A stretch of DNA of 64,000 nucleotides from Gemmatimonadota bacterium (lineage in GTDB: Bacteria; Gemmatimonadota; Gemmatimonadetes; Longimicrobiales; Gaopeijiaceae): positions 62,001 to 126,000 of the forward strand of contig JAPPGZ010000107.1 in NCBI GenBank assembly GCA_028874905.1, given 5' to 3'. This document shows, one piece after another, positions 1 to 64,000 of this stretch; position 1 is the first letter of the stretch; each line of letters begins with the position of its first letter. A program made the position numbers and the translations under genes. The notes under the pieces were generated by a model. It had not been told where the DNA came from. It saw nothing but the letters and a program-made list of their open reading frames with translations, and searched no databases.

Positions 1-1
1 G

Positions 2-1819
2 GCGGGCCTGCACCGGATCGGCGGCAAGCGCTGGAGGCGGCTCAAACGGAAGACCGAAGCAGCGATCCACCAGATGACCGCCGAGTTGCTGGAACTCTAC
101 GCTGCGCGCCGCGCCCGCCCGGGCTACGCCTTTTCCCCGGACACCCGCTGGCAGCGCGAGATGGAGGCGGCGTTCGTGTACGAGGACACGCCCGACCAGC
201 GCACCGCCGTCGAGGACATCAAGAGGGACATGGAGTCGTCAGGGGTGATGGACCGCCTCGTTTGCGGCGACGCCGGCTACGGCAAGACGGAGGTCGCCAT
301 CCGAGCGGCCTTCAAGGCGGTCCAGGATGGAAAGCAGGTTGCAGTGCTGGCCCCCACCACGGTGCTCGTCGCGCAGCACGCCAGGACCTTCGGCGACCGG
401 CTCGCCGACTATCCGGTGGTCGTTCGTTCCCTTTCCCGGTTCGACCCTCCGCGCCGGCAGCGTGAGGTTGCGGCGGGTCTGTTGGACGGAACGGTCGATA
501 TCGTGATCGGTACGCATCGTCTCCTCTCGGGTGATATCGCGTTTCGTGACCTGGGCCTCGTGGTCATCGACGAGGAGCAGCGGCTCGGCGTACGTCAGAA
601 GGAGCGCCTCAAGAAGCTTCGCACCACCGTGGATGCGCTCACCCTGACCGCGACGCCGATCCCCCGGACCCTTTACCTGTCGCTGGCAGGCATTCGCGAT
701 CTGTCGCTCATCCGGACCCCGCCCAGAGACCGCATGGCCATCCTCACCCATGTCATCTCCTGGAGCGACCACCTGGTCGCCGAAGCCTGCCAGCGGGAAC
801 TCGATCGGGGAGGACAGGTGTTCTTCCTCCACAACCGGGTCGAGACGATCGACACGGCGGCCGAACGCGTGCGCCGTCTCGTGGGCGATGCGACCGTCGA
901 CGTGGCCCACGGCCAGATGGGTACCGGTCCTCTGGACCGCGCCATGACCCGCTTCGTGGAGGGACGAACCCAGGTTCTGGTCTGTTCCTCGATCATCGAG
1001 AACGGGCTGGACGTGGCCAACGCCAACACATTGATCGTTGCCGGCGCGCACCGCTTCGGGCTCTCGCAGCTCTATCAGATCCGCGGGCGCGTCGGGCGCT
1101 GGGACCGCCGGGCGTACTGCTACCTGGTAGTGCCCGACAACATCACGGAGGAGGCGGAAAAGCGCCTGCGGGTGCTCGAACACTTCACCGAACTCGGGAG
1201 CGGCTACCAGATTGCCCTGCGTGACCTCGAGGTCCGCGGTGCGGGCAACCTGCTCGGAGAGCACCAGTCCGGATTCGCGCACGCGGTCGGGCTGGACACC
1301 TACATGCGTCTCATGGAAGACGCCGTGCGCCGGGTGCGCGAAGGAGACCGGGGCGTCCGCCATCCACGCCCCGAGATTGCGATGTCGGACAGCGCGTACC
1401 TGCCGGATGACTATATTCAGGATCAGCATCAGAAACTCCACCTTTACCGCCGTCTCGCGAAGGTATCCGGACCGAGCGATGTCGAGGCCCTCGCCGATGA
1501 GATCACGGACCGGTTTGGACGGCCACCTCCGGCGGTAAGGCGGTTGCTGGACCAATCGCTATTGGGACTCGCCGGCCGTAGCGCCGGGGTCGATCGGATT
1601 CTGGTACGGGGGAGCACGGCGCGCGTCAACTTCCGCCCCGAAGTCATCCCGCGCATTTCCGCTCTGGAGGGGACACTGAAAGGTGAAGCCGTGGCGCTGG
1701 AGGTTCGCAGAATCACTCCGCTCTCGATAACCTTCACCTGCGAGGAAGCCGACAGGCTTGCCCCTGTGCTGGTACGCGCCCTGGCGACGCTCGGAGGAGG
1801 CACGAATGGAGACAAATAA
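2..1819 (+). CDS. mfd: Transcription-repair coupling factor Mfd, C-terminal part (5' end outside window)
   Basis: Mfd is a DNA translocase that removes RNA polymerase stalled at lesions and recruits UvrA. The frame is open from the window edge, so only about 605 residues of a protein usually near 1,150 are present. Visible parts are the end of the RNA polymerase-interacting domain ([11 protein letters not shown]), a superfamily 2 motor with Walker [10 protein letters not shown] and Walker B DEEQ, helicase motifs TATPIPRT and QIRGRVGR, and the C-terminal TRCF domain. The UvrB-like N-terminal half lies upstream. The stop overlaps the start of the next gene by 14 bases, which suggests co-transcription with the parvulin genes. 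Confidence 0.96.
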
Positions 1820-3182
1820 TGTAATGCATAGCGCATTGTCAAGATTTCTGCTGTTGACGCTGACGCTCGCGGGCTGTAACCCCGGATCACTTGCCGAAGC
1901 GGATGGAAGCGTACTCCGTGTCGAAGACGCCGCGGTCCTGATTGCCAACAACAGCCGCGTCCTGCCGGATTCGCAGATCGTGCGGGTGGTCGCCGAACTC
2001 TGGGTGGATTACACCCTCCTGGCCTCGCGCCTCATGGAGGACTCGACCCTTCAGTCTCTGGACGTCGGTCTGGTGACGGAGGCGCCGCTGGACGAGTTGA
2101 TGATCACCCGCCTCAGGGACGAGGTGGTGGGGGTCGATACGATCGTTGGCGAAGAGGAGTTGATGGCCCGGTTCGCGGCGGATATGCCCGGGGCCCGAGC
2201 CACGGCGTCGCAGATCCTGCTCCTCGTCCCCCGTAGCGCGACGACCCTCCAGCGCGATAGCGTCCGCGCCCTGGCAACCGGCCTGAGGTCCCAGCTGGAG
2301 GGCGGTGCGGACTTTGCGGGGCTGGCTTCACGCTACAGCGACGATCCAGGGAGCGGCGGCAGGGGCGGAAGCATGGGGACCTTCGGGCGGGGGGAGATGC
2401 TTGGGGCGGTCGACTCGGCGGTTTTCAGCCTGCGCCCCGGCGAGACTGCCGGACCGGTCGAGTCCTCCCTCGGCTATCACCTTCTGCGGCTCGACGCCCT
2501 TGAGGTCCCGGAGCTCTCGGAGGTGGGAGCGGAATTCCGCCGGCAGATCCAGCTTGAACGTCTGGCCCGGGCCGAGGCTGAATACGTCACCGAGCTCGAC
2601 TCCACGTCCGGACTGACCCTCGCGGACGGAGCCGTGGAACTGGCCCGCGCGCTGGCGACAACAGCTCCATCGCGTCTGTCACAGGGCGCCGCCGGTCGAC
2701 CGCTGGTTACGTGGGACGCGGGTTCCTATTCGGCGGGGGACTTCCTGTCGCTTGTGCGCCTTTCGGGGGAGGGGTTTGGCGAGGGTGTGGCTTCTGCGTC
2801 GGATCAGGAGATGGAAGCCGTGCTTCGACGTCTCGGGCAGGAGGAACTGCTCCTGGAGCACGCCCGGGCGCTCGGATTCGCGCCGACGGCGGCCGAGATC
2901 GATTCGGTGTCGGCAGAGGCGCGCGCCGCAATCCGGGAACGGGCCGCACTGATCGGGCTCGCACCACAGGGGACGCAAACCGACTCCGCCTCCGTCCCGC
3001 CCCAAGCGGGACAGGCCCCTGCGGCGCACCAGGTGGAGGCGGCGCTGGTCCGCGTCGTGTCCGGCGAGAGCGAGATCATTCCACTGGGCGGCGTTACATT
3101 GCTACTCAGGGACCAGGGTTCCTGGCGTATCAACGCTTCAGCCGTGACGGCAACGCTGGAACGGATCGATCAACTCAGATAG
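1806..3182 (+). CDS. Parvulin-type peptidyl-prolyl isomerase lipoprotein
   Basis: A predicted envelope foldase of 458 residues. The N-terminus has a hydrophobic stretch ending in the lipobox LTLAGC, so it is probably a lipoprotein. A PpiC/rotamase domain spans roughly residues 131-235, with the family pattern [14 protein letters not shown] followed by GYHLLRLD. The remaining C-terminal half is helical and resembles SurA-like chaperone regions. I chose the ATG that overlaps the mfd end; an ATG 18 bases downstream is also possible. It lies directly before a second parvulin protein, and the pair probably works on outer-membrane protein folding. The substrate is not visible from sequence. Confidence 0.85.
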
Positions 3183-3217
3183 GTGTCGGCCCCCGTGGCG
3201 CACCTCGGATGTGCAGG

Positions 3218-4552
3218 ATGATCATGAAACAGACCACTCCCCTCCCCGCCCGGATGGCCCCTTTTGCAGCCATCGTCGTGCTTCTGGCGGCCGTGCCCGG
3301 GACCGGAGCCCAGACGGCAGGCGATGACCTGGTCGATGAAGTGGTCGCGATCGTCGGTGATTCGGTGATCCTTCTGTCGCAGGTCGTTCAGCAGGAGAAC
3401 CAGTGGCGGGCACGGGGCATGCCTGTTCCGGAGGAGGGCACACGGGATCGGGAGGAGTTCCGGCAGGCGAGGCTGGAGGATCTCGTACAGCAGCTCCTGG
3501 TGCTGCAGGCGGCGGCCCAGGACACGCTGCTGGCGGTCGAGGACGAGCGGGTCGAGGATGGGCTGCAGGAGCGCATGGCTCAGACAGAGGCCAACTTCGG
3601 CAGCCGAGCTGCGATGGAGCAGGCACTGGAACTCGAGGGACTCACGATCCAGAGCTACAGGGAGATGGTGCGGGAACAGCTCGCCCAGGAACAACTCGTG
3701 CAACTCTACATGGCCCGCCATGGCGATCAGGGCGCCGTCGAAGTCACGGAAGACGAGATGCGCGCGTTTTTCGAGGAGGGGCAGGCGACTCTGGAAGAGC
3801 GTCCCGCCACGGTGACGTTCAAGCAGGTGATGCTCAGCGTCGCTCCTTCCGATTCTTCCCGACAAGCCGCGCGCGACACGCTCGAGGGCCTGCTGGAGCG
3901 GGCCCGCGCGGGCGATGACTTCGCCGCACTCGCGACCGAGTACTCGCAGGATCCCGGCTCGGCGACCGCGGGCGGAGATCTGGGCTGGTTTCGCCGGGGC
4001 GACATGGTCGACGAGTTTGAAGAGGCCGCTTTCACGCTTCTGGAGGGCGGCATCAGCGAAGTGGTCGAAACGATCCACGGCTTCCACATCATCCTGCTGG
4101 AACGCATGCGCGTCGCCGAGCGGAAGGCCCGGCACATTCTGATCCGGCCGGAGACGGGTCCGCAGGACAATTCCCAGACGCGCCGGGTAGCCGAGGAAGT
4201 CTCGGCGCGTGCCGCAACGGAGGACTTCCAGGCGCTGATCGACGAATACCACGACTCCAGCCTGCCCGATTCCGCCACCGTGCCGCAGAGGCAGATTGCT
4301 CAGATTCTGCCAGCCGCCTACCTGGCCGCCCTGACGGGTCGGGAGGAGGGCGAAGTCGTGGGTCCCATCCAGTTCCGCTACCTCGAACAGGAGCGGTTCG
4401 CCGTCCTGAAGATCGTCGAACTGAGGGAAGCGGGCGAGTTCACCTACGAGGACCTCGAGCCCCAGATCCGGGCCACGCTGATGCGGCAGAAGCGCATCGA
4501 GGCGCTGATGCAGAGCCTGCGCGCAAAGACCTACGTCGAGTTCGTAAACTGA
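3218..4552 (+). CDS. surA: SurA-like periplasmic peptidyl-prolyl isomerase/chaperone
   Basis: A 444-residue periplasmic chaperone candidate. A signal peptide ending near GTGAQ is followed by the SurA N-terminal signature ([18 protein letters not shown]) and a helical chaperone region. A full parvulin domain covers about residues 194-297 ([20 protein letters not shown]), and a weaker second parvulin-like segment starts at ERKARHILI near residue 300. In known bacteria SurA escorts outer-membrane proteins to the BAM complex. In-frame ATGs lie at 3209, 3218 and 3224, so the exact start is uncertain. The stop overlaps the probable start of pdxA, a gene order also known for surA-pdxA in proteobacteria. 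Confidence 0.9.
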
Positions 4553-5481
4553 ACAGCCTGGCCATCACCCTGGGCGACCCCCGGGGCATCGGGCCGGAGG
4601 TGACCGCAAAAGCCCTGGCCGCCACCGACTTGAACGACGTCGCGGTGCGCGTCGCCGGACCGGTCGAGTGCGCGGCCGACTTCCGCGAGGTGTGCCGGTA
4701 CGACGCGCTGGAAGGAGGGGAGGCGGGTCTGGCGCCGGGGCGTGCGGCCGGGCTCGCGATCGAGCGGGCCGTGAGCTGGGCGCTCGCCGGCGACGTGGAC
4801 GCCGTGGTGACCGCCCCCGTCCACAAGCCGGCACTCGAGGAAGCGGGATACCATCCGGGCCACACCGAGATGCTGATGGCCCTGTCCGATGTGCCGCGCG
4901 TAGGGATGCTGATGTGCGACGAGGCGCCGGACGGCGAAAGTCCGCGGCCGGCGAAGCGCGTGCTTCTCGCAACGACGCACATTCCGTTGGCGAGGGTTCC
5001 GAACGCGGTCACGGCCGATCTGCTTGTTTCCCAAACCCGTCTGCTCGCAGCGGCGCTTCACACCGACTGGCGCATGCCGGCGCCGCGAATCGCGCTTTGC
5101 GCCCTGAACCCGCACGCCTCCGACGAGGGACTGTTCGGCACCGAGGAGCGGGACGTGTACGGGCCGGCTCTGGCGTCCCTGGCGGACGGCCCCTGGTCGA
5201 TCACCGGGCCGGTACCCGCCGACACTGTCTTCGGCCGTGCGTTTGCGGGCGAATTCGATGCCGTGGTCGCCCCGTATCATGACGTGGGTATGGCCGCGTT
5301 CAAGACGGCAGCATTCGGACAGGGTGTCAATGTCACGATCGGCCTGCCTTTCGTGCGCACATCCCCGGACCACGGCACCGCGTTCGACATCGCGGGAAGG
5401 GGCGTAGCGGATCCTTCCTCCATGGTGGAGGCCATCCGGCTCGCGATCAGGCTCGCCCGGGGCCGCCGGGGACTGGCCTGA
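4549..5481 (+). CDS. pdxA: 4-hydroxythreonine-4-phosphate dehydrogenase PdxA, apparent CTG start
   Basis: PdxA oxidises 4-phosphohydroxy-L-threonine in pyridoxal 5'-phosphate synthesis. The conserved N-terminal motif [13 protein letters not shown] lies upstream of the first GTG at 4600, so a GTG start would delete it. No ATG, GTG or TTG is available between the surA stop and the motif. CTG at 4549 overlaps the surA TGA as CTGA and gives a 310-residue protein of normal family length. Further family features are [15 protein letters not shown] with its metal-binding His, and [10 protein letters not shown]. The function is firm; the start codon is inferred. Confidence 0.92.
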
Positions 5482-5564
5482 CCGGCGCCGCAGGGCGTTT
5501 TTGCACGCTTTTGCCCCGTCAACCGTTATTAAGGGAGCAGTAGTCGATTGGCAGGGCCCGTTCC

Positions 5565-6152
5565 GTGGACCACTGGACCGAAAAATCAGAGAGGACGCCG
5601 TTGACCTCGGCGAAAGGCAACACTGCGGCGACTGTGTTGGCGACCCTCGCGGTCGTCCAACTCTCGCTATTGGCGGACGGTCCGGAGACGGGGAAGGCCG
5701 GGTTCGTCGCGATTGGCGATGATCTTTCGGGTGTACGGGTTGGCGACGGGGGCGAGGCAAGCAGCCCGCTCATTGATTTCCAGCTGGTGCTGGTCTTCGA
5801 TCCCGAGTGTGCCCATTCGCGCCGCGTTGCCCCCAAGTGGGCAGGATTCCTGAAGGATGCCGACAGGCCCGGAAGCGTTGTCGCGGTCGCCCCGGGATCG
5901 CTCGCAGCGGCCGCCCGGCATGCGGAGGCCTACGGCTGGCAGGTCCCGGTAGCGACCCCGGACCGCTTTCGGCCGGGAAGCCGGGATCACGCGCTGGTCA
6001 GCCGTACACCGTGGGTCTTTGCGCTGCAAGACGGTCGCGTGGTCGCACAGGGCCACGGAGATGAGTTGACCGAAGTCGTCGCGGCCCTGTCGTCCTCAAC
6101 CGGTGCCTCACGCGCGGCGCGGCCACGACTCGCGACGGCCAACCTGCCGTGA
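5565..6152 (+). CDS. Membrane-anchored redoxin-like protein with one active-site cysteine
   Basis: A 195-residue protein with one N-terminal hydrophobic segment (residues 21-38) and a thioredoxin-like fold. The order is beta strand LVLVFDPECAHS, a helix, VVAVAP, then a TPWVFAL strand with a cis-proline position near residue 149. The usual CxxC is replaced by CAHS (Cys82, Ser85), so a classical dithiol exchange is not possible. It may act as a monothiol reductase, or be a degenerate partner. GTG 5565 is one start; TTG 5601, with a better-spaced GAGAGGA, would give a cleaner signal anchor. It opens the accessory cluster, and its stop overlaps the next start as GTGA. Confidence 0.6.
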   Translation: MDHWTEKSERTPLTSAKGNTAATVLATLAVVQLSLLADGPETGKAGFVAIGDDLSGVRVGDGGEASSPLIDFQLVLVFDPECAHSRRVAPKWAGFLKDADRPGSVVAVAPGSLAAAARHAEAYGWQVPVATPDRFRPGSRDHALVSRTPWVFALQDGRVVAQGHGDELTEVVAALSSSTGASRAARPRLATANLP

Positions 6153-7276
6153 AGTCCCGGCTCCTGTTGTGCGGCATGGCCTGCGCGGTCACGAGCGCCT
6201 GCGCGAGCTCGGACACCGCGATCGAGTTTCGCGAGGTACCGGCCGACGCGCTCACGACGCCTTTTCCCGGTGTGGAATTCACGGCCATCCGGGACATCGT
6301 GGCCGCGCCGGGCGCGGTCTGGGTCCTCGACACCTCTCCACCGTTCCTCACGCGGATCGAGCCACGCGGTGGTGGCACCGTTCGTGGTGGCGACCGCGGT
6401 GAAGGTCCGGAGGATCTCCTCTTCCCCATCGCCCTTCAGATCGACCCGGACAGCGGTCTGGCACACGTGTGGGATCTCGGCGCCAGGGCACACAAGGTCT
6501 TCGACGCGACCATATCGCTGGTCCGGTCGGATCGCCTGCGGGGAGCGGACTGGGCGCGCCGCACGGATTTCACCGACGTCTCCTACGCGGACCCCTACCG
6601 TGTCCGTCTGGATGGACGGGGCACGGTCGTCGTGGACACGCCCGCCAATCTCGACGTCACGGCCGACTTCCGGCGAGCGTCTCTCGTACGGGCCGATCTC
6701 GCGCTGGAGACCCGCCGGGAAGTCGTCGCCTTCTCGGACTACATGCGGTCGACACGGGAAGACCCCGGAGAATTCGTGCCCGTCCCCCTGTGGGACGCTT
6801 GCGGAAGCGACCTGGTGCTCTGGCGTCCCGCCTCGCACGACCTGGTCTGGCTGGACGCCGATGGATCGATCGCAGCCCACGTCCCGATCCCGGGACACCC
6901 TTCCCCGATCCGGGAGGCGGACATCGTAGTCTATCTGGAGAGGATGATCCGCCTCGAACTGGGGCCGAACTACGCCGCGGCCGGGATCGACCTGGAGGTC
7001 ATGGCCCGAGACGTGCGAGCGCAATTCTCGGATGAATTGCCGTTCGTGACCTCGGTCCGGTGCCAGGCGGGAGGCGCGGCATGGCTCCGTCTGTTCGACA
7101 ACCGGACCGATCCCCTGGGACACGGCCGCCGCTGGCTGCGAGTGACCAGCGCAGGATCTGTCGACGCGCTCGAATTCCCCCCCTCGTTCGAGCCTCTGAC
7201 CGCCACGTCGCGGGAAGTGCTCGGCTCCTTTGAATCCTCCGACGCGTTACAGCGGCTCGCCGAATGGACATGGTGA
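6149..7276 (+). CDS. Six-bladed beta-propeller lipoprotein
   Basis: A 375-residue exported protein. The N-terminus has a short hydrophobic segment ending at the lipobox-like VTSAC. The body has repeated strand-turn blades with asp/gly-rich turns, for example VWVLDTSPPFLTRI and AHVWDLGARAHKVFD, plus a GEGPEDLLFP segment. These resemble the 6-bladed beta-propeller proteins that Bacteroidota place beside small secreted cysteine-rich peptides of the NVEALA type. It overlaps the redoxin-like gene by four bases and is followed 41 bases later by an eight-cysteine peptide gene. The ligand is unknown. The propeller call is inference from blade periodicity and context. Confidence 0.6.
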   Translation: MKSRLLLCGMACAVTSACASSDTAIEFREVPADALTTPFPGVEFTAIRDIVAAPGAVWVLDTSPPFLTRIEPRGGGTVRGGDRGEGPEDLLFPIALQIDPDSGLAHVWDLGARAHKVFDATISLVRSDRLRGADWARRTDFTDVSYADPYRVRLDGRGTVVVDTPANLDVTADFRRASLVRADLALETRREVVAFSDYMRSTREDPGEFVPVPLWDACGSDLVLWRPASHDLVWLDADGSIAAHVPIPGHPSPIREADIVVYLERMIRLELGPNYAAAGIDLEVMARDVRAQFSDELPFVTSVRCQAGGAAWLRLFDNRTDPLGHGRRWLRVTSAGSVDALEFPPSFEPLTATSREVLGSFESSDALQRLAEWTW

Positions 7277-7317
7277 GGCCGTACCGCGTCGCGTCACCTT
7301 TCAGGGAGGCGTGACCC

Positions 7318-7524
7318 ATGCGCAGGCTGGTCATAGCGGGTCTGGTCGTTCTGAACGTTCTGCTGGCGGCCGCCCTGTTCGCGACGCCCGCCCGTACCAT
7401 CGTCACCCGCTTCACGCGTGCCGACTGCTGCTGGGGCGAGGGCACCAAGGCGTATTGCTGCCGTGAATGCTGCTGGCTGGTCAAGAACTGTGACCGTGAT
7501 CGCGAATGCCAGCCCGACCCATGA
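7318..7524 (+). CDS. Small secreted or membrane-anchored cysteine-rich peptide
   Basis: A 68-residue product. Residues 4-24 form a hydrophobic signal or anchor ending near LFATPA. The C-terminal half holds eight cysteines at 37, 38, 47, 48, 51, 52, 58 and 64, arranged as three CC pairs plus two singles. It has an excellent ribosome binding site (GGGAGG) before the ATG, and its stop overlaps the next start as ATGA, so it is clearly expressed as part of the cluster. Cysteine density and context resemble NVEALA-type exported peptides. The cysteines could form disulfides, bind metal, or be modified. No known peptide family is certain. Confidence 0.7.
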   Translation: MRRLVIAGLVVLNVLLAAALFATPARTIVTRFTRADCCWGEGTKAYCCRECCWLVKNCDRDRECQPDP

Positions 7525-8363
7525 CCGGGTGGTTTGAACGCCCTACGGCTGCAGCGAGCATGGCCGGGATGGCCCATGCGCTGAAGGCGACAATCGTCTG
7601 GACCCTGGGCCTGGTGGCCGCGATCGTCGTGTTCGTCACCGTGGCGGTAGACCAGCCGCAACCATGGTCGGGCTGGACGTGGTTCGCGTACGTGGCGGGC
7701 CAGCTGGGCTTCGTCCTGCCCTTCGCCGCATTTGCAGGAGGGGTCGCGATTTGGGGCCGTAACACGGCCGTCGGAAGCACCGCAATTGCAGTCCTGGCCG
7801 GGCTGCTCATCGGGCTGGCGAGCTACGCGTCGTCCGAGGTCGTCAACCCGCTCGCGGAATACGCCGCCCTGGCGGACCAGCCCGACGTAGCCGATATGAG
7901 ACCCTTCGGGCCGAGCACCCCGGCGGGCAAGCTCCGTCAGCTCCGCTTTGTCGACGCGAACCCTCCGGGACAATACAGGGTGGGCCACGAGACACGGACG
8001 CCACCCAACCGTGTCCGGCTCCTGCTGCATGTTCCGGCGGCATTTGTGGTATTCTCGATCCTCAACTGTTTGCTGGGGCTCTACGCATCGCGGTTGACGG
8101 CGACGCTGCGGGATGCGAGCCGCCGAAACGGATGCCTCGCGATCGGCCTTGCCGGCGGCCTCGGGTTCTTTGTCGCGGCCTATGCCGCCAGCCACCCGAA
8201 CCGCGATTGGGTCGCGGTCTCCGGTGTGGCGGCCGCCTGGATTCCCCTGGCAGTACCGCTCCTCGAAGCCATGGTGCTCGGAGTGATGATCCGCTACCGC
8301 GAGGACGTCTCCGTCTTCGACGGCTTGAACAGCAGGAATGGGCCCCATCCGCGAGGAACCTGA
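7521..8363 (+). CDS. Six-helix integral membrane protein of unknown function
   Basis: A 280-residue protein. I see six hydrophobic segments at about 22-43, 55-77, 83-103, 168-190, 206-224 and 231-256. A soluble loop between helices three and four (104-167) is proline- and charge-rich. The three-plus-three layout recalls LptF/LptG permeases, but the periplasmic domain is far too short for that family, so I do not assign it. The start chosen overlaps the peptide-gene stop as ATGA; an ATG at 7506 is less likely. Position directly after the cysteine-rich peptide suggests a role in its export, processing or sensing. That role is inference. Confidence 0.65.
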   Translation: MTGWFERPTAAASMAGMAHALKATIVWTLGLVAAIVVFVTVAVDQPQPWSGWTWFAYVAGQLGFVLPFAAFAGGVAIWGRNTAVGSTAIAVLAGLLIGLASYASSEVVNPLAEYAALADQPDVADMRPFGPSTPAGKLRQLRFVDANPPGQYRVGHETRTPPNRVRLLLHVPAAFVVFSILNCLLGLYASRLTATLRDASRRNGCLAIGLAGGLGFFVAAYAASHPNRDWVAVSGVAAAWIPLAVPLLEAMVLGVMIRYREDVSVFDGLNSRNGPHPRGT

Positions 8364-8366
8364 AGC

Positions 8367-8804
8367 ATGACTTGTCCTGATGTGTTTCGCATCACCGACG
8401 ACGATGTGGGCACCGAGGTCGACGCGGATGGGCGCGAACACCTCGGGACATGCCCCGCGTGCCATCTCGATCTCCTCGTGATCCGGTCGGCCAGAGAGGC
8501 ATTCGAGCCGGAGCCGGAGATCCGGCCGGACCTCGACCACCTCAATGAGCTCGTCATGCGCAGGATTGCGGAACGGCGGATCCAGCGGGCAATCGTTCGT
8601 CCCGCCGACGTGTGGGTGACCGCCCTGCTAGGGGCCCTGACAGCGGCCGCCGCGATCCTGACGACAGGCGGGCACCTGCAGCCGGGGGCCACCACCCTCG
8701 AGTTGACGCTGGCCGCCGCGGGCGCGGGCGCGGTGGCCGCCTGGGCACACCGGCTGGCCGGCAGAAGGGAGCACACGCTGGCGCTTCAGGCGGCACGGAC
8801 CTGA
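8367..8804 (+). CDS. Zinc-finger anti-sigma factor-like membrane protein
   Basis: A 145-residue protein. The N-terminal cytoplasmic part holds H25-x3-C29-x2-C32, the ZAS zinc-binding pattern of anti-sigma factors. Two C-terminal hydrophobic segments (about 83-100 and 111-127) would anchor it in the inner membrane. It sits three bases after the six-helix membrane protein and 35 bases before an ECF sigma gene. It is therefore probably the sigma factor's membrane antagonist, although anti-sigma genes more often follow the sigma gene. The signal it responds to is unknown. The periplasmic loop is only about ten residues, so sensing may require the neighbouring membrane protein. Confidence 0.65.
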   Translation: MTCPDVFRITDDDVGTEVDADGREHLGTCPACHLDLLVIRSAREAFEPEPEIRPDLDHLNELVMRRIAERRIQRAIVRPADVWVTALLGALTAAAAILTTGGHLQPGATTLELTLAAAGAGAVAAWAHRLAGRREHTLALQAART

Positions 8805-8839
8805 GCCGGAACGGCTTCGCGGATCCGCCCGCCCAGTCC

Positions 8840-9457
8840 ATGACTCATCCCCGAGACGGAGACGCGAAGCGCACGTCGTTCGATGCCGTGCAGTTCGCGG
8901 CCGGTGGCGACTACGCCCGCCGCGTCGTGCGCGAACACGGTCCGCTGGTGTGGGCCGTATGCAAGGGCTACGCGCGCGACCGGGACCACCTGGACGATCT
9001 GTACCAGGAGACCTGGCTGAAGGTGTACGCGACAGCGGGATCGTTTCGGGCAACCGGGACCTTTCGGGGCTGGCTCTCCCGGCTGGCCCGAAGCGTTTGC
9101 GTCAGCGACTATCGAGCCCGGAGGGCCGCCGCCCGGAGCATTGACCGCTACGCCGGCGAGGTGGGCGCCTCCGACGTGGCCGGGCCGGGCCGTCCGGATC
9201 CACTCGAGCAGACCGAGAAGCAACTCGTCCAGCACGTCATTCGCGAGGCGATCGACGACCTCCCCGCGCGCGAGCGGCAGGCGTTGACCCTCAGGTTGAT
9301 CGACGAGAGGAGCCCTGCCGAGGTGGCTCGCCTGATGCGCGTCCGACCGGCGACCGTGCGCTCCCACATTCGCCACGCCCTGCAACGGCTCAGGAAGCGC
9401 ATTGAGGATCCGCAGGACCCGTTGCACGTCCTCTTGCACGTGCGGCTCGACGGCTGA
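8840..9457 (+). CDS. ECF-type RNA polymerase sigma factor
   Basis: A 205-residue sigma-70 family protein of the extracytoplasmic-function class. Region 2 (about residues 24-95) contains DHLDDLYQETWLKVY and TFRGWLSRLARS. Region 4 (about 128-188) contains LPARERQALTLRLI and an HTH with ATVRSHIRHALQRLRKRI. I chose ATG 8840, which begins right at the family's usual N-terminus; the upstream open frame is an overlap with the anti-sigma gene. Known ECF factors direct transcription of a small regulon, often including their own operon. No matching promoter pair was found by eye. Confidence 0.88.
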   Translation: MTHPRDGDAKRTSFDAVQFAAGGDYARRVVREHGPLVWAVCKGYARDRDHLDDLYQETWLKVYATAGSFRATGTFRGWLSRLARSVCVSDYRARRAAARSIDRYAGEVGASDVAGPGRPDPLEQTEKQLVQHVIREAIDDLPARERQALTLRLIDERSPAEVARLMRVRPATVRSHIRHALQRLRKRIEDPQDPLHVLLHVRLDG

Positions 9458-9484
9458 CAAGCGACCTGCGGGGCTCCGCGCCTT

Positions 9485-10681
9485 GTGAAGGACACGGGCT
9501 CAATCGATACTTCGGTTGCAATGCCGCCGACCACCCAGCAACCGCCGGTCCCGCCCCTGTTCCGCGGACACGAAGCGCTCCGGGCATCACTGCGCCGCGC
9601 CCTCGACCGCAACGCCCTGCCCGCCACGGTGCTGATCCATGGGATGCCGGGTTGCGGCAAACAATCCCTCGCACTCTGGCTGGCTCGTGCCCGGCTGTGT
9701 GCCGCAGAGGCCGCGCGCCCGTGTGATCGCTGTGGAAGCTGTCGGCTGGCCCTGCGCCTCGAGCACCCGGACATTCACTGGTACTTTCCGCTTCCGCGCC
9801 CGAAGCGCGTTCACGGGCCCGGCAAGCTGGCGGAGGCCCTGGAGACTGCGCGTCACGAACGCCTCGCGGAGTTTCGAATGCAGCCACTGCGTGCCGAGGG
9901 AGGCACAGAGGTCAAGGGCATCTATCTGGCCGCGGTTCTCACGCTCCGCAGCCAGGCTCACCGGCGGCCGGCAATGAGCGACGAGCAGTTCTTCGTCGTG
10001 GGGGACGCGGAGCATCTTGTCCCTCAGGAGGCCAGCCCCGAAGCGGCCAACGCGCTCCTCAAGCTCCTGGAGGAGCCGCCCGATGGCACCCGGTTCATCC
10101 TGACGTCCGGAAAGCCGGGCAGCCTGCTGGAAACCGTTCGTTCCCGTGCGCTCCCAATCCATCTCCCGCCGCTTCCCACGAACGACGTTGCCTGCTTCCT
10201 GGAAGAGGAATGCGGGGCCGACCGGAATGCAGCGCGGCACGCGGCTGCGCTAGCGCAGGGGTCGATCGGCACGGCCCTCGGCTTTCTGGACCGCGACGGT
10301 TTTCAGGCGGATCAGCGCAGCGGCGCACTGAAGCTGCTCCGGATCGTGACGGGCGGGAAGCGTGCGGAGATCTTCAAGACGGCGCTGGAATACGGGCCCG
10401 CGGGGGCCAGAGGCCTCCTCGACCTGCTGGCCGCGCTGCAGCTGTGGATCCGTGACCTCGGGGCAGCCGGTCTCGGTCAGGACCACCGAGTGATCAACGC
10501 CGACGAGTTGCCGTACCTGCGCGATACCGCCGGGCGTCTGAAGCTGACGCCGGCGCGGATCGCCCGAGCGGTCGATCAGGTGGAGCGGGCCCGGATGCTC
10601 GCGCTCGGGAACGTGAACCCGCAACTCTTCGTCGGTACACTTCTCCTGGAACTGGAAAAAACACTAAACAAAATGGTTTAG
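9485..10681 (+). CDS. holB: DNA polymerase III delta' subunit (clamp loader)
   Basis: An AAA+ clamp-loader subunit of 398 residues. It shows Walker A-like GMPGCGKQS, a four-cysteine zinc module (CDRCGSC plus an upstream Cys), a [11 protein letters not shown] motif and LPTNDV preceding the helical C-terminal collar domain. It helps load the sliding clamp at primer termini. GTG at 9485 is the longest start; ATG at 9521 lies just before the conserved [11 protein letters not shown] and is equally possible. It is followed two bases later by moaC. Bacterial DnaX proteins share motifs, but length and the absence of the DnaX C-terminal extension favour HolB. Confidence 0.85.
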
Positions 10682-10683
10682 TA

Positions 10684-11247
10684 ATGTCGGATTCGAGCCG
10701 CACAGACAGCAGTCGGCCGCCCACCTCCGTACAGGCCAAGGGCGACCCGGACGCCTCAACCACACGCGAGACGCTGACCCACCTTGACCCGGACGGTGAG
10801 GCAACGATGGTCGACGTAACGGAAAAGGCATCCACGGCCCGCCAGGCCGTCGCGCAAGGCCTGCTCAGGTGCTCGCCACGCGCTTTCCGGCTTCTCACGG
10901 AAGGCGGCAATCCAAAAGGAGATGTCGAACACGTCGCCCGTCTCGCGGGCATCATGGCGGGCAAGCGCGCGGGCGAACTGATTCCGCTGTGCCACGTGCT
11001 GCCTGCGGCCAGCATCGCCGTAGAGATCGAACCGGATCCGTCACTGCCCGGTCTGAGGGTCACGGCGAGCGCCAGCATCAAGGGACGGACGGGGGTTGAG
11101 ATGGAGGCCTTGACTGCCGTCTCCGTGACCTTGCTGACCGCATACGACATGCTCAAGTCCGTCGACCGCGGCATGACCATCGAGTCGATCGAATTGGTGC
11201 GCAAGTCGGGCGGAAGTTCCGGATCCTGGCAGCGCAGCCAGGACTAG
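10684..11247 (+). CDS. moaC: Cyclic pyranopterin monophosphate synthase MoaC
   Basis: MoaC converts 3',8-cyclo-7,8-dihydro-GTP to cyclic pyranopterin monophosphate in molybdenum cofactor synthesis. The 187-residue protein has an N-terminal extension of about 28 residues before the family core [18 protein letters not shown]. Conserved features are [20 protein letters not shown], and a C-terminal [13 protein letters not shown] with the catalytic Lys-Asp region. The ATG starts two bases after the holB stop. It is separated from moeA, at 19859, by about 8.6 kb, so the Mo cofactor genes are dispersed here. Confidence 0.95.
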
Positions 11248-11263
11248 AGCAGCCCGTGGACTG

Positions 11264-13967
<2,704 letters not shown>

Positions 13968-13971
13968 CTAG

Positions 13972-14394
13972 TCAACGGGCGTGCGACTCATCCGGCTCCG
14001 GCCCGGGATCCGCGTCGTCCGTCGACGCGGCTGCGACTTCCGAGTCCTCGTCGCCGGTCGAATCGGCCGCCCGCTCCCGGTCTTCCGCGTCCGCCGCCCC
14101 GCCCGCGAGTTCGTCCATGAGCTGCCGGCCCGCCCTGGCGACACCGCTCAGGGCACGGTCGGCCGCGGCAACCACCTGAAATGCTTCGCGCAGGTTCGAG
14201 GGGTTGAAGGAAGAGTTGCGAAGCCGGTCCTCGATGCCCTCCGCGAGCCGCTGCAGTCCGCTCGGTCCACTCTCCACGTCGCCGGAATCGTACCGCGACT
14301 CGAGGAACTCGATGTAGTCCAGCACCTGATAGACCTGTGCCTCGGGGAGGCTCTCGATCTTCCGTACGACCCGGGCTCTGAGGACATCGTGCAT
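13972..14394 (-). CDS. Hypothetical protein, DUF2281-like N-terminus
   Basis: A 140-residue cytoplasmic protein with no recognised catalytic motif. The N-terminal helix IESLPEAQVYQVLDYIEFL resembles the short DUF2281 domain found in antitoxin-like proteins. The centre is helical, and the last 40 residues are acidic and probably disordered. It sits 25 bases upstream of guaB on the same strand and is divergent from an acyltransferase gene. The position next to guaB does not reveal a function. A stand-alone antitoxin seems unlikely because no toxin-like gene is adjacent. Confidence 0.6.
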   Translation of the reverse strand: MHDVLRARVVRKIESLPEAQVYQVLDYIEFLESRYDSGDVESGPSGLQRLAEGIEDRLRNSSFNPSNLREAFQVVAAADRALSGVARAGRQLMDELAGGAADAEDRERAADSTGDEDSEVAAASTDDADPGPEPDESHAR

Positions 14395-14516
14395 CTTCTA
14401 AGAAGCCGCCGACGGATCATTAACGCAAGCCGGGGTTATCTTCGAGCACATCCCGTACGTGCCGGGCGTCAATCGGTCGCTCCGCGGGCGCCCGATGGCC
14501 CACAAACGCCTTCCAC

Positions 14517-15329
14517 ATGTCAGATACGACCGACTACCGCTTCCTGCCGTTGCGCAGCGTCCCTCTCGGCGGGGAATGCGAGGCTCGATATGACCGCTGG
14601 CTAGCGTCGCTGGACGAGGAACTCTCCGACCCCGGCACCGACCGGTACGACTTCTGCCGGAGGGTCCTGGAGGAGATCTACTTTCCCGGCGGACTCGACA
14701 CGGCCAGCCCGATTCTCCGCGATCAGCTGGACCCGCGCAACGTTACGCTGGAGCCCGAGTACTACATCGACACCGACCTCGAGCGGTACGATCGGGTCAA
14801 GCCGCTGATCTGGCTCTGGGAGATGTTCGACAAGAGCCTGCTGGGGGAAAACGTGCACTTGGGCGTGAAGTTACGCCGCATGCTCGCCAAGCGGATCTTC
14901 GCACGGTGCGGGCGGAACTTCAAGGCTTTCCACTTCGTGAAGTTATCCTTCGGCTACGGGATCGAGGTCGGAGACGATGTGGTCGTGCATCGGCACGTCC
15001 TCCTCGACGACCGCGGTGGTATCCGGATCGGGAGCCGGGTGTCGATTTCAGACTATGCGAACGTGTACTCGCACAGTCACCACATCTGCGAGCCGCGCGA
15101 CGTGCGCACCCCTCGAACCGTGATCGGTGACGGCGTGCGCATCGCCTATCACGCCACCGTGCTCGCCGGAACGCACCTGGCGCCCAATTCGATGGTGGGC
15201 GCCGGGGCGCTCGTCACCAGGAATACGGAGCCCGACACGGTGCATGTCGGCATCCCCGCCAAGCCGGTGACGCGGAAGCCGAAGCGAAAGCGCCGGCCGC
15301 CCACGCCGGATCCGCTCGGCGAGCCGTAG
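14517..15329 (+). CDS. Left-handed beta-helix acyltransferase (hexapeptide repeat family)
   Basis: A 270-residue protein. The N-terminal 110 residues are helical and charged. From about residue 145 there are hexapeptide-repeat turns typical of the left-handed beta-helix (GIEVGDDVVVHRHV, GIRIGSRVSISDYA, MVGAGALVTRN) and a catalytic-type His pair in YSHSHHI. The C-terminus ends in a basic, proline-rich tail. The family transfers acetyl or other acyl groups to sugars or amino sugars. The acceptor cannot be told from sequence. It is divergent from the DUF2281-like gene and convergent with acs. Confidence 0.82.
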   Translation: MSDTTDYRFLPLRSVPLGGECEARYDRWLASLDEELSDPGTDRYDFCRRVLEEIYFPGGLDTASPILRDQLDPRNVTLEPEYYIDTDLERYDRVKPLIWLWEMFDKSLLGENVHLGVKLRRMLAKRIFARCGRNFKAFHFVKLSFGYGIEVGDDVVVHRHVLLDDRGGIRIGSRVSISDYANVYSHSHHICEPRDVRTPRTVIGDGVRIAYHATVLAGTHLAPNSMVGAGALVTRNTEPDTVHVGIPAKPVTRKPKRKRRPPTPDPLGEP

Positions 15330-15362
15330 CCGCCCGGGCGTCGGCAAGCGCCTGCTTCGCCG

Positions 15363-17315
15363 CTATTCCTCCTTCGCCTCGTAGCGCTCCTTCAGGCCCT
15401 GTACCACTGCGGGATCCGCCAGGGTCGTCGTATCGCCCAGCGCACGGCCGGCCGCGATGTCGCCGAGGAGCCTCCGCATGATCTTGCCGGACCGCGTCTT
15501 GGGGAGATCGGCGGTGAACAGGATGTCCTCCGGCCGGGCGATCGGTCCTATGGCGCTGGCCACGTGGGCGCGCAATTCCGCAGCCAGGGCATCGCTCGCC
15601 TCGAACTTCTGCATCAGGGTCACGAACGCGGAGATCGCCTGGCCCTTCACCGCGTGCTGCTTGCCCACGACCGCGGCCTCCGCCACCGCGGGGTGCTCGA
15701 CCAGCGCGCTCTCCACCTCCATGGTGCCGATCCGGTGGCCGGCAACGTTCAGGACATCGTCGACCCGTCCGAGGATCCACAGGTAGCCGTCCTCATCCAC
15801 CTTGGCGCCGTCTCCCGGGAAATACACGCCGTCCCACTTGGACCAGTAGGTCTCCCGGTAGCGTTCGTCGTCGCCCCAGATCGTCCTGAGCATCGACGGC
15901 CATGGCCGGGTAACCGCCAGGTATCCCGCGTCGACGCGTTCGCCAGCGTCGTTCAGCAGCGTGGCCTGAATGCCCGGAAAGGGTCGGCACGCGCTTCCGG
16001 GACGGGTGTGGGTGACGCCGGGCAGCGGGGTGATCATGATCCCGCCGGTCTCCGTCTGCCACCAGGTGTCGACGATGGGACAGCGCTCGCCGCCGATCAC
16101 CCGGTGGTACCACATCCACGCCTCCGGGTTGATCGGCTCTCCCACCGTCCCCAGGAGACGCAGGCGTTCGAGGTTGTAGGTTGCCGGCCACGCTTCGCCC
16201 CATTGCATGAAGGCCCGGATCGCCGTTGGGGCGGTGTAGAAGACGGTGACGCCGTACGAATCGCACATCTTCCAGAAACGGCCCTTGTCGGGCCAGTCGG
16301 GGGCGCCCTCGTACATGACCACCGTCGCCCCGGCGGCCAGAGGCCCGTAGACGATGTAGCTGTGCCCCGTCACCCAGCCGACATCGGCCGTGCACCAGTA
16401 GATGTCGTCTTCCTTGAGATCGAACACCGTCCGCGTCGTCGCATGCACCTGGGTGAGGTAGCCACCGGTCGTGTGGACCACCCCCTTGGGCTTCCCGGTG
16501 GTGCCCGACGTGTAGAGGATGTAGAGGAGATCCTCCGAGTCCATGACCTCGGGTTCGCACGCGGCGTCGACACCGGCGGCGAGGTCGTGATACCAGTGAT
16601 CGCGGCCGGCGGTCATCGAGGCGTCAAGGCGGGGGTCCGTCCCGCCGCGCGCGACGACCAGCACGTGCTCGATACAGGGGCAGCGCGCCACGGCCCGGTC
16701 CGCGTTGGCCTTGAGCGGCACGACGGATCCGCGCCGGTATCCTCCGTCCGCGGTGACAAGCACCCTTGCCTCGGCGTCGTTGATCCGATCCGCGAGCGAG
16801 TCCGGGCTGAATCCGCCGAAGACCACCGAGTGGGCCGCCCCGATCCTCGCGCAGGCGAGCATGGCAAAGGCGGCTTCCGGGATCATGGGAAGGTAGATCG
16901 CAACGCGGTCGCCCTTCTTCACTCCCAACCCCTTGAGCACGTTGGCAAAAACTGCCACTTCCGCGGCGAGTTCCGCGTAGGTGAACGTGCGTTGGTCCCC
17001 CGGCTCACCCTCCCACACCAGTGCCCGCTTGTCACGTCTCGGGCCGTCGAGGTGGCGATCAACACAGTTGTGGCAGACGTTCAGCCTTCCACCGACAAAC
17101 CAGCGCGCGTGCGGCGGATTCCACTCCAGCACCGTGTCCCACTTGCGGAACCAGTCGAGTTCCCCGGCCCAGCCTGCCCAGAAATCCTCGTATGCCTCCG
17201 CTTCATCGTAGATGGAGTCGTCGGGCACCACCGCCGCCGCGGCGAATTCCGGGGGCGGGGCGAAGAGTCGCTTTTCGGTGAGCAGCGCGTCGAGAGCGGC
17301 GCGGTCCTGTTTCAT
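15363..17315 (-). CDS. acs: Acetyl-CoA synthetase
   Basis: Acs activates acetate with ATP and CoA to acetyl-CoA. The 650-residue protein has normal family length and motifs: [11 protein letters not shown] (P-loop A3), [10 protein letters not shown], and the C-terminal [10 protein letters not shown] with the adenylation Lys, which protein acetylation often controls. It faces fur across a 108-base divergent intergenic region. Acetate activation would feed the citrate synthase and aconitase encoded later in the window. A propionyl-CoA synthetase is less likely because the active-site Trp region (WWQTETGG) is canonical for Acs. Confidence 0.97.
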
Positions 17316-17353
17316 TCACGGAGTATGGAAGCCGGCCTGCGAACCGGCAACCG

Positions 17354-17382
17354 TTGACACTGCGCCACCGGCCACACATGCT
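17354..17382 (+). promoter_or_regulatory. Possible sigma-70 promoter for the Fur-family gene
   Basis: A perfect -35 TTGACA at 17354-17359 is followed after 17 bases by a weak -10-like CATGCT at 17377-17382. The Fur-family GTG is 41 bases further on, with AGGAGG seven bases before it. Only the -35 is strong, so this is a visual candidate. Confidence 0.4.
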
Positions 17383-17423
17383 AGTCAGAGCGCTCGAACC
17401 GGTTCCACCGAGGAGGCAGCAAG

Positions 17424-17858
17424 GTGTCCCAGGTCAGTTCATCCGTGTCCGCGGATCGCCTCAGGGAGACTTTGGAGGCGCACGGGCATCGTTTCACGGA
17501 ACAGAGAGGAGCCGTCTACCGGTTTCTCTCCGGCACCGACACGCATCCGACCGCCGAGGATGTCTTCAACGGCGTTCGGGAGCTGGTCCCCGCGATTTCG
17601 CTCGCGACCGTCTACAAGAACCTGGAGACCCTGGTCGGGTGCGGAATGGCCCTGAAGCTGACGTATTCGGACGGCTCCGCCAGGTACGACGGACGAACGG
17701 ATCCCCACCATCACGCACGATGCACGCATTGCGGCACCGTGCGGGACGTTCCCGGGAGCCTTCCACGCGACCTGGTTGCCGGTCCGGACGCCTGCGCCGA
17801 CTTCCACGTCACGGGATACCGGCTGGAGTTGACAGGATACTGCGCGGATTGCGCCTGA
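17424..17858 (+). CDS. Fur-family metal- or peroxide-responsive repressor
   Basis: A 144-residue winged-helix regulator. The DNA-binding part spans about residues 10-85 (HRFTEQRGAVYRFL, PAISLATVYKNLETL), and the dimerisation part follows. Metal-site features are PHHHARCTHC and a C-terminal CADC, giving two CxxC pairs for structural zinc. The sequence looks closer to PerR/Fur than to Zur, but the subgroup cannot be decided by eye. GTG 17424 is supported by AGGAGG seven bases upstream. It diverges from acs, so it may autoregulate through the shared intergenic region. Confidence 0.88.
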   Translation: MSQVSSSVSADRLRETLEAHGHRFTEQRGAVYRFLSGTDTHPTAEDVFNGVRELVPAISLATVYKNLETLVGCGMALKLTYSDGSARYDGRTDPHHHARCTHCGTVRDVPGSLPRDLVAGPDACADFHVTGYRLELTGYCADCA

Positions 17859-17865
17859 GTCCCGA

Positions 17866-18150
17866 TCAGGAAGCCGAGGCGGCCACCCCCGCCCGGCCGA
17901 GGGCCGAGCGCAGACGACGCCGCAATTCCACGCTCGACATCGTCGCCAGCGTCCGCTCCGCCGTCCGGGTCGAGTTCCAGCGGACATCGGTCAATGCCAC
18001 CGGCTCGCCGCTCCCCCCGGACCGTTCCATGACGAGATAGAAGGCTCCCTTGTAGTCTCCACCCTCGGCCCGGGCTACGGACGCTACCCAGGTGTCGGCG
18101 CTGTCGTCAACGAACTGTCGCACGCAAATCCTCGCTGAACGGGTCGGCAT
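17866..18150 (-). CDS. Hypothetical small protein
   Basis: A 94-residue protein with no recognised domain. It has an N-terminal strand-rich half (WVASVARAEG, GAFYLVMERSG) and a helical, arginine-rich C-terminus (VELRRRLRSALGRAG). It is soluble, with no signal or membrane segment. It is convergent with the Fur-family gene (seven bases apart), and 23 bases downstream of the zinc-ribbon membrane protein's stop there is no gene to link it to. Codon use and GC are like the neighbours, so I treat it as a real gene with moderate confidence. Confidence 0.5.
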   Translation of the reverse strand: MPTRSARICVRQFVDDSADTWVASVARAEGGDYKGAFYLVMERSGGSGEPVALTDVRWNSTRTAERTLATMSSVELRRRLRSALGRAGVAASAS

Positions 18151-18173
18151 GACAGATCAATATAACGCCGGCC

Positions 18174-18977
18174 CTAGTCGGCGTCGCCGGACCCGAGCTT
18201 GCCCCTGTGCCTTACCTCGGGAAACTCGTAGTACAGCACCCCGTCGTCCGTGATTTCCGAGCGCACCCGAAACCCGTCGTCCATCGCGATCATGATCTTC
18301 TCGGCGGCGGGAATGGTGAGGTCCAGTTCCGCCGCCACGTCGGTGACCGTAAGAACCCCCTCACGCCGGGTCGCCAGCATCAACACCTTGCGGTTGAGGG
18401 CGTTCAGCACCGATTCGCGTCGTTGCTGGAGTGCCTTCCAACCCCATAGGAACAGGCCGGAGCCGGCCATGCCGATCGCTGATCCGATGACGACGGGCTC
18501 GAAGACGCTCGTGGAGATGCCGGCGGTGATCATGATGGTTGCCAGCACAGCCAACGATCCGCCGAATACGCGCCGGCCGATTCCGCTGGGCGGAAGCGGC
18601 GCCTCCCGCGTAGGCGCGGTCGACGTGGATCGGGTCTTGACGGGCGCGAGCGCCTCCGTCGAGAATCCTTCGCCCGGCTCCCGGCTGTGTTCCCAACCCA
18701 GCCCACAATTGGGACAAACGCGGCGGCGGCGGCGAAGGGCGTAATAGACGACGCCCCCCACGCCGTAGGTGAACACGCTGAGGCCGACCAGCAATCCGAT
18801 GTGGCTGGCCTTGCGGAAGTAGGATATGCCGTCACCCCGGTGGGCGCACCGGGGACACTGGCGGACATGGCGTTGCGACACGGGAACTCTCGAAGCGACC
18901 GCGGCGCCGCAGGTCGGGCACCGCCCCTCCCCAGCCCGAAGGGTCTCGCCGCAGGTCGAACACCGCATCAGATACAT
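18174..18977 (-). CDS. Membrane protein with zinc ribbon and LITAF-like split zinc ribbon
   Basis: A 267-residue protein. A first zinc ribbon has Cys6, Cys9, Cys20 and Cys23. A second set, CPRC (41-44) and CPNC (88-91), is separated by a hydrophobic segment at about 60-81. This layout matches the LITAF-like zinc ribbon, whose two halves flank a membrane-inserted helix. Two more hydrophobic helices follow (about 138-155 and 161-180), then a winged-helix-like C-terminus (LTVTDVAAELDLTIPAAEKI). I chose ATG 18977 because the cysteine module starts at once; earlier in-frame ATGs would add a basic stretch. Function unknown, cell membrane likely. Confidence 0.7.
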   Translation of the reverse strand: MYLMRCSTCGETLRAGEGRCPTCGAAVASRVPVSQRHVRQCPRCAHRGDGISYFRKASHIGLLVGLSVFTYGVGGVVYYALRRRRRVCPNCGLGWEHSREPGEGFSTEALAPVKTRSTSTAPTREAPLPPSGIGRRVFGGSLAVLATIMITAGISTSVFEPVVIGSAIGMAGSGLFLWGWKALQQRRESVLNALNRKVLMLATRREGVLTVTDVAAELDLTIPAAEKIMIAMDDGFRVRSEITDDGVLYYEFPEVRHRGKLGSGDAD

Positions 18978-19148
18978 GATCCTTTCGCCGGGGCGGATAC
19001 GGGCAACCATTCTGCGCCCACGGAACACCCCTTCCATACGAAACCCCAACCGACAGGATTCATTCCGGCCGGCAGCGGTCGGTACACGCCGATGAATCAG
19101 ATTACATTCACTGCAGTTTCGCGTAAACCACGATACAGACCCGAATCG

Positions 19149-19847
19149 ATGACCCTATCCGGTATCTCCCGTACCGCAGCGCTTCTCACCCTTTTTGCGC
19201 TTTTTGCAGACGACCCGGTCCGGGGCCAGTCCATACCTTCGCCCTACCGCTACATCGAGCACGGCCAGGAGGCGTCCGCACTGTGGGGCACGCTCTACCT
19301 CTCCACGGGATCGCTCGATCTGGGACCGAAGACGGCGTCCTTCCTGGGCGGCCGCTACGTGGTCGAGGCCAGCGGCCCGCTGTTCATCGAGGGCATGCTC
19401 ACCTACCTGCCGACGGTGCGGGACGTGATCGATCCGCGGAGGGCCGAAGGGGACCGCTCGATCGGCGAGACGGACGTTCACCTGTTCATGCTGGACGCGC
19501 GGCTGGGGTTCAGCCTGACCGGGCGGCGAACCTGGAACAGAATCAGCCCCCACCTGTTCGTGGGCGGCGGCATCGCCTACGACGCCGCGGGCCTGAGCGG
19601 GCTGGAGGAGATCCTGCTCCCGGAGGACGTCTTTGATTTCGGCACCGCTTTCACGGCCAGCGCAGGCACCGGAATCAAGCTGGCCATCTCGTCCAGACTC
19701 ATGCTGCGGGCCGACGGCAGCCTGAAGCTGTGGCAGCTGACAACCCCTTCCGGCTTTGACGACGGCACCAAGGATTTGGGCTCGATCGAGCAGAGCGAAT
19801 GGGCCAGCGGATACGGTGTCTCGGTCAGCTTGGCGCTACGCTTCTGA
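19149..19847 (+). CDS. Predicted outer-membrane beta-barrel protein
   Basis: A 232-residue exported protein. The signal peptide runs to about VRGQ (residue 27). The rest alternates hydrophobic and polar residues in strands typical of small barrels (ALWGTLYLSTGSLDLG, PHLFVGGGIAYDAAG, YGVSVSLALRF), and the chain ends in Phe, a usual barrel C-terminus. No ligand or pore signature is visible. ATG 19149 gives a compact signal; ATG 19092 would add 19 residues. It is divergent from the zinc-ribbon protein and followed 11 bases later by moeA. Confidence 0.65.
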   Translation: MTLSGISRTAALLTLFALFADDPVRGQSIPSPYRYIEHGQEASALWGTLYLSTGSLDLGPKTASFLGGRYVVEASGPLFIEGMLTYLPTVRDVIDPRRAEGDRSIGETDVHLFMLDARLGFSLTGRRTWNRISPHLFVGGGIAYDAAGLSGLEEILLPEDVFDFGTAFTASAGTGIKLAISSRLMLRADGSLKLWQLTTPSGFDDGTKDLGSIEQSEWASGYGVSVSLALRF

Positions 19848-19858
19848 CGGAACGCCGA

Positions 19859-21142
19859 ATGGGTGAATTCGAGAGCCTCGCGGCCGATTGGCTGTCCTAC
19901 GAGGAGGCCCTCTCACACGTCTTGAACAAAGCCTCTCCGATGCCGACTGCCCGCGTGCGGGCCTCGGACGCTTGCGGGCGATCCCTGGCCGAGCCCATCC
20001 GGGCCCGCGCTGATCTTCCCGCCTGGCCCAACAGCGCGATGGACGGCTTCGCGGTGCGGAGCGAGGACCTGGCCGCCCCCTCCGGCACCCCGATCACCAT
20101 GCCCGTGGCGGGAGCATCCTATCCCGGTTCCGTGCCTTTGGAGGATGTCCCGCGCGGCGCCGTGGTACGCATCATGACGGGTGGAGCCGTTCCGGTGGGG
20201 TTCGACACGGTGATACGGGTCGAGCACACCGACGGCGAGGCGTCCCCGGGAGGGGTGGTCGTTCACCGCACCGATGACCTGGGCAAGCACGTGCGCGCCG
20301 CGGGCAAGGACATGACCGTCGGCGAAGAGACCGTTCCGGCGGGAACAATCGTGCATTCGGGTTCCTTGCCGGTGATCCTCGCAAGCGGGCACGACCCGGT
20401 GGCCGTGTACCGGAGACCTCGCGTCGGGGTGCTCTCGAGCGGAGACGAGTTGGTGGGCCCGGATCGCTTCGACCGCGTGGTGGCAGGCCGCGCCGTGCCC
20501 GACACGAACCGGGCGATGATCGCCGCCGGTGTCCGCGAGGCCGGAGGCGTTCCGGTCGATCTGGGCGTCGTCGACGACGATCCCGAGTCGCTGGGCAACA
20601 GTCTTGATTCGCTCCCGGACCTTGATGTGCTGGTGACGACCGGGGGCGCCTCGATGGGCGAGAGGGACCTCCTCAAGCGAATCCTGCTCGACATGCCGTT
20701 TCGCCTCGACTTCTGGCGAGCCCGGGTGCGGCCGGGCAGTCCCATCTCGTTCGGACACCTGGGGAGCGAAGGCCGCAATCTCCCGGTTTTCGGACTGCCC
20801 GGGAATCCGGCATCGGCATTCGTGACCTTTCATGTCTTCGTCGTTCCCTACCTGCGGGCTTGCCTGGCATCTCCCCGCCCGGGAGGGACCACGGTGGTCG
20901 TGCGAACGGAAGCGCCTCTTGCCTCTCCGGAACGGCTGACGCAGTTCTACCGTGTGAAGCTGCAAGGACCGGCCTCTGGCCAGGAGTCCCGGTGGGCCCG
21001 TTGCTCGCTTACCGGGCCGCAAGGAAGCGGACTCGTCCGTTCGCTTCGGGACGCGGACGGTCTCGCGGTCCTGCCCGAGGGCATCACGCGGATCAGGAAG
21101 AACGATCCGGTCTCGGTGATGTTGCTGCCCGGTCCCCGATGA
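19859..21142 (+). CDS. moeA: Molybdopterin molybdenumtransferase MoeA
   Basis: MoeA inserts molybdate into adenylylated molybdopterin. The 427-residue protein has the MoeA domain order: N-terminal domains I and II (DLPAWPNSAMDGFAV, RIMTGGAVPVGFDTVI), the MogA-like domain III with SSGDELV and TTGGASMGERD, and domain IV. GLPGNPASAFVTF is the conserved metal-insertion loop. The start chosen, ATG 19859, is close behind the barrel gene. The last four bases overlap the next gene (ATGA), which ties it translationally to a peptidase lipoprotein of unrelated function. Confidence 0.93.
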   Translation: MGEFESLAADWLSYEEALSHVLNKASPMPTARVRASDACGRSLAEPIRARADLPAWPNSAMDGFAVRSEDLAAPSGTPITMPVAGASYPGSVPLEDVPRGAVVRIMTGGAVPVGFDTVIRVEHTDGEASPGGVVVHRTDDLGKHVRAAGKDMTVGEETVPAGTIVHSGSLPVILASGHDPVAVYRRPRVGVLSSGDELVGPDRFDRVVAGRAVPDTNRAMIAAGVREAGGVPVDLGVVDDDPESLGNSLDSLPDLDVLVTTGGASMGERDLLKRILLDMPFRLDFWRARVRPGSPISFGHLGSEGRNLPVFGLPGNPASAFVTFHVFVVPYLRACLASPRPGGTTVVVRTEAPLASPERLTQFYRVKLQGPASGQESRWARCSLTGPQGSGLVRSLRDADGLAVLPEGITRIRKNDPVSVMLLPGPR

Positions 21143-21579
21143 AACGTTGCTTCATTGCGCTCCTGGCCCTTTTCGCCATCTCGTGCCAGACGCCGCAGTG
21201 GCCGGTCGAAGGCCGGCTGAGTTCCCCGTATGGCATGCGTATGGAAGGCGTCCGAGGCGATCTGCATCGCGGCGTGGACATCGCAGCGCCTCACGGAACT
21301 CCGGTTCGGCCTGTCCTGTCCGGCAGGGTCCGCTTCGCGGGCACGATGAGCGGCTACGGTCAGGTGATCTGGATCGACCATCCGGATGACGTGATTACGG
21401 TATACGCCCACCTCTCCGAAATCTCCGTCCAGGCGGGACAGGAGGTGTCCAAGGGAACGGTGATCGGGCTGACGGGGCAGTCGGGGAACGCGCGCGGCCC
21501 GCACCTTCACCTGGAGATCTGGCGGTGGGGCCGCGAAGTGGACCCGGTCGCGATGCTCGGCCGTCCCACGGGAAGCTGA
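21139..21579 (+). CDS. M23-family peptidase lipoprotein
   Basis: A 146-residue murein peptidase domain, nearly without extra parts. The N-terminal signal ends at LFAISC, a lipobox. The LytM/M23 zinc site is intact: HRGVDIAAP (His and Asp) and GPHLHLEIW (His-x-His). Such proteins cut peptide cross-links in peptidoglycan or act as amidase activators when the site is broken; here it looks active. It lacks the coiled coil and LysM domains of many M23 envelope factors. It overlaps moeA as ATGA and is convergent with etfA. Confidence 0.88.
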   Translation: MKRCFIALLALFAISCQTPQWPVEGRLSSPYGMRMEGVRGDLHRGVDIAAPHGTPVRPVLSGRVRFAGTMSGYGQVIWIDHPDDVITVYAHLSEISVQAGQEVSKGTVIGLTGQSGNARGPHLHLEIWRWGREVDPVAMLGRPTGS

Positions 21580-21620
21580 AAGGTGTAACGTGGCGGCCGG
21601 GGTCGTGCCTCGGAGGACGG

Positions 21621-21643
21621 TTAGCTAGACTAAGCTAAGCTAA
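21621..21643. repeat. Short AT-rich hairpin and repeat between convergent genes
   Basis: TTAGCT (21621-21626) can pair with AGCTAA (21633-21638), and AGCTAA occurs again at 21638-21643, giving a small tandem element in a GC-rich background. It lies between the M23 peptidase and etfA stops. It could help termination in both directions, but there is no clear U tract. Confidence 0.3.
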
Positions 21644-21654
21644 GGTAGACCAGG

Positions 21655-22626
21655 TCAGCCTTCGTACAGTTCGCGAATCGCCTCGGCCAGGCGCGGAACG
21701 ACTTCGAAGGCGTCACCCACGATGCCGTAGTCGGCGACGCCGAAGATCGGCGCGTCGGCGTCGCGGTTCACGGCCACGATCACTCCCGAGGTGCGCATCC
21801 CGGCGAGGTGCTGGATCGCCCCCGAGATCGCGACCGCGAAGTAGAGCTTGGGAGTGACGGTCTTCCCGGTCTGCCCCACCTGTTCGGAATGCGGCCGCCA
21901 GCCGGCATCGACCACCGCCCGCGACGCGCCCAGCGCGGCGGACTCGCCTAGCGCGTCCCTGAGGTCCTCGACCAGGTGCCAGTTCTCCGGACCCTTGAGA
22001 CCGCGCCCGCCCGACACGACGATCGTGGCTTCACTCACATCGATGGATGCCCCGCTGGACGCCTCGAAGCCGACGACCCGGTAGCCGCGACTCCGATCCG
22101 AAGTATCCGCGACGGCGGTCTCCCGGGTCGCATCGCGCGGTGACTCGGCCGCGGAGAAGACGTTGGGCCGGACGGAAAGGAGCGCCGGGACGGCCATCGC
22201 CCGTACTTGTGCCAGCGCCTTGCCGGCGAAGACCGGGCGGGTGACGAGAATCCCACCCGCGTCGACCGTAACGTCGGTGACGTCCGTGAGCAGCGATGTT
22301 CCCAGCTTTGCGGCGACACGGGGTGCAAGGTCCTTGCCCGCCGCGGTCGCCGCAATGACAACGGCCGCATAGCCGCCTGCGCGGATCCGGCTCGCGAGCG
22401 CAGCGGCCCACGCATCGACCTGGCCGGGCCGGAGATCGTCGCCGACCAGCCGCACGATGCGCTCGGCGCCGTAAAGCGCGAGTTCGTCGGCAGACGCCCC
22501 TGTGACAGCGGCTTCAACCTGGCAGCCCAGTTCGTCCGCGATCCTGCGGGCGACCGCAACGGCTTCTCGCGAAACGCCCGCGAGCACCCCATGCTTCGAC
22601 TCGGCTACCGCCAGCACGTCCGCCAT
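21655..22626 (-). CDS. etfA: Electron transfer flavoprotein, alpha subunit
   Basis: EtfA holds FAD in the heterodimer that accepts electrons from acyl-CoA dehydrogenases and passes them to the quinone pool through ETF dehydrogenase. The 323-residue chain has the N-terminal domain ([10 protein letters not shown]), then the FAD-binding C-terminal domain with [51 protein letters not shown] and [20 protein letters not shown], which is the family signature. It overlaps etfB as ATGA. The acyl-CoA dehydrogenase at 59103-60314 is a likely electron donor encoded in this window. Confidence 0.97.
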
Positions 22627-23375
22627 CAGAGGACTCTCGCCTCCTCGCGCAGAAGCCGCACCAGTGCCGGGACGGCCTCGGGTCCCTCCCCCACGATTCG
22701 TCCTTCCGGGCGCTGGGGCGGATAGCACAGCGCCTCGACCGAAAGACCCGCTTCCACGACCGGGGCCGCCTTTTCCGTCAGCGGTTTGCGCTTCGCCATC
22801 ATGATCCCGCGCAGGGATGCATAGCGCGGTTCGTACCGGCCCTTGGTGACCGTGGCCACGGCGGGGAGGTCTATCTCCACGACTTCCTGTCCCCCCTCCA
22901 CCGACCGGCGACAGGTCGCCACCCCGTCGGCAATGTCGATCGCCGTGACCGAGGTCGCACACGGCCGCTTCAGCAGTTCGGCCACCATGGGACCCACCTG
23001 CTGCTGATCGTCGTCCACCGCCTTGATCCCGAAGAGCACCAGCCCCGCTTCGCTGTCTTTCAGTGCGGAGGCAAGCACACGTGCGGTCGCCCAGCCGTCC
23101 ATCGAGGGATTGCCCGTCAAGAGCACCGCACCATGGGCACCGAGCGCGAGGCCCGCGCGGAGCGACTCGGTCGTGGCCGCGTCGCCGTAGCTGAGCAGGG
23201 TGACTTCGCCGGCACCGGCCTGCTCGGCCAGTTGCAGCGCGGCCTCGACCGCGAATTCATCGTACGGACTGAGTACGTATTTCACACCGTCGCCCGAGAT
23301 GTCCTTCCCGTCGTCCGTGATCCGGATACGGGTTTCCGTGTCGGGAACCCGCTTGACGCAGACGGTGATATTCAC
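22626..23375 (-). CDS. etfB: Electron transfer flavoprotein, beta subunit
   Basis: EtfB is the AMP-binding partner of EtfA. The 249-residue protein begins with the typical NITVCVKRVPDTETR and contains SPYDEFAVEAALQL, LLFGIKAVDDDQQQVGPM-like and VATVTKGRYEPRYASL segments, followed by the signature stretch near residue 190. Its length fits the family. It sits 10 bases after the NhaC-type antiporter and overlaps etfA, so the pair is translated in a fixed ratio. The ETF:quinone oxidoreductase is not in this window. Confidence 0.97.
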   Translation of the reverse strand: MNITVCVKRVPDTETRIRITDDGKDISGDGVKYVLSPYDEFAVEAALQLAEQAGAGEVTLLSYGDAATTESLRAGLALGAHGAVLLTGNPSMDGWATARVLASALKDSEAGLVLFGIKAVDDDQQQVGPMVAELLKRPCATSVTAIDIADGVATCRRSVEGGQEVVEIDLPAVATVTKGRYEPRYASLRGIMMAKRKPLTEKAAPVVEAGLSVEALCYPPQRPEGRIVGEGPEAVPALVRLLREEARVL

Positions 23376-23384
23376 GTTTCCTCG

Positions 23385-24803
23385 CTACAGAAACGCCCCC
23401 ACGAGCGCAAAACACACCGTGGCCACGGCACCGCCGGCGAGCGCATAGGGAAGTTGAGTACGCACATGGTCGACATGGTCCGTCGCCGCGGCCATCGAAG
23501 AGATGATCGTGGTGTCGGAGATCGGCGAGCAGTGATCCCCGAAGATCCCTCCGGAGAGCGCGGCCGCCAGGAACGGCGCCAGGTCCAATCCAAGGCCGCC
23601 GGCGGCCGGGACGATGATGGGGATCATGATCGCGAAGGTTCCCCAGCTCGATCCGATCGAAAACGCGATCGCGGACGCGACCACGAAGACCAGCGGGAGG
23701 AAAACACCGGGCGACAGAGTCCCCTGCACCACGGAAGCAACGTAATCGCCCGTGCCCAGCGTTCTGGTCACGCTGCCCAGCGCCAGCGCCAGGAGAAGGA
23801 TCACCGCGAGCGGCACCAGGCCGCCGGCTCCGCGCAGCGCGATGCGGGTCAGTTCATCGAGGGAATACGCCTTCTGGAACAGCAACAGAATCCACGCCAC
23901 CGTCAGCGCGGCCAGGGAGGCCCACAGCACCGATGTTGAACCGTTGCCGGCCGCGAAGTCTCCGTTGCCGGTGATCCACAGCCCGACCGGCATCATCGCG
24001 ACCAGCACAACGATCGGCACGACCATGTTGAGCGCGCGGGGTGCGATCGGCGGCTCCACGTTCTGCCCGAGGACCTCCTCATCCATCATCGGGGTGGCTC
24101 CGGGCCAGAGGACCTCGCCCTTCGCCGCCCGGGCCTCCGCACGCTTCATCGGCCCCCAGTCCATTCCGAGGAGCACCACACCCAGCGCGAGGGCCACGGC
24201 GGCGAACGAGTAGAAGTTGAACATGATCGACCGCAGGAACACGGACAGCGTCTCGGTCTGCGGCACGCCCGCTTCGGCGAGCAGGCGCAGGTTGGTCGCG
24301 CCCCACGCGTTCAGCGGTATGAGGATGCAGATCGGGGCGCTGGTGGAATCGATCAGGTACGCGAGCTTTTCGCGTGAATTGCGGTAGCGGTCGAAGAGCG
24401 GCCGGGCCACGGATCCGGCCACCAGCACTGTAATGTTCGACTCGATGAAGATGATCACGCCGATCACCCAGGCCAGCAACTGGGCCCGGCGGCCGCTGGT
24501 AACCCAGCGTTTGCGTTCGAGCCAACCGACGAAGCCTGCAACGCCACCCGACGACCCCACAGTCGAAATCAGGGCACCCATCACAAGCGTAAACATGATG
24601 ACCTGCGCGTTCCCGGGGTCTCCCAGCACACCGACGGTGGACTGCACGGCATCCATGAGGCCCGCGCCGAAGTCCCAGCCGGCAAGGATCGACCACGCCA
24701 GCCAGAGTCCCCCCGCGAGCGACAGGTAGACCTGCCGGGTACCGATCGCCAAGCCGATCGCAAGAAGGGGCGGCAGCACCGTAATCCAGGTTGGATCGTT
24801 CAT
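23385..24803 (-). CDS. NhaC-family Na+/H+ antiporter
   Basis: A 472-residue inner-membrane transporter with about 11-12 hydrophobic helices. Family features include SSWGTFAIMIPI, the ALSGGIFGDHCSPISDTTIISSMA motif (its Asp and His pattern is highly typical of NhaC-type transporters) and a GSSGGVAGF loop. It probably exchanges cytoplasmic Na+ for H+, or carries an amino or carboxylic acid as some members do; the substrate cannot be fixed by eye. It lies between etfB and the glycosylase gene with about 10 base gaps, so it belongs to the same transcript. Confidence 0.85.
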   Translation of the reverse strand: MNDPTWITVLPPLLAIGLAIGTRQVYLSLAGGLWLAWSILAGWDFGAGLMDAVQSTVGVLGDPGNAQVIMFTLVMGALISTVGSSGGVAGFVGWLERKRWVTSGRRAQLLAWVIGVIIFIESNITVLVAGSVARPLFDRYRNSREKLAYLIDSTSAPICILIPLNAWGATNLRLLAEAGVPQTETLSVFLRSIMFNFYSFAAVALALGVVLLGMDWGPMKRAEARAAKGEVLWPGATPMMDEEVLGQNVEPPIAPRALNMVVPIVVLVAMMPVGLWITGNGDFAAGNGSTSVLWASLAALTVAWILLLFQKAYSLDELTRIALRGAGGLVPLAVILLLALALGSVTRTLGTGDYVASVVQGTLSPGVFLPLVFVVASAIAFSIGSSWGTFAIMIPIIVPAAGGLGLDLAPFLAAALSGGIFGDHCSPISDTTIISSMAAATDHVDHVRTQLPYALAGGAVATVCFALVGAFL

Positions 24804-24812
24804 GCCCCTAAA

Positions 24813-25439
24813 CTACCATCTCGGCGTCTTGACCGCCGGATGTCCCCGGACAAAGAACCTCAGGGGCCAGTCCGCGGCCCGGGATACCCCGATGCGACCT
24901 GAACTGCCGATGTCGGCGTCCGCGACAGCCAGTCCCTTCGTGAGTTCGATGGGTGGCCGGGCGAGGTCGTGGTAGTTGTGCCGCAGCGTGATGCCAAGCG
25001 CCTGCGCGAGCCGCCCGGGGCCATTGCACAGGTCGCTGGCCCGTCCGCGCCGCTCGGCCATCACGTCCAGACCCGTGGAGGGCTCGAGAGCACGCACGAG
25101 AACCGCAGCCGGGTCTCCCGCCTCGCCGGTCACCACGTTGATACAGTGATGTATCCCATAGGAGACGTACACGTAGAGTGTGCCGAGTCCCGCAAACATC
25201 GCGTCGTTTCGCGGCGTGCGTCCCTTCGAGGCGTGTGCGTGCGAGGCTGGATCGGTCAGTCCGAGATAGGCCTCGGTTTCCACAATCAGGCCGCCGACCT
25301 CCACGCCATCCACCGTCGAGGTCAGGGTACAGCCCAGCAACCGGCGGGCCGCCGCGACGGTGTCGCCCGCAAGATACCTCCAGTCCGTCTGACGGAGGCA
25401 TGATGCGGGGGCGTCAGCGCGGGTCGCCCGCGCCTTCAC
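24813..25439 (-). CDS. 3-methyladenine DNA glycosylase (AAG/MPG family)
   Basis: A 208-residue base-excision repair enzyme removing alkylated purines. Family features are VGGLIVETEAYLG (with the catalytic Glu), SHAHASKGRTPRNDAMFAG, YVYVSYGIHHCINVV and DLCNGPGRLAQALGI. The length fits bacterial MPG proteins. GTG 25439 is the start most consistent with the conserved DWRYLAGDTVAAARRLLG; it overlaps the 3' end of the NYN-LOTUS gene by 26 bases. No adaptive-response Ada site is visible nearby. Confidence in the family is high. Confidence 0.92.
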   Translation of the reverse strand: MKARATRADAPASCLRQTDWRYLAGDTVAAARRLLGCTLTSTVDGVEVGGLIVETEAYLGLTDPASHAHASKGRTPRNDAMFAGLGTLYVYVSYGIHHCINVVTGEAGDPAAVLVRALEPSTGLDVMAERRGRASDLCNGPGRLAQALGITLRHNYHDLARPPIELTKGLAVADADIGSSGRIGVSRAADWPLRFFVRGHPAVKTPRW

Positions 25440-27204
25440 GGGAACGGCGGCCGCGGCGGAAAAACCCCATCAGACCGGACCGCGCCGGCTTCGCGTCACC
25501 GGAGGCGGCCTTCTCGCGATCAGCCATTGCCACAGCCCGATCCGAACCGCCGGACGGCGCGTCGGACGATCCCCGTGCCGCGCGTCTGGACGAACCGGAT
25601 GACGAAGAGGTGCCCGACCGGGTCATGGAAGCCTGCGCGGTCGAGGCCCCCGTCGTCCCGCCGGGCTTCCGGGCCGACGTCGGGGAGGCATTTGCCGACT
25701 GTCCGGACTCATCGGCCGCCCTTGACCGCGCCAGGGCGGCACTTCTCCGCTTATAGTCGACCTCCCAGGCGGCCATGACGCTGTTGGCGCGAGCACGAAC
25801 CGCTTTCCTTACGCGGTCGGGCTGGCCGTGCAGGACCGAGAAGACCTCGGCGCCGAACGCTTCGACCAGCCGCTCGGCCGTCTTGATCCCTACGCCCTTG
25901 TACCGGTTGGCGAGGTAGCTCTTGATGGATCCCTCCGTCACCGGAAGCCCCAGGGCCTTCGGGTCAAAGGGCATGGCGACCGAGTCAAGCCGAGGCTCCA
26001 CCAGAGCAATGCCGTAGCTCCCGTCCCTGGCGCGGTCGAGCCTCACGGCCCCTTGCTTCTCCGCATAGCGCAGGAATTTGCTGAACTTGCCGAAGCCATA
26101 CGCCGCTTCGGAGAAGGTTCTGTCGATTGCCAGCATTCGGCGCTTCACGTCAGAGTCGCGCACCCGCCCCTGGTGCTTGCCGCCCACCTCCACCACGGCC
26201 CGCTTCAGCAGGTCCAGCGAAGGGGCCGGGTCCTTTGCGGCGCGGCCCGGCTGGGTCGCGGATGGCTCCCGCGCCGCCTGGGCCCGACTTCCTCCACGCG
26301 GGTCCGTGCCTCGGCCTGCCCTACCGGCCTGCCGTCGCGCTGTAGACGACCGCCTCGTGCGCTTCCGGTTCCCCTCCCCGTTCCCGGCCGTTTCACTCGA
26401 TTGCTCAACCGGACCCTTCTTCGCCGCGGCGTCGGCGCGGGGGGCGATATGGTACTGCCCGTTCTCCGCCCGCTCGATATTGAGCAGGCCCCTGTTCGCC
26501 GCTTCCACAAGGAATTTCGAGAACTTCTTGTAGCCAAGATTCCGTTCGTCAAACGAAGGCGACATCTCCATGATGACCTGCTTGAGCCGGTCGGAGCGCA
26601 TCACGTCACCACGAGAAACCATCTGCGCGACCGCCTCTTCCACGCACTGCCAGGCGTCGGGCGCCCCGGTCGTGTGCTCGGAAGTGCGGCTCAGGCCCGT
26701 GAGCGCGGTATACGAGTAGTATTCGTCGCAGTTCTGAACCAGGATGTCCGAACTGGATTCCTGAATCCCTATCCCGATCACGTACTTCCCGTACTCCTTC
26801 AGCTTGAGGACCAGGCTGGAGAAGTCGGAATCGCCGGTCAGCAGGATGAAGGTGCCGATCTCGGGCCGGATGAAGACCAGTTCTATGCCGTCGATCGCCA
26901 TCCGGATGTCGGTCGCGTTCTTCTTCGAGCTGCCGTAGGCGGGCGCAAAGATGAGGTCGATCGAGGCTTCCGAAAGCGGGACGATGTACTGGGGATACCG
27001 GCGCCAGTCCGCATAGGCCCGCTGGACCGTCACCTTGCCCTTGATGATGTCCGAGTCAAGGAGATTCTTCAGTTCCTTGGCCAAGTCACTGCGCATGCCC
27101 ATCGTGACGTTGTCGAAGTCGATGAGCAACGCTGCATTCGGAGCCTCCCGGGGGACCTGTCGACCCGGGTCGGCATGAGCGGTCTTCATATACGGATTCC
27201 GCAT
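25414..27204 (-). CDS. NYN-domain nuclease-like protein with two OST-HTH/LOTUS domains
   Basis: A 596-residue protein. Residues about 20-165 form a NYN/LabA-like PIN-fold domain with the acidic positions LIDFDNV, DIRMAIDG and LLTGDSDFSS. Two OST-HTH/LOTUS domains follow: one near 190-265 (DRLKQVIMEMSPSFD..GYKKFSKFL) and one near 340-420 (RRMLAIDRTFSEAAYGFGKFSKFL). Between them lies a basic disordered linker. Toward the C-terminus there is a helix-hairpin-helix-like segment (GVGIKTAERLVEAFGAEVF), then a disordered tail. NYN-LOTUS proteins bind RNA, and LOTUS domains are known for G-rich RNA. The target is unknown. Start 27204; ATG 27189 also possible. Confidence 0.85.
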   Translation of the reverse strand: MRNPYMKTAHADPGRQVPREAPNAALLIDFDNVTMGMRSDLAKELKNLLDSDIIKGKVTVQRAYADWRRYPQYIVPLSEASIDLIFAPAYGSSKKNATDIRMAIDGIELVFIRPEIGTFILLTGDSDFSSLVLKLKEYGKYVIGIGIQESSSDILVQNCDEYYSYTALTGLSRTSEHTTGAPDAWQCVEEAVAQMVSRGDVMRSDRLKQVIMEMSPSFDERNLGYKKFSKFLVEAANRGLLNIERAENGQYHIAPRADAAAKKGPVEQSSETAGNGEGNRKRTRRSSTARRQAGRAGRGTDPRGGSRAQAAREPSATQPGRAAKDPAPSLDLLKRAVVEVGGKHQGRVRDSDVKRRMLAIDRTFSEAAYGFGKFSKFLRYAEKQGAVRLDRARDGSYGIALVEPRLDSVAMPFDPKALGLPVTEGSIKSYLANRYKGVGIKTAERLVEAFGAEVFSVLHGQPDRVRKAVRARANSVMAAWEVDYKRRSAALARSRAADESGQSANASPTSARKPGGTTGASTAQASMTRSGTSSSSGSSRRAARGSSDAPSGGSDRAVAMADREKAASGDAKPARSGLMGFFRRGRRSREGAGDPR

Positions 27205-27206
27205 CC

Positions 27207-28889
27207 TCAGTCTGCCGTCAAGCGTGGTTTCGCGTTCGCCTTCGGCCGGCCGGTCCGTGCAGAGGACACCTGGCGGGCCAGTTCCTGCCGCCATATGCTG
27301 CCCGAGGCAGTACGCGGAAAGTCGTCCATGAAACTAACAAAGTCCGGCACCTTGTACGCCGAGAGCGTCGCCGCGCTCCACTCCCTGACTTCGTTTTCCG
27401 AAACCACACCGCCCTCGACGCGGACCACACACGCGCAGATCGCCTCCCCCAGGATCTCGTCCGATACCCCGACTACAACTGCTCGTGCAATGGCGGGATG
27501 GGCCATCAGGCGATCCTCAAGTTCCTTGGGAAACACATTGAACCCGCCGCGGATCATCACGTCTTCCCTGCGGCCGATCAGGTGGAGACAGCCCTCATCG
27601 TCCAGCATGCCCAGGTCGCCGGTCTTCAGGAACCCTTCCCCGTCGAACGACGCGGCCGTCTCTTGCGGCTGGCGGTGATACCCGCACATTACGCCGGGCC
27701 CCTGCACACGGATTTCCCCGACGCTTTCGCCTGGGAGCGGCGTCCCGTCGTCCTCGGTGACGCGTACGGTCGTGCCCTCCAGGGGCCGCCCTACCGTAAA
27801 CCACCGCGTCGCAGCTGCTTCCTGGTGGCGCCCGATGGCGAGGGTGGACCCCGCCTCGGTCAGCGAATACGCGATGATCAATGGCACCCCAAAGAACTCC
27901 TCCACGCGGCGCGCAAGCGACTCGCGCACCGGTGCCCCGGCGGCGATGCACAGCCTGAGGGATTCCGGCACCCGCGAGGGATCCTCGATATCCCCAAGTG
28001 CCGCAGCAAAGAGCGTGGGGACCGCGCTGACGATCGTTGCGCCATGGCGTTTCCCCAATGCAAGCGTCTCGGTCGGATCGCACCCGTCCTGCAGAATCAG
28101 GCTGGCTCCCTCGAGGGCCGTACCCAGGAGCCCGGGGCCCAGACCGAAAGCGTGGTGCAGTGCGCCGACTCCGGCCACCACGTCACCGGCGCTCATCCCT
28201 GTGGCCGCTGCCGTGCCGGCGGCCGCGTACAGCAGGTTTGCGTGCGACAGTTCCACACCCTTCGGCTTGCCCGTTGTTCCGAAGGTGTACACGATCGCAA
28301 ACGGCGTCCGCGGGTCGACATCCGGCTCCGTGAAGTCACGTCCCCGCCCCGGCGACACGAGGTCTTCCCACTGGAAGATCCGGTCGTCGTACCACAGGTC
28401 CTCCTCTCCCACGGTGACCAGATGCCGGAGTCCCGGCAGCTCGTTGAGCAAGTCCTCGAATAGCTGCAGGTAGTCGATCCCGTACGCATCCTCTGCGGAA
28501 ACGGCGCAAACCGCGCCCGAATGCCGCAGCATGTAACGGAGATCCGGCAGCGTCAGCCCTGGATCCAGGGGGACGACTCGAGCCCCCAGCTTGGCCGCGG
28601 CAAACACCGCGACCGCGAATTCGGGCCATGCCGGCAGCACCAGAGCTACACGGTCACCCTTGCCGATTCCCAGGTTCTTCAACGAGGCTGCGAGAGACAA
28701 CGCCTGGGCCTCGACTTCCCCGTACGACCACGTCACGTCACCGAAATGCAGGAACGGCGACCCCGGGGCATCGGCTGCGCGCCGCGCCAGGACCGCAGAG
28801 ACCGTTGGATGCGGCGATCCTTCAAGCAAGGCTATGGACCCTCCCCCCACCGGCACCGGGACAGTGCGGCCCGTAAACGCTCGCCACAC
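27207..28889 (-). CDS. AMP-dependent acyl-CoA synthetase/ligase with altered A3 and A10 motifs
   Basis: A 560-residue adenylate-forming (ANL) family protein, close to long-chain acyl-CoA ligases in layout. The P-loop reads [11 protein letters not shown], with Phe203 where Ser or Thr is usual. The C-terminal A10 motif reads RTASGSIWR, with Ser531 in place of the adenylation Lys. Other family segments are intact (YSLTEAGS, LKTGDLG, GRREDVMIRGGFNVFP). The protein may therefore adenylate poorly, use another residue, or serve as a CoA-transferring or binding partner. The conserved fold and coding frame are otherwise complete. It is tightly followed by the NYN-LOTUS gene and preceded by aroB. Confidence 0.88.
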   Translation of the reverse strand: MWRAFTGRTVPVPVGGGSIALLEGSPHPTVSAVLARRAADAPGSPFLHFGDVTWSYGEVEAQALSLAASLKNLGIGKGDRVALVLPAWPEFAVAVFAAAKLGARVVPLDPGLTLPDLRYMLRHSGAVCAVSAEDAYGIDYLQLFEDLLNELPGLRHLVTVGEEDLWYDDRIFQWEDLVSPGRGRDFTEPDVDPRTPFAIVYTFGTTGKPKGVELSHANLLYAAAGTAAATGMSAGDVVAGVGALHHAFGLGPGLLGTALEGASLILQDGCDPTETLALGKRHGATIVSAVPTLFAAALGDIEDPSRVPESLRLCIAAGAPVRESLARRVEEFFGVPLIIAYSLTEAGSTLAIGRHQEAAATRWFTVGRPLEGTTVRVTEDDGTPLPGESVGEIRVQGPGVMCGYHRQPQETAASFDGEGFLKTGDLGMLDDEGCLHLIGRREDVMIRGGFNVFPKELEDRLMAHPAIARAVVVGVSDEILGEAICACVVRVEGGVVSENEVREWSAATLSAYKVPDFVSFMDDFPRTASGSIWRQELARQVSSARTGRPKANAKPRLTAD

Positions 28890-28934
28890 GCGGCAGCCCG
28901 GTCAAATGCCGCGTGATCGAAGCGGACTTGCGGC

Positions 28935-30062
28935 TCAATGCCACCTCTCCATCATCTTCACAAACTCCTGCAGCTCCACCGGGATGGTGACCTCGCTCCC
29001 TCTTGCCACACGACCGAGCTCCTCCAGCCGAACCAGGTGCATGACGCCCGACCGGTTCTTCTTGTCTCTCGTCATCCGGTCGGCAAGCCGTTGCGGCTGC
29101 TTCAGCCCGTCGTGGGAGTCGGGCAGTCCGAAGGCGCGCACAAGACGCCGGATGCGGTCGGCCGTGCCCTTGGCCGTGACGGACAGTTCCTCTCCGATTC
29201 TTGCTTCCACCGCCATCCCTACGGCCACCGCGTGGCCATGTGACAGCCTGTAGCCCGACTCGGCTTCGAGCGCGTGGCCCACGGTATGCCCAAAGTTGAG
29301 TATTTGGCGGCGCCCCGCCTCGAATTCGTCAGCCGACACGACCCCGGCCTTGATCTCAACCGAGCGGACCACCGCGCGCTCCACGTCCTCTCCGCGGCCA
29401 TCGAGCAGCGATGCGGCCCGGCTCTCCAACCACTGCCCGTAGTCCGCATCCACGATGACACCGTGCTTGACCGCCTCGGCAAACCCCTCCGCTCTGGCGC
29501 CGCGCCCGAGCGTGACCAGGAAATCGGGATCTGCCAGGACCACTTCGGGCGCGTGGAACGCTCCCACGAGGTTCTTGCCCAGCGGGTGGTCCACACCGGT
29601 CTTGCCCCCGACGGACGCATCGATCATGGCCAGGGTTGTGGTGGGAACCTGAACGAGGGGGACTCCGCGCATATACGTCGCAGCAACGAAGCCCGCGACA
29701 TCGCCGACCACCCCACCTCCCAGTGAAACGACGCAACTGTCCCGTCCCAGGCGAGCCTCGAGGAGCGAGTCGGTGAGTGCCGCCCACGTTTCTCTGGTCT
29801 TGTGGGCTTCTCCGGCGGGAAAGGAGACCGATACCACGTCGATTCCGGCCGAAGCCAGCTGCGCTTGCAACTCACTGCCCCAAAGTCTTTTCACGTTGTG
29901 GTCGGTGATCAGGGCGCATCGACCCGATGGCGCGGCGTCAGCCACCGCTGAGTCGAGAAGCCGGCGCACTCCGTCACCGACGTGCACACGGTAGCCGCCA
30001 AACGCGGAACGAACGGACACTTCGCTGTGCTTTACCAGTGACCGCTCCAGTTGCCTGATCAC
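28935..30062 (-). CDS. aroB: 3-dehydroquinate synthase
   Basis: AroB closes DAHP to 3-dehydroquinate in the shikimate pathway, using NAD+ and a divalent metal. The 375-residue chain has SLGGGVVGDVAGFVAATYMRG, PTTTLAMIDASVGGKTG, NLVGAFHAP, GFAEAVKHG and the metal-ligand segment LNFGHTVGHALE with LSHGHAVAVGM. Length and motif order are normal. GTG 30062 is the start. It heads the long minus-strand run toward etfA. A chorismate mutase further along (55833) works in the same pathway, but the genes are not clustered. Confidence 0.97.
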   Translation of the reverse strand: MIRQLERSLVKHSEVSVRSAFGGYRVHVGDGVRRLLDSAVADAAPSGRCALITDHNVKRLWGSELQAQLASAGIDVVSVSFPAGEAHKTRETWAALTDSLLEARLGRDSCVVSLGGGVVGDVAGFVAATYMRGVPLVQVPTTTLAMIDASVGGKTGVDHPLGKNLVGAFHAPEVVLADPDFLVTLGRGARAEGFAEAVKHGVIVDADYGQWLESRAASLLDGRGEDVERAVVRSVEIKAGVVSADEFEAGRRQILNFGHTVGHALEAESGYRLSHGHAVAVGMAVEARIGEELSVTAKGTADRIRRLVRAFGLPDSHDGLKQPQRLADRMTRDKKNRSGVMHLVRLEELGRVARGSEVTIPVELQEFVKMMERWH

Positions 30063-30317
30063 CGCGGATGGCCCAAATGAAGCATCATCGTCAGTTGGCG
30101 CCCGGTCAACCCGTTCCCGCGCACGGCGCGCAGTTCAAGGATCCGTGTGCGGTGGCGGACAACGAAGCGCGGCATCGCACGATCCAAATGGTGATAGATT
30201 GGAGCGGGCGGACGTGGCCACAAAACCGGTCGAAAGCAGCCGTCACGACGGGCGAAACCGGAACGGGTGCGGGCGCGTCTGGGGCGGACACTCGCAGGAT
30301 CGGGAGGAACGATAAGC

Positions 30318-32465
30318 GTGTTGCGGGGAGTCTTGAGGAGGATTCAGCGCATCCCTCGAACAGTCTGGTTCGTGGCCCTGTTTCTCGGCGCCGCCGGGCT
30401 TGGGCTCGCCGCGGGCTCCTGGCGAAACCTGTGCGCCAACTGTCCTTCGATCGCTCAAATCTACACCTACGAACCACAGCAGACGTCGAAGGTCTTCGCG
30501 CGCGATTCGACGCTGGTCAGCGAAATCGGTCTGGAGCGCCGCACTCCCGTGTCGCTGGCCAGTCTTCCGGCACACGTTCCCCAGGCGTTCATCGCGATCG
30601 AGGATCGTCGCTTCTATTCGCACGGAGGTCTCGACTGGCGCGGTATCGCGCGCGCTGGCCTGGAGGCGATAAGGAACCTGTCGCTGTCCGGTGCCGGCGG
30701 CAGTACGATCACGCAGCAGCTGGCACGGCACATGTTCACGGATCGCATCGGCTTCGAGAAGAGGGTGTTGCGCAAGCTCAAGGAATGGCAGGTCGCGCTC
30801 GCACTGGAGGAAGCGTATACCAAGGACCAGATCATCGAGGCATACATGAACCAAATCGGGTATGCCCACGGCTGGTACGGACTTCAGACTGCATCGCGGA
30901 ACTACTTTGGTAAGAACGCGATCGACATGAACCCGGCGGAAGCCGCCCTGCTGGCAGCGATTGCCAACCTGCCGGAGGTCTACAGTCCCTTCAACAACTC
31001 CGACGCCGGACTGCGACGCCGCAATCTCGTTCTGGATCTGATGACGCGCGAGGGCTATCTCACCGGGGAGAAAGCGGAGCTCTGGAAGGCCGAGCCCCTA
31101 CCCACCGAGCGGGCTCGCAACGTGCAGGTGCAGGCTCCGTACTTCGTGGAATGGGTGCGGGGGATTCTCGCCGACCGGTTCGGGGGCAAGCTCTACACTG
31201 GGGGGCTGAGAATCTACACCACGCTCGATCTCGAAATGCAGGCGGCAGCCCGAGCCGCCATGGAAAACGGCTGGGACAGGATCGAGCAGCGGCCCGGGTT
31301 CACCCACATGACCTATCGGGAATTCGCCGACCAGACGGACGGGGCAGACGTTCCGGCAATCCCCTACGTGCAAGGAATGTTCATCGCCGCCGACCCTGCC
31401 ACGGGTCATGTTCGCGCGATGATCGGTGGGCGGGACTTCGTGCATTCCAAGTTCAACCGGGCAATCCAGGCGAGGCGGCAGGCAGGGTCGTCCTTCAAGC
31501 CGTTCGTCTATACGGCGGCGCTGGAAAGCGGTATCCCGGCTTCGGAAGTCTTCCAGGACGGCCCGGTCATCCTTGACCAGGTGGACGGCACGACATGGGC
31601 CCCCAGCAACTACGAACCGGAGTTCCTCGGGTCGATCACCATGCGCGAAGCCATGAGCAAGTCGATCAACATGGTGGCGATCAAGGTCGGCATGCAGGTG
31701 GGACTGGAGAGCGTAGGCCAGATGGCCCGCCGTCTGGGCATCCGAACGGAGGTGGAACGGTATCCGTCGAGCGCGATCGGCGCCGCCGAGGTCATCCCCA
31801 TCCAGATGCTGGAAGCGTATTCGGTGTTCGCGACACTGGGGGAGAGGGTTCGCGCATTCCCGATCCTGAGGGTCGAAAGCGCCGATGGCGAGGTGCTTTG
31901 GGAACCCAGGCCCGAGCGCACCCGGGTGCTGGACCCGCTCGTGGCCAGGCTGGCCGTATCCATGCTGGAAGAAGTCGTGGCGCGGGGAACCGGGAACAGC
32001 GGAATCCGCCTCGTGGCGGGACTGCCCGACGACGTGCCCGCGGCAGGCAAGACGGGTACAACCAACGAAGGCAGAAACGTCTGGTTCCTGGGCTTCACCC
32101 CGACCCTGGCTGCAGCGGTCTGGTTCGGGATGGACCAGCCTGTCCCGATTGTCCCCCGCGCCACCGGCGGCGGACTTGCGTCGCCTGTCTGGGGCGAGTT
32201 CATGAGGCGCGTATACCACGGCGACAGGCCCTCGGACGGCGAGCCAATGCTCGCCAGCGAGTCACACGCACTCCTGCCCGTACCCGACCCGTGGCCCATA
32301 CCCGCCACATTGACTACTCGCCGGGTCGACAGCCGGACCGGTTTGCTCGCATCCCGGTGGTGCCCACCGGACGATGCCTATGACGAGTTGTACCTTCCCG
32401 GCACCGAGCCTTTGCAGCCGTGTGATCGTCCCGACCAGTCGATCATTCCGAACCGCGAGCCCTGA
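30318..32465 (+). CDS. Class A penicillin-binding protein (PBP1-type)
   Basis: A bifunctional peptidoglycan synthase of 715 residues anchored by one N-terminal helix (about residues 12-30). The glycosyltransferase domain has EDRRFYSHGGLDWRG (catalytic Glu) and GGSTITQQLARHMF. The transpeptidase domain has SSFKPF (catalytic Ser in SxxK), SKSIN (SxN) and KTGTT (KTGT). GTG 30318 is chosen because it is preceded by GGGAGGA with correct spacing; longer in-frame codons add no signal. The C-terminal tail (about 60 residues) contains a Cys-rich WCPPDDA segment. Divergent from aroB across 255 bases with no other gene. Confidence 0.93.
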   Translation: MLRGVLRRIQRIPRTVWFVALFLGAAGLGLAAGSWRNLCANCPSIAQIYTYEPQQTSKVFARDSTLVSEIGLERRTPVSLASLPAHVPQAFIAIEDRRFYSHGGLDWRGIARAGLEAIRNLSLSGAGGSTITQQLARHMFTDRIGFEKRVLRKLKEWQVALALEEAYTKDQIIEAYMNQIGYAHGWYGLQTASRNYFGKNAIDMNPAEAALLAAIANLPEVYSPFNNSDAGLRRRNLVLDLMTREGYLTGEKAELWKAEPLPTERARNVQVQAPYFVEWVRGILADRFGGKLYTGGLRIYTTLDLEMQAAARAAMENGWDRIEQRPGFTHMTYREFADQTDGADVPAIPYVQGMFIAADPATGHVRAMIGGRDFVHSKFNRAIQARRQAGSSFKPFVYTAALESGIPASEVFQDGPVILDQVDGTTWAPSNYEPEFLGSITMREAMSKSINMVAIKVGMQVGLESVGQMARRLGIRTEVERYPSSAIGAAEVIPIQMLEAYSVFATLGERVRAFPILRVESADGEVLWEPRPERTRVLDPLVARLAVSMLEEVVARGTGNSGIRLVAGLPDDVPAAGKTGTTNEGRNVWFLGFTPTLAAAVWFGMDQPVPIVPRATGGGLASPVWGEFMRRVYHGDRPSDGEPMLASESHALLPVPDPWPIPATLTTRRVDSRTGLLASRWCPPDDAYDELYLPGTEPLQPCDRPDQSIIPNREP

Positions 32466-32485
32466 TTCCGCCACCAAACCGAGCC

Positions 32486-32710
32486 ATGACCGATTCCCCT
32501 CCCCGCATCTTTATCTTCGAGACCACCCACCATGCGATGTGGGCCGAGGACGTTGCCCGCGAGCAGGCGATACCCGTGGAGGTCGTACCCGCGCCACCGG
32601 AGGGCGGCGCCAAGTGCGGAATCGCCCTGCGCATCCCTGACCGCCGCGCGGACGAGCTCACAAACGCACTCGACGACGAACGGATTCTCTATCGGATTCT
32701 ACAGGCCTGA
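32486..32710 (+). CDS. DUF3343 protein, putative Se/S carrier-like
   Basis: A 74-residue protein starting RIFIFETTHHAMWAEDVA and containing the family's KCGIALRIP segment with its single conserved Cys. The DUF3343 family is annotated as putative Se/S carrier-like because it appears with selenium-trafficking genes in other bacteria. Here it stands alone behind the PBP gene (20 bases), with no selD, selA or YedF-like gene in view. It may act as a persulfide or selenium-carrying protein, which is inference. Convergent with the pyrimidine phosphorylase gene. Confidence 0.8.
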   Translation: MTDSPPRIFIFETTHHAMWAEDVAREQAIPVEVVPAPPEGGAKCGIALRIPDRRADELTNALDDERILYRILQA

Positions 32711-32771
32711 ACCCGCCGGGCTGGCCTGAACCCGCGAGCGGCGCGGCGCGCGTGCCGGCCGGCACTCCCAG

Positions 32772-34085
32772 TCAACCGCTGACCACACGTTCGAGGACAA
32801 GCGGCAATGGATCGCCTGCCAGCCGGTCCGCAATCCTGACCGCGTCTTCCAACACCCTGGCCCCAACGAACAGGTCGTCCGGCGAGGCGCCGTGGACGAT
32901 GGCAAGAGGATCACCGCGGGACACCCGGTCACCCACCTGGACGCACAGTTCAAAGCCGACGCTGGGATCCAAGTCCTGATCCTGGCGTGTCCGGCCCCCA
33001 CCCATTGGAATCACTCCATACCCGAGCGCACGAGGATCGATTCGCGAGATCAACCCTCCCCTGTTCGCGGGAACGACCTTGGTTATCGGTGCAACGGGCA
33101 ATCCGTAGTTGTCCCTTGAGTAACGCAACGTGCCCCCCTGGGCGGTCACGAGTCGCCGGAACCGCTCCAGCGCGCCTCCACCCGCCAGGACGTCGCCCGC
33201 GCGCCTGCGCCCCTCCTCCAGCGTCAGCACCAGACCGGCCGAGAGCGCCATCTCCCCGGCCAGTTCCACCACCAGGTCGCGCAACTCGTCCGGTCCTTCG
33301 CCCGACAGACACGCCACCGCTTCACGGACTTCGAGGGCGTTGCCGACAGACATTCCAAGCGGCCGGTCCATCGCCGACAGAACTGCGGTCACGGCCAGAC
33401 CACGGGCGCGCCCGACGCCGACCATCGCCCGGGCGAGTCTCCTCGCATCCTCGATTCGGGACAGGAAGGCACCCGAGCCCACCTTGACGTCCAGCACGAG
33501 GCCGTCCAGGCTCTCCGCCAGCTTCTTGGACATGATCGACGCAGTGATCAGCGGAAGGGAAGGCACCGTAGCGGTGACATCGCGCAGCGCGTACAGGCGC
33601 CGGTCCAGCGGAGCGATCTCGTCCGTCTGACCGACCATCGCGCACCCGACCGAATCGAGGACCGTGTTGAAACGTTCCAGCGAAACACGGGTCCGGAACC
33701 CGGGAATCGATTCGAGCTTGTCCAGGGTCCCACCGGTGTGCCCAAGACTACGTCCCGACATCATCGGCACGACCATGCCCATTTCCGCAGCAAGAGGGGC
33801 GAGCACAATCGACACCTTGTCCCCCACCCCGCCCGTCGAGTGCTTGTCCACCCGCGGACCCGCGACACGGCCTCTGGCGAGGACATTGCCGGAGCGCAAC
33901 ATGACATCGACCAGGGTCTCCAACTCCGAGTCGTCAAGCCCCTCGAAATAGACGGCCATGAGGAACGCAGCCATCTGGTCGTCCCCCACGTCGCCTTGGA
34001 GGTAGCCGTTCAGCAACCCCTCCAGTTCCTGCCGGGACAGCGCATGACCGTCCCGCTTGCGGGCAATCAGCTGCTGGGGGATCAT
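32772..34085 (-). CDS. Thymidine/pyrimidine-nucleoside phosphorylase
   Basis: Cleaves thymidine (and usually uridine) with phosphate to base plus pentose-1-phosphate for salvage. The 437-residue protein has the family signature SGRSLGHTGGTLDKLE, DKHSTGGVGDKVSI, the lysine-containing VKVGSGAFL segment and LDVKVGSGAFLSR loop. It lacks the AMP-phosphorylase N-terminal extension, so it is DeoA or Pdp rather than an archaeal-type AMP phosphorylase. The substrate choice cannot be settled by eye. Start ATG 34085 is preferred over 34115, since MIPQQLIARKRDG is the normal beginning. Confidence 0.92.
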   Translation of the reverse strand: MIPQQLIARKRDGHALSRQELEGLLNGYLQGDVGDDQMAAFLMAVYFEGLDDSELETLVDVMLRSGNVLARGRVAGPRVDKHSTGGVGDKVSIVLAPLAAEMGMVVPMMSGRSLGHTGGTLDKLESIPGFRTRVSLERFNTVLDSVGCAMVGQTDEIAPLDRRLYALRDVTATVPSLPLITASIMSKKLAESLDGLVLDVKVGSGAFLSRIEDARRLARAMVGVGRARGLAVTAVLSAMDRPLGMSVGNALEVREAVACLSGEGPDELRDLVVELAGEMALSAGLVLTLEEGRRRAGDVLAGGGALERFRRLVTAQGGTLRYSRDNYGLPVAPITKVVPANRGGLISRIDPRALGYGVIPMGGGRTRQDQDLDPSVGFELCVQVGDRVSRGDPLAIVHGASPDDLFVGARVLEDAVRIADRLAGDPLPLVLERVVSG

Positions 34086-34095
34086 CCTTCCACGC

Positions 34096-34824
34096 TCAGC
34101 GCGCCGCCGATTCACGCCGCAGCAATACGGCTTCGACGTCCATATCCGTCGCGACCAGCCGGTCGAATCCTCGGGCGGTCAGCGGCGCCCCGTCCCGGCG
34201 GGCAACCAAGCGAACGGGCCGTCCGGGAAGCTCAGGCACCACGCGCGGCAAGTCCAGGGCCCGATCGACACGGCCGTCCCCTTCCGCGGGCGCAACCGCA
34301 GTATCGCCCGCCGCATCGCCGCCGTCCGCATACCATGGCTCGATCTCGGCCGTGCCGTGATTGTACTGCCAGAAGCCGTGCGGCTCGGCGACGGCAATGT
34401 ACGGCGCCACACCGACGGCCAGGTGCAATGTCAGCGTCAGGTGACCGTACCGCTGGCCAGGAGCCTCGTCCGCCCAGGGGTCCAGAACGAGGTAGAGCGC
34501 CGCAAGGATCGCCAGCCCCAGCGCGCCCGAGAGCACCCTGCGCCCGCCCGTCCACTGCCGCCGCTCGCCCGCGAGGGTCAGCGCGATGAACAGCGGGATG
34601 CCGAGGCTGGCGATGCCGAGAAGCGCCCACCAGCGCTCCTCCGCCCCAGGACCGACCGCCACAACGCCCGCGCACCCCGCGATCACCGCGCACGCGACGA
34701 CCTCCGGGAATCTGCGGGCCACCTCCGCAGTGGCACCAGCCAGATGGCCGATCGAGGGCAGCCTCAGCACGGCCTCCCCCAACCGATCAAGATATCGCCG
34801 CCACTTCCTTCTTCGCGTCCGCAT
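34096..34824 (-). CDS. Membrane protein, possibly DUF4153-like fragment
   Basis: A 242-residue protein. The first 130 residues contain a helical, arginine-rich start followed by several hydrophobic helices (ACAVIAGCAGVVA, ALLGIASLGIPLFIALTL, GALGLAILAALYLVL). Residues 45-130 resemble the beginning of DUF4153 membrane proteins. The C-terminal 100 residues are soluble and acidic/proline-rich (EPWYADGGDAAGD). Full DUF4153 proteins are longer, so this may be a truncated or divergent relative. ATG 34824 overlaps the S9 peptidase gene by 38 bases; a start about 35 bases downstream near TTG is possible. It is followed at once by the phosphorylase gene. Confidence 0.5.
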   Translation of the reverse strand: MRTRRRKWRRYLDRLGEAVLRLPSIGHLAGATAEVARRFPEVVACAVIAGCAGVVAVGPGAEERWWALLGIASLGIPLFIALTLAGERRQWTGGRRVLSGALGLAILAALYLVLDPWADEAPGQRYGHLTLTLHLAVGVAPYIAVAEPHGFWQYNHGTAEIEPWYADGGDAAGDTAVAPAEGDGRVDRALDLPRVVPELPGRPVRLVARRDGAPLTARGFDRLVATDMDVEAVLLRRESAAR

Positions 34825-36841
34825 CCGGACGTGCCGGCGGCTCCCAGTCCATGTCCCTGACGTACCGCTGCAGCCACCGCATCTCCTCTACCAGGAGGGT
34901 GCGACGGTGCCTGGGTTCCCGGATTCCATGACCCTCGCGCGGGAAGAGGATGAAGCGCGCCTCCACACCCAGGTGACGAAGCCCCGCGAAGAAGTTCATG
35001 GATTGCTCCATCGTATCGGTGCGGTCCTCGGTCCCGTGGAACAGGATGGTCGGCGTGGTCACCCTGTCGAGGTGGCTGTAGGCCGAACGCTCGGTCCAGT
35101 AGTCGCGGTTCGACCACGGATCGCCCCCGAGATACCAGCGCACGACGTCGAAGTTGAATCCGGCGCCGAACTCGCTCCGCCAGTCCGCCACCATCGCGCC
35201 GAGGCTCGCAGCCTTGAAGCGCTCCGTTCGGGTGATGGTCCAACCGCCCAGAATGCCTCCGTAGCTCCAACCCTTGACGGCCAGGGAGTCCGGGTGCGCC
35301 ACACCCCGCTCGATGATCGCGTCGACCCCCGTCATGAGGTCGTGGTAGTCCCCTCCGCCGATGTCGTTGATGTTGCCGCGCAGCAGTGCGTCCCCGTAGC
35401 CGGACGAACCGCGAACGTTGGGCTGCAGCACCGCGTACCCCTGGGCGACCAGGATCTGGGCATCCGCGTCGAACCCCCTGGTAAACACGCCCGCCGGGCC
35501 ACCGTGGATCTCGAGGACGGCCGCGCCAGGCGCCGTTCTCCCTTCGGGCAGGTAGAGAATCCCCTCGATCTCGAGGCCGTCGGTGCTCTCCCAGCGAACC
35601 ACCTCCGGTTCAGCCAGATTCCGGTCGGCGAGTGCCGGGTTGGCGTCCGTGAGTCTCACCCTGGAGTCGTCCGAGAGGTCGGCCAGCCACAGATCACCGG
35701 GTTGCCGTGGGCTTGCGTGCAGGAACGCGGCCTTCCGGTGCAGCGCATCGAACGAAGCCCCCGATATGATTCCATTTCCGTGCGTGACCTGCTCAACCTC
35801 GCCCGACCTGACGTCCACGCGGAAGATGTTCGCGTCGGTCCGGTCGAGCGCCACGATCTCGATGTATCGTCCACCGGGGTTCCAGCGATAGCTGCGTATG
35901 TCGACATCTGTGTCCGCCGCGAGTTGGCGGACGTTGCCGGTTGGAATGTCGTAGTGGTAGAGATTGCCCTGATCCAGCTCCCAGGTCTCCAGATCCGGCG
36001 CCCCGAAAGTGATCGCGCGACCATCCGGGGACCACGCCAACTGCGATTCAGGTGCGTCGTTGTCGGTGATCTGCACCTCCTCGCCGCTGGAGATGGTGTG
36101 CAATACCACCTCCGACAGATGGCCCGCGTTGCGGCGGTTTTCCTGCCGATAGACGTACACGAGGAAGTTGCCGTCCGGCGACGGGGCGTAGTCCCCGATA
36201 CGGCGGCGCTCGGGCGTCACGCGCGTCGCGTCCAGCGGAGCGTCGGCCAACGAGACCGCTACCCTCCAGACACCGTTCCACGATCCCCGCGTCTGGCCGT
36301 TCGGACCCTCGTCGATGAACACCGCGTCGTCGCCCTTCTTGCGTTCCTCCTCCAGATCGTCGGGAAGCGAATCGTTGGCCAGGAAGAAGACCGCGGTCCC
36401 GTCCTCCGACCAGCGGTAGCTGCCGACCGCCGTTGGGTGTCTGGTCAGCTGTACGGCCTCCCCGCCGTCCACCGGGAGCACGAACAGTTGCCGCAGCCTG
36501 TCGGTGTCCCCGACGGGGCGGGTGAACGAGACCCAGCGTCCGTCGGGAGACCATTCGGGGTTGCTGTCGTCGGTGGAACCCGTGAACGGGCGGGCGTCCT
36601 GACCATCGGCCCCAACCACCCAGATCCGACTCTTGCGTTTGTTCTCGTCCCAGTCCAGTTCGTCCTTCACAAAGAGAATCCGCGTGCCGTCCGGAGCCAG
36701 CTTCGGCCCCGACACCCGCACCATGTCGATCGCGTCGTCAACGGTGAAGGCTGCGGCATCGGCCGCCTGGCCGGCTGCCGCGGACGGGGCCATGCAGCCG
36801 AGAAGGGCGAGAAAGGACCATTTGCAGGAGTGAATGCGCAT
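34787..36841 (-). CDS. Secreted S9-family prolyl oligopeptidase-like peptidase
   Basis: A 684-residue exported serine peptidase. The signal peptide runs to about AAAGQ (residue 24). An N-terminal WD/TolB-type beta-propeller (about 35-410) gates an alpha/beta-hydrolase domain. The triad is Ser526 in GWSYGG, Asp606 in HGTEDRTD and His638 in EGHGI. Family members hydrolyse short peptides, often dipeptides after Pro or Ala. It lies 105 bases downstream of a small lipoprotein gene on the same strand and shares its direction. Exported, probably periplasmic. The substrate is not visible from sequence. Confidence 0.93.
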   Translation of the reverse strand: MRIHSCKWSFLALLGCMAPSAAAGQAADAAAFTVDDAIDMVRVSGPKLAPDGTRILFVKDELDWDENKRKSRIWVVGADGQDARPFTGSTDDSNPEWSPDGRWVSFTRPVGDTDRLRQLFVLPVDGGEAVQLTRHPTAVGSYRWSEDGTAVFFLANDSLPDDLEEERKKGDDAVFIDEGPNGQTRGSWNGVWRVAVSLADAPLDATRVTPERRRIGDYAPSPDGNFLVYVYRQENRRNAGHLSEVVLHTISSGEEVQITDNDAPESQLAWSPDGRAITFGAPDLETWELDQGNLYHYDIPTGNVRQLAADTDVDIRSYRWNPGGRYIEIVALDRTDANIFRVDVRSGEVEQVTHGNGIISGASFDALHRKAAFLHASPRQPGDLWLADLSDDSRVRLTDANPALADRNLAEPEVVRWESTDGLEIEGILYLPEGRTAPGAAVLEIHGGPAGVFTRGFDADAQILVAQGYAVLQPNVRGSSGYGDALLRGNINDIGGGDYHDLMTGVDAIIERGVAHPDSLAVKGWSYGGILGGWTITRTERFKAASLGAMVADWRSEFGAGFNFDVVRWYLGGDPWSNRDYWTERSAYSHLDRVTTPTILFHGTEDRTDTMEQSMNFFAGLRHLGVEARFILFPREGHGIREPRHRRTLLVEEMRWLQRYVRDMDWEPPARPDADAKKEVAAIS

Positions 36842-36946
36842 GTTGATGCTCCCGAAAAGCGTTTGCCTGCTGTCAGCCTCTGATAATAGGCAGGCGACGC
36901 GTCGGGGGCATCCGGCGCGCGCAGGGCGGCGCGCCGTTCCGGACCG

Positions 36947-37330
36947 CTATCTGGCCAGGATGGTCAACTCCAGGATTTCTCCCGGCCCCACCGGCATCGT
37001 TTCGGTGACGAAGTCGGAGCCCGCCAGGAACTTCACGCGCAGCTGAATGTTCGGAAGCGGCCACCGGGTCCGGAAGGTCGCTTCATCCTTTCCGGGAACG
37101 ATCCCCAGGCGCATCGACGCCCCCCCACGCACGGTATACACGGTGGCCTGGCTGAAGTGGTTGTTATGCACCAGGATCTCGATCTCCTCCGAATCCCGCG
37201 CGTCTCCCTCCATGGGGTTCGTCCTCGCGCCGTTCGCGGTCGCGCACGCGCCCAGAAGCGCAAGCACCATCGCGGCAAGCGCGTGACGATGAAAGCGATG
37301 TTCTGTCCGTGTTGAGCGCCTGTTCCACAT
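36947..37330 (-). CDS. Small lipoprotein of unknown function
   Basis: A 127-residue protein. The signal ends at the lipobox LALLGACAT. The mature part is strand-rich (IEILVHNNHFSQATVYTVRGG, RLGIVPGKDEATFRTRW, IQLRVKFLAGSDFVTE), suggesting a small beta-sandwich. No motif is recognised. It lies between two S9 peptidase genes: in tandem with the one at 34787-36841 and divergent from the one at 37459-39522. A role as a periplasmic partner or binding protein is possible but not supported by motifs. The start chosen is the last ATG giving a complete signal. Confidence 0.62.
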   Translation of the reverse strand: MWNRRSTRTEHRFHRHALAAMVLALLGACATANGARTNPMEGDARDSEEIEILVHNNHFSQATVYTVRGGASMRLGIVPGKDEATFRTRWPLPNIQLRVKFLAGSDFVTETMPVGPGEILELTILAR

Positions 37331-37458
37331 TGTCGACTCCTTCTGTCCGCGAACCCCGGAACCGGCAGGCTCGGGACTCCTCGCCTTCGCCGGCCACCAT
37401 GGGTATTCTAATCTTCGCTGTCCCATCCACCATACGCACACAGTTCCAGGAGGTAACC

Positions 37459-39522
37459 GTGCGGTCCTTCCTCGTGTACCCCGCTGTCGCCCTATTGGTT
37501 GCATCTCCGCTCGCGGGCCAGTCCGCCCACCTGACCGAAATCGACGTCTTCGACCTCGAGTACGCCAGCGATCCCCGGATCTCACCTGACGGAGACCAGG
37601 TCGTCTACGTGCGTCAGTACGCCGACGTCATGACGGATATGAACTACTCCAACCTGTGGCTGATCACGTCCGATGGCAGCGATCATCGCCCCCTGACGAC
37701 CGGCAAGTTCATCGACCACAGCCCCCGCTGGTCCCCGGACGGGTCGAGAATCGCGTACATGTCGAACCGGGATGGAACTCCGCAGATCTACATGCACTGG
37801 CTGGAGACCGGACAGACTGCGGCCATCACCAACCTCACGGACCCCGCGATCGGGCTTTCGTGGTCTCCGGACGGATCACTCCTGGCGTTCCACAAGCTGG
37901 TTCCCGAGGCACCCCTGGTCATCGGACAGCTACCCGCCGCGCCCGCGGGCGCACAGTGGGCCGAGCCGGCGAAGTACACGGACAAGCTGGTGTTCCGCTT
38001 CGACGGGTTGGGTGATCTGCCTTCCGGCTATTGGCACCTCTTCGTCGTCCCCGCGGAAGGGGGCACGCCGAGACAGCTGACCTCCGGTGACAAACACTAT
38101 GCCGGCGGCTTCTTTGCCTGTCAGGGCGGCGCGCCCGAGTGGGCCCCGGCATCCGACGCCATCGTGCTGTCGGCGAACCTCCGGGAGGACTGGGAGATGG
38201 AGTGGGGGGACTCCGAGGTCTACGAGGTCTCGGTTGCGGACGCCAGCGTCCGGGCCCTGACCGACCGGCGGGGCCCCGACTCATCGCCGACGGTGTCGCC
38301 GGACGGCCGGCAGGTGGCGTATCTCGGCTACGACGATCGGTACCAGGGATACCAGGTCACGCGGCTGCATGTCATGGACCGCGACGGCTCGAACTCGCGG
38401 GTCGTGAGCGGCAACCTGGATCGATCCGTCTACCAGGTCCGCTGGGCGCCGGGAGGCGAGGGCATCTACGGGCTCTACGACGACGAGGGGAACACCAAGC
38501 TCGCACTCTTCCAGCTCGACGGCACCCACGAGGTTCTCGCCGAGCACGGGGGGAGCGGGTTCATGGCGTACGGCGGCTTCGGCGTATCGTACACGGTGGC
38601 CCGGGACGGCACGTTCGCCTTCACCACCAGTCGCCCGGACCGGCCCGGCGACGTGCTCGTCGTCGGCGACGGCCCCGGCAGGGTCATCACCGCCGTCAAC
38701 GCCGATCTGTTCGCGGCGAAGACTCTGGGCACCGTCGAGGAGATCTGGTGGGAGTCCTCGCATGACGGCCGGCCGGTCCAGGGCTGGATCATGAAGCCCC
38801 CGGATTTCGACCCGAACAACAAGTACCCCCTCATACTCGAGATACACGGGGGGCCGTTCGCAAACTACGGCGACCGCTTCGACGTCGAGAAGCAGCTGAT
38901 GGCCTCGCACGGATTCGTGGTCTTCTACGCCAACCCCCGGGGCAGCACCAGCTACGGCGAGGAATTCGGCAATCTCATCCACCATGCGTATCCCGGCGAC
39001 GACTTCTACGACCTCGACTCCGGCGTCGACGCGGTTATCGCACAGGGCTACATCGACGAGGAAAACCTGTTTGTTACCGGGGGCAGCGGCGGCGGCGTGC
39101 TGACCTCCTGGATGATCGGGAACACGGACCGGTTCAGGGCCGCCGTATCCTTCTATCCCGTAATCAACTGGTACAGCTTCGCGCTCACCGCCGACATGGC
39201 CCCGATGGCCGTCAGCCACTGGTTCCCCGGGCTGCCCTGGGACAATGTCGAGCACTACGAGAGCCGGTCGCTGCTCTCGGTGGTGAAGAACGTGACCACG
39301 CCCACGCTGATCATGACGGGCGAGGAGGACTGGCGCACGCCGATGTCGGAGTCGGAACAGTACTACAAGGCGCTCAAGCTGCTGGGCGTCGACGCGGTCC
39401 TCGTCCGCGTACCAGGCGAGGCCCACGGCATCTGGGGGCGCCCTTCACACGGAATGGCGAAGATCACGACGGTAAAGGGATGGTTCGACAAGTACGCGAC
39501 CGAGCGCAGACCGGTATCGTAG
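37459..39522 (+). CDS. Secreted S9-family dipeptidyl peptidase-like enzyme
   Basis: A 687-residue exported serine peptidase. The signal ends near PLAGQ. The propeller domain contains repeated RWSPDG and SPTVSPDGRQVAYLG blades. The hydrolase domain carries Ser543 in VTGGSGGG, Asp624 in GEEDWRTP and His656 in GEAHGIWG. GTG 37459 is the start: AGGAGGT lies a few bases before it, whereas upstream codons lie over the divergent lipoprotein promoter region. The pair with the divergent S9 gene suggests extracytoplasmic peptide scavenging, common in Gemmatimonadota as far as I know. Confidence 0.93.
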   Translation: MRSFLVYPAVALLVASPLAGQSAHLTEIDVFDLEYASDPRISPDGDQVVYVRQYADVMTDMNYSNLWLITSDGSDHRPLTTGKFIDHSPRWSPDGSRIAYMSNRDGTPQIYMHWLETGQTAAITNLTDPAIGLSWSPDGSLLAFHKLVPEAPLVIGQLPAAPAGAQWAEPAKYTDKLVFRFDGLGDLPSGYWHLFVVPAEGGTPRQLTSGDKHYAGGFFACQGGAPEWAPASDAIVLSANLREDWEMEWGDSEVYEVSVADASVRALTDRRGPDSSPTVSPDGRQVAYLGYDDRYQGYQVTRLHVMDRDGSNSRVVSGNLDRSVYQVRWAPGGEGIYGLYDDEGNTKLALFQLDGTHEVLAEHGGSGFMAYGGFGVSYTVARDGTFAFTTSRPDRPGDVLVVGDGPGRVITAVNADLFAAKTLGTVEEIWWESSHDGRPVQGWIMKPPDFDPNNKYPLILEIHGGPFANYGDRFDVEKQLMASHGFVVFYANPRGSTSYGEEFGNLIHHAYPGDDFYDLDSGVDAVIAQGYIDEENLFVTGGSGGGVLTSWMIGNTDRFRAAVSFYPVINWYSFALTADMAPMAVSHWFPGLPWDNVEHYESRSLLSVVKNVTTPTLIMTGEEDWRTPMSESEQYYKALKLLGVDAVLVRVPGEAHGIWGRPSHGMAKITTVKGWFDKYATERRPVS

Positions 39523-39594
39523 CCGGGGTTCGTTTCCGCTAACCCTGACGTTACGTAAGGGTCCCCATCGCGACGCTGGTGAGGCCCTGCGCGC

Positions 39595-40896
39595 TCAGCG
39601 CGACTCCATCGGTACGTAGTCGCGGCGGGGGTGCCCGCGGAATACCTGGCGCGGCCGCGCGATCCGCTGCTCGCGATCCACGACCATCTCCTCCCATTGC
39701 GCGAGCCAGCCGACGGTGCGCGGTATCGCGAAGAGCACCGGGAAGAGCTCGACCGGGAAGCCCATGGCCTGGTAGATCAGACCCGAATAGAAGTCCACGT
39801 TCGGATAGAGGTTGCGCTTGACGAAGTACTCCTCCTGCAGCGCGATCCTTTCCAGCTCCAGGGCGATGTCCAGCAGCGGGTTGCGCCCGGTCACCTCGAA
39901 GACCTCGTCGGCGGCGCGCTTGATGATCGTGGCGCGCGGGTCATACGCCTTGTAGACGCGATGCCCGAACCCCATCAGACGCCGCTCTCCCCTGCGCACA
40001 CTGTCCATGAAAGCGGGGATGTTGTCGGTGGTGCCGATCTCGGTGAGCATCCGCAGCACGGCCTCGTTCGCCCCACCGTGCAGCGGTCCGTAGAGGGCCG
40101 CCATCGCTCCCGACATGGCGCAGTAGGGGTCGCCCCGTGAGCTGCCGATCACCCGCATGGCGGTGGTCGAACAGTTCTGTTCATGGTCGGCGTGCAGGAT
40201 GAAGAGAATGTCCAGCGCGCGCACCAGCGCGGGGTCCGGCCGATACTCCCTCCCGCCGATCCGGAAGAGCATGTTCAGGAAGTTGGCCGTATAGGAGAGT
40301 CCGTTCTCGGGGTAGACGTACGGCAAGCCCTTGTGATGCCGGTAGGCGAACGCCGCCAGGGTCGGCATCTTGGCGAGGAGCCGGATGATCTGGGACCTGC
40401 GATTGGCCGGATCCTCGATGTTCTTGGCCTCGGGGTAGAAGGTGGACAATGCGGCCACGGTGGAAATCATCATCCCCATGGCGTGGGCATCGTATCGGAA
40501 CCCCTGGAGGATCGTGAGAACGTTTTCGTGCACGTAGGTGTGATAGGTCACGTCGTGCACGAAATCGTCGAGTTCATCCCTGCCGGGCAACTCCCCGTTC
40601 AGAATCAGGTATGCGACCTCCAGGAAACTGGACTGCTCGGCAAGCTGCTCAATCGGGTACCCGCGGTATTCCAGGATGCCCTTGCCTCCCTTGACTTCCG
40701 TAATGCGGCTGGTGGTGAAGGCCGTATTGGTGAAGCCGGGATCGTAGGCCATCATCCCGAAATCGCCTTCGTTCACCTTGATCTGGCGCAGGTCCATCGC
40801 GCGGATCACGTCGCCGTCGCGCACCTCCACCTCGTACTGGCGTCCCGTGCGGTTGTCGGTAATGGAAAGGGTGTTCTTCGCGTTGTGCTGAGACAT
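39595..40896 (-). CDS. gltA: Citrate synthase (type II)
   Basis: GltA condenses oxaloacetate with acetyl-CoA to begin the TCA cycle. The 433-residue protein shows ILEYRGYPIEQLAE, RYDAHAMGMM, ILHADHEQNCSTTAMRV (active-site His), GPLHGGANEAV (active-site His) and MGFGHRVYK, plus an N-terminal beta-domain typical of Gram-negative type II hexameric enzymes. It lies downstream of the DUF411 gene on the same strand and convergent with the S9 gene. Aconitase starts 1 kb away on the other strand, so the cycle genes lie close together but are not co-transcribed. Confidence 0.97.
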   Translation of the reverse strand: MSQHNAKNTLSITDNRTGRQYEVEVRDGDVIRAMDLRQIKVNEGDFGMMAYDPGFTNTAFTTSRITEVKGGKGILEYRGYPIEQLAEQSSFLEVAYLILNGELPGRDELDDFVHDVTYHTYVHENVLTILQGFRYDAHAMGMMISTVAALSTFYPEAKNIEDPANRRSQIIRLLAKMPTLAAFAYRHHKGLPYVYPENGLSYTANFLNMLFRIGGREYRPDPALVRALDILFILHADHEQNCSTTAMRVIGSSRGDPYCAMSGAMAALYGPLHGGANEAVLRMLTEIGTTDNIPAFMDSVRRGERRLMGFGHRVYKAYDPRATIIKRAADEVFEVTGRNPLLDIALELERIALQEEYFVKRNLYPNVDFYSGLIYQAMGFPVELFPVLFAIPRTVGWLAQWEEMVVDREQRIARPRQVFRGHPRRDYVPMESR

Positions 40897-41050
40897 CGGG
40901 TCTCCGGTCGGGCCGGTGCCAGGTCGGGGGATGGGATCGAGTATGCGACCCTTATTCTACCACGGAACGCAAGTCCGCGAAATCGTTGTGAATGCTGGTA
41001 GTCGGTGGACAAATCCACGCGAGCACCGTGGGGGATTTGCCTACGCGCTC

Positions 41051-41512
41051 CTACGGCTCGACGCGCTGGAACACCCCCCGATTGCCGTCCCTGTCGAAGG
41101 CGAGAACATCGTACGGGCGTGGATTCGGCCCTTCCATCCCCGGCGATCCGATGGGCATTCCCGGCACAGCGATCCCGAGGACTGCGGGAGCCTCGTCGAG
41201 AAACGCCCGCACGACGCGGGCGGGCACGTGCCCCTCGATCACGTAGTCTCCGACAATGGCAGTATGGCACGACCCAAGATCCAGTGGAACCCCGGTCCGC
41301 CGCTTCACCGCGTTGATGTCCATCACATTCTCGACGCTGACCTTGAACCCTGCGGCCCTCATGTGGTCCACCCACTTGGCGCAGCATCCACACGTCGCAG
41401 TCTTGTACACGTGCATGTCGGCGTCCGCGTCCGGCGCCGCCGGCCGGAACGACATGACCAGTACCACACCCCCCAGGAGCAGGATCCCCGCAAGCAGCTT
41501 CTTCATGTTCAT
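41051..41512 (-). CDS. DUF411 metal-binding protein
   Basis: A 153-residue exported protein. The N-terminal helix (residues 4-22) is a signal or anchor. The DUF411 core has TATCGCCAKWVDHM, a thioredoxin-like fold site with CxCC pattern, and LGSCHTAIVGDYVIEGHVP. DUF411 proteins are linked to copper and other metal handling and are often encoded near metal transporters; no such gene is beside it here. The start is the ATG of MNMKK, since the signal follows directly. It is followed 154 bases later by gltA and preceded by tRNA-Leu. Confidence 0.85.
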   Translation of the reverse strand: MNMKKLLAGILLLGGVVLVMSFRPAAPDADADMHVYKTATCGCCAKWVDHMRAAGFKVSVENVMDINAVKRRTGVPLDLGSCHTAIVGDYVIEGHVPARVVRAFLDEAPAVLGIAVPGMPIGSPGMEGPNPRPYDVLAFDRDGNRGVFQRVEP

Positions 41513-41668
41513 CCGGTGTTTCCCTTCTATCGATGAGATAGCCTGAAGATAGTCCGTCTCCGGCCTGCCCAGAAAGCGTCGTGGCCGCCCACTCCCGTTT
41601 TCGTCCCACACAGGCATGGCCGTGACCCGGATCGAAGCCGCGCGCGCGGGGAGCGGTCCACCCACGAG

Positions 41669-41752
41669 TGCCGAGGGAGGGACTCGAACCCTCACGCCCG
41701 CAAGGGCAAAGGTTTTTGAGACCTTCGCGTCTACCGGTTCCGCCACCTCGGC
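41669..41752 (-). tRNA. tRNA-Leu (anticodon CAA)
   Basis: The minus strand folds as a class II tRNA. The acceptor GCCGAGG (41746-41752) pairs with CCTCGGC (41670-41676). The D arm, an anticodon stem AAGGT/ACCTT with loop CTCAAAA (anticodon CAA, reading UUG), a long variable arm and a T arm GAGGG-TTCGAGT-CCCTC are all present. The discriminator is A (41669). The CCA is not encoded, so it is added after transcription. Confidence 0.96.
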
Positions 41753-41790
41753 CCGGGTGCGGCGCGCGCAAGAGCAACCGCACCGGAACT

Positions 41791-41819
41791 ATGTTAGTCC
41801 AGCGACCCCCATTGTTGAA
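41791..41819 (-). promoter_or_regulatory. Possible promoter for tRNA-Leu
   Basis: On the minus strand, a -35-like TTCAAC (41814-41819) is separated by exactly 17 bases from a -10-like TAACAT (41791-41796), about 38 bases before the tRNA 5' end. The -35 matches the consensus weakly. The stretch also lies in the 151-base region upstream of acnA on the other strand. Confidence 0.4.
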
Positions 41820-41903
41820 CCCTCCGAGACCGGGGATTGAGTTCGGTGTTTCCCATTGCCATGCTTCGTGTAGGCCCCTGATCAACCCGAGAAGAGGACG
41901 CGA

Positions 41904-44660
41904 ATGCGAATGCCCCGCCCCACCGACCCGTTTGACGCTCTCGCCACGGTCGATCTGAGCGAAGGCGCCACTTCCTTCTACCGCCTCGCGCGGCTGGAGG
42001 CGGAGGGCCTCGTCCGGCTCGACCGCCTTCCCTTCTCCATTCGTGTGCTCCTCGAAAACGTGCTGCGCAATGCAGGCGACGGGCATGTGACGGCAGACCA
42101 TGTCGCGGCTGTCGCGGCGTGGAGCCCGAGCAATGCGGGCACGGACTTCCCCTTCATGCCCACGCGGGTGGTCCTGCAGGATTTCACCGGCGTGCCCGCG
42201 ATTGTCGACCTCGCGTCCATGCGTGACGGGATCAGGGAGATGGGGGGCGACCCCGCGCGGATCAATCCGCTGGTTCCCGCCGACCTCGTCATCGACCACT
42301 CCGTGCAGGTCGATTTCTTCGGCACCGGATACGCCTTCGAGAAGAACGTGGCCCGCGAATACGAACGGAACCGGGAGCGCTACGCGCTGCTTCGCTGGGC
42401 CCAGGAGGCGTTCGAGAATTACAGCGTCGTGCCGCCGGGTACGGGGATTGTGCACCAGGTCAACCTGGAGTACCTGGCGTCGGTGATTCACCGGCGCAAA
42501 CACGGCGGGACCCATCTGGCGTATCCCGACACCGTGGTCGGGACCGATTCGCACACCACGATGATCAACGGTCTGGGTGTCGTCGGCTGGGGTGTCGGGG
42601 GGATCGAAGCCGAGGCCGTGCTTCTCGGACAACCGTACTACATGCTGCTGCCCGAGGTAGTCGGCGTGAAGCTCACGGGGGCGCTGCCCGAAGGGGCCAC
42701 GGCGACCGACCTCGTACTGCGCGTGACCGAACTCCTGCGCGCGCACGGGGTCGTGGGCAGGTTCGTCGAGTACTACGGCGCCGGCCTGTCCGGCCTCAGC
42801 CTTCCCGACAAGGCGACGCTCGCCAACATGTCCCCGGAGTACGGCGCGACGGTCGGCTTCTTCCCCGTCGACGAAGAGACGCTGCGGTACCTCCGCGGAA
42901 CCGGCAGGAGTCCGGAGCTGGTCGAACGCGTCGACCGGATCGCCCGGGAACAGGGGCTTTTCCGCACCGATGACACACCCGACCCCGAGTACACGTCCAC
43001 GCTGGAACTGGATCTCTCCTCGATCGAGCCCAGCGTGGCCGGGCCGAAGCGGCCACAGGACCGGATCGACCTGACCGATGTCCGCCGGGCGTTCGCGCGG
43101 GACCTCCCCGGTCTCGTACCGAGCGGTTTCACGGCGGCTGACGACTCGGGCGGTGCGGGAGGCGGGACGGCAGTGGCCGCGAGGACCCGCAGGGCGGTCG
43201 ACATCGAGATCGACGGCCGTACCGTCGAGATCGGCGACGGCACGATCGTGGTGGCCGCGATCACCAGCTGCACCAACACCTCCAACCCGTCCGTGATGGT
43301 GGGCGCGGGATTGATGGCCAGAAAAGCGTGCGCGCTCGGCTTGCAGGTCCAGCCCTGGGTCAAGACGAGCATGGCTCCGGGGTCCCAGGTCGTCACCGAC
43401 TACCTCGAGGCCGCGGGCCTGATGAAGTACCTGGAAGAGCTGCGCTTCAACCTAGTGGGATACGGATGCACGACGTGCATCGGCAACAGCGGGCCCCTTC
43501 CCGAGCCCGTGGCCGAAGCCGTCTCCGAACACGGCCTCGTGGTCGCATCGATCCTCTCGGGCAACCGGAACTACGAAGCCCGGATCCACACGCTGGTCCG
43601 CGCCAACTACCTCGCCTCGCCGATGCTGGTCGTCGCCTTCGCGCTGGCCGGACGCATCGACATCGACCTGTACAACGAGCCGCTGGGCCGGGCCCGCGAC
43701 GGCCGTCCCGTGTTCCTGGCGGACATCTGGCCCACGCCAGAGGAGGTGCGGGACACCATCGCCACGTCGCTCAGGCCCGAGATGTACCGCGAGCGCTACC
43801 GCAGTGTCTTCGACGGCGACGATCACTGGCGGGCGCTTCCCCTACCCGAAGAGGGAGACCTGTACGCCTGGGATCCCGAGTCCACCTACATCCGCAACCC
43901 GCCCTTCTTCCAGGGGATGAGCGACGAACCGCCGCCGCTGCAGGACGTCCGCGGCGCGCGCGTGCTCGCCCTGCTCGGCCAGACCGTTACCACCGACCAC
44001 ATCTCCCCCGCGGGAGCGATTCCGCGCGATGAACCCGCCGGCCGCTACCTGCAGGACCACGGCGTCGCCCCGATCCGCTTCAACACCTTCGGCTCCCGCC
44101 GTGGCAACCACGAGGTCATGATGCGCGGGACCTTCGGCAACGTCCGCCTCCGTAACCTCATGCTCGACCACAAGGAGGGCGGCTACACCGTGCACGTGCC
44201 GACCGGAGAGATGACGACGATCTTCGAGGCGTCCGAGCGCTACCGGAATGCGGGCACGCCCCTGATCGTGATCGCCGGCCGCGAATACGGTACCGGCAGT
44301 TCGCGTGACTGGGCCGCCAAGGGCACACAGCTGCTCGGCGTGAAGGCCGTGATCGCGGAAAGCTACGAACGCATCCACCGCTCGAACCTGGTGGGGATGG
44401 GAGTGCTACCGCTCCAGTTCGAAGATGGGGACGGGGCCGAGCGTCTGGGGTTGACGGGGTTTGAAGAGTTCGACCTGACCGGCATCGCCGAGGGTCTCGA
44501 GCCAGGCGGGACGGTCCGGGTGCGAGCGACGAGGGAAGACGGCGCTTCCGTCGACTTCCAGGCTGTCGTGCGTCTCGACTCGGATGTCGAGTTGGAATAC
44601 TACCGCAACGGTGGCATCCTCCACACCGTGCTACGGAAGCTGGCCACCGGGGCCATGTAG
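41904..44660 (+). CDS. acnA: Aconitate hydratase A
   Basis: AcnA isomerises citrate to isocitrate through cis-aconitate with a [4Fe-4S] cluster. The 918-residue protein matches AcnA in length and motifs: GTDSHTTMINGLGVVGWGVGG, SCTNTSNPSVMVGAG with the first cluster Cys, GYGCTTCIGNSGPL with the other two, and ITAGREYGTGSSRDWAAKG-like swivel segment near the C-terminus (here VIAGREYGTGSSRDWA). AcnA-type proteins may also act as iron-responsive RNA binders. The start follows an AGAGGA ribosome site. It stands alone on the plus strand and is followed by a possible hairpin terminator. Confidence 0.97.
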   Translation: MRMPRPTDPFDALATVDLSEGATSFYRLARLEAEGLVRLDRLPFSIRVLLENVLRNAGDGHVTADHVAAVAAWSPSNAGTDFPFMPTRVVLQDFTGVPAIVDLASMRDGIREMGGDPARINPLVPADLVIDHSVQVDFFGTGYAFEKNVAREYERNRERYALLRWAQEAFENYSVVPPGTGIVHQVNLEYLASVIHRRKHGGTHLAYPDTVVGTDSHTTMINGLGVVGWGVGGIEAEAVLLGQPYYMLLPEVVGVKLTGALPEGATATDLVLRVTELLRAHGVVGRFVEYYGAGLSGLSLPDKATLANMSPEYGATVGFFPVDEETLRYLRGTGRSPELVERVDRIAREQGLFRTDDTPDPEYTSTLELDLSSIEPSVAGPKRPQDRIDLTDVRRAFARDLPGLVPSGFTAADDSGGAGGGTAVAARTRRAVDIEIDGRTVEIGDGTIVVAAITSCTNTSNPSVMVGAGLMARKACALGLQVQPWVKTSMAPGSQVVTDYLEAAGLMKYLEELRFNLVGYGCTTCIGNSGPLPEPVAEAVSEHGLVVASILSGNRNYEARIHTLVRANYLASPMLVVAFALAGRIDIDLYNEPLGRARDGRPVFLADIWPTPEEVRDTIATSLRPEMYRERYRSVFDGDDHWRALPLPEEGDLYAWDPESTYIRNPPFFQGMSDEPPPLQDVRGARVLALLGQTVTTDHISPAGAIPRDEPAGRYLQDHGVAPIRFNTFGSRRGNHEVMMRGTFGNVRLRNLMLDHKEGGYTVHVPTGEMTTIFEASERYRNAGTPLIVIAGREYGTGSSRDWAAKGTQLLGVKAVIAESYERIHRSNLVGMGVLPLQFEDGDGAERLGLTGFEEFDLTGIAEGLEPGGTVRVRATREDGASVDFQAVVRLDSDVELEYYRNGGILHTVLRKLATGAM

Positions 44661-44665
44661 CCCGA

Positions 44666-44680
44666 CCTCCGGCTCGGAGG
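44666..44680 (+). terminator. Short hairpin downstream of acnA
   Basis: CCTCCG (44666-44671) pairs perfectly with CGGAGG (44675-44680) around a three-base loop, just after the acnA stop. No U-rich tract follows, so a Rho-independent function is uncertain. Confidence 0.3.
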
Positions 44681-44748
44681 CCCCCGGGTTCGAGAGCCCC
44701 GGCTGCGGCTTGCCGGCCGGTCCTCCGTGCCGCCAGCCCGGGGGGCGC

Positions 44749-45399
44749 CTACTGCCCCCGCTCTACGTCCCGCAGCGCGAGCGGTGGGCCCAGCACTTCC
44801 CGGGCCACAACGAGCCTGCGCAACCCTTCCTTCGATCCAAGGCCCAGACGATCGCCGGGCCCGGCCGCCGGCGCCGCTCCGACGCGCACGGCCGATGGCG
44901 CGCGCGCTGGTTCCTGCACGCGCCTACGCAATTCCTCCGTGCCCGCCGCAGCGAGCTCGGCAACTCGCGGATCCACTGCCGGCGGCTTGCGCGCCCGGCG
45001 CCGCGGCTCGATCGGACGCGGTTCGCGGGAGCGGACCACGACCGGCCGCGGAGCACGGTCGCGGTATCCGTCCGGCGGCACCGCGGGGGACGTTGGCCGT
45101 GGCGGCGCTGGAAGCGGTGCCGGTTCCGGCACCCGCATCGGCTCCAGCACGCGGGTTGGCCCGCGCACCGGCGCCGGTTCCTCCATCGCGACGGGCTCCC
45201 GGGCCGTCCGCGGCTCGTCCTCCGCCTCGTGAACGCCGGGCAGCCACTCGAGGTCCTCCAACCGTGGCATCGACGGGTCGGCCGTGTCCGCCCCGGGCAC
45301 TCGCGGCGCCCCCGTGCCGGCGCCCCTGCGTGCCAGCCTGCCCAGGATCTCCATGATCGCGGCGACCACCGCTAGGATCAGGAGGAATCTGATGTCCAC
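44749..45399 (-). CDS. Membrane-anchored proline/arginine-rich protein of the floA unit
   Basis: A 216-residue protein. One N-terminal hydrophobic helix (about residues 3-17, IRFLLILAVVAAIMEIL) is followed by a long low-complexity tail rich in Pro, Arg and Glu (for example PAPLPAPPRPTSPAVPP), mostly disordered. GTG 45399 lies 11 bases after the floA stop on the minus strand, so it is the third gene after nfeD and floA. It has no recognised domain. It could tether or regulate FloA membrane assemblies, which is inference from position only. Confidence 0.55.
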   Translation of the reverse strand: MDIRFLLILAVVAAIMEILGRLARRGAGTGAPRVPGADTADPSMPRLEDLEWLPGVHEAEDEPRTAREPVAMEEPAPVRGPTRVLEPMRVPEPAPLPAPPRPTSPAVPPDGYRDRAPRPVVVRSREPRPIEPRRRARKPPAVDPRVAELAAAGTEELRRRVQEPARAPSAVRVGAAPAAGPGDRLGLGSKEGLRRLVVAREVLGPPLALRDVERGQ

Positions 45400-45409
45400 G
45401 TCCGGGTCC

Positions 45410-46396
45410 TCAGCTCGTCGGCGCCTGCTGGTCGGGCTCGCCCTCCGCAATGGCGCGCCTCATGTGCGTGTCCGATTCGATATTGCGATACCTCGCGTAG
45501 TCCATGATGCCCATGTTGCCGGTACGGAAGGCGTCGGCCATCGCCAGCGGAATCTGCGCCTCGGCCGCGATGACCTCGGCCCGCATCTCCTCCACACGGG
45601 CCTTCATCTCCTGCTCCTTGGCCATCGCCATCGCCCGGCGCTCCTCGGCACGTGCCTGGGCAACGCGCTTGTCGGCCTCCGCCTGGTCCGTCTGGAGTTC
45701 GGCCCCGATGTTCTTGCCCACGTCCACGTCCGCGATGTCGATGGACAGGATCTCGAATGCGGTGCCCGAGTCCAGTCCCTTCTGCAGCACGGTCTTGGAG
45801 ATCACGTCGGGGTTCTCGAGGACGCTCTTGTGCGTGTCCGCGGATCCGATGGTCGAGACGATCCCCTCACCCACCCGGGCCAGGATCGTTTCTTCCCCGG
45901 CGCCGCCGACGAGGCGGTTGATGTTCGCGCGCACGGTCACGCGGGCCACGGCGATGAGCTGGATCCCGTCCTTCGCCATCGCCGCCACGCGGGGCGTCTG
46001 GACCACCTTCGGGTTCACGGACACCTGTACCGCCTCGAAGACGTCGCGGCCTGCCAGATCGATCGCCGCCGCCTGCTGGAACGGGAGGTCGATGGTCGCC
46101 TTGTCGGCGCTGATCAGGGCCCGCACGACGCGGTCCACGCTGCCACCGGCGAGGTAGTGCGCCTCGAGGTGCGACACGTCGAGCGGAAGGCCGGCCTTCG
46201 TCGACGCGATGAGCGGTCGCACCACCGCCGGCGGACTGACCTTTCGCAGGCGCATGCCGACCAGACTGCCGAGCCCGAGCCTCACACCGGAGAAGATCGC
46301 CTCGATCCACAGGCGGACCGGTACCGCCCAGGTAAGCACGAGAATTCCGATGAAGACCAGGAAGACAATAAGTGCGGGCATGATCAATGGGTTCAT
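45410..46396 (-). CDS. floA: Flotillin-like membrane protein FloA
   Basis: A 328-residue SPFH-related protein. It has an N-terminal hydrophobic hairpin (residues 5-28), a core that includes [40 protein letters not shown], and a long coiled-coil stretch rich in Ala and Glu ([28 protein letters not shown]). FloA organises ordered membrane domains and oligomerises through the coiled coil; in B. subtilis it is partnered by an NfeD-type protease. Here nfeD lies directly upstream, 15 bases away, giving the same partnership. Confidence 0.93.
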
Positions 46397-46411
46397 TTGC
46401 TGTTCCGTTCC

Positions 46412-47773
46412 TTACGTTGACTTGACGGCACGCACGATGTGCCGGTATCCCTCTGCGCTGATAATCCGGATCCTGGTGCCCTCCTCGATCCACTCGCTCT
46501 CCGAGACGACATCCATGCGTTCGTCGGTGAAGAGCCCCACGCCGGCGGGCCGCAGGTCGGTGATCGCCACCCCGACGGCACCCTCCAGGTCCGAGCGCAC
46601 GTCCGCGGACGTATAGCCCTCGTCGCGGTCCGTGGATTCGGGAAGCAGGACTCCGCTGCGCTTCAACCGCCAGCTTCCCGGTATCGAGCGCAGGATAAGC
46701 CAGGCGGCAACCCCGACGAGGATGGTCGACACGGTGAGCACGGTACCCGCCTGGGCAAAGTCCGCCCCGGTCGGGTAGGCGCCCACCTGGGCAAGAACGA
46801 GTCCTCCCACGAGAGCCAGTCCCCCGAGAATCCCGAATATCCCGAAGCCGGGGATGACGAACACTTCGACAAGGATGAGCACGATGCCCGCCAGGACGAG
46901 AATGAGGTCCTCGGCACCCGCAAGGCCCAGCAACAGGTGGGCCCCGAAGAACATCGCCAGCGACAGGAGTCCCGCAATCCCGGCCAGGCCGAAGCCGGCG
47001 GTCTTGATTTCTACGATCAGGCCCAGAAAGCCCAGGGAGAGGAGGAAGGGAGCGATCACCGGATTGGTCAGAAACCGGACCAGGCGTTCGGCCCAGTTGA
47101 CGGTGGCCTGGTTCACCGGAGCCTGCTCCAGTTCGAGCACCTCCAACAGGTCGGCCCAATCGTCCACGGCCGTCGCATACCCGAGCGCAACCGCCTCGCT
47201 GGTGGTGAGCGTGAGCAGCTGCCCCTCGTCGACAACACCGTCGATCGCGATCTGCTCGTCCACCATGGCCTCGGCCACGGCCGGGTCGAGACCCCGCGCC
47301 TCCGCGAGCGCGCGCATCCGGGCCCGCATCGCCGACACGATTTTCTCCGAACCCTTGGTGCCGCTGCCGTCCACCGGCGTCGCTGCGCCCATGACGGCCC
47401 CGTCCCTCATGAACACCCGCTCGGTCGCGAGGGCGATCATCGCCCCCGCCGAGTACGCGTGCAGGTTCACGTAGGCGTAGACCGGCAACTCCGCGCGGCT
47501 GATTGCGCTGGTGATCCGTTCCGCCGCATCCACACGCCCCCCCGGGGTCTCGATTTCGAGGACGACCGCGGCAGCTCCGTCCGCCTCGGCCTCCTCGATC
47601 GTGCGCTCGATGAACGGGGCAAGCCCCATCTCGACGGTGCCCGAAACCGGCACCCGGACTACGTGTTCCTGGCCGGCGGCTGCGGTGGCAACCGCGGAAA
47701 GGCAAAGCAGGACGATAGCGGACGCGGCGACCCGTCCAGATCTTTCCGTATGGGATGTGTCCATGGCGCTCAT
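46412..47773 (-). CDS. NfeD-family membrane-bound serine protease
   Basis: A 453-residue membrane protease. A signal peptide (ending near AAAGQ) precedes a ClpP-like domain (about residues 25-235) with the nucleophile in AYSAGAMIALA and a candidate catalytic Lys in KGSEKIVSAM. Several transmembrane helices follow (about 240-360), then a C-terminal OB-fold (about 375-450). In the STOPP/NfeD family this fold interacts with flotillin-like proteins. It is encoded immediately before floA. I chose ATG 47773; ATG 47800 adds nine residues in front. Confidence 0.9.
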   Translation of the reverse strand: MSAMDTSHTERSGRVAASAIVLLCLSAVATAAAGQEHVVRVPVSGTVEMGLAPFIERTIEEAEADGAAAVVLEIETPGGRVDAAERITSAISRAELPVYAYVNLHAYSAGAMIALATERVFMRDGAVMGAATPVDGSGTKGSEKIVSAMRARMRALAEARGLDPAVAEAMVDEQIAIDGVVDEGQLLTLTTSEAVALGYATAVDDWADLLEVLELEQAPVNQATVNWAERLVRFLTNPVIAPFLLSLGFLGLIVEIKTAGFGLAGIAGLLSLAMFFGAHLLLGLAGAEDLILVLAGIVLILVEVFVIPGFGIFGILGGLALVGGLVLAQVGAYPTGADFAQAGTVLTVSTILVGVAAWLILRSIPGSWRLKRSGVLLPESTDRDEGYTSADVRSDLEGAVGVAITDLRPAGVGLFTDERMDVVSESEWIEEGTRIRIISAEGYRHIVRAVKST

Positions 47774-47965
47774 TCCATCGCGGTCGGTGTGACCCTCCAT
47801 CGGGGGGTGATCAGGGCGTCCCGCGGCCTCCCGGCGCTTCCACGCCGGGGATTCGCGGAGCCCGTGCTCTCATCAATGGGTTACGTTCGACTCACGAGGA
47901 ACAATCTACGTCCGGGACGCGGCACGCGCTCCTTCCACCACCGGCAATCGCCCCGGCACACACCG

Positions 47966-48754
47966 TCAGCGAATGTCGACGCCAAGCAGCCGGCAAGCAT
48001 AGTAGGCGCGCTGAATGGCCTTCTCGTAGTCTCCCGTATCAACCGCGGATCGCGCCCAGTCCGTGAGCCTGCGCGCGCGGGGATGACCCGTGGCTTCCGA
48101 ATCCGGCCGCTCCTGCGCGGCGGCCGCAAGCGCGCGCTCCGCCGTCTCCACGAGGTCCCGCGCAACCATTTCCGGAGTGGTCCCCCGCAGAGCATCCGCG
48201 GATCGCAACGTCGCCAGCGCGGCCTCGGTCACATCCCCTTCGCCCAATGCAGTCTCGGCCGCAGCAACCAGACGCCGTGCTTCCGCAAGCTGCCGTGAGA
48301 GATGAGGCGGCAACGGGTGCGCAACCCCCTCGATTGCGGCGATCGTGGCATGGACCGACTCGATTGCGGTGCGGGCCGAGGTCGTATCGAACGCCAGATC
48401 CCACCCCACGGCTGAATCGTAGATCCCGGCCCGCAGACTGCTGCCCGCGGCCACCGCCATGCTCCAGGAGTCCTCCCAGCGACCCAGCACCACGTCGCCG
48501 GCACTCCTCGTCTCATCTGTCACCAGTTCCGCGAGACGCGGCAAGCCGTCCGCGATGTCCAGCGCTGGTCGGGTGGCCGGGGCCACCACACGCGAGTCGA
48601 CCTGTGTCAGGGTCTCCTGGCACGCGCTCGACAGACCCAGGAGCGCCGCACTCCCGGCACCGAAAAGCACGACGCGCAGACTGTGGCGGACGCCGCGCCA
48701 CGCAAGGCACTCGGCATCGCGTTCTGGATAATCGACAAGATCCGTTTCACGCAT
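47966..48754 (-). CDS. Hypothetical lipoprotein
   Basis: A 262-residue protein. A signal of about 45 residues ends at the lipobox LSSAC, so it is probably a lipoprotein. The mature part is entirely helical and alanine-rich (ATIAAIEGVAHPLPPHLSRQ, AEARRLVAAAETALGEGDV) and resembles no motif I know. It might form a helical bundle, as in some envelope stress or assembly proteins. ATG 48754 is the longest start; a downstream start near residue 25 would shorten the basic N-region. Divergent from the first beta-oxidation gene. Confidence 0.6.
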   Translation of the reverse strand: MRETDLVDYPERDAECLAWRGVRHSLRVVLFGAGSAALLGLSSACQETLTQVDSRVVAPATRPALDIADGLPRLAELVTDETRSAGDVVLGRWEDSWSMAVAAGSSLRAGIYDSAVGWDLAFDTTSARTAIESVHATIAAIEGVAHPLPPHLSRQLAEARRLVAAAETALGEGDVTEAALATLRSADALRGTTPEMVARDLVETAERALAAAAQERPDSEATGHPRARRLTDWARSAVDTGDYEKAIQRAYYACRLLGVDIR

Positions 48755-48841
48755 GAGCCTAATCTAACGGCCAGGCGGGAATTCCTTGAGTCCCGTGTTA
48801 TCTTTGCTCCACTCTCCACACCCTCCACAGGATCGCTCCCG

Positions 48842-49645
48842 ATGTCCGAAAAGACCCTTGTTCGCTACGCGGCCGCCGGGGACGGCGTCGCCATCATCTC
48901 CCTGGACGACCCCCCCGCCAACACCTATACCCACGAGATGATGCGCCAGCTGGACGACGCGATCCTGCGCGCACGCTTCGACGACGGTGTCCATGTGATC
49001 GTCCTGACCGGAGCCGGCGAGAAGTTCTTCTCGGCGGGTGCCAACATCGGCATGCTGTCGAAGGTGACCACGGGCTTCAAGTACTGCTTCTGCCTCCACG
49101 CCAACGAAACGCTGAACCGCCTCGAGCACACGCCGAAGCTGACCATCGCGGCGCTGAACGGCCACACGGTGGGCGGCGGGCTGGAGATCGCGATGGCCGC
49201 CGACCTGCGGATCGCGCGCGCCGGCCGCAGCATGTGTGGCCTGCCCGAGGTCAATCTCGGCGTCCTTCCCGGCACCGGCGGCACCCAGCGGCTCACCCGG
49301 CTCGTGGGCAAGGCCGCCGCGATCGAACTGATGACGACCGGCAGCACGTTCGGGTTCGACCGCGCCCTGGAACTGGGCATCGTCAACCAGGTGTGGGAGA
49401 CGGACACGCTGGACGACTTCATGGCGAAGGTGGTCGACTACGCACGCGGTTTCTGTCCCCCGAACCGCGCCTCCAAGGCGGTCGGGCTGATCAAGCGGTC
49501 GGTGCAGACCGGCGCCGAGATCCCCTTCGAGACGGCGCTGGCGCTCGAGCGCGAATTGCAACAGCAGCTTTTCGCCAGCGACGACGCCACCGAGGGCCTG
49601 AACGCGTACGTCGAGAAGCGGAAGCCCGACTTCTCCGGCAGCTGA
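48842..49645 (+). CDS. Enoyl-CoA hydratase/isomerase family protein
   Basis: A 267-residue crotonase-fold protein. Features are GEKFFSAGANIGML (oxyanion hole), NGHTVGGGLEIAMAADLRIA and CGLPEVNLGVLPGTGGTQRL (with the family acid Glu). A Cys-rich stretch KYCFCLHANETL replaces the usual short linker. It opens a five-gene plus-strand unit with an aldehyde dehydrogenase, thiolase, 3-hydroxyacyl-CoA dehydrogenase and a second hydratase. It may act on a branched or aromatic CoA thioester; the specific substrate is not visible. ATG 48842 follows a TCCCGATG context without a strong SD. Confidence 0.85.
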   Translation: MSEKTLVRYAAAGDGVAIISLDDPPANTYTHEMMRQLDDAILRARFDDGVHVIVLTGAGEKFFSAGANIGMLSKVTTGFKYCFCLHANETLNRLEHTPKLTIAALNGHTVGGGLEIAMAADLRIARAGRSMCGLPEVNLGVLPGTGGTQRLTRLVGKAAAIELMTTGSTFGFDRALELGIVNQVWETDTLDDFMAKVVDYARGFCPPNRASKAVGLIKRSVQTGAEIPFETALALERELQQQLFASDDATEGLNAYVEKRKPDFSGS

Positions 49646-49651
49646 CGCCCG

Positions 49652-51124
49652 GTGTCCGCAACGCAAACGGCGGAGGGGATCCGCACGCGGCTCTGGATCG
49701 GTAACGAGTGGGTCGACGCGCGGAGGGGCGGCACTTTCGCCACGACCAACCCGGCCACCGAAGAAGTCATCGCAGACGTCGCAGAAGCGCGTGCGGAGGA
49801 CATAGATCGTGCGGTCCAGGCGGCCCGCGCGGCCTTCGCGGACAGCCGCTGGCGCCGCATGAACCCGCACAAGCGTTCACGGCTGCTGTGGAAGCTCGCG
49901 GATCTCGTGGACGCCAACGCGGACGAACTCGGGCTGCTGGAAACGCGGGACAACGGCAAGCCTTACTTCGAGGCCCGCCGGATCGATATTCCGAGCGTCG
50001 CCCAGACCCTGCGCTACTACGCGGGTCTCGCCGACAAGGTGCAGGGAGACACCGTGCCCGTACCGGGACCCTTCCTCAACTACACGCTGCGCGAGCCGGT
50101 CGGCGTGGTGGGGGCGATCATCCCGTGGAACTTCCCGCTGTCGATGGCGGCCTGGAAGGTCGCTCCGGCACTGGCGTGCGGAAACACGGTGGTGCTCAAG
50201 CCCGCCGAGGAGACTCCGCTGACCGCGTTGCGCCTCGGGGAGCTGGCAGCCCAAGCCGGTTTCCCCGCGGGGGTGCTCAACGTCGTGCCCGGGTTTGGAG
50301 AGACCGCGGGCGCGGCCCTGGTGCGGCACCCTGGCGTGGACGCGATCTCGTTCACCGGATCGACCGAGGTAGGCAAGATCATCATGCGCGAGGCCGCCGA
50401 CACGCTGAAGAAGGTCTCGCTCGAGCTGGGCGGCAAGTCCCCCAACATCGTGTTCGCGGACGCCGACCTCCGCGGTGCTCTGAAGGGCACTTCGTCGGGG
50501 ATCTTCTACGGCAAGGGCGAGGTTTGTGCCGCGGGCAGCCGCATCCTCGTCGAATCGCGGATCCACGACGAATTCGTCGCCGGGCTTCAGGCAGGCGCCG
50601 CCCGGGCCACCGTCGGCGACCCCCTGGACCCCTCGACGCGCCTCGGGGCCATCGTGAGCGAAGCACAACTGGACCGCGTCATGGGATACATCGAGGCGGG
50701 AAAGCGGGATGGAGCCTGCCTGGTCGCTGGAGGCGAGCGGACGGCGGTCAACGGCCGCGGCCATTTCGTGCATGCCACGGTGTTCCGCGACGTGGACCCC
50801 GGGATGTCGATCGCGCGCGAGGAGATCTTCGGTCCGGTGGCCGCGGTCATCCCTTTCGAGGACGTCGACGACGCCATCCGGAAGGCCAACGACTCGCTGT
50901 ACGGCCTCGCGGCGGGCGTCTGGACCCGTGACATCGGCAAGGCCCATCGCGTGGCCGGAGCCATCGATGCCGGCACGGTCTGGGTCAACACGTACAACCA
51001 GTACTCGCCAGCCTCACCGTTCGGAGGATACAAGCAGAGCGGCTTCGGACGCGACCTCGGCTTCCATTCCGCACTTGAGAAGTACACCCACCTCAAGAGC
51101 GTCTGGGTGGCGCTGGACGGATAG
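49652..51124 (+). CDS. NAD-dependent aldehyde dehydrogenase
   Basis: A 490-residue ALDH-superfamily protein. Catalytic Cys292 lies in GEVCAAGSR, with the general-base Glu in LELGGKSPN about 30 residues before. The NAD-binding segment includes FTGSTEVGKIIM. It oxidises an aldehyde to an acid or, with CoA, to a thioester; family position within the beta-oxidation unit suggests a semialdehyde from amino-acid or aromatic breakdown. GTG 49652 starts seven bases after the hydratase stop. The exact substrate cannot be settled by eye. Confidence 0.92.
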   Translation: MSATQTAEGIRTRLWIGNEWVDARRGGTFATTNPATEEVIADVAEARAEDIDRAVQAARAAFADSRWRRMNPHKRSRLLWKLADLVDANADELGLLETRDNGKPYFEARRIDIPSVAQTLRYYAGLADKVQGDTVPVPGPFLNYTLREPVGVVGAIIPWNFPLSMAAWKVAPALACGNTVVLKPAEETPLTALRLGELAAQAGFPAGVLNVVPGFGETAGAALVRHPGVDAISFTGSTEVGKIIMREAADTLKKVSLELGGKSPNIVFADADLRGALKGTSSGIFYGKGEVCAAGSRILVESRIHDEFVAGLQAGAARATVGDPLDPSTRLGAIVSEAQLDRVMGYIEAGKRDGACLVAGGERTAVNGRGHFVHATVFRDVDPGMSIAREEIFGPVAAVIPFEDVDDAIRKANDSLYGLAAGVWTRDIGKAHRVAGAIDAGTVWVNTYNQYSPASPFGGYKQSGFGRDLGFHSALEKYTHLKSVWVALDG

Positions 51125-51133
51125 TCGACCGGC

Positions 51134-52330
51134 ATGCGCGAGGCATGGATCGTCGACGCGGTTCGCACGCCGATCGGCCGGCACGGAGGCAAGCTTGCGC
51201 CCGTCCGTCCCGACGACCTGGCCGCCACGATCATCCAGGCCCTGATCGACCGCACGGGCTTCCCCGCCAAGGAGCTGGCCGACGTGGTCTTCGGGTGCAC
51301 CAACCAGGCCGGCGAAGACAACCGCAATGTCGCGCGCATGGCTCTCCTGCGCGCCGGTCTGCCCGTCGAGGTCCCGGGACAGACGGTGAATCGCCTTTGC
51401 GGATCGGGGCTGCAGGCGGTGGTCAGCGCCTTTCACGCGATTCGGGCTGGCGAGGGGAAAGCGTTCATCGCCGGCGGCGTGGAATCCATGAGCCGGGCCC
51501 CCCTCGTGATGCTGAAGCCGGAGCGCGGCTATGCCCGTGGCGTGCCCGCGGTGGCCGACACGGTCCTGGGGTGGCGTTTCGCCAACCCGCGCCTGCGCGA
51601 CGAATGGACGATCGCCCTTGGGCAGACGGCGGAAGTGGTCGCGCGTGAGTTCGGCGTCAGTCGCGCTGAGCAGGACGCTTTCGCCGCGAACAGCCAGGGC
51701 AAGGCGGCGGCCGCCATCGATGCCTGCCGCTTCGATCCGGAGATCGTGCCGGTCACCGTGCCGATGAGGCGTGGGGAGCCGTTGGTCATGGGAAGCGACG
51801 AGCACCCCAGACCGGGGACCACCGTCGAGGCCCTGGCGCGGCTGCGTCCCGTATTCGAGCGGGACGGCACCGTCACCGCGGGGAACTCGTCCGGGATCAA
51901 CGACGGGGCGGCCGCGTTGCTCGTCGTCGAGGGCGAGGCCGCGCGCGCCCAGGGACTTCAGCCCATGGCGGTCATTCGGGGGGCGGCCGTGGCGGGCGTC
52001 GAGCCCCACCGGATGGGGATCGGCCCGGTTCCGGCGACGCGACGGTGCCTCGAGAGGGTGGGCGCCTCGGCGCGAGAGCTGGACCTCGTGGAACTGAACG
52101 AGGCTTTTGCCGCCCAGGCGATCCCGTGCATGCGGGAGCTGGCGCTCGACCCCGAAACGGTCAACGTGAACGGCGGTGCCATCGCCCTGGGTCACCCGGT
52201 CGGGTGCTCGGGAGCCCGCATGCTGACCACGCTGGTTCACGAGATGGTCCGCCGCGACGCGCAGTTGGGGCTGGCCACGATGTGCATCGGCGTGGGCCAG
52301 GGAATCGCGGCCGTGGTTGAGCGGCACTGA
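51134..52330 (+). CDS. Acetyl-CoA acetyltransferase (thiolase)
   Basis: A 398-residue thiolase. The nucleophilic Cys89 is in [16 protein letters not shown], the substrate-binding His in [15 protein letters not shown] and the second Cys near the C-terminus ([12 protein letters not shown]). Thiolases cleave 3-ketoacyl-CoA to acetyl-CoA or run in the condensing direction. It lies nine bases after the aldehyde dehydrogenase and overlaps the next gene by one base. It probably completes the beta-oxidation steps encoded by its neighbours. PaaJ-type specificity cannot be excluded. Confidence 0.95.
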
Positions 52331-53202
52331 TGTCGGATCACGGGATCGGAAGGGTGGCGGTCATTGGGGCCGGCACCATGGGGCACGGCATCGCCCAGGT
52401 CTGCGCTTTGGCAGGCCACGAGACCGTTCTCCAGGATGTCGACCCCGAGCAGCTCGAGCGCGCCCTTGCCAGGATCGGGGACACCCTGGACAAGGGCGTG
52501 CGCCTGGGCAAGGTGGAGGCGGCCAGCCGCGACGCAGCGTGGAAGCGCCTGTCCGGAACAGCGGAGCTGAGCGAGGCGGTGGAAAAAACGGACCTGGTGA
52601 TCGAGGCCGTGCCCGAGGTGATTGAGCTCAAGCGGAGGATATTCCGCGAGGTGGCGGAAGCTGTATCCGGCGAGGTGATCCTGGCCAGCAACACCTCCTC
52701 CCTGTCGGTGACCCGGATCGGTGCCGGGCTGCCGGCGCCGGGACGCTTCCTCGGGCTCCATTTCTTCAACCCGGTGCACATCATGGCGCTCGTCGAAGTG
52801 GTGCACGGCGACGATACCGACGCTGCCGTGGTAGATCGCTGTCTGGCGTTCGCGAAGGGACTGGGGAAGGAGCCGATCGTCGTGGCGGACTCGCCGGGCT
52901 TCGCGTCGTCGCGGTTGGGCGTTGTCCTGGGACTCGAAGCCATGCGCATGGTGGAAGCCGGCGTGGCGTCCCCGGCCGACATCGACAAGGCGATGGTACT
53001 CGGCTACCGGCATCCCATGGGTCCGCTGCGGCTGACGGATCTCGTGGGTCTGGACGTGCGTCTCGGGATCGCCCGCTACCTCCACGAAACCCTGAAGTCC
53101 GAGGCGTTCCGGCCGCCCGCCATCCTGGAGCGGATGGTCGCTGAGGGCCGGCTGGGAACGAAGACGGGAAAGGGATTCTACGATTGGGACACCGAACGAT
53201 GA
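52330..53202 (+). CDS. 3-hydroxyacyl-CoA dehydrogenase (FadB2/Hbd type)
   Basis: A 290-residue NAD-dependent enzyme. The Rossmann motif VIGAGTMGHGIAQ begins near residue 12, and the 3-hydroxyacyl-CoA dehydrogenase signature HFFNPVHIMALVEVV with its catalytic His follows near residue 140. The C-terminal helical domain includes DSPGFASSRLGVVLGLEAM. It lacks a fused hydratase, so it is a single-function Hbd/FadB2-type protein. It is translationally coupled to the thiolase (ATGA-like one-base overlap) and followed 16 bases later by a hydratase. Confidence 0.95.
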   Translation: MSDHGIGRVAVIGAGTMGHGIAQVCALAGHETVLQDVDPEQLERALARIGDTLDKGVRLGKVEAASRDAAWKRLSGTAELSEAVEKTDLVIEAVPEVIELKRRIFREVAEAVSGEVILASNTSSLSVTRIGAGLPAPGRFLGLHFFNPVHIMALVEVVHGDDTDAAVVDRCLAFAKGLGKEPIVVADSPGFASSRLGVVLGLEAMRMVEAGVASPADIDKAMVLGYRHPMGPLRLTDLVGLDVRLGIARYLHETLKSEAFRPPAILERMVAEGRLGTKTGKGFYDWDTER

Positions 53203-53218
53203 AGCACGGCGGCCCGTC

Positions 53219-53995
53219 ATGAACCACGCACACATCCTGCTCTCCGTGGATGCCGGGATCGCCGAGGTCACGATCAACCGGCCCGAGAAGCTGAATGCGC
53301 TGAACGAAACCGTCCGCCGGGAGCTCACCGAGGTGTTCGACGCCATCGCCGACCGTGGCGACGTCAAGGTCGCGATTCTGAGCGGTGCCGGGGACAAGGC
53401 GTTCGTCGCCGGCGCGGACGTGAGCGAGTTCGCCGCCCGCACGCCGGACGAGCAGCGTGAGGTGTACAGGAAGCGGCGGGTCTACGACGCGCTCGCGGAG
53501 CTCCCCAAACCGGTGATCTGCGCCGTCCACGGCTTCTGCCTCGGGGGTGGTAACGAACTCGCCCTGGCATGTGACCTGAGGGTCGCCGACAAGACGGCCC
53601 GCTTCGGGCAGTTCGAGATTCGCCTCGGGCTGATCCCCGGTGCCGGCGGCACCCAGCGGCTGGCGCGTCTGGTGGGGCCCGGACAGGCCATGCGGATCGG
53701 CCTGTGCGGCGACTTCGTGGAGGCAGAGGAGGCCCACCGGATCGGCCTCGTGGAGTTCCTCGTTGAGGAGGGGCGGCACCTTGCCGAAGCCCGCCGCATC
53801 GCTGCCCGGATGGCCCGTTGGAGCCCGGTCACGCTGCAGTTGGTCAAGCAGGCGGTGCGCGAAGCTGGTGAACGGCACCTGTCGGATGGCCTGGCAGCCG
53901 AAAAGGAGCTGTTTCTCGAGGCCTTTGCATCGGAGGACGGTCGCGAGGGCGTCAGGGCCTTCGTGGAAAAGCGCCGGGCCAGGTTTTCCAGGTAG
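53219..53995 (+). CDS. Enoyl-CoA hydratase
   Basis: A 258-residue crotonase-fold hydratase. Motifs include GDKAFVAGADVSEFA, VHGFCLGGGNELALACDLRVA (oxyanion-hole Gly pair) and GQFEIRLGLIPGAGGTQRL with the conserved catalytic-position Glu. It converts trans-2-enoyl-CoA to L-3-hydroxyacyl-CoA. It closes the plus-strand operon of hydratase, aldehyde dehydrogenase, thiolase and hydroxyacyl-CoA dehydrogenase. It differs from the first hydratase in that its glycine-rich loop and catalytic region are entirely regular. Its chain-length specificity is not visible. Confidence 0.93.
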   Translation: MNHAHILLSVDAGIAEVTINRPEKLNALNETVRRELTEVFDAIADRGDVKVAILSGAGDKAFVAGADVSEFAARTPDEQREVYRKRRVYDALAELPKPVICAVHGFCLGGGNELALACDLRVADKTARFGQFEIRLGLIPGAGGTQRLARLVGPGQAMRIGLCGDFVEAEEAHRIGLVEFLVEEGRHLAEARRIAARMARWSPVTLQLVKQAVREAGERHLSDGLAAEKELFLEAFASEDGREGVRAFVEKRRARFSR

Positions 53996-54167
53996 CCCAG
54001 GTCTTCCAGGCAGACCAGGTTCTCCCGGCGGACCAGGGCCGGGTCCCGCAAGCCGCCCCGGGCGACTGCCTCTCGCCTCCACGCCGCAGCCGCGATAGAA
54101 TCGGAGGCCGGGGCTCCGAGGCCGGGGCCCCGCGAACCCGACCGTATCACCTGAGACGCCACCGTAC
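53996..54167. other. Intergenic region with CCAGG-type near repeats
   Basis: Seven near-copies of a CCAGG/GACCAGG unit occupy about 53988-54050, and a duplicated GAGGCCGGGGC occurs near 54104-54130. A -10-like TAGAAT at 54096-54101 precedes the small transporter gene by 66 bases. No gene or stable hairpin is convincing here. Confidence 0.4.
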
Positions 54168-54380
54168 ATGACCCTGCGCCACTGGCAACGCATAGCCTGG
54201 ATCTACCACATCGCCTTCGCGGGCGCCGTTATCTGGCCGGTGCAGGCGTTCGTGAACACTCCCGATCCATTCGTGTTGGGCCTGCCGCGCCAGATGGCGT
54301 GGGCCGCGTTCTGGGTGCTGGGAAGCCTCTTCGTGCTGTGGCGACTCGACGCGGCCCGCGCCAGGACGGATGACGCGTGA
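54168..54380 (+). CDS. Small membrane protein, DUF3311-like symporter partner
   Basis: A 70-residue protein with two hydrophobic helices (about 13-31 and 42-59) and short charged ends. Its size, helix spacing and position just before a sodium:solute symporter match the small DUF3311-type partners of SSS transporters. It probably stabilises or regulates the symporter in the inner membrane. Its stop codon overlaps the symporter start by one base (TGATG), so the two are translationally coupled. The family match is by layout rather than a strict motif. Confidence 0.7.
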   Translation: MTLRHWQRIAWIYHIAFAGAVIWPVQAFVNTPDPFVLGLPRQMAWAAFWVLGSLFVLWRLDAARARTDDA

Positions 54381-55840
54381 TGGACAAGTCGACCGTCATC
54401 ACCTTCATCATCTTCGCGTACCTCGCGGTAACGCTCGGCGTAGGAATCGTAGCGGGCAGACGGGCGTCACGGAGTGTACAGGGCTTTGTCGCTGGCGACC
54501 GGGACTTCGGCCTCCTGGTCATGTATTTCATCACCGGCGCTACCGTCTTCTCCGCCTTCGCCTTTCTGGGAGGCCCCGGGTGGGCCTACTCCCGTGGCGC
54601 GGCCGCCTTCTACATCCTGACCTACGGGGTGCTGGGAATGGCCCCGTGGTACGCGATGGGCCCCAAGGCCGCCGCGCTGGGACGGCGCTTCGGGTTCGTC
54701 ACGCAGGCCCAGCTCCTGGTGGGCCGCTTTCCGTCGCGCGCCCTGTCGGCGGTCATGGCGTTGCTCACCCTGGCGGCCTTCGTTCCGTACGTCACCATCC
54801 AGATGCGCGGCGCCGGGATCGTGATCGAGGCGGTGACCGACGGCGCGGTTCCGCTCGCGGCAGGCGCGGCTCTGGCCTACGGCATCGTGCTCCTCTATGT
54901 GTTGACGAGCGGCGTTTCCGCCGTGGGTTGGACGAACACCTTTCAGGGCGTCTTCATGGTCGGCATCGCCTGGGCGCTCGGCATCTATCTTCCGAACCGG
55001 CTATACGGCGGCGTCGGTCCCATGTTTGAACAGATCCTGGCCAACCGCCCCGAATTGCTGTCTCTGCCGGGGCTCGATGGCAGCGGCGAACCATGGAGCT
55101 GGGGAGCATACTCTACCGCGATCCTCGCGAGTGCGATCGGGCTGACCATGTGGCCGCACCTGTTCATGAAAGCATTCACAGCCCGGAGCGATGCGACGAT
55201 TCGCCGAACCGTGATCCTCTTCCCCACGTTTCAGTTGTTCCTCATTCCCGTCTTCCTGATCGGGTTCGCGGGCGTCATGTTCCCGGAGTCTCCCGAGCAG
55301 TCCGACTTCATCCTGCCCTTCCTGATTCTGCGTTCCGACCTCCCCGCGCTGGTGGTCGGCCTTTTTTGCGCCGGCGCGCTGTCCGCCTCCATGTCCACCG
55401 GCGACGCCCTGCTTCACGGAGCGGCGTCGGTGGCCGTGCAGGACGGAGTGCAGCCCTTCAGGAGCCTTACGGATCGAGGGCAGAGGCTGCTGATGAGGAT
55501 GCTCGTCGTAGCCGTCGGAGCCGTGGCCTACCTGTTCGCGCTTGTGGAGAGGTTCTCCCTGGTGGACCTCCTGCTTGCTTCGTACGGGATCATCGCCCAG
55601 TTCATGCCTTCACTGCTCTCCGCCATGTACTGGAAGAGAGCCACCACCACCGGCGTCGTATGGGGACTGGTGGCCGGTTCGGCGGTGTCCGTATTCTTCT
55701 TCCGGTTTCCGGAACTCAAGCCGTTCGGGATGCACGAGGGCATCCTGGGCCTGGTGGTCCACGTTCCCGTCCTGCTGATCGTCAGTCTGCTCGGCAAGGC
55801 ACAGGACCCGGAGCATGTCAACCGGTACGTGAATGTCTAG
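54380..55840 (+). CDS. Sodium:solute symporter (SSS family)
   Basis: A 486-residue transporter with about 13 hydrophobic segments. SSS features include YFITGATVFSAFAFLGGPGW, AAFVPYVTIQMRGAG and LFCAGALSASMSTGDALLHGAASV. Family members bring in proline, pantothenate, acetate, short carboxylates or sugars with Na+. The substrate cannot be called from sequence. ATG 54380 is chosen because it overlaps the partner stop; the preceding GTG codon would add one residue. Its stop overlaps the chorismate mutase start. It may carry a substrate for the acyl-CoA operon upstream, which is inference. Confidence 0.9.
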   Translation: MDKSTVITFIIFAYLAVTLGVGIVAGRRASRSVQGFVAGDRDFGLLVMYFITGATVFSAFAFLGGPGWAYSRGAAAFYILTYGVLGMAPWYAMGPKAAALGRRFGFVTQAQLLVGRFPSRALSAVMALLTLAAFVPYVTIQMRGAGIVIEAVTDGAVPLAAGAALAYGIVLLYVLTSGVSAVGWTNTFQGVFMVGIAWALGIYLPNRLYGGVGPMFEQILANRPELLSLPGLDGSGEPWSWGAYSTAILASAIGLTMWPHLFMKAFTARSDATIRRTVILFPTFQLFLIPVFLIGFAGVMFPESPEQSDFILPFLILRSDLPALVVGLFCAGALSASMSTGDALLHGAASVAVQDGVQPFRSLTDRGQRLLMRMLVVAVGAVAYLFALVERFSLVDLLLASYGIIAQFMPSLLSAMYWKRATTTGVVWGLVAGSAVSVFFFRFPELKPFGMHEGILGLVVHVPVLLIVSLLGKAQDPEHVNRYVNV

Positions 55841-56177
55841 CGAAGACGCGCGTTCGGGGCACGACACTTCCCGCGGCAGTCCTGCCGGGGCCAGGAGCGA
55901 CGAGATGGCACGGTTGCGCGATGCCGTCCTGCAATGCGATCGACGGCTGATCGAGGTCCTCGCCCGGCGGCGTGATCTAGTGACCCGGATCGGCGAACTG
56001 AAGAAGCGCACGGGACTGCCTGTTACCGACCCGCAACGAGAGGCGGCGGTGGTGCGGCGGGCCGCCGTTCTGGCAAGGGAATCGGGGCTGGACGAGGAAC
56101 TGGTGCGCGATCTGATCTGGAAGGTGATCGCATCCGCGCGGACCCGGCAGCTCATCTCGGACGAACCCGCCGAATAA
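55833..56177 (+). CDS. Chorismate mutase, AroQ type
   Basis: A 114-residue protein with an AroQ helical fold from about residue 25 (LRDAVLQCDRRLIEVLARRRDLVTRIGELKKRTG) including the Arg, Lys and Glu positions that bind chorismate. The N-terminal 24 residues are disordered. Chorismate mutase makes prephenate for Phe and Tyr. No fused prephenate dehydratase or DAHP synthase is present. It overlaps the symporter gene by eight bases, an unrelated partner. A helical terminator lies right after the stop. Confidence 0.88.
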   Translation: MSSEDARSGHDTSRGSPAGARSDEMARLRDAVLQCDRRLIEVLARRRDLVTRIGELKKRTGLPVTDPQREAAVVRRAAVLARESGLDEELVRDLIWKVIASARTRQLISDEPAE

Positions 56178-56179
56178 AG

Positions 56180-56220
56180 GAAGCCCCCGGCGGGCAGCAC
56201 ACTACCCGCTCGGGGGCTTC
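56180..56220 (-). terminator. Strong hairpin terminator, most likely for the minus-strand RNA
   Basis: GAAGCCCCCG (56180-56189) pairs with CGGGGGCTTC (56211-56220), with an inner GCGGG/CCCGC pair, making a long GC stem. On the minus strand it is followed by CTTTATT, so it suits termination in that direction best; on the plus strand no U tract follows. It may work on both sides for aroQ and the candidate RNA. Confidence 0.65.
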
Positions 56221-56229
56221 GTTCGCTGG

Positions 56230-56550
56230 CGAGTCCAGAGATTTCCGTTTCGGCGCCGTCATGTGCGACGGCCGGTTCTCCGTCTCTTCACCCTTCCGGC
56301 GTTTCCGCCATCCAGGCCGTCCCCCGTTCCCAGGGACTCCGGCTGCTTCCAGCGACCCCGCAGCCGTCGCGATCTCCGCCGAACCCGAGATCGCGCCCGC
56401 CTCGAACCCCGTTTCCGGCGCTCTCGGCGCTTTGGGCCTCGCCCGGTTCCATCTGCCGGGGGTTTCCCCCCTGCGACGGCCTTTTCGGGGCCCTCCCCGG
56501 TGCCTCGGCTCCGTTCCTTTCGGCCCGGCTCCGCCGCCTCGGGGAAACCA
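56230..56550 (-). ncRNA. Candidate structured non-coding RNA between rpmA and the aroQ terminator
   Basis: A 455-base gap (56178-56632) lacks a convincing protein gene. On the minus strand it holds GAAA-loop hairpins at 56458-56471 (five bases each arm), 56298-56309 (four) and 56409-56418 (three), a GAAG-loop hairpin at 56342-56353, and a 9-bp perfect stem 56368-56376/56387-56395. GGUUUCC (56543-56549) can pair with GGAAAUC (56240-56246) to close the region. The tetraloops are GNRA only on the minus strand, which argues for that transcript. A -10-like TATTAA lies at 56553-56558 and a terminator at 56180-56220. I recognise no RNase P, tmRNA, SRP or 6S features. Confidence 0.5.
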
Positions 56551-56552
56551 CT

Positions 56553-56558
56553 TTAATA
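56553..56558 (-). promoter_or_regulatory. -10-like element before the candidate RNA
   Basis: TATTAA on the minus strand, AT-rich in a GC-rich setting, lies just upstream of the predicted 5' closing stem. No convincing -35 is seen at the right spacing; the region overlaps the hairpin at 56568-56586. Confidence 0.3.
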
Positions 56559-56567
56559 CATCAATCG

Positions 56568-56586
56568 GAAAACCGCAAGCGTTTTC
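56568..56586 (-). terminator. Hairpin downstream of rpmA
   Basis: GAAAAC (56568-56573) pairs with GTTTTC (56581-56586), with GC/GC inside, 47 bases past the rpmA stop. On the minus strand the 3' arm ends GGTTTTC, which could stand in for a weak U tract. It would separate rpmA from the candidate RNA. Confidence 0.45.
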
Positions 56587-56632
56587 TCTTCGGGACCCAC
56601 TGGACGTTCTGCGCGAGTCGTGTGCGCAACGC

Positions 56633-56893
56633 CTATTGGCGAGCGTCGTCGTAGACCGAAACGACCCGGCGGCGACGGAGATTCTCGAACTTCACGACCC
56701 CGTCCGCCTTGGCGAACAGGGTGTCGTCCCTTCCTCTGCCTACGTTGTTGCCAGGGTGGAAGCGCGTGCCGCGCTGACGGACCAGGATGTTTCCCGCCAA
56801 CACTCGCTCACCCGCGTAACGCTTTACGCCCAGACGTTTTGGGTTGCTGTCGCGTCCGTTGCGGGACGACCCGACGCCTTTCTTGTGAGCCAT
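56633..56893 (-). CDS. rpmA: 50S ribosomal protein L27
   Basis: L27 lies near the peptidyl transferase centre. The 86-residue protein begins [16 protein letters not shown], continues [25 protein letters not shown] and [17 protein letters not shown], all family-typical. There is no N-terminal cleavable extension of the Firmicutes type. It follows rplU by nine bases, the usual rplU-rpmA order. The next protein gene on this strand is absent for about 450 bases. Confidence 0.97.
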
Positions 56894-56902
56894 AGGATCC
56901 TC

Positions 56903-57223
56903 CTATACGGCGATGTCTGCCACGCGCACGACGGTGAAGCCCTGACGGTGTCCCTGCTTCCGCCGGTACCCCTTGCGACGCTTGCGCTTGAACACCGTGA
57001 TCTTCTTCGTGCGGTCGTGGGCCACCACCTCCGCGGTCACTGTCGCGCCCTCCAACAGAGGCGCCCCCACCGAGACGTCTCCCTCCTCGCCTCCCTCTGA
57101 CGCCAACAGCACCTCCTCGAAGGTCACCGTCGTCCCCGGCTCTGCGTCCAGCGTGGGGATCAGCAGGGTTGCACCGGGTTCGGCACGAAACTGTTTGCCG
57201 CCCGTTCTGAATACAGCGAACAT
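56903..57223 (-). CDS. rplU: 50S ribosomal protein L21
   Basis: L21 is a primary 23S rRNA-binding protein. The 106-residue chain starts MFAVFRTGGKQFRAE and ends in VFKRKRRKGYRRKQGHRQGFTVVRV, the L21 basic signature. The middle has an acidic insert (EGGEEGDVSVG) common in high-GC genomes. ATG 57223 gives the family start; ATG 57235 would add four residues. It lies 151 bases downstream of the RNase G/E gene, with a TTGACC (-35-like, 57310-57315) in between, so it may have its own promoter. Confidence 0.97.
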   Translation of the reverse strand: MFAVFRTGGKQFRAEPGATLLIPTLDAEPGTTVTFEEVLLASEGGEEGDVSVGAPLLEGATVTAEVVAHDRTKKITVFKRKRRKGYRRKQGHRQGFTVVRVADIAV

Positions 57224-57374
57224 TGGAGCGTCCATCGTTGGTTGGTTATTGACGAGAACTGCCTGGCAGAAGCGGGGCAGCCTTTAAAGCTGTTTAGACG
57301 GACCCCCAAGGTCAACCGTCCGCCTGCGAACGCTTCGGGCGCCGCGACCTCCGGGCCGACAACGAGCAAGCAGG

Positions 57375-58913
57375 CTACGCTGCCTTGTACTTCGCCGTCA
57401 CATCCGACCGGGCGCGCCCGGCAAGGAGCCGGAACTCGTCATGGCGCATGAGCGGGTCGTCCCGCAGGTCCAGCCGCAACCGGGTTCGCCGCCTGAGCCT
57501 CTGCAGGAACTGCGGCTCGAACTCCATGACCTGCAGGGCGACCTCCGGATGGACCCGTACCTGGATGTCCTGCTTCTCACCGGCAGCGGCGGCCCTCCTC
57601 ACGCAACGTTCGATCTCCCTGACGACCGAGGTGGGTGTCCACACGCGTCCGCTGCCGCTGCACGCCGCGCAGGGTTCGGTGAGCGACTGCAGAAGCGATG
57701 GGCGGACACGTTGCCGGGTCATCTCGATCAGCCCGAGGTCCGACACTTCCCACGTGCGAGTGCGTGCGCGATCCCGTCCCAGGCAGGTTCGGAGTTCCTG
57801 CAGGACCCGGCCCCGGTTCTCCTGCGACTCCATGTCGATGAAGTCAATGACGATAATGCCGCCGATGTCGCGCAGGCGGAGTTGCGCCGCGATCTCGCGA
57901 GCGGCGTCCAGATTGGTCTTCAGAATCGTCTGCTCCGGGTCCTTCTTCTTCCTGCCGGTGAACCGTCCGGTGTTGACGTCCACGGACACCAGCGCTTCGG
58001 TCTGCTCGATGATCACGTGTCCGCCGGAGGGGAGTTCGACCTTTCTGTGGAAGGCGCGTTGAATGTCCGCCTCCACACCTGCGTGATCGAAGAGGGGTAC
58101 GTCGCCCGCGTAGTAGTGGACTCGATCGAGAAGATCGGGATCGAAGGTCCGGACGTACTGGACGATCTGCCGGTAGACGTCCCGGTTGTCCACCGTGACC
58201 CCGTCGAAACGATTGGTGAAGAGGTCTCGGATTACCCCGGAGATCAGCTTTGCCTCTGCGTGGAGCAGCGCGGGGGCGTCGGACCGGTCCGCCTTCTTCC
58301 GGATCGAGCGCCACTGCTTGCGGAGGTGGCGATACTCCTTCTCCAGACGCTCCTGTGTCAGCTCCTCACCGGCAGTACGCACGATCACTCCGCCCGATCC
58401 TTCCTCGACGACAGCCTTGGCCATGCCACGGAGCCGGCCGCGTTCACGGCGGTGTTCGATCTTGCGGCTCACGCCCACATGATCGGTCTCGGGCATGTAG
58501 ACAAGGAAGCGCCCGGGCAGGGAGATCTCGGTCGTGACCCGGGGCCCCTTTGTCGAGATCGCCTCCTTGGTCACCTTGACCACGACGATCTGGCCCTTGG
58601 TCAGAACCTCCTGGATGGGAGGCGAACTGCGGTCCCGTCCCCGTGCCCGCCGCACGCCTCCGTCGCCGTGCCCGCCGTTTTCAGAGGATCTTGCCAGGTC
58701 GGCCGCGTGCAGGAACGCCGCCTTCTCCTCGCCGATGTTTACAAAAGCTGCCTGGATGCCGGGCAGTACCGACTCGACACGGCCGAGAAAAATGTCACCG
58801 ACGAGCCGGCCCTGGTCCGGCCGGTCGAACATGAGTTCGGCAAGTGCCCCGTTTTCGGTGATCGCGACCCAGGACTCCTCGTCCGAGGTGCTGATCAGGA
58901 TTTCTCTTTTCAA
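57375..58913 (-). CDS. rng: Ribonuclease G/E family protein
   Basis: A 512-residue endoribonuclease of the RNase G/E family, active in rRNA maturation and mRNA decay. An S1 domain (about 35-125) is present but interrupted by a charged Gly-rich loop (ENGGHGDGGVRRARGRD). The catalytic part has VSVDVNTGRFTG and GGIIVIDFIDM with the Asp pair for Mg2+, and the zinc-link CAACSGSG matches the CPxC region. It lacks the long C-terminal scaffold of E. coli RNase E. The start is TTG 58913: MKREILISTS follows directly and GGGAGAGA precedes it. The encoding of rplU-rpmA next to it is a common gene order. Confidence 0.93.
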   Translation of the reverse strand: MKREILISTSDEESWVAITENGALAELMFDRPDQGRLVGDIFLGRVESVLPGIQAAFVNIGEEKAAFLHAADLARSSENGGHGDGGVRRARGRDRSSPPIQEVLTKGQIVVVKVTKEAISTKGPRVTTEISLPGRFLVYMPETDHVGVSRKIEHRRERGRLRGMAKAVVEEGSGGVIVRTAGEELTQERLEKEYRHLRKQWRSIRKKADRSDAPALLHAEAKLISGVIRDLFTNRFDGVTVDNRDVYRQIVQYVRTFDPDLLDRVHYYAGDVPLFDHAGVEADIQRAFHRKVELPSGGHVIIEQTEALVSVDVNTGRFTGRKKKDPEQTILKTNLDAAREIAAQLRLRDIGGIIVIDFIDMESQENRGRVLQELRTCLGRDRARTRTWEVSDLGLIEMTRQRVRPSLLQSLTEPCAACSGSGRVWTPTSVVREIERCVRRAAAAGEKQDIQVRVHPEVALQVMEFEPQFLQRLRRRTRLRLDLRDDPLMRHDEFRLLAGRARSDVTAKYKAA

Positions 58914-59102
58914 TTGGTCTCTCCCAAGGTGTACCCGCGATCGGCCAACGCCTGTCCGGCCCGTCCCGGCCACGTACCCGCCACGGTTGGGCGTGGTACG
59001 CAAACCGGCGACCGGGCTCGGCAGAAACGCCTCCGAACCACGGATCATGAAATCGTCGCGGCCCTGGCGAGAATGCCCATGGGCCCGAACCTGCCGGACG
59101 CA

Positions 59103-60314
59103 TCATGAGGCGTACTCCCGCGCAAGATGCCGGGCGATTACGGTTTTCTGGATTTCGCTGGTGCCCTCGCCGATCTCGCAGGCCTTCGCATCGCGCATCA
59201 TTCGCTCGACCGGGTAGTCCGCGGTGTAGCCCGCGCCACCGAGCGCCTGAACCGCGGTCCGAGCCGACTTCGCCGCCAACTCGGATGCGGTGAGCTTTGC
59301 CATTGCCGCCTCCTTCGCGAAGGGGAGGCGCTGTCCTTTCAGCCAGGCCGCATGATAGGTCAGGTGCCGGGCACCTTGAATCGCAGCTGCAAGTTCGGCC
59401 AGCGAGAACCGGATGTCCTGGAAGTCCCACACGGGCCGCCTGAACTGGCGCCTGCGGCTGGTGTAACGCACTGCCTCGTCCAGGGCTCCCTGTGCGATGC
59501 CGAGCGAGAGCGCAGCGATGCCGATGCGGCCCGCATCCAGCGTACGCATGAAGTTCGTGAAGCCTTCGCCCTCCGTTCCCAGCCTCTGGTCCTCGCTGAC
59601 CCAGGTGTCCTGAAAGTGGAGTTCGCGGGTGTCCGAAGCCCGCCACCCCAGCTTGTCTTCCCGAGCTCCCGAAGTCACCCCGTCCGCATAGGGCAATTCG
59701 GGACGGTGTCCCACGCCGACTCGCGCGGTCTCGTCCAGATCGATGGTCGGCTTGCACACGATGAAGCTGGTGATTCCGCGATGACCCTCACCCGGTGTCG
59801 TCACGGCGGTCACGACGAAGACTTCGCCCACGCCCGCATGCGTGATGAAGATCTTGCTGCCCGTGATGCTGTAGCCGCCGTCCCTCACGACCGCTCTTGT
59901 TCGCGTGCCGGAGGCGTCCGAGCCGGCGCCGGGCTCGGTGAGGCCAAAGCCGCCCAGTACCTGCCCGGAGGCCAATAGCGGTATGAATCGCTCTTTCTGG
60001 GCATCCGACCCGAACGCGAGAATCGGCGACGTGCCCAGGGTCGTGTGCGCAGAGACCGTGATCGCGTGACTCGCGTCGTGGCGGGCGAGCTCCTCGACGA
60101 CCAGGACATAGCTGAGATAATCGAGTCCCATCCCGGACAACTCGCGCGGCACGGGCACACCGAGCCAGCCGCGCTCGGCCATGGCCCTGACGTTGTCCCA
60201 GGGAAAGCGCCCGGTTTCGTCAAGCTCCCGTGCCACCGGCGCGATGGCCTCGAGCGCAAAACGGCGCACGTCGGCCTGGAGATTGATGTGACCGCGATCC
60301 AGATATGGGAACAT
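59103..60314 (-). CDS. Acyl-CoA dehydrogenase
   Basis: A 403-residue FAD enzyme that makes the 2,3-enoyl-CoA and passes electrons to EtfAB. Features are GFGLTEPGAGSDASG, GSKIFITHAG, TLDAGRIGIAALSLGIAQGALDEA and QALGGAGYTADYPVERMMRDAKACEIGEGTSEIQ with the conserved catalytic-position Glu. The short- or branched-chain group seems likely (isovaleryl, butyryl, or methylbutyryl), but chain specificity cannot be read off. It follows the RecQ-like gene by 39 bases in the minus-strand run and is close to a hydratase and an AtuA pair. Confidence 0.95.
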   Translation of the reverse strand: MFPYLDRGHINLQADVRRFALEAIAPVARELDETGRFPWDNVRAMAERGWLGVPVPRELSGMGLDYLSYVLVVEELARHDASHAITVSAHTTLGTSPILAFGSDAQKERFIPLLASGQVLGGFGLTEPGAGSDASGTRTRAVVRDGGYSITGSKIFITHAGVGEVFVVTAVTTPGEGHRGITSFIVCKPTIDLDETARVGVGHRPELPYADGVTSGAREDKLGWRASDTRELHFQDTWVSEDQRLGTEGEGFTNFMRTLDAGRIGIAALSLGIAQGALDEAVRYTSRRRQFRRPVWDFQDIRFSLAELAAAIQGARHLTYHAAWLKGQRLPFAKEAAMAKLTASELAAKSARTAVQALGGAGYTADYPVERMMRDAKACEIGEGTSEIQKTVIARHLAREYAS

Positions 60315-60353
60315 CGAACAAGGAAAAAGAGCTGTTTTCGGGCTGGTCGATCT

Positions 60354-61874
60354 TCAGGACCGAAGACCCCAGCGGCGCTCGCATCTGTCGCACGAGCCGC
60401 ATGACCGCCAGCCGGGCACCTCTCCAAGGTAACGCAAAAGCGCCATTCTTCGGCATCCCCGGCGTCCGCAGTAGTTCTTCATGGCACGCAATCGGTCCAC
60501 GGCCTGACGGCGCGCGGCCACGAGCGGCCCGAGGTCGGGAGCGCTACCGGTCAGGGCGATGGCACGTCCCTGGACGCCGGGCGGGCGTTCCGCCTCACCG
60601 TCCGGCCAGTTGTCCACCCACTCGGCCAGCAATGGGTCGAGCCGAAGGGCACCGCAGCGCATGAGCCACTTGAAGAGCGGTACGTTGCCGGCGTTCGGGA
60701 CCGGGACCCCGGGCGCCGGCGCACCCGGCTTCACCTGCTCGGACGCCCGGAGCTTCCGCAGAAGCGCCAGAACCTCGCGCGGCCTGGGGTAGGCACGCTC
60801 CAGAAACGCTTCCGGAACACGCCAGTCGTGCCGATGCACGAAGCCCAGCGCCAGGGAGTCGGTGCCGTCGCGTCCGGCGCGTCCAGCCTCCTGATAGTAG
60901 CTCTCAAGCGAGCCCGGGAAGGCGTAGTGAAAGACGGCCCAGACATCCCCGCGGTCGATCCCCATGCCGAACGCACAGGTCGCCACGACGACGTTGGAAG
61001 CTCGAGACATGAAGCGCTCCTGGACGGCCTGGCGCTCCTCGCCGGGAAGCGCTGCGTGATATGCATCTCCGATCACGCCCCGGCTGGCGAGAGCCCTGCG
61101 CACGCTCACCACCAGGCGGCGCGTGGGCGCATAGACGATCAGTGCCCGCCCGGTGCATTCCGGCGGGGCACGCCGGACCAGTTGGACCATGGCACGGATC
61201 CGCTCGGAACCGGGTTTCCGTCTCGACACCATCCAGCGGATGTTGGGCCGGTCGAAGGACGTGACGACCCTCACGGGATCGTCCATGCCGAGTACCCGCA
61301 CGATGTCGTCCCGGACGGCCGGCGTCGCGGTGGCGGTTACCGCCAGCACCGGGGCCGCAACGATCTCGCGGAGCGGCAGCATGCGGCGGAATGCAGGGCG
61401 AAACTCGTGACCCCATTCCGAGATGCAGTGGGCTTCATCGACGGTGATCAGTGAGACCCGCGCGCGGCGCAGTATGTCCCGAAGGCGCTTCGCCTCCAAG
61501 CGCTCGGGCGAGCAGAACAGCAGATCCAGCCGGCCCTGCCGGAGCCGTCGCTCGTGGCGTTGCTGCGCGTCCTTCGAATCCTGGGAGGTAAGCGATGCCG
61601 CTCGCAGCCCGATGCGGCGTGCGCGATCTACCTGGTCCTTCATCAGGGAGATGAGTGGACTGACCACCAGCACCAGACCGTCCGACATGAAGGCGGGGAG
61701 CTGGTAGCAGAGGGTCTTCCCACCTCCCGTTGGGAGTACCCCGAGCGTGTCGTGCCCCGACAGGACGCTGACGATCAGGCGCTCCTGCCCCGGCCTGAAC
61801 CCGTCGAACCCGAATTTCGCCCGCAACGTGGCGCGGGCTGAGCGTGCCAGGGAGCGGCGGTCGTCTGCTGCCAT
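60354..61874 (-). CDS. RecQ-family DEAH-box helicase
   Basis: A 506-residue ATP-dependent DNA helicase. Walker A is TGGGKTLCYQLPA, the DEAH box is VDEAHCISEWGHEFRP, and motif VI-type QEAGRAGRDG is present. The C-terminal zinc-like part (YCGRRGCRRMALLRYLGE..CGSCDRC) shows the Cys set of RecQ. No HRDC domain is visible, and the length is shorter than RecQ (about 600), so it is a short RecQ-like protein. ATG 61874 is chosen over TTG 61886. It lies among acyl-CoA catabolism genes with no obvious functional link. Confidence 0.92.
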   Translation of the reverse strand: MAADDRRSLARSARATLRAKFGFDGFRPGQERLIVSVLSGHDTLGVLPTGGGKTLCYQLPAFMSDGLVLVVSPLISLMKDQVDRARRIGLRAASLTSQDSKDAQQRHERRLRQGRLDLLFCSPERLEAKRLRDILRRARVSLITVDEAHCISEWGHEFRPAFRRMLPLREIVAAPVLAVTATATPAVRDDIVRVLGMDDPVRVVTSFDRPNIRWMVSRRKPGSERIRAMVQLVRRAPPECTGRALIVYAPTRRLVVSVRRALASRGVIGDAYHAALPGEERQAVQERFMSRASNVVVATCAFGMGIDRGDVWAVFHYAFPGSLESYYQEAGRAGRDGTDSLALGFVHRHDWRVPEAFLERAYPRPREVLALLRKLRASEQVKPGAPAPGVPVPNAGNVPLFKWLMRCGALRLDPLLAEWVDNWPDGEAERPPGVQGRAIALTGSAPDLGPLVAARRQAVDRLRAMKNYCGRRGCRRMALLRYLGEVPGWRSCGSCDRCERRWGLRS

Positions 61875-61943
61875 GCCCGGCAACAAGGCGGCGCGCAGCG
61901 GGCACGGGAATGGCCGGATGGGACGGCATCTCGGTGCCCGGGG

Positions 61944-62138
61944 TCAGGAGTCGTCCCGCTCGGGCAGGAAGCGAAGCAACAACCCCAGAGCCAAAACCCC
62001 GATTCCGGACCAGATGAGCCAGCCCAGGTCAAAGCCCATGCCGACGAACGCCAACCCGGCTCCGATCACGAGAGCTCTGACCTTCCACGGCAGGAAGCGG
62101 TCCGGCTCCGTGGATTTGTAGCTGGACGGACGAAACAT
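61944..62138 (-). CDS. Small membrane protein of unknown function
   Basis: A 64-residue protein. After a polar start (FRPSSYKSTEPDRFLPWKV) come two hydrophobic helices (about 23-38 and 43-59) and a charged end (RFLPERDDS). No family is recognised; similar tiny two-helix proteins are common. ATG 62138 is chosen because upstream codons overlap the hydratase gene. It is 70 bases before the RecQ-like start and 11 bases after the hydratase stop, so it shares their transcript. Confidence 0.55.
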   Translation of the reverse strand: MFRPSSYKSTEPDRFLPWKVRALVIGAGLAFVGMGFDLGWLIWSGIGVLALGLLLRFLPERDDS

Positions 62139-62148
62139 CGGCGGTCCC

Positions 62149-62931
62149 TCAGTCCCCCTTCTTGCCCAGGAATCGGCGCACGCCATCGCGGCATTCGTCG
62201 CTCAGCCGCGCGGCGGCGTTCACCTCTGCGCCCCGGGCGATCGCGTCGGCAAAGTCAGCGCCCTCGATATCGTAGAACAGGCGCTTCGTGAGCGCGACCG
62301 CTCCAGGGGGACGCCGGGCCAGGTCCCGGAGGTACCGGTCCACTGCCGGTTCAAAACCCTCTTCGGGAATCACGCGCGTGATCAGACCGATCGAGGCCGC
62401 CTCCGTCGCATCGATCCGGTGGCCCCGCACGGCCAGCTCGAACGCCGCCGATTCGCCCACCTTCCTTCTCAGCATGGCCATCACCAGCGCCGGAACGAAG
62501 CCAAGATGGACTTCCGGATACCCGAAGGTGGCCGTCTCGCTGGCCAGAACCAGGTCGCACGCGGTCGCGAGCCCGCATCCGCCACCCAGAGCCCGTCCGT
62601 GCACGATCGCCACCACGGGCTTCGCCGCTTGCCGTATTTCGCGGAACAGCGCTCCGAGATGTTGTGCATCGGCCAAACCCGCTTCGAGCCCCCGGCCCTG
62701 AGAAGCGGCGATCTCGTCGAGATCGGCACCGGCGCAGAAGTCGGTCCCTGCACCCTGGATCGCGATCACGCGGACCGCCACGTCCCTGTCCGCCTCCGCG
62801 AGCGCTGCGCGCAACTCGCCGACCAGCGCCGCGTTCAGCGCATTCCTCTTGTGTTCACGACGTAGCTTCAACGTAGCTACACCGGCGGCCGACTCCCGCG
62901 ACACGGACGGGCTCCCCGGGGGCCGGCTCAT
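62149..62931 (-). CDS. Enoyl-CoA hydratase / methylglutaconyl-CoA hydratase-like
   Basis: A 260-residue crotonase-fold protein. The family motifs are RNALNAALVGELRAAL, TDFCAGADLDEIA, VHGRALGGGCGLATACDLVLA and FGYPEVHLGFVPA with the Glu position. The C-terminal helix is LGKKGD. The layout is like LiuC, the methylglutaconyl-CoA hydratase of leucine breakdown, but the assignment is by context with AtuA-type genes. Its ATG overlaps the AtuA-like stop by four bases (ATGA), a sign of coupled translation. Confidence 0.88.
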   Translation of the reverse strand: MSRPPGSPSVSRESAAGVATLKLRREHKRNALNAALVGELRAALAEADRDVAVRVIAIQGAGTDFCAGADLDEIAASQGRGLEAGLADAQHLGALFREIRQAAKPVVAIVHGRALGGGCGLATACDLVLASETATFGYPEVHLGFVPALVMAMLRRKVGESAAFELAVRGHRIDATEAASIGLITRVIPEEGFEPAVDRYLRDLARRPPGAVALTKRLFYDIEGADFADAIARGAEVNAAARLSDECRDGVRRFLGKKGD

Positions 62932-63311
62932 GACGCGCTCCCCGTTCCCCGTCCGGGATGGCGGCCGCGTCCGGCCACGCGCATGGCCACCTCTTCCGCG
63001 ACCTCGATCTCCATGCGCAGCAGGGCCGTACTGAACACCTTCCCCTGCGCGTCGGTCATCAGGGAGACGGTACCGCCCCCGTCCAGGGCGCCATGGAGCA
63101 GGAAGTTCACCGCGCAAAGATTGTCGAGTTCGAAACGCTCTACGGCCCCTTGTACCAGACTGCCGAAGTGCTGCTTCACGCGTTCCGCCGTAACCTGTTC
63201 CAGGATCAGGGGATAGTCCACCGGATCGTAAGCGATCAGTCCGATGTTGGCGGTGTCCCCTTTGTCTCCGGACCGGGCGTGAGCCAACTCCAGCAACGGT
63301 ATCCTAGGCAA
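62928..63311 (-). CDS. AtuA-like ferredoxin-fold domain protein
   Basis: A 127-residue protein matching the C-terminal domain of AtuA-type proteins: ELAHARSGDKGDTANIGLIAY and LDNLCAVNFLLHGAL. In AtuA of terpene-degrading Pseudomonas this fold is fused to the DUF1446 body; here it is a separate gene. TTG 63311 is chosen: GGGAGG lies nine bases before it and the conserved core starts soon after, whereas a TTG at 63359 would add a 16-residue region with no motif. It sits between the partial AtuA gene and the hydratase. Confidence 0.85.
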   Translation of the reverse strand: MPRIPLLELAHARSGDKGDTANIGLIAYDPVDYPLILEQVTAERVKQHFGSLVQGAVERFELDNLCAVNFLLHGALDGGGTVSLMTDAQGKVFSTALLRMEIEVAEEVAMRVAGRGRHPGRGTGSAS

Positions 63312-63380
63312 TGTCGGCACCCTCCCGGGAATCGGTCCGCAATACGCGCAGAAAAGCAATCACGCGGTGCTCCTCCTCCC

Positions 63381-64000
63381 TCATACCTCGACAACGTCCA
63401 CGTCGAGATGCGGTTCCACAACGGTCCGGTCGACAAGCGCAGGCCAATAGGCAACGATCTCCTGGACCCTGGGCCTTCCGCCTGCAAAGCCCGTAACCGC
63501 AGGGGGACCTGTCAGAACCAGCGGGGCGATCTCGCGGGTAAAGCGCTCGATCGCGGCGCGGTCAGGCCCTCGGACACCGACACGGAGCTGGACCTCGGGC
63601 AGATCCGGCGACGGCTCCCCCGCCAGGTGTCCGTGGGTGGCATCCCATCCTACAAGTTCGACCAGCACTCTTTCGAAGGCCAGGCCCAGGCGGTCCAGGC
63701 GCTCGCGCAGGATTCTGGCGGCGGACCGGGCCTTGGCGGCCGCGTCGGGCCAGGCATAGACGAGGGTTCCCACCGCCTTGTAGCCCGCGGCGTACGCGAC
63801 CGAGACCTTGAGGAAGGGTGTCGGGGGCCCGCCGCGAATCCCATGCACCCTGATCCGGTCAGCCCCTTCGGGGGCAAGGCCTATTGTGGTGAAATCCGCG
63901 GTGACGTCGGGGGTTATGTAGCTCGTGGGGTCACCCATTTCATAGAGGAGCTGTTCCTTTACGGTCCGCAGGGTCACGACGCCCCCTGATTCGGGGTGCT
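63381..64000 (-). CDS. AtuA/DUF1446 family protein, C-terminal part (5' end outside window)
   Basis: A partial gene of about 206 visible codons. The DUF1446 body is recognised by HPESGGVVTLRTVKEQLLYEMGD and DPTSYITPDVTADF, which in AtuA family members lie in the last third. The upstream part, which includes most of the DUF1446 domain, is beyond the window edge. The gene and the AtuA-like gene just downstream together make the usual AtuA architecture in two pieces. In Pseudomonas this family belongs to acyclic terpene and leucine/isovalerate use; the catalytic role is not known. Confidence 0.85.
   Translation of the reverse strand, partial: HPESGGVVTLRTVKEQLLYEMGDPTSYITPDVTADFTTIGLAPEGADRIRVHGIRGGPPTPFLKVSVAYAAGYKAVGTLVYAWPDAAAKARSAARILRERLDRLGLAFERVLVELVGWDATHGHLAGEPSPDLPEVQLRVGVRGPDRAAIERFTREIAPLVLTGPPAVTGFAGGRPRVQEIVAYWPALVDRTVVEPHLDVDVVEV

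Follow-up and report, generated by a model that had tools for sequence, protein, structure and literature searches.

What is encoded between rpmA and the chorismate mutase gene that faces it in the window (the whole stretch of 64 000 nucleotides of Gemmatimonadota DNA that was analysed)? The candidate RNA region lies between rpmA, on the minus strand, and a convergent type II chorismate mutase gene, on the plus strand, and we suggest that rpmA is very probably followed by an RNA gene in its own right, whose family turned up in none of the databases searched. In particular, it appears highly likely from the sequence comparisons that 56545–56173 of the minus strand encodes a free-standing, pseudoknotted structured RNA of a new family, with transcription of the sigma-70 type. 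The features of the locus, in the direction of the minus strand, are:

56633..56893, minus strand: rpmA, ribosomal protein L27 (Pfam PF01016), the upstream neighbour
56550..56578, minus strand: promoter-like pair, −35 TTGCGG (56578–56573), 17-nt spacer, −10 TAAAGT (56555–56550)
56173..56545, minus strand: candidate RNA gene, start placed from the promoter-like pair (±5 nt) and end from the terminator; fold z −7.49
56173..56220, minus strand: predicted rho-independent terminator, hairpin 56220–56180, then CTTTATT
55833..56177, plus strand: type II chorismate mutase gene (Pfam PF01817), the convergent downstream neighbour

The −10-like element picked out in the sequence-only reading proved to be one part of a promoter-like pair, TTGCGG-N17-TAAAGT (56578–56550, minus strand), from which the start of the RNA is expected near 56545; between the RNA and 56632 lie the promoter and the rpmA 3' flank. 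The pattern TTGCG(G/C)-N17-TAnnnT, derived from the same 21 genus loci in which it was counted, stands upstream of the RNA in 21/21 of them, and the spacer measures 17 nt every time. Searching with a stricter sigma-70 consensus, which rejects the TTGCG −35 of the window's genus, returned promoters in 17/85 family members against 11/656 controls and, given that only 17/85 carry consensus promoters, those outside the genus are less clear. The terminator hairpin with its CTTTATT, likewise claimed earlier, was recovered, and a terminator-like hairpin lies directly 3' of the core in 68/87 family members against 83/656 control positions in the same loci. In the window the T-rich tail overlaps the chorismate mutase stop codon and the hairpin, being symmetric, could also serve the convergent gene. 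From these signals we infer that the RNA gene is transcribed. A putative rpmA terminator hairpin (56569–56585, minus strand; AAAACGC-TT-GCGGTTTT) overlaps the −35 of the RNA promoter, so that rpmA termination and RNA initiation may interfere.

The minus strand at 56560–56178 folds at −218.1 kcal/mol against −178.1 ± 5.3 kcal/mol for 100 dinucleotide shuffles (z −7.49, no shuffle as low), while the plus strand of the same stretch reaches z −3.75; with the covariation in homologues, this upholds the earlier proposal of a structured RNA on the minus strand. The minimum-energy fold contains four GAAA-capped stems (CCGAAAGG, GGGGGAAACCCC, CCGGAAACGG, GGCGGAAACGCC), so the tetraloop hairpins first proposed hold in part, the GAAG-capped one among them not being seen in the fold, and the perfect 9-bp stem proposed with them is the helix that we call P4 (56395–56387 with 56376–56368). 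An end-closing stem of 7 bp did not emerge from the comparisons; instead, the 3' end is tied to the body by a pseudoknot (56355–56349 with 56229–56223) together with the outer P8 stem (56286–56283 with 56234–56231), and the earlier model is corrected to one in which the predicted pseudoknot closes the 3' end. The 5' part of the fold comprises:

56399..56545, minus strand: lineage-specific 5' domain P1–P3, drawn from the minimum-energy fold and the genus alignments A1 and A7
about 56545–56494, minus strand: P1 hairpin, CCGAAAGG loop, 5' domain
about 56493–56435, minus strand: P2, GGGGGAAACCCC loop, 5' domain
about 56430–56399, minus strand: P3, CCGGAAACGG loop, 5' domain

This domain is less certain than the core, to which the covariation counts are confined. 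Alignment A1 uses 20/21 genus rows (the truncated L022 was left out) and A7 16/20. RNAalifold applied to A1 found only 10 pairs with covariation and paired the 3' end implausibly, and a hand-drawn structure with broader sampling was used in its place.

We propose that the RNA is built on a core of five stems, P4–P8, to which lineage-specific hairpins would have been added at the 5' end. The core consists of:

56368..56395, minus strand: P4 hairpin, 9 bp (56395–56387 with 56376–56368), UUCGG/UUCGA-type loop; double compensatory changes in 9/9 pairs (88 sequences), 90.8% of cells paired
56341..56365, minus strand: P5 hairpin, loop GGGGUCGCUGGAA holding the pseudoknot 5' arm (56355–56349); double changes in 6/6 pairs, 98.3% paired
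56319..56337, minus strand: P6 hairpin; double changes in 5/5 pairs, 97.3% paired
56291..56316, minus strand: P7, a two-part hairpin with a GAAA loop in the window; double changes in 9/9 pairs, helices 85.5% and 89.5% paired
56231..56286, minus strand: P8 domain; double changes in 15/15 pairs (88 sequences)
56286–56283/56234–56231, minus strand: outer P8 stem, 79.0% paired
56281–56277/56241–56237, minus strand: P8a, 79.2% paired
56272–56267/56260–56255, minus strand: P8b with a GCACAU loop, 95.7% paired
56223..56229, minus strand: pseudoknot 3' arm CCAGCGA, partner of UCGCUGG in the P5 loop; 94.8% of cells paired, double changes in 5/7 pairs

Covarying base pairs, on which the earlier proposal had been made to depend, were found in abundance. 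In alignment A6 (88 sequences, mean pairwise identity 0.54, minimum 0.35) double compensatory changes occur in 49/51 pairs and 989 cells, with 90.9% of cells paired, pseudoknot and outer P8 included; 0/500 shuffles equalled the observed scores, and sliding the partners by 1–3 columns left 37–45% paired and at most 172 double-change cells. A6 was made from A5 (99 rows) by removing 16 weak, partial, misaligned or near-duplicate rows (L065, L069, L083, L087 twice, L093, L094, L096, L111, L128, L129, L135, L138, L150, L151 and L157) and adding five (L163, L182, L189, L192 and L173). Since A4 and A6, which give the largest counts, were fitted to the structure, they favour the one proposed, and a sequence-only alignment offers a more independent view. 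On such an alignment of 50 sequences RNAalifold predicted 27 pairs de novo, in P4, P5, P6 and P7, 25 of them with double changes; the other two fall within the P5 loop, in competition with the pseudoknot, which RNAalifold cannot represent and which was therefore not recoverable in this unfitted test. P8 was not predicted there. (The 50 sequences of alignment A8 were drawn from the 88 in A6, for the most part because they have fewer insertions.) With plain MAFFT alignment of 22 sequences (A2), 91.6% of cells are paired and 20/40 pairs show double changes, and 0/500 shuffles attained any of five measures. P8a and outer P8, each 79% paired, are the weak points of the core. Its conserved unpaired bases are GAGGU in the P5 loop, where conservation is strong (82–97% for each of the unpaired ones listed), UU.G in the P4 loop, AAG before P8 and AA after P8b; the P8b loop is moderately conserved.

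The pseudoknot joins UCGCUGG, in the P5 hairpin loop, to CCAGCGA at the 3' end, just before the terminator. A search expression caught it in 73/99 rows, of which 56 have CGCUGG/CCAGCG, three UGCUGG/CCAGCA and one CACUGG/CCAGUG, and a few a single mismatched pair. The 26 rows that it missed were in several cases lost through a change in both arms, and there too, read by eye, the arms have changed in step (CGUCGG/CCGACG, CGUUGG/CCAACG, CGCCGG/CCGGCG). Near the end of transcription, pairing of the P5 terminal loop with the last bases before the terminator would close the RNA into a compact body with a pseudoknot.

Homologous regions in related genomes, which the original proposal called for, were found both by DNA search and by covariance models. 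Plain DNA search gave matches in 28/98 genomes, including 21/23 of the genus (the window's own genome among them); the other two, G008 and G010, had no match by DNA or covariance model. Two short DNA matches from another family, L023 and L024, are shorter homologues with promoter- and terminator-like signals. A first covariance model, spanning the core from P4 to the pseudoknot and built from 22 sequences, matched 44/154 genomes of the order; a second matched 126/394 genomes of the class and 113/395 of a phylum sample, with all listed matches inside the class and the share of that sample lying outside the class not stated; a third, a 174-position core, matched 129/394 class genomes, in 58/143 genera and six family labels (f1, f2, f3, f4, f6 and f7). 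These genome counts are lower bounds, only the 6–18 best candidates per genome having been scored, and they include weak matches near E 1e-5 to 1e-3 that are probably noise and on which nothing in the argument depends (e.g. L151, L157; G162, G233; G615, G529). At the settings used 265/394 class genomes had no match, and the RNA may be absent from many lineages of the class or may have been missed by the search. Two to four matches occur in 16/129 positive genomes, one second match (in G112) being weak, and the others have one. One genome carries a tandem of two diverged copies in the same orientation, with 1.3 kb between them and a separate upstream block for each (G060:C99; L087:5001–5178 and 6474–6658). 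The f4 copy L135 (genome G241) is nearly identical to the f1 copy L136 (G033) and, as G241 has 7% contamination, L135 may come from a contaminating contig.

In a wider scan, a 19-nt P5 pattern searched against GTDB genomes hit 37 contigs, 26 of which the covariance model confirms: 24 are titled Gemmatimonadota or members of it and two are Gammaproteobacteria (L192 and L173). The other 11 were set aside as chance matches, showing short pattern-only matches, weak scores or none at E 0.1. The two gammaproteobacterial copies lie between a LysM-domain gene and a gene for a PLP-dependent enzyme, and L192 has def and fmt close to the RNA; its identity is 0.73 to the closest Gemmatimonadota copies and 0.68 to L173. 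Transfer between phyla is the probable origin of these copies: when 296 genomes were sampled from the order to which one carrier (G437) belongs, that carrier gave a strong match and two others weak ones (27 bits), and such sparseness argues for transfer and also shows the specificity of the model. In one of the 24 Gemmatimonadota contigs, that of Roseisolibacter sp. H3M3-2 (L195), the model matches P4–P6 only.

The position after rpmA, put forward earlier as a possible mark of the family, holds in the window's genus and gives way elsewhere. In the 21 genus loci the RNA is flanked by rpmA, by the chorismate mutase gene or by both (several contigs are cut), and this rpmA type makes up 5/98 of the loci compared. 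lipB lies upstream in 24 of the 98 and a convergent rnhA downstream in 26, both in 23, giving 27 with either; carA is usually next, and these loci come from families f1 and f2, apart from one in an f4 genome, possibly a contaminant. Most other loci lie elsewhere, with none of the queried genes nearby save for one distant match in L117. Family f7 has no common neighbour gene; an apparent neighbour cluster there was discarded, its position being inconsistent.

Eight f2 copies (L068, L069, two in L087, L088, L091, L095 and L156) have a conserved block about 200–320 nt upstream of P4, with DnaA-box-like repeats TTWTNCACA and TGTGGA (TTATCCACA, TGTGGATAA, TGTGGAAA), GTTACAA and, in some copies, the palindrome TTGAAACTGTTACAA. 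The block accompanies copies at different places in one genome (L068 and L069 in G072; the two in L087). In 91 stretches taken from upstream of the RNA, DnaA boxes were matched 6 times, where 0.3 would be expected, and GTTACAA 8 times, where the expectation is 0.2; the motifs had been noticed in the same sequences. An origin of replication at the block was considered and rejected: among ten neighbours scanned, Pfam families were assigned to six, and no replication gene was seen.

Considering that the neighbours differ between lineages and that positive genomes have one to four matches, action in trans is the most likely mode for this RNA, and the free-standing gene, the widespread covarying core, the shifting neighbours and the convergent downstream gene (here and at the rnhA loci) point the same way; we regard a trans-acting RNA as probable. 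On how it works opinion is nearly evenly balanced, and we suggest with about equal hope and reserve that it acts mainly through a protein partner, in an RNA–protein particle or as a protein-binding regulator, and not as an antisense RNA or cis-switch, since its core helices are kept by compensatory change and its conserved unpaired bases lie inside the folded core, with no exposed seed. Both the trans-acting and the protein-binding steps are read entirely from anatomy. The main rival to a protein-bound RNA, itself rather unlikely, is a trans-acting antisense small RNA for which the body would be a scaffold while an exposed loop, in P8b or the 5' domain, pairs with mRNAs. A free-standing gene with promoter and terminator signals would suit such a regulator, as would the several matches in 16/129 positive genomes and the moderate conservation of the P8b loop; against this, the loop with the highest conservation, UCGCUGG, is already engaged in the internal pseudoknot, where it varies in concert with its partner, and conservation extends through a helical architecture of about 175 nt, a pattern unlike that of typical seed-type small RNAs.

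A very divergent housekeeping RNA (6S RNA, tmRNA, SRP RNA or RNase P RNA) would account for the broad distribution in the class, and is improbable on account of the multi-stem pseudoknotted core, unlike the single long hairpin of 6S RNA, and of the matches to the other three families, located elsewhere. With Rfam 15 at gathering thresholds the window yields one tRNA and 15 relatives yield two tRNAs, with none over the RNA; a permissive search of the window stretch gave five chance-level matches over the terminator hairpin (E at least 1.4, all below gathering scores), and at E up to 5 no match overlapped the RNA in 16 core-bearing loci. The earlier failure to recognise RNase P, tmRNA, SRP or 6S motifs is in keeping with these searches. 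As candidates for the locus the known RNAs were each rejected: for tmRNA, ARAGORN finds only a tRNA-Leu in the window, the RF00023 match of the window's genome is on contig C14, and tmRNA is above cut-off elsewhere in 10/10 genomes; RNase P RNA (RF00010) appears as two pieces, below cut-off, where contig C30 of the window's genome begins; the one SRP RNA match of that genome (RF00169) is on contig C101, at 39.2 bits against a cut-off of 40, and in 10/10 genomes SRP RNA matches lie elsewhere, six above cut-off. 6S RNA (RF00013) gave no match in 10/10 class genomes, which makes a 6S substitute conceivable; the same model was positive in only 5/14 control genomes, some of them archaea, so that its absence says little. 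A structured RNA of this kind, widespread and free-standing, would suit the part of a global regulator such as 6S RNA, from which ours differs in lacking an Rfam 6S match and in its multi-stem pseudoknot architecture. tmRNA and RNase P RNA are similar in length and are multi-stem with pseudoknots, and are set apart by the matches to both elsewhere in the window's genome.

The sequence signals and covariation are those of an orphan large structured non-coding RNA, which is a kind and not a family. OLE, ROOL and GOLLD have Rfam models and are longer than roughly 250–375 nt, the size of the RNA studied here, which differs from them also in having no Rfam match and in occurring mainly in Gemmatimonadota. 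They share with it a long, complex fold in bacteria at no obvious riboswitch position (Nature 2025, PMC12286853). The smtA motif, or 'Soda Lake RNA', is another covarying, comparative-genomics find that has no assigned function; it is over 350 nt, is described as confined to Thioalkalivibrio and is placed upstream of smtA (PMC11109978). Our RNA belongs to another phylum and is free-standing, a separation made by description and not by sequence. The word start 'gemmatimon' is absent from the main text of two structured-RNA surveys (PMC11109978, PMC6429828), and among the titles and abstract openings listed in PMC for Gemmatimonadetes, Gemmatimonadota and Gemmatimonas with RNA none describes the RNA, though a description may exist elsewhere.

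Equally improbable is the RNA of a mobile element, as a transposon or guide-type RNA. The shifting location, the several matches per genome, the tandem pair with its 1.3-kb gap and the presence in two Gammaproteobacteria would accord with mobility; 30 flanking proteins scanned from a few loci include no transposase, and the lipB–rnhA site is stable across two families. A virus-borne RNA was likewise discarded, the P5 pattern being without a match in viral contigs, although that pattern catches only 24/99 family members. A shade less probable still is a cis-acting element, whether a long rpmA 3' UTR, an attenuator or a riboswitch. For it speaks that, wherever a contig of the genus includes both, the RNA follows rpmA in the same orientation; yet a conserved promoter-like pair separates the two, other genera have the RNA after lipB or unrelated genes, and a riboswitch or cis-regulator would be sought as a 5' leader in stable gene association, whereas here the neighbours vary by lineage and the next gene is convergent, leaving no downstream coding region to switch. 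Protein coding was also rejected: the overlapping ORFs scanned, three in number (86, 97 and 279 aa), gave no Pfam family, and 20 same-genus copies differ in RNA length by numbers of nucleotides that are not multiples of three. That GC-rich DNA merely folds easily here, as its composition and a plus strand folding better than its shuffles might hint, is scarcely credible against compensatory changes in 49/51 pairs (A6) and 25/27 (unfitted alignment) and conserved promoter-like and terminator signals.

We return to the structured, probably trans-acting RNA of a new family. Within a single class of a soil phylum that is both abundant and little studied, no fewer than 58 genera carry it, and its covariation support is strong. 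Few large structured RNA families without an assigned function are known in bacteria; those large orphan bacterial RNAs that have been solved tended to reveal new biochemistry. A bolder and doubtful proposal is that this is a new bacterial RNA machine, whose core would have kept one activity, as a catalyst or at the centre of an RNA–protein particle, and which would be old in the class, passed to some Gammaproteobacteria and, in the f2 copies, under the control of the DnaA-box-like block, linking it to replication or the cell cycle. The record of Roseisolibacter sp. H3M3-2 is not labelled a metagenome bin, and the function may therefore be directly testable there.

Finally, at lipB-type f1 loci (L073, L084, L086, L139 and L155; alignment A10) a palindrome of 18 bp (TTGTTGTCTAGACAACAA, with close variants) lies near the lipB end, and a ATCTGTTTACG-like conserved sequence stands about 245 nt upstream of P4; both are possible operator sites. 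In the window, an RNase E/G family gene (57375–59048, minus strand) lies just upstream of rplU–rpmA and the RNA.
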